Source: a virus. From it: 31,608 nt of DNA. Every line of letters begins with the position of its first letter. The first letter of the stretch is position 1. The translations under genes were made by a program, and so were the position numbers. A model generated the notes under the pieces. The model was given only the letters and a program-made list of their open reading frames with translations. It was not told the DNA's origin and did no database searches. Shown here in pieces: positions 1-31,608 of this stretch. Where the stretch lies: IMG/VR virus record IMGVR_UViG_3300038960_000076, positions 1-31,608 of that record; one strand, 5' to 3'.

Positions 1-499
1 ATAAAACCTCTGATGCAGAACGACCTTCAACACTTGTTCCTGCTATTCTTAAAAAGTCATCATCAGCTACACCAGATGTAAACTGAGGTACATTAGTGTT
101 ACTAATGCCAAATGTTAGTGACGCTTGTTTACCATCAAGCTGTGTTTGTATATCACTTGATACACCATCAAGTCTTTGAAACTCTGTATTTGATACTGAT
201 CCATCTCCTATTTTAGCAGCATCAATTGCTGTAGGTAAATTACCAGCAGATACGCTAACAACTAAATCAATAGTGCCATCACCATCTTCATACGTTGCAG
301 TGATGTCTGTTTCTGTGTTACTGCTAAACATAGCACCAACAATATCTTGTATAGCTTCTGTACTTGAACCTGCATACGATTTTACATTAGCTGCTGTAAT
401 TTTTTTTGTTTGACCTGCATCAGTGTCTACTATCGCAAATACATCATCATCTGCTGGTGTAGACAATGCTGTCAAATCACTAATCTTGCTATCTGCCAT
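1..499 (-). CDS. Virion/fibre-type protein, C-terminus cut by window edge
   Basis: The frame opens at ATG 499 and is still open at base 1, giving 166 residues. It begins MADSKISDLTALSTPADDD, followed by a DVFAIVDTDAGQTKKIT stretch. I recall this opening from tail-fibre or structural proteins of marine phages, where it is followed by repeated segments. The visible part is rich in Asp, Ser, Thr and Ala and reads as beta-rich; a segment near residues 124-160 (QRLDGVSSDIQTQL, then ASLTFGISNTN) has the look of such a repeat unit. Its start overlaps the stop of the 94-residue gene upstream by 11 bases, so it is the next gene of the leftward morphogenesis operon. The exact function is not visible; a fibre or other surface protein of the virion is the best guess. 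Confidence 0.7.
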   Translation of the reverse strand, partial: MADSKISDLTALSTPADDDVFAIVDTDAGQTKKITAANVKSYAGSSTEAIQDIVGAMFSSNTETDITATYEDGDGTIDLVVSVSAGNLPTAIDAAKIGDGSVSNTEFQRLDGVSSDIQTQLDGKQASLTFGISNTNVPQFTSGVADDDFLRIAGTSVEGRSASEVL

Positions 500-773
500 T
501 TCTTGTTTTCCTTAATTGTTCTTTTGCTTTTTTTGCAATACTTACTACCTGACTTTTACCCATAACTTTTGCTCTTTGCTCCATTACGGTTAATATCTGT
601 ATTTTTCTTGCAAATGGTTTTTTTATATTTTTAACTTTTCTAACTGTAGCCCTAGCATCTGCTGGTGTTGCAAATTTAATTCTTACAGTATCTTTGGGGT
701 TTTCATCAGTGTAAAGTCTACGACTGCTTCCCTTTGGTTTTTTTCCTGTTCCTACTTTGGGGTCTTTTGCCAT
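489..773 (-). CDS. Small basic protein of marine phages, unknown function
   Basis: A 94-residue, strongly basic protein starting MAKDPKVGTGKKPKGSSRR. A middle section, PKDTVRIKFATPADARATV, is followed by a Lys/Arg-rich helical C-terminus. I recall this arrangement (KKPKGS..RRLYTDENPKDTV) from hypothetical proteins of marine phages, with no known role. The ATG at 773 is preceded by an A/G-rich stretch (AAAGAAAG) that can serve as a weak ribosome-binding site. It lies downstream of the capsid genes in a run of small basic proteins, so a head-internal, packaging-related or nucleic-acid-binding role is conceivable but unproven. Confidence 0.65.
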   Translation of the reverse strand: MAKDPKVGTGKKPKGSSRRLYTDENPKDTVRIKFATPADARATVRKVKNIKKPFARKIQILTVMEQRAKVMGKSQVVSIAKKAKEQLRKTRNGR

Positions 774-816
774 TTTCTTTCTTTTTCAAAAAATCTACGA
801 GTTCTTTAAAAGTCAT
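718..816 (-). CDS. Possible 32-residue out-of-frame ORF overlapping the 94-residue gene
   Basis: ATG 816 overlaps the TGA (813-815) of the upstream 46-residue gene as ATGA, and an AAGG lies just upstream. The frame reads MTFKELVDFLKKKENGKR and then a basic tail, ending at TAG 718-720. The first 13 codons lie in an otherwise empty 39-base gap and encode a tidy amphipathic helix, which is why I list it. The rest overlaps the start of the 94-residue gene in another frame. It may be a real translationally coupled micro-gene or chance. Confidence 0.3.
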   Translation of the reverse strand: MTFKELVDFLKKKENGKRPQSRNRKKTKGKQS

Positions 817-953
817 TTACCTTGACCTCTGTACCTTTTAAAGTTTCTACGTTTGTGTTTGTTCTTAGGTCTTGATCTTATGCTTTGTCCAATAGATGTT
901 CTTTTCTTTGGTCCAGCTTCATGTTCTACGTAACTTTTTGCTTTACGTGCCAT
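813..953 (-). CDS. 46-residue highly basic protein, unknown function
   Basis: ATG 953 shares a base with the TAA of the upstream gene (TAATG), and the frame ends at TGA 813-815. The product starts MARKAKSYVEHEAGPKKRTS and ends in an almost purely basic tail (KNKHKRRNFKRYRGQGK). About 40 percent of residues are Lys, Arg or His, as in DNA- or RNA-binding peptides. The translational coupling and the position in the capsid operon support a real gene. I do not recognise a named family. Confidence 0.6.
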   Translation of the reverse strand: MARKAKSYVEHEAGPKKRTSIGQSIRSRPKNKHKRRNFKRYRGQGK

Positions 954-1135
954 TAGTTAGGTATTGGTCTGCCACTAAACACAGTGCCGACTGCTTGTTC
1001 TAGTTTTATATTGTCTCCTGCCTGTATGAGCAAGTACGTACCGTCTTCTAATTTTAAATTATCATTTGGTGTATCAGTACGTCTATCTCTATATCTATCT
1101 TGTCCTCTATGTGAAAATCTTGTTGCAATGGTCAT
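953..1135 (-). CDS. 60-residue small protein in the capsid operon, unknown function
   Basis: The protein begins MTIATRFSHRGQDRYRDRRT, a basic N-terminus rich in Arg, and continues into an acidic/neutral half with a strand-like pattern (DGTYLLIQAGDNIKLEQ). It ends GTVFSGRPIPN. Its ATG at 1133-1135 overlaps the TGA of the upstream beta-rich protein (ATGA), and its own TAA forms TAATG with the next gene, so it is coupled on both sides. It sits three genes after the major capsid protein. No known family is recognised; a minor head component is possible. Confidence 0.6.
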   Translation of the reverse strand: MTIATRFSHRGQDRYRDRRTDTPNDNLKLEDGTYLLIQAGDNIKLEQAVGTVFSGRPIPN

Positions 1136-1431
1136 TGTGTTAATTCAGACACCCTTGCAGTTCCGTCTGTTGATCCCACTCTTAACACAGCTACTTTTGT
1201 AGCAGGTGCAACTCTAAAATATTCTGGTGTAAACGCAGGCACAATTAAACTTGATGACGTTGCAGTAGGTGAAGTTGCGTTCATTTCTACATAAGCATCA
1301 ACAGTTGTAACGATTCTTATTTCTCTTGTTTGTGAATCAAATGCGTTAGAGGTTGCAGCAGACGAACTGCCAACAGCCACTGTTTGAGTTGATCCAACTT
1401 TAAATGTAGTAGGTGCTTTATAATCAGTCAT
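1132..1431 (-). CDS. Beta-rich capsid-associated protein, paralogue of the neighbouring 91-residue gene
   Basis: A 99-residue protein, rich in Ser, Thr, Val and Ala and lacking Cys, predicted all-beta. Its C-terminal two thirds align with the upstream 91-residue gene: REIRIVTTVDAYVEM against RYVRLYATTDCHITI, EYFRVAPATKVAVLR against EYFKVAPGNIISVIR, and VSELTQ against ISELSE. The genes lie two bases apart and directly after the capsid gene and its terminator-like hairpin. That position suits a head-decoration, head-fibre or head-completion protein; this is inference from position. The ATG at 1431 follows the upstream stop closely, and translation is probably coupled. Confidence 0.65.
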   Translation of the reverse strand: MTDYKAPTTFKVGSTQTVAVGSSSAATSNAFDSQTREIRIVTTVDAYVEMNATSPTATSSSLIVPAFTPEYFRVAPATKVAVLRVGSTDGTARVSELTQ

Positions 1432-1433
1432 AA

Positions 1434-1709
1434 TTACTCCGATAGTTCTGAAATAAATAATGAACCATTACCAGAGTTTCTTATTACAGATATAATGTTA
1501 CCTGGTGCTACTTTAAAATATTCAAAATCTTTTGCAGCCAAAGGTGTTGAAGATGCTGTTGCAGTCACAGCAGGTTTGCTAATTGTAATATGACAATCAG
1601 TAGTGGCATATAATCTTACATACCTAACCTGATCTGAAATTGCAGAACTGTTTGCAGCACTAGCTGTGTAGTCTACCTTCTGTACGGTTCCTGTTAATTT
1701 ATAATACAT
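1434..1709 (-). CDS. Beta-rich capsid-associated protein, first of a tandem paralogue pair
   Basis: A 91-residue protein beginning MYYKLTGTVQKVDYTASAAN. It shares with the next gene the blocks RYVRLYATTDCHITI, EYFKVAPGNIISVIR and a final ISELSE. It is the first gene after the major capsid protein and its ATG follows AAGGAACATT, a good ribosome-binding site just beyond the hairpin at 1728-1760. A small beta-sandwich virion protein (decoration or head fibre) is plausible. The closest alternative is a neck or adaptor protein, but its composition is more like surface decoration. No named family is assigned. Confidence 0.65.
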   Translation of the reverse strand: MYYKLTGTVQKVDYTASAANSSAISDQVRYVRLYATTDCHITISKPAVTATASSTPLAAKDFEYFKVAPGNIISVIRNSGNGSLFISELSE

Positions 1710-1727
1710 AATGTTCCTTAGAATGAT

Positions 1728-1760
1728 TCTAAAGAGGGAGCCGAAGCTCCCTCACTTAGA
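1728..1760 (-). terminator. Stable UUCG hairpin after the major capsid gene (partial terminator or RNA stabiliser)
   Basis: Immediately after the capsid stop codon, the minus-strand transcript reads GAGGGAGC, UUCG, GCUCCCUC: a perfect 8-bp GC-rich stem closed by the extra-stable C(UUCG)G tetraloop. A further 5-bp outer stem (TCTAA/TTAGA) flanks it, separated by a small internal loop. The stem is followed by UUUAGA, a short U-run, so termination would be partial. A second small hairpin (TTAGAA-TCA-TTCTAA) follows, right before the next ribosome-binding site. Either partial termination, lowering expression of later genes relative to capsid, or 3'-end protection of the capsid message fits. Confidence 0.75.
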
Positions 1761-2708
1761 TTATTGGTTTACGTCTAAAAGAATGCCGTGTGCGGCTTCG
1801 TTTCTGACTTCAAGTGTGTACTCTGCTAAGAGTTGTTTCTTCTCAGAATCACCAGTTTTTGCTAGATCCTGAACTTGGAAATCTCTTAGGTAAGCAGTTG
1901 CCATCATATCTCTTTGGATAAGGAAAGCATTACTCTCACTTGTTACTGCCATTACTCTGTTTGGTACGACCTGTAGGTCACCGAAATCGGATGAGTAAAC
2001 ATCAATAGCTGCATACTCTACTCTGTTTTCAGCTTGACCAAACCTTGTTGTGTTGGCGTTAAACCCAGATACAGTTTGTTTGATACTCGGTGGTACAACA
2101 AGCATATCCATTTCTCCACCTGACTCATAAACCTCTTTGATAACAGTCTTTAAGATTGTCTCAGTAAGGTCTCTGTCAGTACCAGAGTTGGGTAAGTCTG
2201 TTCCAGAACCAGTAGAAAGTGAACCACCAGTACCTGCATCACCGTTAGTAGCAATCCATGTAGGAATAGATCCTAATGCTCTAGCAGCAGTTGCAGAACC
2301 GACAGCTTGTACTTGACCTTTAATAAGGACAAATTCCATGTCTTTCTTTAATTCTTTCGACTTCTTAGCGACTTGATAGGCCATTTCGTCAGCTCTACCA
2401 GCAGCATCAACAGCACCTTGTGTACCTGACACAGCGATTACTTTGTCAGATATTTGTGTGAAGTTAAATGCTCTAGTCGTTGCAGTCATAGCATCAATAG
2501 TTGCATCGTCACCTTCGATAACTGAGTTAGCAGCAGGTGTTGCAAGTGCATCTAATTGCCATTCGTGCTTTGTTGATTTTGCGGTTGTACGAGGTATCGC
2601 AGATAAAATTGGAGTATCTTCTGGACTAATGTTATAGATTACATCTACCAAGTCCTCTCGAATACCAGTAGTATCATACGTGTCGTACAAGTTAGTTGGT
2701 TGTGCCAT
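1761..2708 (-). CDS. Major capsid protein, SU10/DUF5309 type (HK97 fold)
   Basis: A 315-residue protein beginning MAQPTNLYDTYDTTGIREDL, with the family-typical early block ISPEDTPILSAI (about residues 27-38), a THEWQLDAL-like strand (KHEWQLDAL, about 47-55), and VIEGDDA. The later RNFTQI-like segment (FNFTQISDKVIAVSGTQ), the helix AYQVAKKSKELKKDMEFVLIKG and the C-terminal NRVMAVTSESNAFLIQRD fit the SU10-like major capsid family (DUF5309), which has the HK97 fold and builds the icosahedral shell. The length is normal for the family. It has the strong ribosome-binding site AAGGAGGAG before ATG 2708 and lies directly after the scaffold, as expected. Confidence 0.9.
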   Translation of the reverse strand: MAQPTNLYDTYDTTGIREDLVDVIYNISPEDTPILSAIPRTTAKSTKHEWQLDALATPAANSVIEGDDATIDAMTATTRAFNFTQISDKVIAVSGTQGAVDAAGRADEMAYQVAKKSKELKKDMEFVLIKGQVQAVGSATAARALGSIPTWIATNGDAGTGGSLSTGSGTDLPNSGTDRDLTETILKTVIKEVYESGGEMDMLVVPPSIKQTVSGFNANTTRFGQAENRVEYAAIDVYSSDFGDLQVVPNRVMAVTSESNAFLIQRDMMATAYLRDFQVQDLAKTGDSEKKQLLAEYTLEVRNEAAHGILLDVNQ

Positions 2709-2725
2709 TTGGCTCCTCCTTTAAG

Positions 2726-3718
2726 TTATACGAGACTTCGGAAGATTTTAGCTGCATCAGCAACTTTTCCTGTCTTCTTCAGTCTTGAGAGTTGTTGACG
2801 TTTAGCATCTGCCGCTTGTTGACCTTTAGATTTTGATACACCGCCTTTTACAACTTTTGGAGCATTGACCGCTTTCTTTTTAATTTGTGGTTTAGCTTTT
2901 TGCAAGTTACGATATGACATCGCATCTCTAACTAACATCACGTACCTGTGGTCATAAACAGAATCAATTTCCTGTGCGTTAAAACCTTGAGAGGATAAAT
3001 AATCTCTCATTTGTTTTTGAAATTGAGGACCTTTCTCAGGATGACTCAATTCAGGAACTTTTATATTAAGTTGTTTACGTTGCTCATCTAAGTACTTGTT
3101 AAACTCTTCCATTTGTAATTGTTGAGTTTGTTGCTGCACTTGTTGTAACTGTTCGTTTTTCTTTCGCATTCTATGCTCAAGTCTGGCAGCTTCAACAGGG
3201 TCTTCCTCATAAAGTTTTTCAAAGTCAACCTGTGCGTACTCTTGTTGTAATTGTGCTTGTGCAGCTTGATTTAATTGGTCTAGCTGTGCAAGTTTAGCTT
3301 CTACGTCTTTTTTTGATCTTTCGACAAAATCACTAGATTGTGCTTTTTCAGCAGCTAGTTCTTGTGTCTTTCTTGTGTAATCTGCGTTCCGTTGATACCC
3401 TTGAATTAACTCATCTTGGGTCACCTCATATGCTGTACCATCTATGGTTACAGTGTAAACAGGCTCCTCAGAGTTTTCTTGTATATCTTCCGACTCAGAT
3501 AGTTCGCTTTGTTCCTCTTCTGTTTTCATGTAAGGAACATCGCTTGGATTTACAGTTTCTTCACTAGAAGTTTCTACTTCTGTTTCTTCTGTTTCTTGTT
3601 CTGTAGGTTCAGCTTCTGCTGTCTCTACAGGTGTAACCTCTTCAGATGTCTCTCCAGTCATTAGACCTTTGATTATATTTCCTGCTTCGATTACGTTCGT
3701 TGGTTGGCGATCTGCCAT
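2726..3718 (-). CDS. Scaffolding protein
   Basis: A 330-residue protein with the charge layout of phage scaffolds. The N-terminal 90 residues are extremely acidic (Glu/Thr-rich), followed by a conserved block TIDGTAYEVTQDELIQGYQR (about 91-110) and NADYTRKTQELA. A long Gln/Glu-rich coiled coil covers about 120-220, and the C-terminus is basic and helical (about 275-330). Scaffold C-termini of this kind bind the inside of the capsid shell during procapsid assembly. It lies between the portal region and the capsid gene, the standard place. AAGGAGG precedes ATG 3718. Confidence 0.85.
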   Translation of the reverse strand: MADRQPTNVIEAGNIIKGLMTGETSEEVTPVETAEAEPTEQETEETEVETSSEETVNPSDVPYMKTEEEQSELSESEDIQENSEEPVYTVTIDGTAYEVTQDELIQGYQRNADYTRKTQELAAEKAQSSDFVERSKKDVEAKLAQLDQLNQAAQAQLQQEYAQVDFEKLYEEDPVEAARLEHRMRKKNEQLQQVQQQTQQLQMEEFNKYLDEQRKQLNIKVPELSHPEKGPQFQKQMRDYLSSQGFNAQEIDSVYDHRYVMLVRDAMSYRNLQKAKPQIKKKAVNAPKVVKGGVSKSKGQQAADAKRQQLSRLKKTGKVADAAKIFRSLV

Positions 3719-3738
3719 ACCGACCTCCTTTTAAATGT

Positions 3739-3762
3739 TACACTCCCAGATGGGTTGGTGTA
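3739..3762 (-). other. Imperfect hairpin in the gap before the scaffold gene
   Basis: The 50-base gap between the 90-residue gene and the scaffold holds a TACAC/GTGTA outer stem and a CCC/GGG inner stem around AGAT, with unpaired bases between them. There is no U-run on either strand. It could be a processing site or RNA stabiliser upstream of the scaffold ribosome-binding site, but it is weaker than the hairpin after the capsid gene. Confidence 0.3.
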
Positions 3763-3768
3763 TTCGAT

Positions 3769-4041
3769 TTAAGCCGAATTCTTTTTAAGCTGATTTAATT
3801 GTGTGGCTGCAAGTTTACCAGTCTCCATGACGGTACGTAGATTGTTTTCTACCCTATCAGTAATATGATAGGCTTGCCATAATACTTTACGAGCTTCATC
3901 CTCATTGTGTTTGGTGTTGAGGAGAGCTTGTTGAAACTCATTCCTCAAAGTCTCAAATGACTCCTTTATTAGAGGTTCTTCAAGCAACAGTTTTGCTTTT
4001 TCACCTCTTGATACTTCACTCGTTAGTTTGGTCTTGTCCAT
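3769..4041 (-). CDS. 90-residue helical protein between portal and scaffold
   Basis: Begins MDKTKLTSEVSRGEKAKLLL and is predicted almost entirely alpha-helical, charged and without Cys. The middle (ESFETLRNEFQQALLNTKHN, then EVLWQAYHIT-like DEARKVLWQAYHITDRVEN) gives two amphipathic helices. It overlaps the portal stop by 26 bases and so is probably translated from the same message. Small helical proteins at this position occur in many podovirus-like and siphovirus genomes; an assembly cofactor or a head-internal protein is possible. I do not recognise a family. Confidence 0.65.
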   Translation of the reverse strand: MDKTKLTSEVSRGEKAKLLLEEPLIKESFETLRNEFQQALLNTKHNEDEARKVLWQAYHITDRVENNLRTVMETGKLAATQLNQLKKNSA

Positions 4042-6202
4042 TTACTACACTTTGTATGATTTCTCTTGTTTGGTCAACTTGTTTATCAACAGCTTTTTGC
4101 GCTGTTTCTCTAAGTTTTCCTTGTTGAACTAAATCTTCTTTTGCAAGTATAGCGTCTCTTCTTATTGCAGCTTCGTTAATTTTAGTGCCGTATTGTAGTT
4201 CAAGTTCTTTAATACGTGTCTCAAATTTTAATATCATTTCTTGATAGCTTTTTTCTAGTTCTTTAATTTTTATTTCGCTATCTATTTGTTTACGTAAATT
4301 CTCACCTTGCACCTGCATCTGAGATACTTTTTCAAACTCAGTAGGTTGTGGTGGTTGTGGTGGAGGCATTTGTTGCATACCCACATCTGGATCTGTAAAG
4401 AACAATCCAGTATTTTTTAAACCAGCATTCTCAACTATTTTAGAAAGTGTGTTGTAAATGTTTCTTAAATTTACCATAGGACCAGCAGGTGTACCCTGTA
4501 GCTCCAATGCTTTTAGTTGTGTTTGTAAAATGTTATTAAGTATTGCAAGTTGTTGATCTCTTGATCCTGTGCCTAATCCTACGTTGATTGTAACATTACA
4601 TCTGTTACGCCATTCCATAGGTCTGAATGGTACAAACTTATTTCTAATTTTAATTATTCTTTCTTTATCTTGGTGTTTGACAACAAGTTCAAATATTTTG
4701 TGGAACATATCTTTGACACCTGTCTCTGCAAATATACGTGCTATCAACTCAACTCTCATTTGTGCTTGTGTCAAAATTACATTAACACCAGTAGCTGTTT
4801 TGTTTAGTGAGTCAGCATCCATACCTTGTGAGTATCTTGTGATACCTGTGCGTTGTTCTCTTACAGTGTCAAGGTATTCAAGCAATGGAAAGGCTTGTTG
4901 ATTTATTGTTTGTGTTTGCATTGGCATCATAACCTGACCAGGTGCGCCTTTTGTTCTAACAACGCCACCAGGCCTGTTAGTTAAAAGATCATCAAGGTTT
5001 ACTTGACCATCCATAACTGCAACTCTATTGTTGTTTGTTAGATACATATTATCTAAAATTTGTCTCATTACAGTAGATTTTATTAACTGTAAATCTTCAG
5101 TCATTTCTGAAACTGATCTACCAAAGAATCTGTGTGGAACCATGATAGGTGTTACAGATACAAACGGTATGCTGTCACACAAAACATCATCAAGTATTAC
5201 ATAACCACCAATACCTGCCATTGTTATCTTTCTTAGTTTGGCAATACCATCACCTTCTTCATCTATCTTTGCATAACACTCAAAGACTGTAATCTCATCC
5301 GTTGACCCTTCACCTGCATTACTCTCATAGTCGTAATCAAGATTTCTATAACGTGTAATTTTTTCCTCGTTATATTTATCAGCAGTATCAGTTGGTAACC
5401 TATCAATTATATCTGCGTCAAAACCAGCTTCAATTAATTGTGTTCTAGTTTGAGTTGTTCTATGTGCAACGAAATTTGCATCCTCAATACTCTTAGCTCT
5501 TCTTTCAATTAAAAATTCTTCAGGTGGTATAGTTTCTATTTTTACTTTACCATACTCTTCTGTTCTTGTGATCACTACGTCATGTAAATTAGCGACTGGC
5601 GCAGCGTCTATTTGCTCTATGACTAAAGGATCTTGAGTTTGTTCTTTTAACTTTTCTTTTTGCTCTTCAGCAAACTCATCCATGTATTCAGTATGTTCTT
5701 TTACTTCAACGCCAGGTTCATCAAGTAACATTGTATATTCATCGTCACTTAATTTTTCGTAAGTCTCTTGTTCTTGTTTTGTTGATGTATCCCAATATAT
5801 TTTAGCAATACCGTTTTTTTGTATTAGTGCGTCTTTAAATAAAGTGTATAAAGAAACAAAACCTTCATTGTCTTTGTTGAAAACATAATTTAAATAATCA
5901 GTTGCTTGCTTTGCAACTTCTTCATCCTCTGCTGTTACTGGATCACATCTTACAACATCATCACTAGCTGCAAATGTTCTTAGCAGTGTCGGTAAAATAC
6001 TCTCAACAACATCACTTACGTCAGTTGAAACAACTTGTGATCTACCTTCTTGTTCGTTTCCAAATGGTTCACCAAAATAATATTCAAGTGATTTTTGTCT
6101 TTGCGTTGTTATATCCGAACCAATGTAACCAAGTGATGCGTAAATTTCTGACTGCAATACCGCAGCTACTTCTGGTTCTGTTAAAGGTTTTCCTTTTGCC
6201 AT
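4016..6202 (-). CDS. Portal protein, P22-like
   Basis: The 728-residue length nearly equals that of the P22 portal, far longer than HK97-type portals. The N-terminus carries ITTQRQKSLEYYFGEPFGNE (about 30-49) followed by GRSQVVSTDVSDVVESILP, the usual start of the P22-like portal core. Further on come PFVSVTPIMVPHRFFGRSVS (a clip/stem region), QILDNMYLTNNNRVAVMDGQ and GITRYSQGMDADSLNKTATG (about 470). The C-terminal quarter is a Gln/Glu-rich coiled coil, like the P22 barrel. The protein forms the dodecameric ring for DNA packaging and ejection. ATG 6202 overlaps the terminase stop (TAATG). Confidence 0.93.
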   Translation of the reverse strand: MAKGKPLTEPEVAAVLQSEIYASLGYIGSDITTQRQKSLEYYFGEPFGNEQEGRSQVVSTDVSDVVESILPTLLRTFAASDDVVRCDPVTAEDEEVAKQATDYLNYVFNKDNEGFVSLYTLFKDALIQKNGIAKIYWDTSTKQEQETYEKLSDDEYTMLLDEPGVEVKEHTEYMDEFAEEQKEKLKEQTQDPLVIEQIDAAPVANLHDVVITRTEEYGKVKIETIPPEEFLIERRAKSIEDANFVAHRTTQTRTQLIEAGFDADIIDRLPTDTADKYNEEKITRYRNLDYDYESNAGEGSTDEITVFECYAKIDEEGDGIAKLRKITMAGIGGYVILDDVLCDSIPFVSVTPIMVPHRFFGRSVSEMTEDLQLIKSTVMRQILDNMYLTNNNRVAVMDGQVNLDDLLTNRPGGVVRTKGAPGQVMMPMQTQTINQQAFPLLEYLDTVREQRTGITRYSQGMDADSLNKTATGVNVILTQAQMRVELIARIFAETGVKDMFHKIFELVVKHQDKERIIKIRNKFVPFRPMEWRNRCNVTINVGLGTGSRDQQLAILNNILQTQLKALELQGTPAGPMVNLRNIYNTLSKIVENAGLKNTGLFFTDPDVGMQQMPPPQPPQPTEFEKVSQMQVQGENLRKQIDSEIKIKELEKSYQEMILKFETRIKELELQYGTKINEAAIRRDAILAKEDLVQQGKLRETAQKAVDKQVDQTREIIQSVVNGQDQTNE

Positions 6203-7461
6203 TATACTATATACCTTGTATCAATATTTATTTCTGTTGTCCACTGACTTGCCGTACCAGGATCTATCGCACATCCATATCGGAATGCGTCAGCTCCGTG
6301 TGAAGACCAATCATGTAACGGTTTATTTTTAAATGTTTGCATCCTGTCATCAAATTCTTTACGGTATTGGCGCAAACATTCAATACCTGCTTTACATTTA
6401 TTTCTATCAAACCAACAATCATCAAGTGTATTTCTTACAGACTCGATACCATGTTGGACTTCTAGTTTAGGACAAATATCAAAATTAATTCCAAGTTCTC
6501 TTGCAACTTCTAATCTTGATTTACCTGTTCCAAGTTCACGTGCCACAATATCATGTGGTGCTACGTGTCTTCCATAATTATACGCTTTATCTTCTAAAAC
6601 ATTTGCGTAGTGTGCAAGTGCTTCACCAGATGTTTCGTAATAATCTATCAAATGTATTTCGTTACCGACTCTCTGAGCAAACCATATAGCGGTTGAATCA
6701 CCGATACCTAAATCCCACCAAGTTTCTACATCGCTATTTTTATCGTATTCAACATCCGTTATACGGTTTTCTTTCTCAGCTTTCTGTATCTGCTTACCGT
6801 AATAAGATCCAGATACAGCAGCTTGGAAACTACATTCAAACTCTTGTTCGTATTGATCTTCAGGCATTGTAAGTTTTGCTTCATCCAACTCATCGTCTGG
6901 TATAACTTGAGTTTCCGAAGCTCTGTACAATACCGCTTTCCAATCTCCGCCTCTTCTTCTCGCTAAATCGTAAACATCCCAGAACTGATTGTGGCCCATA
7001 GGTGTTCCTATAAATATTACATAACCTAGTTTATCTGCAATTGCTGGTCTTACAATCTCTGTCCATGTACGAGGTGACATGAGAGCAAATTCATCAAGAC
7101 ACACTCCATCAAAGCCAAGGCCTCGAAGTGAGTCTGGGTTATCTGCGCCAAAGATCTGTATTCTAGAACCATTCCAAAGATCAATCTTTAGTTCAGTTTC
7201 ATGTTTGCTACCACCGAGTCTCATTAAAGGCTCTGTGTATTCTTTTAAATAGTCGTAAGCGACTGCCTTACCTTGTCTGTAAGTCGGTGCTATGTATGCA
7301 AGCCGTGCATTTGGTTTTTCACAAGCTGTGATAATCAAATGATTAACGGCAAAAACTGTTTTACCGAACCTACGGTGACAACAAATAACATTAAATCTTT
7401 TTAGACTGTTATGTAATTCTTGTTGCAATGGCCGTGGTTCATACGGTATTTCAATATCCAT
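6202..7461 (-). CDS. terL: Terminase large subunit (packaging ATPase and nuclease)
   Basis: A 419-residue protein with a complete set of motifs. Walker A is CCHRRFGKT (27-35), Walker B is VCLDE (120-124) and the coupling motif is IGTPMG (151-156). The nuclease half has WWDLGIGDSTAIW with Asp250, the PHD motif at 302-304, and the final metal-binding HGADAFRYG with Asp391. The protein pumps DNA through the portal and cuts it at head filling. It is directly upstream of the portal and downstream of the small subunit and transglycosylase, and its stop overlaps the portal ATG. Length and motif spacing are typical, so it appears intact. Confidence 0.95.
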   Translation of the reverse strand: MDIEIPYEPRPLQQELHNSLKRFNVICCHRRFGKTVFAVNHLIITACEKPNARLAYIAPTYRQGKAVAYDYLKEYTEPLMRLGGSKHETELKIDLWNGSRIQIFGADNPDSLRGLGFDGVCLDEFALMSPRTWTEIVRPAIADKLGYVIFIGTPMGHNQFWDVYDLARRRGGDWKAVLYRASETQVIPDDELDEAKLTMPEDQYEQEFECSFQAAVSGSYYGKQIQKAEKENRITDVEYDKNSDVETWWDLGIGDSTAIWFAQRVGNEIHLIDYYETSGEALAHYANVLEDKAYNYGRHVAPHDIVARELGTGKSRLEVARELGINFDICPKLEVQHGIESVRNTLDDCWFDRNKCKAGIECLRQYRKEFDDRMQTFKNKPLHDWSSHGADAFRYGCAIDPGTASQWTTEINIDTRYIV

Positions 7462-7931
7462 TATTTAAGAATTCTGTTTATATAATCTCTAGTTTCTTTT
7501 GGTAACTTTTCAAACTTTGATCCCTGTTTTATCCAAGCATCTGTTTTTCCTGGACCCATGTTAAAAGCAGCTAACGCACTTATAACATCGTTATCATATC
7601 TATTAAGCATTGCGTTGAAATAATCAGTTCCAAATCTTACATTTTCAACTGGGTCAAAAGGATCTTTTAAAGGTTTAACACCAAAACCTGGATTTTCTGC
7701 TGTATCATCCATGATTTGCATCAACCCTTTAGCTCCTGTTCTTTCATTAACCGCATTAGGGTTACCAGAACTTTCTGCCATGATTATTTTTTGGATTAAA
7801 GTGTCATCACTGCCTTTTGGATCTGTGGAATCTAACAGGCCTTTAAATTCACCAGGAAGATTTGCTGAAATAAAATTGTTTATATCAGATAGTAAACCCC
7901 TGATTACTGTAGCACCATCAGTTACTGCCAC
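7461..7931 (-). CDS. Lytic transglycosylase (SLT-like), GTG start overlapping terS
   Basis: A 156-residue protein with a goose-type/SLT lysozyme fold. Catalytic Glu53 lies in IIMAESSGNPNAVN, followed by GAKGLMQIM (66-74) and AAFNMGPGKT (121-130), the usual three transglycosylase motifs. It cleaves glycan strands of peptidoglycan, either for lysis or as a virion enzyme during entry. The open frame extends to 8204, but the upstream part overlaps terS. I choose GTG 7931 because GGAG sits eight bases before it and the overlap with terS shrinks to 14 bases. ATG 7976 is the alternative; it would add MLISLLPSQ, which is mildly hydrophobic. The stop forms TAATG with terL. Confidence 0.8.
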   Translation of the reverse strand: MAVTDGATVIRGLLSDINNFISANLPGEFKGLLDSTDPKGSDDTLIQKIIMAESSGNPNAVNERTGAKGLMQIMDDTAENPGFGVKPLKDPFDPVENVRFGTDYFNAMLNRYDNDVISALAAFNMGPGKTDAWIKQGSKFEKLPKETRDYINRILK

Positions 7932-8211
7932 TTTTTTTTCTCCAACCGATTGTGACGGCAACAGGCTTATCAGCATCACCAGTAACAGTATTGCTAACAG
8001 ATGATAACCTTGAGTGAACAAATGGCGCAGCTCTCTCAGCAGCCCACATTTTTCTCTCAGGGCTTGAGCCGTTGTGGTTAAGAACCTTAAGCATATACTC
8101 AAGAGGTGAAACCTCATCTTTACCCAATGCTTTTTCGAGACGTTCTCGTTTCGTTCCGTTTTTAGTTCCTCTTGGCCTACCAGCACCTTTTCTTTTACCA
8201 CCATGTTTCAT
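7918..8211 (-). CDS. terS: Terminase small subunit-like protein
   Basis: A 97-residue protein starting MKHGGKRKGAGRPRGTKNG, the AT-hook-like GGKRKGAGRP opening found in many terminase small subunits. It is followed by SPLEYMLKVLNHNGSSPERK and a helix ending AAPFVHSRLSS. The pattern (PLEYML, then AAxxAAPFxHxRL) matches small terminase proteins of marine phages. TerS binds the packaging site and recruits the large subunit. ATG 8211 overlaps the stop of the preceding gene (ATGA). One gene, the transglycosylase, is inserted between it and terL. It is shorter than many TerS proteins but seems complete. Confidence 0.75.
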   Translation of the reverse strand: MKHGGKRKGAGRPRGTKNGTKRERLEKALGKDEVSPLEYMLKVLNHNGSSPERKMWAAERAAPFVHSRLSSVSNTVTGDADKPVAVTIGWRKKSGSN

Positions 8212-8396
8212 ACTTTAGTTCCTGTTCCAAATAATTTTTTCATTGTTGCAGCAATGGATGTGCCTTGGTATTTAGGTACAACGCCCTTACCAAGTTTTCC
8301 TTTCTGATTAAAATAAAAATCAGGTCGTTTAGGTTGCCTTAATCTGGCTTGTCTTTGAAGCCTTTTTACTACTCTTATTAGATCTTTTTGATTCAT
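8208..8396 (-). CDS. 62-residue basic protein upstream of terS, unknown function
   Basis: Begins MNQKDLIRVVKRLQRQARLR, an amphipathic, strongly basic helix, then PKRPDFYFNQKGKLGKGVVP and a short C-terminal helix (TSIAATMKKLFGTG). Net charge is strongly positive. The stop overlaps the terS ATG, and only one base separates its start from the upstream stop, so it is part of the packaging operon. A DNA-binding or head-internal role is suggested only by charge and position. No family is recognised. Confidence 0.6.
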   Translation of the reverse strand: MNQKDLIRVVKRLQRQARLRQPKRPDFYFNQKGKLGKGVVPKYQGTSIAATMKKLFGTGTKV

Positions 8397-8397
8397 A

Positions 8398-8649
8398 TTA
8401 CCAATTCTTACATGACCAGTATCTGGCCGTTAATTTAGAAGGCGGTTGTGTATCACACTTGTGCCTTGCTCTAAAAGACTTACGCCTCTTAGGTTGTGAT
8501 TTTTTTATGGAGAGATTTGGGTCTCCATATCGTATTAGTTTTACCTGTTTGCCTTTCTTTGCAAGTACAGCGAACTTTTTAGATTTACCAGGTGTCCTTT
8601 TAGGTTTGTTGTAACCTGAAAATCTTTCTCCTCTATATGTGATCGCCAT
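8398..8649 (-). CDS. 83-residue basic protein with C-terminal RARHxCD...ARYWSCKxW motif
   Basis: Begins MAITYRGERFSGYNKPKRTP and ends with KSFRARHKCD, then LTARYWSCKNW. I recall this C-terminus (RARHxCDxxKxxxTxxYWSCxxW) from small proteins of marine phages and their bacterial relatives. The paired Cys and His residues suggest a small metal site or disulfide. The function is unknown. It is the first gene after a 145-base gap that may hold a promoter, so it may head the terminase-portal-capsid transcript. AAGGA lies 13 bases before ATG 8649, rather far for a ribosome-binding site. Confidence 0.65.
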   Translation of the reverse strand: MAITYRGERFSGYNKPKRTPGKSKKFAVLAKKGKQVKLIRYGDPNLSIKKSQPKRRKSFRARHKCDTQPPSKLTARYWSCKNW

Positions 8650-8794
8650 AATGACAGATAATTCCTTTGATTTTTGTATTTCACATACCCAAAAAAATTG
8701 TTATATCAAAGTTATTATGATGTATTCTTCAAATTTATTAGGTTGTGCTTTAGTTGTGTACTTGTTTGTCGTTTTATTTAATCAAATGATCTGA
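8650..8794 (-). promoter_or_regulatory. 145-base AT-rich gap, possible promoter for the packaging/capsid block
   Basis: This is the only sizeable gap inside the leftward left-hand block. On the minus strand a TTGATA and a TATGTG are 16 bases apart, and a TATAAC also occurs; none is a full consensus promoter. A dyad sits at its right end (8777-8799). The placement, just before the packaging and capsid genes, suits a late promoter or a regulated junction. No coding frame is seen in it on either strand. Confidence 0.35.
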
Positions 8795-8799
8795 TTAAA
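8777..8799. repeat. Inverted repeat TTTAATCA-N7-TGATTAAA
   Basis: A perfect 8-bp inverted repeat with a 7-base centre, overlapping the stop codon of the 45-residue gene at 8795. Being nearly all A/T and without a U-run it is a poor terminator. Its symmetric, half-site layout is more like a binding site for a dimeric regulator. Confidence 0.4.
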
Positions 8800-8932
8800 C
8801 CATAAACTTTCGTTTTTCTGTTTGCATTTTCTTCGGATTACGCAACTTTTTAAAGTCAGCAGCAGTAATTTTATCTCTTGGCTCGGCAACACGAGCTATT
8901 TTCATTTGTTTTTTACTAAGTTTTCTTGCCAT
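8795..8932 (-). CDS. 45-residue basic protein, unknown function
   Basis: ATG 8932 opens a frame ending at TAA 8795-8797. The product begins MARKLSKKQMKIARVAEPRD, then KITAADFKKLRNPKKMQ and a basic tail. I recall a similar PRDKITxADFKxLR pattern from tiny proteins of marine phages, next to the same neighbours. It overlaps the stop of the 98-residue gene upstream by 17 bases. Very basic; the function is unknown. Confidence 0.6.
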   Translation of the reverse strand: MARKLSKKQMKIARVAEPRDKITAADFKKLRNPKKMQTEKRKFMV

Positions 8933-9212
8933 TTCGTTTTTTCCTCGCAAATGTTGCGACATTAGTTGGTTTACCGCCTACTCCTTGTGCCTTTGATCGC
9001 TTTCTAGACACAGCAGAACGTATTTGAGCCTTTGTCATGCTCTTTGCCTTTGATCTTGGCACGCATTTAGGGTATTTTCTCTTTGAACCCTTGGCTGATT
9101 TACGGCCACATGGTTGAAATCGGCCCTTTTTCTTAGGTGCGCCTATATCAACCCAGTCTCCCTTTGGTCCTTTTCCAAACCATGCTGTTAATCCGCCTGT
9201 AGGTTTGGCCAT
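8916..9212 (-). CDS. DUF5872-like small basic protein
   Basis: A 98-residue protein starting MAKPTGGLTAWFGKGPKGDW, followed by VDIGAPKKKGRFQPCGRKSA, YPKCVPRSKAKSMTKAQI and RSAVSRKRSKAQG. The series GGLTAWF, WVDI, PCGR, KYPKCVP and MTKAxxxSAVxRKR matches the small family I know as DUF5872, found in marine phages and some bacteria. The two Cys (in QPCGR and PKCVP) are conserved in my memory of the family and may bind metal. The function is unknown. ATG 9212 overlaps the preceding stop (TAATG). Confidence 0.75.
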   Translation of the reverse strand: MAKPTGGLTAWFGKGPKGDWVDIGAPKKKGRFQPCGRKSAKGSKRKYPKCVPRSKAKSMTKAQIRSAVSRKRSKAQGVGGKPTNVATFARKKRNGKKT

Positions 9213-9367
9213 TACGCAGTCCTATACTTACCACCACGTTTCTTGTAAGTTCTCACAAGCCATGCGTTGGCATAAGCTGAAGGATAAACCTTAAACTTTC
9301 GTTTTGCTTCCGACTTGACACGTGAGTACAAGGCTTTGTTAGTGGGTATAGCTTTCTTTTTGGCCAT
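9212..9367 (-). CDS. 51-residue basic protein with YPSAYANAWLV motif
   Basis: ATG 9367 opens a frame ending at TAA 9212-9214. The product begins MAKKKAIPTNKALYSRVKSE and contains KVYPSAYANAWLVRTYKKRG near its C-terminus. This motif is well known to me from small proteins encoded beside DUF5872-like genes in marine phages. The coupling to that gene here (TAATG) repeats the association. The pair may act together, possibly with nucleic acid given the charge. The function is not established. Confidence 0.7.
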   Translation of the reverse strand: MAKKKAIPTNKALYSRVKSEAKRKFKVYPSAYANAWLVRTYKKRGGKYRTA

Positions 9368-9370
9368 TAC

Positions 9371-9943
9371 TTATTCTTTTGTTTTTTCTTTTTCTTCATC
9401 ATTTTCTTTTTTGAACGCTTTTTCATTCCTCTTGCCATATAGCCTCCTGTATGATTGTCTAAGTTTTACGGTGTCAGTATAATATTCCTGACTCCAATTG
9501 TTATAATATCCAATACTTTCTAGATGAGCTGATGCTTCTTCTAGTTCTTTGAATGGCTGGATAAGTACCATAAAGAATTCGTTGTCTGGCTCCCAATCAC
9601 CCTCCATGAACTCTTCCTGTTCATCTTCAGGGTACGATGCCATCAGATATGTGTTTAAAGGCACGTAAACGTGGTTTAAAGCACAAACATAGTCGTTAAG
9701 GGTATCTGGTGTTATTTTCATATCAGAACACGCCAGAATGATAAGTTTTAATTCTTGTTCAAATAAAACCCCTGCTTCGTCACAAACCTGTTCGAGAAAG
9801 TCATCGCACTTATCAACGATAACTATTTTGACCTGTTTGTTTAATCTGGCCTGCTTTGCGTATGGACAGATCGGAAATTTATCCCCTTTTTTCTCTACAT
9901 GGTCTATGGCCCATGATATAATATCTTCTTCAATTGTTCGCAT
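9371..9943 (-). CDS. 190-residue protein paired with the 2OG oxygenase, CPYA motif
   Basis: The frame is open from 10048, but the part above 9943 overlaps the oxygenase. ATG 9943 leaves a 14-base overlap and gives a natural N-terminus, MRTIEEDIISWAIDHVEKKG. Near the start is FPICPYAKQARL, followed by an alternating strand/helix protein (VKIVIVDKCDDFLEQVCDEA) and a Lys/Glu-rich tail. The CP[YF]AK motif recalls the LCPFAK motif of DUF1415, but length and surroundings differ. I recall similar proteins next to 2OG-Fe(II) oxygenases in marine phages. A joint function with the oxygenase is likely; the reaction is unknown. Confidence 0.65.
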   Translation of the reverse strand: MRTIEEDIISWAIDHVEKKGDKFPICPYAKQARLNKQVKIVIVDKCDDFLEQVCDEAGVLFEQELKLIILACSDMKITPDTLNDYVCALNHVYVPLNTYLMASYPEDEQEEFMEGDWEPDNEFFMVLIQPFKELEEASAHLESIGYYNNWSQEYYTDTVKLRQSYRRLYGKRNEKAFKKENDEEKEKTKE

Positions 9944-10613
9944 GAGGAAACATATTGAGGTTTCCAGCAACAGTGCGTCTTTCTCCCTTACCCTCAAATG
10001 GGTACACGCAGTGCTGACACCAAGACGGAAACATATACAGTTTTCCAACTTCAGGTTTTACAGTCTTAGAAAAGGGTGGTCTAAGCTCTTCTAAACCCCT
10101 TATCCCTGTCTGACCGAAGTGGAATTGTAAATATCCATCCGCTACTCCGCTTGAGTTATATAAAGCTGATGCCTTATATTCCTCGCCATCGGCTATTTGT
10201 TTGGGTATCTTTGTCCACGTGGTAAAGGATAAACCCATTATCGTGTCAACCCCATGATCATGCACTGGGTTGTAATCCCTCTCGTATGAGTGTACTGACC
10301 ATAAGCTGTGAACTCCTGGTAGTCTTTTTAAGGGTTTTACCCCTATCATTCTTGAGAATTGTTCTAAATACGACTGAGACATATTCGCAACAGTCTGGAC
10401 AAATGGTTGAACTAGGGGATCATCCTGATCCATTTTAAGCTGTTCACCATGACTTATTTGGCCCACTAGCTTGTCTGCAAAGCTCTCACCACCTTTGTTA
10501 TGTTTGGTGTCTAGGTATTTATTAAGATCAACCACCATCCTAGCAGGTAGTTGTGTTTGCAAGAAAAGCACCGCAGGTGCTGCTTGAAAACGTAACGTCA
10601 GTTCTGTAGTCAT
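9930..10613 (-). CDS. Putative 2OG-Fe(II) oxygenase
   Basis: A 227-residue protein with the double-stranded beta-helix dioxygenase signature. YNPVHDHGVDTIMGLSF (about 114-130) supplies the first Fe ligands (His118/His120 region), and LYMFPSWCQHCVYPF (about 192-206) carries the second His (201). ERRTVAGNLN supplies the 2-oxoglutarate-binding Arg212. This matches the family of phage and marine bacterial putative 2OG-Fe(II) oxygenases (2OG-FeII_Oxy_5 type). Such enzymes hydroxylate proteins or bases using 2-oxoglutarate and O2; the substrate is unknown. It is the first gene of the leftward block. A weak AGGG lies before ATG 10613. Confidence 0.85.
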   Translation of the reverse strand: MTTELTLRFQAAPAVLFLQTQLPARMVVDLNKYLDTKHNKGGESFADKLVGQISHGEQLKMDQDDPLVQPFVQTVANMSQSYLEQFSRMIGVKPLKRLPGVHSLWSVHSYERDYNPVHDHGVDTIMGLSFTTWTKIPKQIADGEEYKASALYNSSGVADGYLQFHFGQTGIRGLEELRPPFSKTVKPEVGKLYMFPSWCQHCVYPFEGKGERRTVAGNLNMFPHANN

Positions 10614-10654
10614 ATTATGCCCTAAGCTATAATTGATTTATAAAGGATTGTAAA

Positions 10655-10751
10655 TAAAACCCCCCTGTTTTGATTTAGATTTAGGAACGATACTATAACT
10701 ATACCGCTACCCCCATATATATTTGATGGGTATGGGCCGTTTAAAACCCCC
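10655..10751. repeat. Direct repeat TAAAACCCCC (two copies)
   Basis: TAAAACCCCC occurs at 10655-10664 (with an extra C) and at 10742-10751, 87 bases apart. On the leftward strand each reads GGGGGTTTTA. C-runs are rare in this AT-rich sequence, so two copies of the same 10-mer in one intergenic region suggest a protein-binding site. A third C-run (CTACCCCC, near 10707) lies between them. Confidence 0.45.
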
Positions 10752-10758
10752 TATATAG

Positions 10759-10781
10759 TATTATAGTACTGTCGTATAATA
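10759..10781. promoter_or_regulatory. Dyad TATTATA-N9-TATAATA with opposed -10-like boxes
   Basis: A perfect 7-bp inverted repeat with a 9-base centre (GTACTGTCG). Each arm contains TATAAT, at 10775-10780 on the plus strand and at 10765-10760 on the minus strand. It could be two back-to-back promoters or an operator. No good -35 box lies at the right distance for either arm, so any promoter activity would need an activator. Confidence 0.4.
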
Positions 10782-10851
10782 TACCTTATGTAAAGTACGG
10801 CCTTACCCACCCTAATTTGATTAGTTATCTTGATTTAAATGCTTGGGGTTG

Positions 10852-10877
10852 TTGGTTAATTAGATTATTTGGTTAAT
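10852..10877 (+). repeat. Direct repeat TTGGTTAAT, 17 bases apart
   Basis: Two identical 9-mers at 10852-10860 and 10869-10877 separated by TAGATTAT. Related TTGATTAG and TTGATTTA occur just to the left. The arrangement upstream of the promoter at 10949 suits activator or repressor half-sites, or short iterons. Confidence 0.4.
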
Positions 10878-10948
10878 ATTTACAGAGTACATTAAACCTA
10901 ATCCTGCCCTAAATTAAGTATAAAAATTAGTTATTCTTTGCCTTATTT

Positions 10949-10978
10949 CTGACACATTCTATTCGTACTAATTACAAT
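10949..10978 (+). promoter_or_regulatory. Sigma70-type promoter of the early rightward operon
   Basis: CTGACA (10949-10954) and TACAAT (10973-10978) each match the bacterial consensus in five of six positions, with an 18-base spacer. Transcription would start near 10985, just before AGGGAG (10991-10996) and ATG 11003. It should be read by the host RNA polymerase immediately after infection. Confidence 0.65.
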
Positions 10979-11002
10979 ATTAATTAAACAAGGGAGATAA
11001 AC

Positions 11003-11200
11003 ATGGAACAAGTAAGAGAAGATATATATTTAAGAGATCCTAAGCTAGCCTTTAAGAATGCTATTGATTTAAAGGTAATGGTGAAGCCTCAAGACTATAT
11101 GTATATGTGTACTCGGAGATATGCCGATAATAAGCTGCATGATGTATTTAAGCATATAGATACAAGAAAAGTTGAAACTGTACTAATGGAGGGCCAATAG
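11003..11200 (+). CDS. 65-residue first gene of the early operon, unknown function
   Basis: Begins MEQVREDIYLRDPKLAFKNA and continues with DLKVMVKPQDYMYMCTRRYA. A mixed-charge, mostly helical small protein without membrane segment. AGGGAG sits seven bases before ATG 11003, and the early promoter is directly upstream, so it should be among the first phage proteins made. It overlaps nothing; its TAG abuts the next ATG. No family is recognised; a host-takeover factor is possible only by position. Confidence 0.65.
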   Translation: MEQVREDIYLRDPKLAFKNAIDLKVMVKPQDYMYMCTRRYADNKLHDVFKHIDTRKVETVLMEGQ

Positions 11201-11269
11201 ATGGTAATTGATATATTATTAATAGTCGTCATGGTTTCTATTCTATTAGTGGTTGAGTGGAAACTATGA
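11201..11269 (+). CDS. 22-residue single-pass membrane micropeptide
   Basis: ATG 11201 follows the upstream stop without a gap and has an excellent GGAGGG seven bases upstream. The product begins MVIDILLIVVMVSILLVVEW and is one hydrophobic helix from end to end. Its TGA overlaps the next ATG (ATGA), so it is coupled to the GP88 gene. The strong ribosome-binding site and both-sided coupling argue for a real gene despite its length. A role in the inner membrane, such as modulating a host channel or exclusion, is a guess. Confidence 0.55.
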   Translation: MVIDILLIVVMVSILLVVEWKL

Positions 11270-11976
11270 CTATGCAAGCTCAAGAATTCCAAGAAAGTTT
11301 ATTTACATACCTTCAGGCCCAAGGATGGAATTTAAAGAAGGCTAAGCTGTTGACTGGTGGAGGCGCAACAAATAAAAATAAGAAGATGCCTTTTTATAAC
11401 TACGATTTAAGCGCATGGGATTGTAACAAAGGATCTCAGCTTAGGAAGGTTAAAAATTCTGTATGTTCTTCATGCTATGCAATGAAGGGTAACTATTTAA
11501 GATACAGGGAAGGATCAGTAGGTAAATCTCACAAGCTACACAAAGAAAGTCTCAACAATGGTTTTCAATGGGTCTTAGGCATGGTTTATCAGGTTTTAAA
11601 GTCTGATTGTAAATATTTTAGATTTCATGCTGCTGGCGACTTACAGAGCTATGAACACGCCCTACAAATAATTAATTTAGCAAGATTAACGCCTTCTTGT
11701 AAGTATTGGATACCGACTAGAGAAACTGGCATATTAAAGCAGCTCAGAGATAATAAAATATATATACCTAAAAATTGTATATTTAGAGTTTCAGCGCCTT
11801 TGATTGATGCTCAGCTCAATAGTAAGGTTTTCAGTTATACAAGCTCAGTTATAACAAATAAGAAACTAGCTAAGAATTCTAAAATTTGCCCTTCAATTAA
11901 GCAGGGGGGTCAATGCCTTGATTGCCGCAGTTGTTGGTCAGATAAGGTGAATAATATTGCTTATTTAATTCATTAG
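11266..11976 (+). CDS. GP88-family phage protein (cysteine-rich, putative metal binding)
   Basis: A 236-residue protein starting MTMQAQEFQESLFTYLQAQG. Motifs in order: Cys53 in SAWDCNKGSQL, CSSCYAMKGNYLRY (67-80), YFRFHAAGDLQSYEHALQII (117-136), TPSCKYWIPTRE (142-153), and a C-terminal Cys cluster (Cys208, 217, 220, 223) ending in NNIAYLIH. This pattern matches the GP88 domain named after a mycobacteriophage gene product. The spaced Cys suggest a Zn or Fe-S site. The biochemical role is not known. ATG 11266 gives an ATGA overlap with the micropeptide; GTG 11257 and ATG 11272 are alternatives. It is the longest gene of the early operon. Confidence 0.75.
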   Translation: MTMQAQEFQESLFTYLQAQGWNLKKAKLLTGGGATNKNKKMPFYNYDLSAWDCNKGSQLRKVKNSVCSSCYAMKGNYLRYREGSVGKSHKLHKESLNNGFQWVLGMVYQVLKSDCKYFRFHAAGDLQSYEHALQIINLARLTPSCKYWIPTRETGILKQLRDNKIYIPKNCIFRVSAPLIDAQLNSKVFSYTSSVITNKKLAKNSKICPSIKQGGQCLDCRSCWSDKVNNIAYLIH

Positions 11977-11988
11977 AAAGGTTAATAA

Positions 11989-12084
11989 ATGAAAGGTATA
12001 GACATAGCAACAATGATCATAATAGCTGTTACAATTGCATCAGTTATTTTAACTATTGATTTATTAATAGGTGGTTTATTATGA
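11989..12084 (+). CDS. 31-residue single-pass membrane micropeptide
   Basis: ATG 11989 follows AAAGG and opens MKGIDIATMIIIAVTIASVI, then LTIDLLIGGLL. A short polar start is followed by one transmembrane helix. Its TGA overlaps the ATG of the next gene (ATGA). It is the second of three membrane micropeptides that alternate with soluble proteins in this operon. The function is unknown. Confidence 0.5.
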   Translation: MKGIDIATMIIIAVTIASVILTIDLLIGGLL

Positions 12085-12422
12085 CTAAATTTTGTTTAGT
12101 AGCTACATCTGGCGACATGTCAAAACATGGAATGGGTGATAAAAATACCGTTTATGTTTTTAAAAATAAGCATAAAAAATACGTTGACCGCTTTTTAAAA
12201 GCGCAATTAGAATATCACTTGCAATGCTATAGTTTGCAATCAGGAAGAGATTTAAAATACTATTTAGATTTTAATAAATCTTTTAATGTATTGAAAGACA
12301 TAGGCATATTTACTAGTAAATATGACGCAAGAACTTCATGGGATTTATCAGAACTATCAGAAGTAATTGAAGGTAGAGAATACAAACCCATTTTAATAGG
12401 TGATAATTATGAACAAATTTAA
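12081..12422 (+). CDS. 113-residue unknown protein in the early operon
   Basis: Begins MTKFCLVATSGDMSKHGMGD and continues with a basic, aromatic-rich stretch (FKNKHKKYVDRFLKAQLEYH, then LQCYSLQSGRDLKYYL). Predicted mixed alpha/beta, soluble. GGTGG in the preceding peptide gene provides the ribosome-binding site. Its end overlaps the start of the next gene by 14 bases. No family is recognised. Confidence 0.6.
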   Translation: MTKFCLVATSGDMSKHGMGDKNTVYVFKNKHKKYVDRFLKAQLEYHLQCYSLQSGRDLKYYLDFNKSFNVLKDIGIFTSKYDARTSWDLSELSEVIEGREYKPILIGDNYEQI

Positions 12423-12597
12423 ACCTGCTGGCTGGTATATTAAATTTAAATTAGAAGGCACTGGCCCAACTCAAGTAATAACTAAGCATTACGATACACT
12501 GACAGCTAATGCAACAATAAACAAATTGAAAGGGGAGTTCCAACAGCCTGTAGATATTATTGAACTATGGCAAGCAGGAACTCATAAAAAAATATGA
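12409..12597 (+). CDS. 62-residue unknown protein in the early operon
   Basis: Begins MNKFKPAGWYIKFKLEGTGP and ends DIIELWQAGTHKKI. The pattern, strands followed by a central helix (TLTANATINKLKGEF), suggests a small alpha/beta fold. I choose ATG 12409 over GTG 12400 because AGGTGA lies six bases upstream of it and cannot serve the GTG. The TGA overlaps the ATG of the following micropeptide (ATGA). No function can be assigned. Confidence 0.55.
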   Translation: MNKFKPAGWYIKFKLEGTGPTQVITKHYDTLTANATINKLKGEFQQPVDIIELWQAGTHKKI

Positions 12598-12668
12598 CTG
12601 AAAATAAAGCTAGACTAATGGCACTAACAGCTATAGGTTTTGTGTTTATATTATTATTTTTAATTTAA
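12594..12668 (+). CDS. 24-residue single-pass membrane micropeptide
   Basis: ATG 12594 overlaps the upstream TGA (ATGA) and opens MTENKARLMALTAIGFVFIL, then LFLI. A charged N-terminus precedes a single hydrophobic helix, which suits an N-in orientation. It is the third membrane micropeptide of this operon. The coupled start is the main support for it being real; no separate ribosome-binding site is obvious. Confidence 0.45.
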   Translation: MTENKARLMALTAIGFVFILLFLI

Positions 12669-12678
12669 AGGGGTAAAA

Positions 12679-12927
12679 ATGAATGAAACAATAAAAGTTG
12701 TGGCTTTTGAAAAGGATAGCCCTGATATTCCTAGAGCTTGGGGAGAAGGTCAAACGCTAGCCATTGCTGAGTTAAACTGTGAAATAGCTATAAGAAAAAA
12801 AGTAATTAATAAACTTCAAAGCGGTAATCGTTTCGCTTGTGTAGGAAATTATTTTTATACAAAAGAAAAACAATCAACAGAAAAGGGAGATAAATATGGA
12901 CAAACAAGAAGCAACAAAAATTATTAA
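12679..12927 (+). CDS. 82-residue unknown protein in the early operon
   Basis: Begins MNETIKVVAFEKDSPDIPRA and continues with WGEGQTLAIAELNCEIAIRK. The middle (EGQTLAIAELNCEIAIRKKV) is a helix with two hydrophobic faces; the C-terminus is polar and basic. AAAGGGG precedes ATG 12679 at good distance. It overlaps the next gene by 32 bases. No family is recognised. Confidence 0.6.
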   Translation: MNETIKVVAFEKDSPDIPRAWGEGQTLAIAELNCEIAIRKKVINKLQSGNRFACVGNYFYTKEKQSTEKGDKYGQTRSNKNY

Positions 12928-13249
12928 AGAAGCTATACAAGGTTACATTGAAGACTGTATTAGCGAAGATGTAGAATTGCAGCATCAAATAAATAAAGCG
13001 TTTAAAATTTTAAAGGGTGAAAGGGGTTTTGATAACGAAGATAATACAGTTATGGAAAACTTCTCTGATTGGATTTTAGATAGGCCAGTTGGTGTTGATT
13101 GTCAATTTATGGAAATATGTAGCGGTGTAGTATATGGAACTGAAAACGAAATTTGTTTTTCTATTCAATTTCAAATGCCATTCGATGACAGTAAACCCAG
13201 AAAAGGGCCATTCATAACTAAAGTGAAAGAAAAAGGTAAATATGAATAA
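12896..13249 (+). CDS. 117-residue acidic unknown protein
   Basis: Begins MDKQEATKIIKEAIQGYIED and is acidic overall. The N-terminal 45 residues are helical; the rest has strand patterns (CQFMEICSGVVYGT, then EICFSIQFQMPFDD). AAGGGAG precedes ATG 12896. A small acidic protein in an early operon could be a DNA mimic or an inhibitor of a host enzyme, but nothing specific shows this. It overlaps the next gene by eight bases. Confidence 0.6.
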   Translation: MDKQEATKIIKEAIQGYIEDCISEDVELQHQINKAFKILKGERGFDNEDNTVMENFSDWILDRPVGVDCQFMEICSGVVYGTENEICFSIQFQMPFDDSKPRKGPFITKVKEKGKYE

Positions 13250-13427
13250 TGTAGTATCACTTAAAGCTGATGAAAAAGTTTATTTTCTTTGCTCTAACGG
13301 TAATAAAAACATCATACAAGCTAGCAAAAATAAAAGAGAACTTACAAAAGTTATGGAAGATCTTAATAAAATAGCTAAGCAGTATCATGGGTTTATTGAA
13401 GATAGATTTTATTTACTAGAACAATGA
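13242..13427 (+). CDS. 61-residue unknown protein in the early operon
   Basis: Begins MNNVVSLKADEKVYFLCSNG and ends HGFIEDRFYLLEQ. Reads as two strands, a basic helix (KRELTKVMEDLNKIAKQYHG) and a last strand. AAAAAGG lies before ATG 13242. Its TGA overlaps the next ATG (ATGA), so both are coupled. No family is recognised. Confidence 0.55.
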   Translation: MNNVVSLKADEKVYFLCSNGNKNIIQASKNKRELTKVMEDLNKIAKQYHGFIEDRFYLLEQ

Positions 13428-13642
13428 ACGGTAAATATAAAGCCTTCTATTTCAATGATATAGAAAGATTTGAAGAGCTAAATAAAACTGTAGCTGACTG
13501 TGTTAAACTAACAAAAGAAAATCTAAACAAAATATACCCAAGCAACAAACAACTAATCCTAAATATAAAAGAAGTGGATTTGATGGTTCAGGCATTCCAT
13601 CTTCTACAAAAAAAATTACAGGATGACAATAATAATATTTAG
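13424..13642 (+). CDS. 72-residue unknown protein, last gene of the early operon
   Basis: Begins MNGKYKAFYFNDIERFEELN and is mostly helical, with a Lys/Asn-rich middle and LMVQAFHLLQKKLQD near the end. ATG 13424 is coupled to the upstream stop (ATGA). Its TAG overlaps the stop codon of the oppositely oriented metallopeptidase-like gene by four bases, so the two operons converge with no space for a standard terminator. The function is unknown. Confidence 0.55.
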   Translation: MNGKYKAFYFNDIERFEELNKTVADCVKLTKENLNKIYPSNKQLILNIKEVDLMVQAFHLLQKKLQDDNNNI

Positions 13643-14007
13643 TCCTGTAATAAATAATCTCTGAGCCATTTATTTTGTTTAAGCATAGTCATGAAGTGAT
13701 TAGTCAATGAGTTTACGACCAGCTCTTCATCTTCTGACTTTTCTAAACACATACCCTCGCCATTGGCAGTAGATAACCAAACACATAAATGAAAAATTTC
13801 ATGAACCAAACTATTTTTTTCATAGTTTAAATCTTGTCCATGCTGCAAGGTGATTGTAGCCTTGCGCTTGTCAAACAAACCAAAGTTATCAGTCATATGA
13901 TCATCATGGAACTGGGGTTTACAAACCTCTATCTTAATATCAATACCGCCTGCGTCTAAAACTTGGCCGTCTAATTTAATGGATTGTTTCCGAGATTTCG
14001 AGGTCAT
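13639..14007 (-). CDS. Small HExxH metallopeptidase-like protein
   Basis: A 122-residue protein with HEIFH at 69-73, embedded in NSLVHEIFHLCVWLS, and an acidic SEDEELVV (91-98) that could supply the third zinc ligand. This is the layout of phage zincins of the ImmA/SprT-like kind. Before the motif are strands (ATITLQHG) typical of the fold. Such proteins cleave repressors or host proteins in known cases, but the substrate here is unknown. The frame is open from ATG 14040; I prefer ATG 14007, which halves the overlap with the upstream gene to 32 bases. Neither start has a clear ribosome-binding site. Confidence 0.7.
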   Translation of the reverse strand: MTSKSRKQSIKLDGQVLDAGGIDIKIEVCKPQFHDDHMTDNFGLFDKRKATITLQHGQDLNYEKNSLVHEIFHLCVWLSTANGEGMCLEKSEDEELVVNSLTNHFMTMLKQNKWLRDYLLQD

Positions 14008-14242
14008 AAAATAATTCGTAGTCGTTTTCCTGTGTTTCAAACATCAATAAATCTAGATATTGTGAAGCTACAAGACTGGCTGCCATGGCCCTTGCAATTT
14101 TACGGCCTTGCTTTGGGCCAAACTGTGTAAGAAATTCTGTTCTGTAAAAACTGTCTGCAAGTTGGTTTATATCTGTTTCTTTTAAGTAGGTTTCAGACCT
14201 TGGCAAATCAGGTGTATCGAGTTTAAGTTTAATTTTAGTCAT
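13976..14242 (-). CDS. 88-residue helical protein upstream of the metallopeptidase
   Basis: Begins MTKIKLKLDTPDLPRSETYL and has two probable helices (NQLADSFYRTEFLTQFG and KIARAMAASLVASQYLDLLM). It ends in an acidic, aromatic tail (DYELFYDLEISETIH). It overlaps the metallopeptidase-like gene by 32 bases, and a toxin/antitoxin-like or substrate/peptidase pairing is conceivable but without direct support. No family is recognised. Confidence 0.6.
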   Translation of the reverse strand: MTKIKLKLDTPDLPRSETYLKETDINQLADSFYRTEFLTQFGPKQGRKIARAMAASLVASQYLDLLMFETQENDYELFYDLEISETIH

Positions 14243-14268
14243 ACTCGTACTATTATAACAAAAGTAAC

Positions 14269-14436
14269 CTATTTCCTGCTATGGTGCAAGCCACCATGCT
14301 TATTAATATACCTTTTCATACAAGATAAATGGTAATAATTAGGAGGTCTTAGATGATCTACGATAAAATCATCAACAATATGTAGTGTTTTTTTACAATA
14401 TCTGCACTTGTCAACCACCTTTTTTTGGTCTAACAT
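14269..14436 (-). CDS. 55-residue zinc-knuckle protein
   Basis: ATG 14436 opens MLDQKKVVDKCRYCKKTLHI and the frame ends at TAG 14269-14271. Cys11, Cys14, His36 and Cys39 (CRYC, then YYHLSC) form a treble-clef-like or half-LIM zinc site, followed by a basic tail (KRYINKHGGLHHSRK). Such mini zinc proteins bind DNA, RNA or partner proteins. It lies between a helical protein and a nuclease-like gene in a leftward cluster. Compare the similar protein at 17871-18047. Confidence 0.65.
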   Translation of the reverse strand: MLDQKKVVDKCRYCKKTLHIVDDFIVDHLRPPNYYHLSCMKRYINKHGGLHHSRK

Positions 14437-14468
14437 GATATAAGTTCATGAGAACTCCCCTTACCAGA

Positions 14469-14765
14469 TCAAAGGCTTTTTCCTGATCTCACTTTGGTCT
14501 GGTACTTATCCCATAAAAGATTGGCATATATCAAAGGCTCTAAGCCCTTGTTTTTCCAGTAAGATTTTTCGCCCAGTTGATGCAGCTCATAGTGATGCAA
14601 TGGACAAATCGGTACGACATATCGGTCTGAATTTTTTCTACCCAAAGCCCTTGGCTCTGCATAAGTAATATGATGGGCCTGTATATCCTGATCTGTACCA
14701 CAAATAGCGCATGGGTAATTATCCCTGACATATTTCAGGTATTTAGGGCTTCTTTGGTAGGCCAC
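14469..14765 (-). CDS. DUF968-like HNH nuclease-type protein
   Basis: A 98-residue protein with an N-terminal CAIC (19-22), then QAHHITYAEPRALGRK (29-44), VVPICPLHHYELHQLG (50-65) and a C-terminal helix. The Cys pair, the His-His and the CPLHHxxxH block form the beta-beta-alpha metal fold of DUF968/recombination-endonuclease-like HNH proteins. It probably cuts or resolves DNA. The start is GTG 14765, one base of which is shared with the TAG of the upstream gene; no ATG is available in this frame. Whether it acts in recombination, packaging or host DNA attack cannot be told. Confidence 0.75.
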   Translation of the reverse strand: MAYQRSPKYLKYVRDNYPCAICGTDQDIQAHHITYAEPRALGRKNSDRYVVPICPLHHYELHQLGEKSYWKNKGLEPLIYANLLWDKYQTKVRSGKSL

Positions 14766-15229
14766 TAACGTATTGTATTTGGGTTAGATTTAAGGCCTAG
14801 TGGGTACATAGCCATGGATAAGGCTTCTTTTAACATTCTGCTCACCTTTCTAGGCCCTATGCCTGTTTTATTACTAAATTGTTTTATGGTGTATCCTACC
14901 CCACAGATATCAAATAGAATAGGCCTATATCGCTCTCCAATGGCCTCATTTACACGATTTAGCTGCTTTATAGCATCGAGCCTGCCTTCACCAGAACTGA
15001 TCGATTTTGAGCCATCTATGCGACATCCGTATTCTGTGATTAAATCGTTACCCCTGCTGACTAGCAAGGATCTTTCGTAGTAATATCTGTATCTCTCAGC
15101 GCATTCTGTTTCGAGCTGAGTAAGTATCTTTTTGCTTGCAAGGTAGCTGATCTCGGACTCTCTTGCATTATATGCTTTTAATGCACCCTGACCCCTGTAT
15201 TCAATCAGTCTTTTGTCTTCGTTTTGCAT
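14765..15229 (-). CDS. Putative HTH DNA-binding protein (DUF6456-like)
   Basis: A 154-residue protein starting MQNEDKRLIEYRGQGALKAY. The N-terminal half is helical and basic, with a central LDAIKQLNRVNEAIGERYRP block, and the end has an HTH-like helix pair: YTIKQFSNKTGIGPRKVSRM, then LKEALSMAMYPLGL. The arrangement recalls DUF6456-type proteins of alphaproteobacterial phages and late regulators such as RinA, which share a C-terminal sigma-like HTH. A regulator of the neighbouring divergent promoter would fit. The assignment rests on pattern only. Confidence 0.55.
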   Translation of the reverse strand: MQNEDKRLIEYRGQGALKAYNARESEISYLASKKILTQLETECAERYRYYYERSLLVSRGNDLITEYGCRIDGSKSISSGEGRLDAIKQLNRVNEAIGERYRPILFDICGVGYTIKQFSNKTGIGPRKVSRMLKEALSMAMYPLGLKSNPNTIR

Positions 15230-15410
15230 TAAGCTCCGCCAAATATCTGTTCAACCATACTTTGTAATCCTCTCTACTCATTTTTTTCTTCATTTTCAAG
15301 GCTAGGCCCATAGTCCAATGTGGTTTCCGATCATAAGAATTATAACGTAAACTGCGTTTTTTTGCAACTTGCGCTAATAATTCATCAACTTTAAAAATAT
15401 TTCTTGACAA
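15201..15410 (-). CDS. 69-residue basic helical protein, TTG start
   Basis: The first codon is TTG 15410; there is no upstream ATG before a stop at 15441, and the next Met (residue 34) would remove half the protein. It begins MSRNIFKVDELLAQVAKKRS and continues SYDRKPHWTMGLALKMKKKM, ending in a basic helix. GAGAGG lies 12 bases before the TTG. It overlaps the HTH protein by 29 bases and is the first gene of the leftward cluster. A small DNA-binding protein is possible. No family is recognised. Confidence 0.55.
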   Translation of the reverse strand: MSRNIFKVDELLAQVAKKRSLRYNSYDRKPHWTMGLALKMKKKMSREDYKVWLNRYLAELNAKRRQKTD

Positions 15411-15434
15411 CTTTTGTAAAGACCTCTCTATTAT
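15404..15434 (+). promoter_or_regulatory. Possible rightward promoter for the nuclease operon
   Basis: TTGACA (15404-15409, full consensus) is followed after 19 bases by TATTAT (15429-15434); a perfect TATAAT lies a little further on, at 24 bases. Spacing is longer than the ideal 17. The -35 box overlaps the start codon of the leftward gene. Additional TATAAT boxes at 15490 and 15495 sit so close to ATG 15504 that a leaderless message is another option. Confidence 0.4.
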
Positions 15435-15450
15435 ATAATATTATTTAATC

Positions 15451-15478
15451 GTTATACATAAACACATATATAAAACAA
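15451..15478 (-). promoter_or_regulatory. Possible leftward promoter for the HTH/HNH cluster
   Basis: On the minus strand TTGTTT (15478-15473) and TATAAC (15456-15451) are separated by 16 bases. Transcription would begin about 35 bases before the TTG start at 15410 and include the GAGAGG ribosome-binding site. It lies face to face with the rightward promoter, so the two must interfere. Confidence 0.35.
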
Positions 15479-15503
15479 ATAATATAATTTATAATATAAT
15501 GCA

Positions 15504-16298
15504 ATGACACTTAGAGAATTTTTTGTTGGTAACCCAAGAGTTAAATTAAAGTTTTACAGCGACACACATAAGTATTTTTTAGAAGATAAACAAATACCAA
15601 ATGCAAGTGATCTTGCAAAAGTATGTCAGGATAGTTTTCCATTAATACTTTGGTCAGCTAAATGCGCAGCAGAAAAATTTGATGATCTTATTGAACCTGG
15701 AAAACCAATAGATGAAATTCAAAAGAAAGAAATCTTCCAACAAATCAAAACAGCACATAGAAACACACTTGAAAAAGCAGGTGATATTGGAACGAATGTT
15801 CACCAACACATCGAAGACTATATTAAAACCGACTCTGAACCTGACATTTACAATGAACAAATAAAACACAGCTTCAGCTTGTTTAAAAACTGGTGGGATG
15901 AAAACAAAAACTTTTATGAAGTTATGTATCTTGAAAGAGTTTGTTACCACTCACTAGGTTTTTGTGGAACTGTAGATGCTGTGATGCGTGATGCAATGAC
16001 AGGTGAGGTTGTTGTGTTTGATTGGAAATCTGGATCTAATATTTACAAAAGCCATGTGATGCAATGTATGTTTTATTTGATGGCTTTGAATGAAGAGTTT
16101 GGTTTTGACTGTAAAAGAATAATGATAGTCAATGCACCAAAGACTGGCAAACTAAAAACTAAAGCTGTTGATGTAACAAAGGCTGATTTAAAAGCTGCTA
16201 AGTCTGCTTTGCTTTTGTATCAATGGCTCAATAAAAAGGAAAGGAAAGTTAAGAATGTCAATCTACCAAGCCGAAGGAAAATTAAAAAAATTAATTAA
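15504..16298 (+). CDS. RecB/Cas4-type PD-(D/E)XK exonuclease
   Basis: A 264-residue protein with all motifs of the RecB-like nuclease family. GTNVHQHIEDY (96-106) supplies the N-terminal His100, GFCGTVDAVM (152-161) the metal-binding Asp158, VVVFDWKSGS (169-178) Asp173 and Lys175, and the following helix carries Gln187 (SHVMQCMFYL). It would resect DNA for recombination or replication, or degrade host DNA. It heads the second rightward operon. No ribosome-binding site precedes ATG 15504, whereas TATAAT repeats do, suggesting a leaderless or very short leader message. Confidence 0.85.
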   Translation: MTLREFFVGNPRVKLKFYSDTHKYFLEDKQIPNASDLAKVCQDSFPLILWSAKCAAEKFDDLIEPGKPIDEIQKKEIFQQIKTAHRNTLEKAGDIGTNVHQHIEDYIKTDSEPDIYNEQIKHSFSLFKNWWDENKNFYEVMYLERVCYHSLGFCGTVDAVMRDAMTGEVVVFDWKSGSNIYKSHVMQCMFYLMALNEEFGFDCKRIMIVNAPKTGKLKTKAVDVTKADLKAAKSALLLYQWLNKKERKVKNVNLPSRRKIKKIN

Positions 16299-16746
16299 CT
16301 ATGCTGATCCAGGTGAGAAACCTAATTGGTATGTAATAATTAATGACATGGATGACCAAGATCACAGGGCCTATAGTAGTCAGGATCTATCTAAATACAA
16401 AAAAAAGTTAGATGAAGAAGATACTGTTCTTATATCTGCAAAAGGTGAAAAGGCAGTCCACAAATCAGGTAAAAATGAAGGAAAAAACTTTATATCAAAA
16501 GCAGTGATAAGTGATTGGCTTGCAGAAGATAAACAGGAAGTTAAAACAGAAGCTCCTGTAGTCACAAACGGCAGCGCATCAAAAGAAAATGTTCAGTTTG
16601 ATAATTCTCTAAAGATTGCTGAGATGACGTTGCTTTATAAAACTTGTATGGAAGCTGTTAATGGTGACGAAATGCTTGGCTCATTAGAGGAAAGCAATCG
16701 TAAAGATATATCAACAACATTCTTTTTAAGTTTAGTAAGGAGGTAA
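16255..16746 (+). CDS. 163-residue partner of the RecB-like nuclease, unknown function
   Basis: Begins MSIYQAEGKLKKLINYADPG. The first 85 residues show alternating strands (PNWYVIINDMD, TVLISAKGEKA), the pattern of a small beta-barrel, then an acidic linker (EDKQEVKTEAP) and a helical C-terminus with two Cys-free amphipathic stretches. It overlaps the nuclease gene by 44 bases, which implies joint expression. A single-strand DNA-binding or annealing partner is a reasonable guess from the context. I do not recognise a named family. GGAAAGG lies upstream of ATG 16255. Confidence 0.6.
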   Translation: MSIYQAEGKLKKLINYADPGEKPNWYVIINDMDDQDHRAYSSQDLSKYKKKLDEEDTVLISAKGEKAVHKSGKNEGKNFISKAVISDWLAEDKQEVKTEAPVVTNGSASKENVQFDNSLKIAEMTLLYKTCMEAVNGDEMLGSLEESNRKDISTTFFLSLVRR

Positions 16747-16751
16747 TTTAG

Positions 16752-16916
16752 ATGAGTGATAATATGAAAACCAATCTAAACTATCTTGAACTTATGGCTC
16801 GAATTGATCGTATTAAATCTTCACTTTCTTTTTTAATGGAAGACGCAAAAAGATTAGGAGATAATTTTGATAGATTGCAAAAAACAATAGATCATTCAGT
16901 AAAACCAGAAAAATAA
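16752..16916 (+). CDS. 54-residue coiled-coil protein
   Basis: ATG 16752 is preceded by AAGGAGG at good distance and opens MSDNMKTNLNYLELMARIDR. The heptad-like pattern IDRIKSSLSFLMEDAKRL, then FDRLQKTI indicates one continuous amphipathic helix or coiled coil. The strong ribosome-binding site and the tidy fit between neighbours support it. The function is unknown; a small adaptor or inhibitor is possible. Confidence 0.6.
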   Translation: MSDNMKTNLNYLELMARIDRIKSSLSFLMEDAKRLGDNFDRLQKTIDHSVKPEK

Positions 16917-16934
16917 AACTAACAGGAGGTAATA

Positions 16935-17135
16935 ATGGAAGCAATTACACAAGCAAAAATACTAAAGTATGCTTTAAAACTAAAAGATCTTAACGATAGA
17001 TTAGAGAAAGCTAATCCGTTTAAAAAGAAACAAAGTCCGTTGAATGAGTATAAAGAGAAACTTGTAGAAACTCCGACTCACCCTGATGTATTTCAGGATG
17101 CTTACATAGACAGTGACGCAGACGATCAATGTTAG
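16935..17135 (+). CDS. 66-residue unknown protein
   Basis: Begins MEAITQAKILKYALKLKDLN with a basic helical half and ends in an acidic tail (DVFQDAYIDSDADDQC). AGGAGG precedes ATG 16935. The last codons overlap the start of the next gene by seven bases. The charge split resembles small adaptor proteins, but no family is recognised. Confidence 0.6.
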   Translation: MEAITQAKILKYALKLKDLNDRLEKANPFKKKQSPLNEYKEKLVETPTHPDVFQDAYIDSDADDQC

Positions 17136-17461
17136 ATCAACTTAGTGAAAAGTCTGTTGAGGAAGCTCTTGACTGGATGACTAAAAATGATGATAAGTTA
17201 GCAGAAAAAAAATCTGACTATCATCATCTTGATAGATTTAGCAAAACTCTCAAAGCTCAACTAATGAACAATGAGTCTAGCAATATGTCGGTATCAGCTA
17301 GGGAACAGTTGGCCCTCGCTAATGAACATTATCTAACTCATTTGGATGGCTTGCGAGAAGCTGAGAAACAGTATCTGGAATTAGAATATAAGATGGACCA
17401 GAAGAAACTTATTTGTCAGCTATGGCAAACCGTCAGCGCAAACCGTAGACAGAGTGTGTAA
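17129..17461 (+). CDS. 110-residue helical protein, unknown function
   Basis: Begins MLDQLSEKSVEEALDWMTKN and is predicted entirely helical, with long charged helices (LREAEKQYLELEYKMDQKKL) ending in a basic tail. It resembles small phage recombination or replication accessory proteins in general shape only. Its start overlaps the preceding stop by seven bases and has no clear ribosome-binding site, so translation is likely coupled. No family is recognised. Confidence 0.6.
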   Translation: MLDQLSEKSVEEALDWMTKNDDKLAEKKSDYHHLDRFSKTLKAQLMNNESSNMSVSAREQLALANEHYLTHLDGLREAEKQYLELEYKMDQKKLICQLWQTVSANRRQSV

Positions 17462-17480
17462 ATTGTGGTTAGTTCTATGA

Positions 17481-17870
17481 GTGAAAACAAAACAAGAACA
17501 ACAGCAGAACAAACCAGAAATGACACCAGAAACCCAACTATGGGTCTCTGTTATTATAGTGGCTTTACATGACTCACGTATGGACTTCAACGATGTAAGC
17601 ATTGTTGAACGTAAGGCACTAAACCACCAAACCTACTACGATTTTGTAGACAGTAAAGATTTCAGAATATCAAAGAAAAGAACATTAAACCTAGTTGACT
17701 GTGTTGAAGCCCGAATGTGGTTCGAGAAACAAGACGATCAGTTTCAGATGGTATGCAATATGGCAAACCTAGATCCTGAATGGGTATTCAATCTCTATCG
17801 AGATGTATTACACAAAGATGACATTGATCCAACAGAGATACTAAAAAGATTTTTTATGTTTAAGTTTTAA
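17481..17870 (+). CDS. 129-residue unknown protein, last gene of the nuclease operon
   Basis: From GTG 17481 the protein begins MKTKQEQQQNKPEMTPETQL; an internal ATG at 17520 (MTPETQLWVSVIIVALHDSR) is an equally good start, as neither has a clear ribosome-binding site. The core has a hydrophobic helix, then ERKALNHQTYYDFVDSKDFR and CNMANLDPEWVFNLYRDVLH, compatible with a small DNA-binding or replication accessory protein. I recall similar ALHD...DF..VC.MA.LDPEWV proteins in marine phages, without function. Its TAA directly abuts the stop of the opposite gene at 17871. Confidence 0.65.
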   Translation: MKTKQEQQQNKPEMTPETQLWVSVIIVALHDSRMDFNDVSIVERKALNHQTYYDFVDSKDFRISKKRTLNLVDCVEARMWFEKQDDQFQMVCNMANLDPEWVFNLYRDVLHKDDIDPTEILKRFFMFKF

Positions 17871-18047
17871 TCACGGCCTGATGTACGAAGTGAAGCAATC
17901 TTCTTCTTTGCTTTTGTAAGCATCGTGGCACAAATACCTTTTATGGATGATGTTGCTTTCTTCCACAACAAACGGAGTGCCGAACCTAAAAATTTCTTTA
18001 CCGCACTTTTCACAGTTTCCAAGTTTAACATTTTTTTCTCTCCTCAT
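17871..18047 (-). CDS. 58-residue zinc-knuckle protein
   Basis: ATG 18047 overlaps the preceding TAA (TAATG) and opens MRREKNVKLGNCEKCGKEIF; the frame ends at TGA 17871-17873. Cys12, Cys15, His36 and Cys41 (CEKC, then HKRYLCHD) form a probable zinc site of the same C-x2-C...H-x(3-4)-C kind as the 14269-14436 protein. A different frame over the same bases (MLNLETVKSAVKKF) is poorer and lacks the coupling. It is the last gene of the long leftward structural/lysis operon. Confidence 0.65.
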   Translation of the reverse strand: MRREKNVKLGNCEKCGKEIFRFGTPFVVEESNIIHKRYLCHDAYKSKEEDCFTSYIRP

Positions 18048-18268
18048 TAGTCATATATCTTTTTAATTTTAAGTCTGCCCATATCTTCATATAGCTCTGC
18101 TTTTACTTCTTTGCATTGCATTACCATACCGTCTTGATTAGCTCCGATGTTACGTTCAATAACTCTGCGCTGTTTCAAACAGTCGGTCATGCCGTCAGTC
18201 GGAACATACTCAATGATTGATCCGTTCTGTATCATCAATATTGCAAATACTACTTTAATGGTTTCCAT
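18047..18268 (-). CDS. 73-residue secreted or membrane-anchored protein
   Basis: Begins METIKVVFAILMIQNGSIIE. The first 13 residues form a short hydrophobic segment, like a signal or anchor. Two Cys (in TDCLKQRR and MQCKEVKAE) could form a periplasmic disulfide. I recall similar proteins (hydrophobic start, then CLKxxRxxERN and VKAEL) from marine phages, beside other small membrane genes. The position after the holin candidate suggests a lysis accessory or superinfection factor; not proven. Confidence 0.6.
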   Translation of the reverse strand: METIKVVFAILMIQNGSIIEYVPTDGMTDCLKQRRVIERNIGANQDGMVMQCKEVKAELYEDMGRLKIKKIYD

Positions 18269-18656
18269 TCTGTCTTACCTTATCTTTTAAATCCTCTACA
18301 GCATCCTCTAGTTTTAGAATACGATCTTCAAAAAAGTTTATGGTAAGGTCTTGTGATCTATCTTTTGGTAGATCTTTTAAGTCTTCTTCAATCGCCTCTA
18401 TTTGTGTACCAATATATTCAATCAACATAAATTGTTCTGAGTCGGCTGGCAGTGAACCCAGCTCTCCCCTTGGCCACTTAATTCTGAACTCAGTATTCTT
18501 TTCTAAGTCAGCTTGCATAAGCTGTATTTCTGTTTCTATAATATTTAGTCTTTCAATAACCCCAAAACCAAACCAACAGCCTACGGCTACTGCTCCAATT
18601 ATTGAGATTAAATTACGCATCGGCATGGAGACAGCCGTGTTTTCACTTATCTTCAT
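18255..18656 (-). CDS. 133-residue membrane-anchored coiled-coil protein, spanin- or lysis-like
   Basis: Begins MKISENTAVSMPMRNLISII; one transmembrane helix (about 15-34, ending GCWFGFGVIE) is followed by ETEIQLMQADLEKNTEFRIK, the conserved-looking WPRGELGSLPADSEQFMLIE (about 61-80) and a C-terminal coiled coil (ILKLEDAVEDLKDKV). The single anchor plus periplasmic-type coiled coil is the shape of an inner-membrane spanin subunit, but no lipoprotein partner with a lipobox is seen. I recall this protein (WPRGELGxLPAD) as a common hypothetical in marine phages. It overlaps its neighbours on both sides. Confidence 0.65.
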   Translation of the reverse strand: MKISENTAVSMPMRNLISIIGAVAVGCWFGFGVIERLNIIETEIQLMQADLEKNTEFRIKWPRGELGSLPADSEQFMLIEYIGTQIEAIEEDLKDLPKDRSQDLTINFFEDRILKLEDAVEDLKDKVRQNGNH

Positions 18657-18880
18657 ACTTCTTCTAGCTCTCTATTCTCACAGTAAAAGGCCCATGTCTT
18701 GAGTGGTTTGCCATCGTAATTGCCTTTCTCTTCTGCAAGTTCCATGACCAGTTCTACCTTGTTCCAAAAAACAAAGTCTAAACATTCCTGCCTTGCTTCA
18801 AATGATTTAAGCATATAGTCAGTGTAGATAGGCTTATCTACATCTTCATACCACATCATGGCTGATATAATCCAAATCAT
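18653..18880 (-). CDS. 75-residue small protein with hydrophobic N-terminus
   Basis: Begins MIWIISAMMWYEDVDKPIYT, a ten-residue hydrophobic start, then a Cys in EARQECLDFVFWNK and another in WAFYCENREL. The two Cys and short signal-like start match export to the periplasm. It is coupled by ATGA overlaps to the genes on both sides, so it belongs to the same lysis-like set. No family is recognised. Confidence 0.6.
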   Translation of the reverse strand: MIWIISAMMWYEDVDKPIYTDYMLKSFEARQECLDFVFWNKVELVMELAEEKGNYDGKPLKTWAFYCENRELEEV

Positions 18881-19314
18881 TTTTTAACTAAGCTGCCACC
18901 AAAGTATAAACCTGTTATTGCTGCTACTAAATTTGTATCTAGCGGTGTTATAACAATACCCCTAGCTGCCATAGGAACCCATTGCATTACTTCTTTGCCC
19001 TCAAAGAAAAGGAACCCAGGTTTAAATTCTAAGTACCCTACAATAACTTGCGCCTGTGGATCTATCAAAGGTAGTATCTTTGGCAATACAATAATTGCAA
19101 ATATTGCAGTCAATGCAATTATTCTACGTGTCCATTGAAAACCTACGTTCTCATATTCTCTTGCTTCTCTGAAAGCTGCTGTTTGAACTTCAGCTCTCTC
19201 AAGCATCATCTTTTGCTGTGCTTGTTTTGCTTTAATACTTTGTGACCAAATGCTCATCACTCCACCCAGTACGGTAGAGCCAAGCATAGTAATCATCTCA
19301 AAGGGAATACCCAT
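18877..19314 (-). CDS. Putative holin (three transmembrane segments)
   Basis: A 145-residue protein with three hydrophobic segments: around 7-23 (MITMLGSTVLGGVMSIW), around 65-84 (IIALTAIFAIIVLPKILPLI) and at the C-terminus (LVAAITGLYFGGSLV). A charged helix (KAKQAQQKMMLERAEVQTAA) lies between the first two. I recall this opening (MGIPFEMITMLGSTVLGG) from marine phages, where it is often suggested to be a holin. Size and segment number suit a class I-like holin controlling timing of lysis. It has a strong AGGAGG before ATG 19314. Confidence 0.65.
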   Translation of the reverse strand: MGIPFEMITMLGSTVLGGVMSIWSQSIKAKQAQQKMMLERAEVQTAAFREAREYENVGFQWTRRIIALTAIFAIIVLPKILPLIDPQAQVIVGYLEFKPGFLFFEGKEVMQWVPMAARGIVITPLDTNLVAAITGLYFGGSLVKK

Positions 19315-19328
19315 TGAAACCTCCTATG

Positions 19329-19709
19329 TTATTTAATTGTATATCCTGACGGTTGTGTAGATAATTGTGGTATCTTGTCAGGCTGATTGCCTTCTAATAT
19401 ATCTTCTAAATTTTTTTGCACGTACCAAACGACTGAGCCTATTACGTTATCTCTAGTAAAGGTATCAACCATTTCTTTTAAACTACAGCCAAACTGCAAC
19501 AACAAAGAAGTTGCTTTACCATCGCTTCTGGCTTCTCTATCTAAAGTTGATTCCGACTTTTTTGTCCGTACCCATATCGCTACGACAGTTATGCCAGTAT
19601 TTGTGGTTATGTAATCTAGTGTAACCCTGTAGAATACATTGTCTATATTCAAAGGAAAAGTCATGCACTGCATTCTGTTAGGGATTTCCATTCTAGCCAC
19701 GTTACTCAT
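19329..19709 (-). CDS. 126-residue protein, possible TSCPD-like domain
   Basis: Begins MSNVARMEIPNRMQCMTFPL. The pattern KSESTLDREARSDGKATSLL, then LQFGCSLKEMVDTFTRDN is reminiscent of the TSCPD domain found in or near ribonucleotide reductases of alphaproteobacteria (..LLLQxGxxLExI..). The C-terminus is Gln/Pro/Ser-rich. It overlaps the DUF3310 gene by eight bases, and the grouping with a nucleotide-related protein supports, but does not prove, a nucleotide-metabolism role. Confidence 0.55.
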   Translation of the reverse strand: MSNVARMEIPNRMQCMTFPLNIDNVFYRVTLDYITTNTGITVVAIWVRTKKSESTLDREARSDGKATSLLLQFGCSLKEMVDTFTRDNVIGSVVWYVQKNLEDILEGNQPDKIPQLSTQPSGYTIK

Positions 19710-19908
19710 AATCTCTTTCTATTATCATTTCTAAGTAATGTATAGCTTTTTCTATATCTTCTCTTTTACCCTTGTATTTATGCCTGCAAACGTACTTGAT
19801 TACGTTGCCTTCTGCGTATGCTAGATTATTAGCATTGATAAACTCAGCAGGTTGTATGATAAATCTTTTGTAATGATCGCCTTTTATTTGTTTGTCCAGT
19901 GTCTTCAT
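19702..19908 (-). CDS. DUF3310 protein (nucleotide kinase-related family)
   Basis: A 68-residue protein beginning MKTLDKQIKGDHYKRFIIQP and containing EGNVIKYVCRHKYKGKREDI, the family signature (HY...IxPxEFI, GNxIKYVxRxKxKG..EDxxKAxxYL). DUF3310 proteins are widespread in phages; the family is related to the T7 gp1.7 nucleotide kinase. Here it would act in nucleotide supply. The start is ATG 19908, which overlaps the upstream TGA (ATGA); the longer GTG 19914 start is less likely. Confidence 0.85.
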   Translation of the reverse strand: MKTLDKQIKGDHYKRFIIQPAEFINANNLAYAEGNVIKYVCRHKYKGKREDIEKAIHYLEMIIERDYE

Positions 19909-20609
19909 GGACACAATTTATTCCATCTTCCACCTTTATTCAACACCATTGGTAACAATTTTGGCTGACTGTTAATAATTATACCACAGCCTATTATGGG
20001 CCTGTCTTTAAATACTTTGTCGTAGGCAAAAGCCAGTGAATCTTTGTCTATTAAACATCCCACCTGCATAGCCCATAAAAGCGATGAAGGGTTACCCCAA
20101 TATGATATGCCATACTTTGTATGGTAGTGGCCCTGCACGTAGCAGGTTCCCTGCTTTTGTCCAACAGTCATGATGTTTGCTGATTTACCGTGATGAAAGT
20201 GTACGTCATTACCATCTGGCAATCGGATAGTAAGTTCGTTATGCCATTTCCATCCAGGACCAACCTCTAATACTTCGTTGTACCCACGCATATATGCTCT
20301 GGGTAGTCCTGCTTTGAAAGCTCTACGGTATGCAAGTGATCCATGGTTGGAGTGTAGCAAGTCTACTTCAGGCCAAAGTTTTTCAATCTCATGTATTGTT
20401 CTTCTTGCTTGTTCTAACTCATCACCTGCGCTTGGCAAGTCACTATCTTGCCCATGAAAATTTAATCCGTGCTTGTCACACTCATCGCCAATATGCACCA
20501 CCCTATCAGGTTTGTATTTTCGCCTGATAGAAGAAAGGAAAGGTAGTAAATCAGGGTGGTGATATGGACAATGCGTGTCTGATATAACCAGTATGCACTT
20601 GTTTTTCAT
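19905..20609 (-). CDS. Calcineurin-like metallophosphoesterase
   Basis: A 234-residue protein with a complete set of metal-binding motifs: DTH (11-13), GDE (41-43), NHG (88-90), FHHG (138-141) and GHYHT (160-164). It therefore hydrolyses phosphoesters, on DNA, nucleotides or a small molecule; the substrate is unknown. It is the first of three linked genes (with DUF3310 and the TSCPD-like gene). ATG 20609 has no clear ribosome-binding site. It is intact and of normal length for small phage phosphoesterases. Confidence 0.88.
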   Translation of the reverse strand: MKNKCILVISDTHCPYHHPDLLPFLSSIRRKYKPDRVVHIGDECDKHGLNFHGQDSDLPSAGDELEQARRTIHEIEKLWPEVDLLHSNHGSLAYRRAFKAGLPRAYMRGYNEVLEVGPGWKWHNELTIRLPDGNDVHFHHGKSANIMTVGQKQGTCYVQGHYHTKYGISYWGNPSSLLWAMQVGCLIDKDSLAFAYDKVFKDRPIIGCGIIINSQPKLLPMVLNKGGRWNKLCP

Positions 20610-20628
20610 GCTTGAATTTGTACTTGAT

Positions 20629-20645
20629 TTGCACTAGAGGTGCAA
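20629..20645 (-). other. Hairpin TTGCAC-N5-GTGCAA between XhlA-like and phosphoesterase genes
   Basis: A perfect 6-bp inverted repeat with a 5-base loop just after the stop of the 65-residue gene. There is no U-run after it on the minus strand (ATCAAG follows), so strong termination is unlikely. It could be an RNA-processing or partial termination site between fibre/lysis and enzyme genes. Confidence 0.35.
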
Positions 20646-20647
20646 GA

Positions 20648-20845
20648 CTACATAAGGGTACGTATAATTAGGTAGCACATTTGTAAGAAAACAGTAGTTC
20701 CTATAAACCATACAAGAGTTCTCAGTTGTTTCATATCTTTTTCGATATGACATAAATGATTATCTTTCAGAGTTGTTAGCTTTTGATCTAACAGTTCTAG
20801 CTTACCCTCTATACGGATAATAGCTTCTCTGTTTTCTTGTTCCAT
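20648..20845 (-). CDS. XhlA-like coiled-coil protein with C-terminal membrane anchor
   Basis: Begins MEQENREAIIRIEGKLELLD; residues 1-40 form a coiled coil (RIEGKLELLDQKLTTLKDN), residues 45-64 a transmembrane helix (LVWFIGTTVFLQMCYLIIRT). The layout matches XhlA-type proteins, which act with holins in cell lysis, and similar tail-anchored helper proteins. It shares TAATG with the upstream gene. It could alternatively be a small tail-associated membrane protein. Confidence 0.6.
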   Translation of the reverse strand: MEQENREAIIRIEGKLELLDQKLTTLKDNHLCHIEKDMKQLRTLVWFIGTTVFLQMCYLIIRTLM

Positions 20846-21096
20846 TAGATAGTTTGATTAGCTTTGAAGTCTGCCCACGCAGCTTTTACAGCATCAGTCC
20901 ATACAGCATTTGCTACTGCTTGTACTTCTGGATCTTCACCAGATATATCATCATCAGGGTGTTTAACATGTCTGTGTGGTGAACGTGATATTTCTTTGTC
21001 ATCTTCTTTGATAACAGTATCAGTTCTAACTTGTATAGCTTTGTATTGTCCAACGACCTCTATCTTTGCTATTTCTGTTTCTTTTGTTATTGCCAT
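20845..21096 (-). CDS. 83-residue fibre-associated small protein (MAIT family, copy 1)
   Basis: Begins MAITKETEIAKIEVVGQYKA and continues IQVRTDTVIKEDDKEISRSP, ending VKAAWADFKANQTI. I recall this protein (KIEVVGxYKAIQVRTDTVI) from marine phages, next to tail fibres. Two or three strands precede a C-terminal helix. It shares a 25-base initiation region and a similar C-terminus (AYADLKAN in the partner) with the 106-residue gene at 21717-22037. It may be a fibre chaperone or tail accessory. Confidence 0.65.
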   Translation of the reverse strand: MAITKETEIAKIEVVGQYKAIQVRTDTVIKEDDKEISRSPHRHVKHPDDDISGEDPEVQAVANAVWTDAVKAAWADFKANQTI

Positions 21097-21109
21097 TGTT
21101 TTCTCCTTA
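21085..21109 (-). repeat. 25-base repeat at a translation start, copy 1
   Basis: Reads TAAGGAGAAAACAATGGCAA followed by TAACA on the minus strand, covering the ribosome-binding site, ATG and first codons of the 83-residue gene. An identical 25-mer lies at 22026-22050, at the start of the 106-residue gene. Such identity outside the coding core shows recent duplication or recombination. Confidence 0.8.
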
Positions 21110-21119
21110 TTAAAATTAT

Positions 21120-21707
21120 TTATGCTGTTTTATATGTAATTGTAAAATTTATATCTGAATCAGCAGCAGTGGTTAAATTTGAAACAGCTAAAGTGCCATC
21201 AGTTGAAGAATCAACTACGTTTCTAAATAAAAGTCTTGTGGAATTATTATATGCGGCAGTTGTGACATAACCAGTAAAGTCTACTGAATCAACTTCAGCA
21301 GTCCCTACTACATGACTAAAAAAATCATTTGCAACTGAAAAAGGTAGTCCTTGAAATTCTAAATTGTTGCTTGATGTCATTCCACTTTTTGTGATATTAA
21401 ACATATTAACCATAACCGTAACCACATTTCCTACTTTTACATAAACACCAGTTTTATGTTCTATTGAAGCTGTATTTCCACCTGATTGTGCGTCAGACAG
21501 AACTGGTGTAAAAGTACCTTCCTCATAATCATCAAGCAAGTTAGATGCTGTAGCAGTAGTTACACCTAAGTGTACACCTTTACCAGATGCACTAAATGTT
21601 ATGTTATCTGTTAGTGTTGCTCCACCATCCTTTAATGTTACGCTATCAATAGCCACACCATTAGCTGATGTCTTTTCTGATATTGTATCTACTCTTATTT
21701 CACTCAT
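21120..21707 (-). CDS. Tail fibre protein (short), shared N-terminal anchor
   Basis: A 195-residue protein starting MSEIRVDTISEKTSANGVAI, the same opening as the 389-residue fibre (SEIKVDTISENTSANGVAID). A DDYEEGTFTPVL motif (59-70), frequent in phage tail-fibre and spike proteins, follows, then a beta-rich receptor-type C-terminus. The shared first 28 residues probably attach the fibres to the same tail site, while the C-terminal parts differ. AGGAG lies before ATG 21707. Confidence 0.75.
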   Translation of the reverse strand: MSEIRVDTISEKTSANGVAIDSVTLKDGGATLTDNITFSASGKGVHLGVTTATASNLLDDYEEGTFTPVLSDAQSGGNTASIEHKTGVYVKVGNVVTVMVNMFNITKSGMTSSNNLEFQGLPFSVANDFFSHVVGTAEVDSVDFTGYVTTAAYNNSTRLLFRNVVDSSTDGTLAVSNLTTAADSDINFTITYKTA

Positions 21708-21716
21708 GTATTACTC

Positions 21717-22037
21717 CTATACGTCTTGTACGTTTGATAGCTGGTCGTTAGCTTTTAGGTCTGCGTATGCAAGTTTTATTGGATTGTCTGTTGCATCTAA
21801 GCTGTAGTCGATTTTAAAGTGATCTACATGACGATTAGATATACGCATAGTTTTTTCTTTTGCTTCATCATCACGAGTGTCTTTATCTTTATAAATTAAA
21901 ACATCATAGACTAATTTCCATGCAGTAGTGCCATCGTCATCTACAACCATCTTTTTAACATACGCTTCAGGTATTCTTACATAAACATCTGTAAGAACTG
22001 TACCCTCATGTGTTGTCATGTTTGCTGTTATTGCCAT
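21717..22037 (-). CDS. 106-residue fibre-associated small protein (MAIT family, copy 2)
   Basis: Begins MAITANMTTHEGTVLTDVYV; an alternating strand pattern (KMVVDDDGTTAWKLVYDVLI) is followed by KTMRISNRHVDHFKIDYSLD and a C-terminal helix (PIKLAYADLKANDQ). Its first codons and ribosome-binding site are identical to those of the 83-residue gene, and both have an H-rich middle and an A-x-A-D-x-K-A-N end. It lies between two fibre genes, so it is probably a fibre accessory or chaperone. Confidence 0.6.
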   Translation of the reverse strand: MAITANMTTHEGTVLTDVYVRIPEAYVKKMVVDDDGTTAWKLVYDVLIYKDKDTRDDEAKEKTMRISNRHVDHFKIDYSLDATDNPIKLAYADLKANDQLSNVQDV

Positions 22038-22050
22038 TGTTTTCTCCTTA
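22026..22050 (-). repeat. 25-base repeat at a translation start, copy 2
   Basis: Identical to 21085-21109 and again placed so that it holds the ribosome-binding site (AAGGAG), the ATG and the first codons, here of the 106-residue gene. Flanking bases differ (CTAAGG against AATAAGG on the 5' side). Confidence 0.8.
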
Positions 22051-23217
22051 GTTTAATAATTTTATATCGTTTTGTTCAAGTATCTCATTGGCTTTATCTT
22101 CACCAACTGCTGCTTTAGCTAGTTCATAAACAGCATTAGCAAGTCTTTGATGTTTTTCGTATTGTTGCCAGATAGCACCATTATGTAGCCTTTGCATACC
22201 AGTTACATTGATAAAGTGATTTGGTGTGCCATTTTCTTCTCGACCAACGAGTTTCATCTCTGCCAACTTTTCGTGATTATAAGAAATGAACTTGTCAAAC
22301 TTAGAGTCAATAACGCCTTTACCATGAGATAAGTCATAAGCTCTAACTAAATGAGCGTCTTCATATTTATCATAAGTGCTAATAGAAGATGAGCCATCAA
22401 CATGAATATCGCCCTCACTATCAATTATAAACCTTATGCTAGTACCGTCAGATACACCAAATAAATTAGCGTTCGCTCCTCCGTTAGACGGAGCAGTTGA
22501 ACTTGTGCCTGTTCTTAACCTAGCTTTTAAATTGATCGGTACATTTGCGTTAGTTGCTTTTGATGTGTTATTTGTCTCAAAATATGATTGAAGTTCAAGG
22601 GCAGTTGTTCCAGCATCAGCAAAACCAAAAAGAGCAACTCCACCGTTAGATGAATTAGCTTTTTGTATGGCACCATAAGTATCCGCTTCTGCTGCTCCTG
22701 TAATTCCATGAGCAACATCTGAGTTTTTAAAAGTCATGGAGAAACCATCATTTGCGTTGTGATCTAAAGTAAGACCACCAGCATCAGCATCAGGAGTACC
22801 TTCACCACCAGTTGCAAACTTACCATCATTTTTTATTGTTAAACGACCAGTGTCATTTGTGCCTAATATCATATCATCATCTACTTTGTTTATTATTTTA
22901 AACTGATCAAATGAGTCAATTTGCACCTCACCTTTTGTGGTTGTTCCATCCTGTAAGTTTATTGTTGGAGTCGTTCCATTTAGTAAAGTTAAAATACCAC
23001 CGTTTGCCATTATGAAAGAGTCTTCTCCACCAGTTTTGAAATCTATCTGGTCATCTGTGTCAGCACTTATGGTTGTGTCACCGTCTGCATCTAGTACAAC
23101 ACCATCTGATACACCTTGTACATCAACTGCACCATCTTTCAATATAACACTGTCTATAGCTACACCATTTGCACTGGTATTTTCACTAATAGTGTCTACT
23201 TTAATTTCACTACTCAT
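22048..23217 (-). CDS. Tail fibre protein with conserved C-terminal region
   Basis: A 389-residue protein. Residues 2-29 (SEIKVDTISENTSANGVAID, then SVILKDG) match the 195-residue fibre. The middle is a beta-rich repeat region (DADGDTTISADTDDQIDFKT). The C-terminal 110 residues are a distinct helical segment (YDKYEDAHLVRAYDLSHGKG, then NHFINVTGMQRLHNGAIWQQ) that I recall at the ends of other marine phage fibres and that may help folding or trimerisation. AAAGGAG lies before ATG 23217. It overlaps the 56-residue gene by eight bases. Confidence 0.8.
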   Translation of the reverse strand: MSSEIKVDTISENTSANGVAIDSVILKDGAVDVQGVSDGVVLDADGDTTISADTDDQIDFKTGGEDSFIMANGGILTLLNGTTPTINLQDGTTTKGEVQIDSFDQFKIINKVDDDMILGTNDTGRLTIKNDGKFATGGEGTPDADAGGLTLDHNANDGFSMTFKNSDVAHGITGAAEADTYGAIQKANSSNGGVALFGFADAGTTALELQSYFETNNTSKATNANVPINLKARLRTGTSSTAPSNGGANANLFGVSDGTSIRFIIDSEGDIHVDGSSSISTYDKYEDAHLVRAYDLSHGKGVIDSKFDKFISYNHEKLAEMKLVGREENGTPNHFINVTGMQRLHNGAIWQQYEKHQRLANAVYELAKAAVGEDKANEILEQNDIKLLN

Positions 23218-23380
23218 CCTTAGTCTCCTTTAATTCTTCTTTTAATATATTAATATAGCCTTGTTGGGCAAATCTTAGATCCTGCATATGTTTAGATACA
23301 CGCACTACTTCTTCCAAAGCTGACTTAGCTTTGTTAGATATTTTAGTTTCGTCATATTCTTTGTTGTCTAGTGTAAACAT
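23210..23380 (-). CDS. 56-residue helical protein between two fibre genes (DUF6447-like)
   Basis: Starts at ATG 23380, sharing a base with the TAA of the upstream fibre (TAATG); a longer frame from 23395 would need an unneeded overlap. Begins MFTLDNKEYDETKISNKAKS and continues ALEEVVRVSKHMQDLRFAQQ GYI, a helical hairpin. The pattern (FTLDxKEYD...LSxxAKxxL...A...Y...L) recalls DUF6447-type small proteins. A fibre chaperone is a fair guess from its place between fibre genes. Confidence 0.55.
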   Translation of the reverse strand: MFTLDNKEYDETKISNKAKSALEEVVRVSKHMQDLRFAQQGYINILKEELKETKDE

Positions 23381-24645
23381 TATCGCACCAACCATTCTTC
23401 AACACTATCACTAATGTCTCTCATTTTAATCCAATTTGTTCCTGTTGGTTGTCCTTTAAGCATTCTTAATTTACCCATAAGACCAATAGCATCCCACTCT
23501 TTTCTATCTTGTCGCCTTACGTAGGTTTGTGTGCTATCCCATTCAGGATTTAATTTTTTTCTGGTAAATTTATTGCCGTCTACATCAACCACTCTAACTG
23601 TAGCGTCACTTGGAACAGTTACATCAGATGGTATTCTATCTGTTGCATAAGAGTGTTGTTTTATTTGATCTTCGCCATCTAAATTTTTGTAAGTTTCAGT
23701 CCATTCAGTTGAAGTATATTCTTCTAAAATATGATTACCAAAATCATCTTTTAAATATTTAGATTTCCATTTATCATCTATGTCAGAGTCTCCTATTACA
23801 ACTGGTAAAGCAGAAACAACTCCAATTATTTTAGAAGCATCATCACTATCGGTTGCTTTAACAATTTTATTACCATCTAAAACAACAGAATACCCTCGTC
23901 TATCTTCACTAGAGGAATTACCATCTTTCCACTCAAACATCTCTGCATAGTCAGCACCTCCTGTTGTTACTGACCCACCATCAATTGATAAACTACCTGC
24001 TCCATTAAAAATAAACTCATTGTCAGAAAAAGCAGTAGAACTTCCATTACCAGAAACACCTCTAAATAATCTATAAGCCGAACTAGATGCAGTTACGCAT
24101 GATATTTCCGCTACTGAGACTGAACCATCCAAACTTCCATGTCTTATTTCAGCACCAAAAGCACAACTTTTGTCGTTTCTAGATACATGAAGTTTTTGAC
24201 TATCTTCAGCAGAAAGAGTATCTCCAAATAATGCTTGTCCATGACTATGTATTCTAAATTGTTCTGTTGTAGTTCCAGCTTGTGCTACACTTACAGAAAA
24301 ACGGGCGGAGTTAGTAGCTCCATCTGTTGTGACACTTGCTATTGCCAAATCAACATCGGTATTATTACCAAATTGAATTCTTCCTACACTTTGTGAGGTA
24401 TTACTATCATTTCTTCTAATTTGTATTCCATGACCGCCACCTGATGCTGGGGTCTCGATTTGTAAAAAATCGTCAGTATGACTAGCAGAATCATTAACAA
24501 TTAATTTTGAACCAATCATTGTGAAAGCATTAGTTCCGCCTACCTCAAATACTAACGTATCATCTGTAGCTGACGATATACTGGTATCTGCATCATCATC
24601 AAAGTCAATCTTGTTATTAACTCCGTCTATTTGTATTCCTGCCAT
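23380..24645 (-). CDS. Tail fibre/appendage with Peptidase_G2 self-cleaving chaperone domain
   Basis: A 421-residue protein beginning MAGIQIDGVNNKIDFDDDAD. Residues 1-220 are beta-rich repeats of the receptor-binding shaft. From about 229 comes the Peptidase_G2 intramolecular chaperone domain: GGADYAEMFEWKDGN, SEDRRGYSVVLDGNKIVKAT, SKIIGVVSALPVVIGDS, KYLKDDFGNHILEEY and, towards the end, TQTYVRRQDRKEWDAIGLMG. In the phi29 and GA-1 gp12 appendages this domain directs trimer folding and then cuts itself off. The mature fibre would therefore be about half the translated length. AAGGAG precedes ATG 24645. Confidence 0.85.
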   Translation of the reverse strand: MAGIQIDGVNNKIDFDDDADTSISSATDDTLVFEVGGTNAFTMIGSKLIVNDSASHTDDFLQIETPASGGGHGIQIRRNDSNTSQSVGRIQFGNNTDVDLAIASVTTDGATNSARFSVSVAQAGTTTEQFRIHSHGQALFGDTLSAEDSQKLHVSRNDKSCAFGAEIRHGSLDGSVSVAEISCVTASSSAYRLFRGVSGNGSSTAFSDNEFIFNGAGSLSIDGGSVTTGGADYAEMFEWKDGNSSSEDRRGYSVVLDGNKIVKATDSDDASKIIGVVSALPVVIGDSDIDDKWKSKYLKDDFGNHILEEYTSTEWTETYKNLDGEDQIKQHSYATDRIPSDVTVPSDATVRVVDVDGNKFTRKKLNPEWDSTQTYVRRQDRKEWDAIGLMGKLRMLKGQPTGTNWIKMRDISDSVEEWLVR

Positions 24646-24655
24646 TTGTTTCTCC

Positions 24656-25360
24656 TTATATTACGACAACAGTAGAATTAGAGCCTACTGTAATAACTCC
24701 TGTTACACTTACTGGACCGACCATAAACATATTCTGACTGGTCAAAGTAAATGTGTTAGATATTGTGTTTGAATGTATAAATGAACCGCCAGCACTTTGC
24801 AAGGCAAACGCCCCTGCTGATGAGACTTGTAGTCTCTCTGTGCCACCAGTATCAAATCTTATTGTATCATCATCAGAACTTTCTTCTACTTGTATCTTAG
24901 TATCGTTGTCTCCATCAACAACTAACTCAGATGATGAACCTTGTATGCCTAGTTCTATTTTCAAAGGTGTGCCAGTACCTGCAATAGTCTGTGAAACATT
25001 AATAGTATTGGTTGGGTTTGAAAATGCTGAAGATACAATCGTACCTTCTGTTACGTTGCCAGCACTATCTGTTATACGAATAGCTCTACCTGCATAGTAT
25101 GTAGCTGTCAGGTCTGTGCTTGTAGCTGTAATAGTTATGGTATCAGAGTCTGATCGTGCTACTGTGTAAGTGCCATCACCATCACCAAACTCATAAAAGC
25201 CTTCACCGATTTGGTTATACATACTACGGATGTTAGCCATAGTCTCACGTGCTGCATTGTTTACATTAGAAGGAGCCATACCTTCAGAAAAATTTACAGT
25301 TTGCGTGTCAGTGTTGTTACCTGCGGTTGTGCTGTATTTACCTACGCCTGTTCCTGCCAT
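24656..25360 (-). CDS. Tail fibre or spike adaptor protein
   Basis: A 234-residue protein whose N-terminus, MAGTGVGKYSTTAGNNTDTQ, then FSEGMAPSNVNNAARETMAN and IRSMYNQIGEGFYEFGDGDG, is typical of phage fibre N-terminal anchors (xxPSNVNxAxRExM). The rest is beta-rich (YTVARSDSDTITITATSTDL), ending in a hydrophobic strand. It lies directly after the large ejection protein and before the other fibres, so it may be the proximal fibre section. TTAGGAG lies before ATG 25360. Confidence 0.75.
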   Translation of the reverse strand: MAGTGVGKYSTTAGNNTDTQTVNFSEGMAPSNVNNAARETMANIRSMYNQIGEGFYEFGDGDGTYTVARSDSDTITITATSTDLTATYYAGRAIRITDSAGNVTEGTIVSSAFSNPTNTINVSQTIAGTGTPLKIELGIQGSSSELVVDGDNDTKIQVEESSDDDTIRFDTGGTERLQVSSAGAFALQSAGGSFIHSNTISNTFTLTSQNMFMVGPVSVTGVITVGSNSTVVVI

Positions 25361-25368
25361 GCGTTCTC

Positions 25369-27654
25369 CTAATCTTCTTTTAAATTAGTTGCTTTAGCTG
25401 CTTCGTTTGCTAATATTGCAAACACTGCATTGTATGCCTGTGACACATCCATATTTTTGTGTCCAACGATAAACTTTTTACCTCTATCTGATGTTAATAT
25501 TTTACCAATACCTGCATTTATTAATAATGATTTAATTGCAGAACCTTTCAATTCTTTGGCTTGAGCAACAATAGATGCCGATTCTAAAGATGCACCTACA
25601 TCTGCTGCGCTGTTTACAAAAGGTAAAACATTATTAATATCTTTTAACATTTTAACCTCAGATGGATCTAATACATTTAGAAGGCCTTGTCTTTCGTAAT
25701 CTTTTAAAACATTTGAGTATCTAGCAGGGTCTACTACATTGATACCAGCAGAAGCTCCAGTTTGCGCTGTTGATGTTGAGTTTGCAAAAATATTATCAAT
25801 TACACCTGCTCTAAATTTATTTAATGTATTCTTATCAAATTGTTTAACAGCGTTTTGCACTAATTGTCCTGCTTGTTTATTTGACAAAACTTGATCTATA
25901 AAAGGTTGTGCAAATTTAGCGTCAGATACTTGTGTTAAATTATTTTTTTGTATTTTGTATATGTTATTAACGGCCTGTAAAAAATTTTTAGACTTGCCCT
26001 CTAGTATTGCTTGTATTGATTGTTGACTAGTGTTTTTAATATATCCCAAATTGTTACTGTTGTCTAAAAATTCTGCTATAAAAGCATCTTGAACTCTGGC
26101 CCAATCTGCTCTTGTTTTAATACCTGCCTGACCGCCTGATCCAAGATACGGTTTACTTGTTTTGTAATAAAATGCTTTTTTAGCTTTGTTAATTAAAGTA
26201 GGACTATCTAGCTGAAATAATCGTTGCGCAATAATCTCTGGACTATCTTTACCTATAGAATTAAAAAACATTAACTCATCAAGTGTGTTAAATCTTTGCC
26301 TTGCTAATTTATTTGCATTTTGCCATGCGTTTAAAAACTTTTTATCTGTGCTTTGCACATTTTCTAATGTATTAACTATTGCTGATCTTAACGAAACTGC
26401 CTGAGCTTGTGCAAGTTTACTGTAATCACCTTCTCTAGCAATTGTTAAAGGGTAGGCTCTTTCTCTAAAAGCATTTAATATTTGAAAATTATAATTTGCG
26501 TCAGGTATCTCTAAGATTTCATTAACAACTTTTAAAAGTTCTGTTTCCAAAGGTTTAACATTTATGTCCTCACCTTTTGCATTTACAGCCTGAACTCCTT
26601 GTTTAAGTTTAGCTGCTACAGATTTAAGGTTATCTATATCATACACAATATCATCGCCTCCAAGTAACGATTTTGCAGCAGCGTAGGCTGATCCTACTTT
26701 TACCTGACTAGCGTTTTCATATTGGCCTATGGCCTTAAGTATTTCATTACCTGCTTTTTGTGTAGATACAAACTCTCCTCTTTGCATTAATTTTATTGCA
26801 TCTCCAACAGCTTTATTTTCTATCTTTGCAACTTTAGTTACTAAATCGTCATAGTTAGTTGGGTTGATTTCTTTCATGTAAGCATTAATTTGTCTTCTTT
26901 GTGCAGCTACTGCATCACCAATAGAGCCTGTAGTACCCTCAACTTGACCTTGTAATTTTCTAATAAATGGACTTGTTACTAATTGTCCTACTGTAAGGTC
27001 GTTATATATGCCTATATCTTTCGCAGATTGTTGTCCTATTCTTGCTTCAGGGCTTACTTTTGCTAACCCTCCACCTTTAAAAGCATTTATTAGTCTTTGA
27101 ACAAAGTGACCTACACCACCTCCACCAGCTTCAATCAATCCTGTTATTAAGGGTCTTTGCACATATGCCTCCATAGGCGTTTCTTTTTGTATTCCAAATA
27201 CTTCTTGTATGGCCTGATTGGCTATTTCTGTGCCTGATCCTGACAAACCAAATAAAGCTAAAGTTTGAGCTATGTTAGTAGGATTTTTTGTAGCTAAAGC
27301 AATTGCTGTGGATGTAACAATTTCTGGAGACTCACTAATTGCTTCAACAATATCTGTCATAAATTCTTTTGGATCATTTAAACTTTGCAAAAATGGTTTA
27401 TCCACAACTGAATATGAATCCTCACTTGTTTTTCTAAATGCAAGTTTCCCATTTATAGTCGTAAAATCTCCGTCTGGGTAAAGACTGTTAAATATAGAAG
27501 CCTTTTCCTCAACCGTATCTCCATAGCCAACAGCTACTCTATCTTTAAAACCTAATGGTGTAGTTAAAACATCGCCTGTTGCTGGATCTTGAACATAACC
27601 CTGACCCAATTGTGTATTCTTTTTATAATCTAAATAACCGTCAAAACTAGCCAT
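25369..27654 (-). CDS. Large internal virion/ejection protein
   Basis: A 761-residue, mostly helical protein starting MASFDGYLDYKKNTQLGQGY. A hydrophobic stretch near 120-145 (TSTAIALATKNPTNIAQTLA, then LFGLSGSG) could enter the membrane, and a Gly-rich patch (LIEAGGGGVGHFVQ) follows. Long helices rich in Ala, Lys, Gln and Asn make up the rest. Its size, composition and place between the smaller internal proteins and the fibre genes fit the large ejection protein of short-tailed phages, delivered into the cell with the DNA. I see no transglycosylase motif in it. Start TAATG-coupled to upstream. Confidence 0.7.
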   Translation of the reverse strand: MASFDGYLDYKKNTQLGQGYVQDPATGDVLTTPLGFKDRVAVGYGDTVEEKASIFNSLYPDGDFTTINGKLAFRKTSEDSYSVVDKPFLQSLNDPKEFMTDIVEAISESPEIVTSTAIALATKNPTNIAQTLALFGLSGSGTEIANQAIQEVFGIQKETPMEAYVQRPLITGLIEAGGGGVGHFVQRLINAFKGGGLAKVSPEARIGQQSAKDIGIYNDLTVGQLVTSPFIRKLQGQVEGTTGSIGDAVAAQRRQINAYMKEINPTNYDDLVTKVAKIENKAVGDAIKLMQRGEFVSTQKAGNEILKAIGQYENASQVKVGSAYAAAKSLLGGDDIVYDIDNLKSVAAKLKQGVQAVNAKGEDINVKPLETELLKVVNEILEIPDANYNFQILNAFRERAYPLTIAREGDYSKLAQAQAVSLRSAIVNTLENVQSTDKKFLNAWQNANKLARQRFNTLDELMFFNSIGKDSPEIIAQRLFQLDSPTLINKAKKAFYYKTSKPYLGSGGQAGIKTRADWARVQDAFIAEFLDNSNNLGYIKNTSQQSIQAILEGKSKNFLQAVNNIYKIQKNNLTQVSDAKFAQPFIDQVLSNKQAGQLVQNAVKQFDKNTLNKFRAGVIDNIFANSTSTAQTGASAGINVVDPARYSNVLKDYERQGLLNVLDPSEVKMLKDINNVLPFVNSAADVGASLESASIVAQAKELKGSAIKSLLINAGIGKILTSDRGKKFIVGHKNMDVSQAYNAVFAILANEAAKATNLKED

Positions 27655-29060
27655 TATTGAAATACTCCTGTTAATCCTTGAACTGTTCTATTCAGTTCTA
27701 TTTTGTCTATAATTCTGTACGCTTGTTTTTCACTAAAACCTAATTTTACTAACTCATTAGCATAATTTGTGATAGATTTTTGTGACTCTTCTGTGTAATT
27801 GTTTATTTTGTCTTTGTCGAAAATTAAAGATGGTTTGTAATCAGCTTTGTTAGAATTTGCTAAAAAGGCGTTTCTATCAGCAGCGATGATTTCCATTTCT
27901 ACTACTGATTTAATTGCACCTATAGCTTGTGAGAATGAAGTGAAAGTTCCTAATATGCCGATTGCTCTTTCAGCTATTTCTCTTTCTCTATCAGTATATC
28001 TACCAGACTCATCACCTGTAATAACTCTAAGGTTACGTGAAACAAACAACTCTGCTTGCGCTCTAAACTTAGCTTGATCTTCTGCGCTTTGATTTCCAAA
28101 AAATGCGTTAATTTTTTGTTCGTACTCTGGTAAATCAAATGCACCAAAGAAACCACCAATCTGTTTAGCTAAACTTCCTGAAACTCCAATTGCAGCAGGA
28201 CCAAATCCTCTTAAATCTTGAAGTAAAGAGATGGATGCTCCTATATTGTTTTGACTAGCAACTACCTGTTCAGCAGCAGCTTCAACTATATCTTTTGGTA
28301 TTTTACCTGTATATATGTTGGTTTTACCATTGTCGCTAAAGTTTTTTATGTTTTCAGGTTTAAATATTTCAGTTATAGGCAATGAGGTATCGACATTTGG
28401 ATAAAATTCAATCTCATTTATTTTTTCTGGATCAAAACTAAAACCACCTTGTAGTTTATTTAATGCAGCTACATCTTCATTTGACAGTATATAAGTTTTA
28501 GAATCACCTTCTTGTATGTCTTTAAGTAATCGTAAACCATCATCACCATACGCCTGTAAAAAAATATCAGGATACATATTAGCAACAGCCTCTAAGTTTC
28601 CACCTTCTTCTACAAGTTTGTTGTTAAATTGCTGTTGAGCTAATTCTGCTATATCTTGTTCACCTGGTATAGCTATACGTGGTATTCCATTTTCTATTGC
28701 ATACAAATCATCACCTACTTGTCTAAACTCTGTTTTTTGAGGTATCTCATATACAGGTGTAAGACTTTGGTCGTCTTTATTTACTTTAAAAACAGTGTCT
28801 CCAAATTGCTGAAAAGATATATCCGATTTTTCTGGCTGAAATGATTTTCTTATTTCTTCAGCTTGCAAAGCACCACCCATAATTGCCTGACCTATTGGCA
28901 CTCCTTGAGCAATTTGTATTCCTATACTTGTTCTTGGATCAGATAAAAAATCCTGAAAATTTTCTGCAGGAGCTAAAAAACCACCAGGCTTTCTGGCCTC
29001 TCTATAACTTTCTACAGGGTTAGTTAAAAATCCTCGAATCCCTTGAAATTTTGTTGACAT
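27654..29060 (-). CDS. Internal virion/ejection protein
   Basis: A 468-residue protein starting MSTKFQGIRGFLTNPVESYR, followed by a Gly/Ile-rich segment (SIGIQIAQGVPIGQAIMGGA). The middle has mixed strands, the last 200 residues are helical (FGAFDLPEYEQKINAFFGNQ; then helical runs to the end). It is placed between the 276-residue and 761-residue ejection-type proteins, all in the same orientation and with minimal gaps. That triplet arrangement is the usual one for internal virion proteins of podovirus-type phages. No catalytic motif is seen. Confidence 0.65.
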   Translation of the reverse strand: MSTKFQGIRGFLTNPVESYREARKPGGFLAPAENFQDFLSDPRTSIGIQIAQGVPIGQAIMGGALQAEEIRKSFQPEKSDISFQQFGDTVFKVNKDDQSLTPVYEIPQKTEFRQVGDDLYAIENGIPRIAIPGEQDIAELAQQQFNNKLVEEGGNLEAVANMYPDIFLQAYGDDGLRLLKDIQEGDSKTYILSNEDVAALNKLQGGFSFDPEKINEIEFYPNVDTSLPITEIFKPENIKNFSDNGKTNIYTGKIPKDIVEAAAEQVVASQNNIGASISLLQDLRGFGPAAIGVSGSLAKQIGGFFGAFDLPEYEQKINAFFGNQSAEDQAKFRAQAELFVSRNLRVITGDESGRYTDREREIAERAIGILGTFTSFSQAIGAIKSVVEMEIIAADRNAFLANSNKADYKPSLIFDKDKINNYTEESQKSITNYANELVKLGFSEKQAYRIIDKIELNRTVQGLTGVFQ

Positions 29061-29069
29061 ATAACTCCT

Positions 29070-29900
29070 TTAAATAAAACCTAAGCCGCCTAGGGCTGCG
29101 CCTATAGCTGTTCCATATCCGCCTAAAAATGATGCAGGTAAGGCAGAACCAGCTATCGCTCCACCAAATGCACCACCTAAACCTCCTGGGCTACTGTCTG
29201 GTGCGCTTGTTACAGAAACTGGTAAACCACTTGCTATTGGTGTAATCAAACCTGCATAATTTTGTAGTGCTGTAATTGGTGCTTGTTGACCAAACTGAAA
29301 TCTTGCTATTTGATCTTGTAGTTCTCTACGTGCTTGTTCTTCAAACGCAGCACCAACACCACCTAAAGCTGTTATGCCTCCCATCCTTCTTTGATCTATT
29401 CTTTCTTGTAATGGAGATAACTGTTGAGCGGCTTGTAATTGTCTATCTCTTTCTTGTTGTTGTAAACTCGTAGCGATTGGTGCGTAGGCTTGTGTCACTC
29501 CACGTGCAACTGCTTGTTGTGCTGCTGGACTTGTGCCAGTTCTACCCATACCACCGAATTGTGTCTGAATATTACTCACAACATCAGATGTTATGCCTTG
29601 TCTTACCTGATCTAAAAACTGATTTGATGCAGTGCCACTAGCAAGATTACCTAAAGTTGTTGCAGCTTGACCTTGCAATGTTGAAGGTTGCATTTGTTCT
29701 AATGCTGCGGCCTGTTGTAACCTAAGAGCCTCTTGCGTTTGTTCTGCAAACGGTACTACTGTACTGCTTGGAAAAAACTGTCTTCCTACACCACTTCTGT
29801 AAATATTCTGTGCTTCGCCTAATATATCCCTTAAAAAGGGTTCCGCAGGTGCGTAAGGCTGAGTTGTTTGAACAGTGGTATCATTTCCGCCACTTGACAT
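29070..29900 (-). CDS. Internal virion protein, Gln/Ala/Gly-rich
   Basis: A 276-residue protein starting MSSGGNDTTVQTTQPYAPAE. A helical, Gln/Arg-rich middle (LQQQERDRQLQAAQQLSPLQ) is followed by a C-terminus rich in Gly/Ala (GGLGGAFGGAIAGSALPASF) that could insert in membranes. I recall this order (Gln/Pro N-terminus with a YxxSTVVPFAEQT motif, Gly/Ala C-terminus) from internal virion proteins of marine podoviruses. It likely assembles in the head core and is ejected with DNA. No enzyme motif is visible. Confidence 0.7.
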   Translation of the reverse strand: MSSGGNDTTVQTTQPYAPAEPFLRDILGEAQNIYRSGVGRQFFPSSTVVPFAEQTQEALRLQQAAALEQMQPSTLQGQAATTLGNLASGTASNQFLDQVRQGITSDVVSNIQTQFGGMGRTGTSPAAQQAVARGVTQAYAPIATSLQQQERDRQLQAAQQLSPLQERIDQRRMGGITALGGVGAAFEEQARRELQDQIARFQFGQQAPITALQNYAGLITPIASGLPVSVTSAPDSSPGGLGGAFGGAIAGSALPASFLGGYGTAIGAALGGLGFI

Positions 29901-29902
29901 AC

Positions 29903-30328
29903 TTATTCCTCCAATTTCTTTTCTAGTAAGTAATGGGTAATTTTATACCCTTTTTGTTTTAATAATTTAGACCATCCTGGTCTGGCATAAGTTTCAAAGT
30001 GCGTACACTTATTATCTTTAGCCCATTTCTCAACTTCGTGCAATCTATCCTGCCAAAGTTTTCTTTGTTTTCCAGTGCAAATAAATATGTTTGCAACTTT
30101 TGAGTTAGGCCTTACGATTATTTTAGTAACCACAACACCTTTTAGTTTTGGTTTTGTCTCCTCATCCCAAACTAACCACAACTGATTATCACCGTTTTTA
30201 CAGGCATCTAATACATCTTGTGTGTTATAATGATGACCAGAGTAAGCTAATGCTTTTGTAATTGCATCATCTACTAAAGTCCAAACTGATTCTATGTTTT
30301 CTTGAGGTATTTGAACAACACCAATCAT
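29903..30328 (-). CDS. GNAT-fold protein, resembling T7 gp13/DUF2833
   Basis: A 141-residue protein beginning MIGVVQIPQENIESVWTLVD. The strand DNQLWLVWDEETKPKLKGVV and the C-terminal HFETYARPGWSKLLKQKGYK are the late motifs of acetyltransferase-like folds (G-x-x-x...ExxxRxGWxxxLxxxGF). Phages of the T7 type carry a virion protein of nearly this size and fold (gp13) that is needed for virion assembly; whether it acetylates anything is unclear. The start is ATG 30328, overlapping the upstream stop (ATGA); the longer 30349 start is unneeded. It opens the internal-virion block. Confidence 0.7.
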   Translation of the reverse strand: MIGVVQIPQENIESVWTLVDDAITKALAYSGHHYNTQDVLDACKNGDNQLWLVWDEETKPKLKGVVVTKIIVRPNSKVANIFICTGKQRKLWQDRLHEVEKWAKDNKCTHFETYARPGWSKLLKQKGYKITHYLLEKKLEE

Positions 30329-30651
30329 GTAACCTCTAAATAACTGCATACTACGTGAAGATCGTCAGCATTTTGTGCTTGTACTTTCAGCTCTTCATCT
30401 GTGTTCATTACTATCGGATGTGTCAGTAATTCTTCAGTTGTTTTTGCAGTTATGTTTTTTTCTTTAAACAAACTAAATACTGTGTTGCTTGTATTTAACA
30501 GTGTAACTGTTATATGACAAGCGTTACTCGTATCATCGTTTGATACTAAAATACTTTTTACAATACTCGTTGTAGCAGCAGGTACAGTGTATAAAACTGT
30601 ATCACTGGTAGATGATAAATCTACTTTGCTGTTTTTATATGTGTGTGCCAT
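30325..30651 (-). CDS. 108-residue beta-rich virion protein
   Basis: Begins MAHTYKNSKVDLSSTSDTVL, then YTVPAATTSIVKSILVSNDD, and ends NADDLHVVCSYLEVT. I recall this opening (TVLYTVPAATTxIVKSILVSN) from small proteins of marine phages next to structural genes. The alternating pattern suggests a beta-sandwich. A neck, head-completion or capsid-decorating role is plausible. Its stop overlaps the next ATG and its start shares a base with the Cys-rich gene upstream. Confidence 0.65.
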   Translation of the reverse strand: MAHTYKNSKVDLSSTSDTVLYTVPAATTSIVKSILVSNDDTSNACHITVTLLNTSNTVFSLFKEKNITAKTTEELLTHPIVMNTDEELKVQAQNADDLHVVCSYLEVT

Positions 30652-30818
30652 TAATCTCTATGTTTCGTTAAATTTATCATTGCTCCTGCGTTATCTTCTA
30701 ATCTTTTCCAAAACTCATCTAGTGCGTTTGGATGTTCGCAGTTAGCACATTTACAAACTTTGCAAACACCATTGTCACCGCAGTGACAATTATGATCACA
30801 GTTTATGCAAGAAACCAT
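30651..30818 (-). CDS. 55-residue Cys-rich metal-binding protein
   Basis: ATG 30818 opens MVSCINCDHNCHCGDNGVCK; the frame ends at TAA 30651-30653. Cys 4, 7, 11, 13, 19, 22, 24 and 27 and His 9, 12 and 29 occupy the first 30 residues (CKVCKCANCEH), as in metallothioneins or double zinc/rubredoxin-like knots. The rest is a helix (PNALDEFWKRLEDNAG). It is coupled to the following gene (TAATG) and overlaps the preceding 48-residue gene by 16 bases. Binding of Zn or Cu is likely; the role in the virion operon is unknown. Confidence 0.6.
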   Translation of the reverse strand: MVSCINCDHNCHCGDNGVCKVCKCANCEHPNALDEFWKRLEDNAGAMINLTKHRD

Positions 30819-30949
30819 GCAACAACTTCTTGGTTTTCTGTGTTGTGATACGTAATAAGTTGATTTGCCAAATCTTCAACGATACGCTGAAAGTCTTCAG
30901 TGCTATCAATGTACTGATAAATATATTCTAGGTTTTGTTTACTAGCCAT
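30803..30949 (-). CDS. 48-residue acidic helical protein
   Basis: ATG 30949 opens MASKQNLEYIYQYIDSTEDF; the frame ends at TAA 30803-30805. It is a single helix pair, acidic (QRIVEDLANQLITYHNTENQ) and ends in VVAWFLA. It is coupled to the upstream structural gene (TAATG) and overlaps the Cys-rich gene. No family is recognised. Confidence 0.5.
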   Translation of the reverse strand: MASKQNLEYIYQYIDSTEDFQRIVEDLANQLITYHNTENQEVVAWFLA

Positions 30950-31608
30950 TATCTGCCAGGTCCTTCTCTACCTGGGGGTCCACTTGTTGTGCCGCCAGGT
31001 CCTGTAGGTCCACCTCTGTTTCCACCAGCTCCACCTCTTCTACCTCCAGTGCCTCCTAAAGTACTTGCGTCTCCGACTGTAGTATCACCAGCAAAACCAC
31101 TTACTGCATCACTTGCTCTTTGGTTATCCTCTATACTTTTTGCATTTTCAAATTGACGTTGTTTATATTCCTGAACTTTTCTTCTATCATCTAATGTTTT
31201 TACAGTTCCTAAAACTCCAAAGACAGGATTAATAAGTCCTAACAAAGCATTTCTTGCAGTAGCACTTTCTAAATCTGATGTTATTTGACCAATACTACGA
31301 TTGTCTGTCATTGGGCTTCTGTCTCTATTTTCTCCACCGCCACGCATTTGACTTGTTGTTGTGGTAGTAGTCATAGCTGGTAATGTCATTGGTGCTTGAT
31401 AAAATTGGTTAAAAGCACCTGGATTATATGTTCCTAAATTACCAAAGTTAAATCCTGCACCTGGTGCAAGGCTAAAATTACCTGGTGTGTAAGTAGAACC
31501 GCTTAAATTAGGCATTAAAAATTGATTGCCCCTAACTATATTTCTAGCTACTCGCTCACCAAAAGGTGTAGTAACAAAATCAGATGCAAGTCGAGGTGTA
31601 AAATTGCC
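30949..31608 (-). CDS. Structural protein with Gly-Pro-rich (collagen-like) C-terminus, N-terminus cut
   Basis: The frame is open from the right edge to TAA 30949-30951, giving 219 codons; a Met at 31515 is internal, since the frame continues upstream (GNFTPRLASDFVTTPFGERV). The visible part has a Gly/Phe/Asn-rich section (SLAPGAGFNFGNLGTYNPGA), a Thr/Ser-rich run (TTTTTTSQMRGGGENRDR), a helical section and a Gly/Arg/Pro-rich tail (GGRRGGAGGNRGG, then GPTGPGGTTSGPPG). The tail has short collagen-like G-x-y runs. It is the most upstream gene visible of the right-hand structural operon. Confidence 0.65.
   Translation of the reverse strand, partial: GNFTPRLASDFVTTPFGERVARNIVRGNQFLMPNLSGSTYTPGNFSLAPGAGFNFGNLGTYNPGAFNQFYQAPMTLPAMTTTTTTSQMRGGGENRDRSPMTDNRSIGQITSDLESATARNALLGLINPVFGVLGTVKTLDDRRKVQEYKQRQFENAKSIEDNQRASDAVSGFAGDTTVGDASTLGGTGGRRGGAGGNRGGPTGPGGTTSGPPGREGPGR

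Follow-up and report, generated by a model that had tools for sequence, protein, structure and literature searches.

The Operon and Its Setting

The window analyzed here is the whole of a 31.6-kb virus record (31,608 nucleotides; IMG/VR IMGVR_UViG_3300038960_000076), and between positions 11003 and 13642 it carries a plus-strand operon of 11 genes, in the order p65, m22, GP88, m31, p113, p62, m24, p82, p117, p61, and p72 (Table 1). A 2OG-Fe(II) oxygenase gene and the late genes run divergently from it. The nearest terminases are those of Pelagibacter phage HTVC106P (50%), of Methylophilales phage Venkman (47%), and of the HTVC010P group. No DNA relatives were found by blastn among cultured phages, and a search of GTDB genomes with the terminase for a host returned no relative. 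Related loci (numbered with the prefix L) were collected from IMG/VR by scans with GP88, p62, p72, p113, the oxygenase, and the downstream gene; their genes were called with a home-made caller, and exact gene counts there are approximate.

Table 1 Features of the operon and of an RNA element in related loci (window positions unless a related locus is named)
Feature	Position	Strand	Observations
Probable operon promoter, CTGACA-18-TACAAT	10949..10978	+	consensus match 10/12
p65, soluble; GGAGG site at 3' end used by next gene	11003..11200	+	homologues 47-97%, omega ~0.2
m22, 22-aa single-helix micropeptide, removable cassette	11201..11269	+	omega 0.077 vs L027
GP88 family protein, Cys-rich	11266..11976	+	PF17338, E = 5.5e-15
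m31, 31-aa single-helix micropeptide, exact-ORF cassette	11989..12084	+	omega 0.027 (L025), <0.1 (L036)
p113, soluble	12081..12422	+	homologues 28-83%
p62, soluble, always directly 5' of m24	12409..12597	+	
m24, 24-aa micropeptide, hydrophobic helix C-terminal	12594..12668	+	five alleles; omega 0.2-0.5
p82	12679..12927	+	86% homologue in L025, where shorter
p117	12896..13249	+	absent in L025; 47% partial homologue in L127
p61, core soluble gene of the operon type	13242..13427	+	family F1, in most related operons
p72, final gene	13424..13642	+	97% in L025, 69% in L127
RNA element (related loci)	L036:1124-1199, L050:1489-1563, L041:3977-4051, L059:8521-8597	-	plus 14 more sense copies

The promoter-like site is kept in the four closest loci (L025, L035, L036, and L021), with single changes in two of them; sites with a consensus match of this kind were no commoner in the real sequence than in shuffles. 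The GP88 homologue of phage HTVC027P, gp33, is reported to be highly expressed at early-to-middle times (PMC12753301). From the kept site, and by analogy with gp33, the operon probably acts early, as the original prediction had it, and is a probable accessory operon of the host-takeover type. The micropeptide genes had been assigned to its promoter-proximal end; they do lie within the operon, but as genes 2, 4, and 7 of 11 they are not strictly proximal.

Two observations concern the borders. Upstream of the oxygenase gene, TTGTAAATAAAACCCCCCT (positions 10641-10665) is conserved in 12 or more related loci; its minus strand contains TTTACA, located 17 nt ahead of a TATAGC, and it may be a leftward promoter. 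At the other end, a minus-strand gene with an HEIFH zinc-peptidase-like motif (13639-14040) converges directly on the operon; it is kept in the closest relatives and found at ~40% in three others.

The operon had been described as unrecognized proteins plus a GP88 protein, and profile searches agree. GP88 matches PF17338 with 56.3 bits (curated cutoff, 24.4) over profile positions 1 to 228 of 230, and its cysteines are invariant in an alignment of 13 sequences; no other gene of the operon, micropeptides included, has a significant family in Pfam or PHROGs. The model of the GP88 fold is of low confidence (pLDDT 61), and a PDB search with it gave no significant match; a cysteine-rich, TIM-barrel-like enzyme is only a guess. 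The soluble partners gave only two weak matches to PADLOC defense proteins (E = 0.007 and 0.014); both cover short stretches and are not credible. In locus L019, p72 is followed by a 134-aa gene (940-1344, plus strand) that by eye resembles a PD-(D/E)XK nuclease and is absent from the window.

Three Micro-ORFs under Selection

The three frames of 22, 31, and 24 codons, with their lengths and junctions, agree with the original description. Each encodes one hydrophobic helix (peak 17-residue hydropathy of 3.29 for m22, 2.63 for m31, and 2.91 for m24), and judging from hydropathy only, all three are predicted to insert into the host membrane as helices. Each is also overlapped on at least one side, as claimed: m22 with GP88 (CTATGA, GP88 start at 11266), m31 with p113 (ATGA, with a 12-nt gap on the 5' side), and m24 with p62 (ATGA, with a 10-nt gap on the 3' side). 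The m22 ATG lies directly 3' of the p65 TAG, with GGAGG 8 nt upstream.

A single gene-calling rule for hydrophobic ORFs of ≤40 aa was applied to the real sequence and to 100 dinucleotide shuffles. The window operon gave three calls, and the shuffles gave none in 96 cases and one in the other 4. Across 18 related operons (46 kb), 21 such ORFs were called, compared with 3 in antisense and 0 to 1 in shuffles.

The proposed comparison of synonymous and nonsynonymous change revealed purifying selection, strong for m22 and m31 and weaker for m24. Between the two m22 alleles available (window and L027), 8 changes are synonymous and 3 nonsynonymous (P = 3.6e-4 for the omega in Table 1); for m31, the counts against L025 are 9 and 1 (P = 1e-5), and the comparison with L036 gives P = 5e-8. 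Constraint on m24 is weak (best P = 0.008). When the window sequence was mutated at random by the same number of bases, the simulated chance of so few amino acid changes was 0 to 5e-5 for m22 and m31 and 0.02 to 0.07 for m24. None of the frames is disrupted in close relatives, and all are intact where present. The shuffle excess, the mutation simulation, and the confinement of homology to the ORF together rule out chance ORFs in AT-rich DNA. The micro-ORFs thus all behave like genes that encode proteins, the evidence being strong for m22 and m31 and weaker for m24.

Exchange as Single-ORF Cassettes

Between the window and L027, the m22 ORF is 83% identical and its 45-bp flanks are 47% and 24% identical; between the window and L025, the m31 ORF is 90% identical and its flanks are 29% and 33% identical. 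Among relatives, m22 is either present or cleanly absent: L025 differs by a clean 71-bp indel (11201-11271 missing), such that GGAGGGCCAATAG leads directly into the GP88 ATG. Because DNA similarity does not extend past the start and stop codons and the neighbors change, m22 and m31 are each their own exchange unit, and the alignments show them inherited and swapped as exact single-ORF cassettes.

The very strong GGAGGG ribosome-binding site credited to m22 is present, but it lies within the 3' terminus of p65. In the m22-less lineage (L025) it directly serves GP88, and thus it is not specific to m22. The site is part of the p65 end and serves whichever gene follows, which weakens it as evidence for m22.

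The micropeptides had been proposed to act as a set. In relatives, however, m22 and m31 occur without each other and beside different genes (four different genes follow m31), and on this independent segregation we reject a functional trio. Only m24 has a fixed partner: p62 is directly upstream of it in five of five alleles (window, L025, L036, L021, and L127), and its downstream side varies. DNA-pattern scans for further m22 and m24 found only one more m24, in L127, the remaining hits being chance; a tblastn search with m31 against 50,697 phage records gave no match.

Compared as chains of family-labeled genes, the related operons are homologous but reshuffled, with p61 as a core and the promoter-proximal part freely replaced; in L021 and L036, two soluble genes and the RNA element described below occupy the place of m22 and GP88. 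About 12 unrelated single-helix peptide families occur in this operon among the related phages, the commonest having a WC.SEI..LR tail and 14 members. Omega is well below 1 in several of them and indistinguishable from neutral in some. Certain pairs and orders are fixed, such as the order F2-F0-F4 and, in three loci, a 36-aa transmembrane (TM) peptide paired with a basic one of 24 aa. Upstream regions of L027 (1338-1498) and L050 (1673-1854) encode a TM micropeptide with EWKL or EWYL as its last residues and then a short basic peptide with the pattern KYR.YL...K.L, as if the two were paired.

The regions scanned in two cultured relatives yielded only one to two candidate micropeptides, and the trait may therefore be confined to this lineage. 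Unannotated, predicted hydrophobic ORFs of 20 and 31 codons lie at 1378-1440 in HTVC106P (L110) and at 10468-10563 in Venkman (L111), respectively. The shortest listed coding sequences in these two nearest cultured relatives are about 41 and 46 aa; genes as short as the micropeptides are usually missed by annotation.

What the Micropeptides May Do

The ATGA overlaps could be taken to mean that the micro-ORFs are leaders that deliver ribosomes to the next gene by translational coupling, the peptide itself being irrelevant, and the last codons of m31 (GGT GGT TTA TT) do hold a Shine-Dalgarno-like GGTGG for the gene that follows. A leader of this kind would have an unconstrained peptide and a fixed downstream gene. 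Instead, amino acids are constrained while synonymous change is free, the same peptide precedes differing downstream genes, and GP88 is read without m22 in L025. This reading is thus already disfavored, for m22 and m31 and less so for m24, and we consider it very improbable. Hardly more can be said for peptides of lysis or lysis timing (holin, pinholin, or antiholin type), one of the roles originally suggested. They would be single-helix membrane peptides, and the F0 family of relatives resembles a colicin lysis protein below threshold (E = 0.08), but the operon is divergent from the late genes, no endolysin adjoins it (an endolysin-like transglycosylase is encoded at 7464-8204 on the minus strand), and no holin family was matched. 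The other roles originally suggested, superinfection exclusion, inhibition of a host channel, and counter-defense, look alike at the sequence level.

In size and hydropathy the micropeptides would also suit a TisB- or YohP-like perturbation of the membrane, in which a lowered potential or altered lipid order would subdue the host or keep out a second phage. The effect on potential has a clear precedent in the 27-aa stress peptide YohP, which reduces both membrane potential and metabolism in Escherichia coli (PMC12719787). Yet m22 and m31 are not cationic, no antisense antitoxin RNA family of Rfam was matched above chance in the window, and early depolarization would cost the phage energy, and we regard this explanation as quite doubtful. 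That each micropeptide anchors or regulates a neighboring soluble protein, the pair being the functional unit, is unlikely as a general account, as the neighbors of m22 and m31 differ on both sides between phages. The model is at its best for m24, given its invariable, overlapping adjacency to p62, and the fixed pairs in relatives are in keeping with it; m24 most likely cooperates with p62, perhaps by serving as its partner in the membrane.

The explanation that we favor, although we put its chances slightly short of even, is that these are early, swappable micropeptides of the host inner membrane that act on host targets and are encoded in a modular accessory operon of a marine phage. After injection, the operon would be transcribed early from the divergent promoter, and the peptides would insert as single helices into the inner membrane, where they may bind or modulate transporters, respiratory complexes, or injection or defense machinery. 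The present infection would be favored or other infections excluded; m24 would work with p62, and m22 and m31 would act alone. Different hosts would present different targets and hence call for different peptides in each phage. We infer such targets from the combination of between-phage turnover and within-gene constraint, which typifies accessory genes directed against the host. A more far-reaching version, which we offer as a rather unlikely possibility, is that a group of marine phages maintains a standing repertoire of single-helix membrane micropeptides, recombining one gene of 20 to 40 codons at a time, with each phage holding a different small hand aimed at host membrane proteins or membrane-bound defenses; this would be a micropeptide counterpart of anti-CRISPR loci.

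Relation to Known Systems

HK97 gp15, a prophage moron product of ~58 aa, is a small inner-membrane superinfection exclusion protein that blocks DNA injection by a second phage. Such systems resemble the window peptides in being short products of phage accessory genes with one or few TM helices, and a single membrane helix is predicted here too, from hydropathy only; the window peptides differ in being 22 to 31 aa long and in belonging to a probable lytic operon. The type I toxins TisB, Fst, and Ibs are likewise short single-helix membrane peptides. Unlike them, the window micropeptides are encoded polycistronically with translational overlaps, and both m22 and m31 are net acidic. No antisense antitoxin RNA was matched above chance in the window among the known families covered by Rfam. 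AcrZ, MgtS, and KdpF are bacterial small membrane proteins of <50 aa with one TM helix. These proteins and YohP (PMC12719787) share with the micropeptides this size, the single helix, and the lack of a catalytic part, but they are host chromosomal genes; in Pfam, small membrane proteins gave no significant match, the only approach being an MgtS-like E of 0.33 for a relative's peptide.

Variable regions of phages are known to house small genes for host takeover and anti-defense, and gene gain and loss between close relatives and small proteins are general features of variable early or accessory regions (PMC11323111). What differs is that exchange is here resolved to single ORFs of 20 to 31 codons and involves ~12 single-helix families. 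The families and the exact-ORF exchange look new within the libraries searched, a scope to which the small-phage-gene catalogue of Fremin et al. (2022) does not belong. Selection and exact-ORF exchange show that a stretch of 22 to 31 codons can be inherited as a complete unit. If the peptides act on host membrane proteins, such operons would offer a ready-made collection of natural peptides that bind membrane targets and membrane-bound defenses.

An RNA Element in Related Operons

In relatives, the same operon contains an RNA element of ~75 to 95 nt, which separates a stop codon from the Shine-Dalgarno sequence that follows. It consists of AGUCUUUAACUUAU, a hairpin, AUGAGAUACAGAC, and then GUAUC, with AGUCUUUAACUUAU and AUGAGAUACAGAC fixed. 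The window lacks it (best E, 0.8), and no Rfam family was matched in the seven loci searched. Across 15 aligned copies, standard pairs fill 98.4% of pair cells and nine pairs change on both sides, compared with ≤50% standard pairs in slid controls. GUCU/AGAC and GAUAC/GUAUC pairing would jointly form a pseudoknot. The element looks like an undescribed cis-acting RNA, probably pseudoknotted, and it merits separate study. A model of it found 18 sense copies in related loci, with two in some loci.
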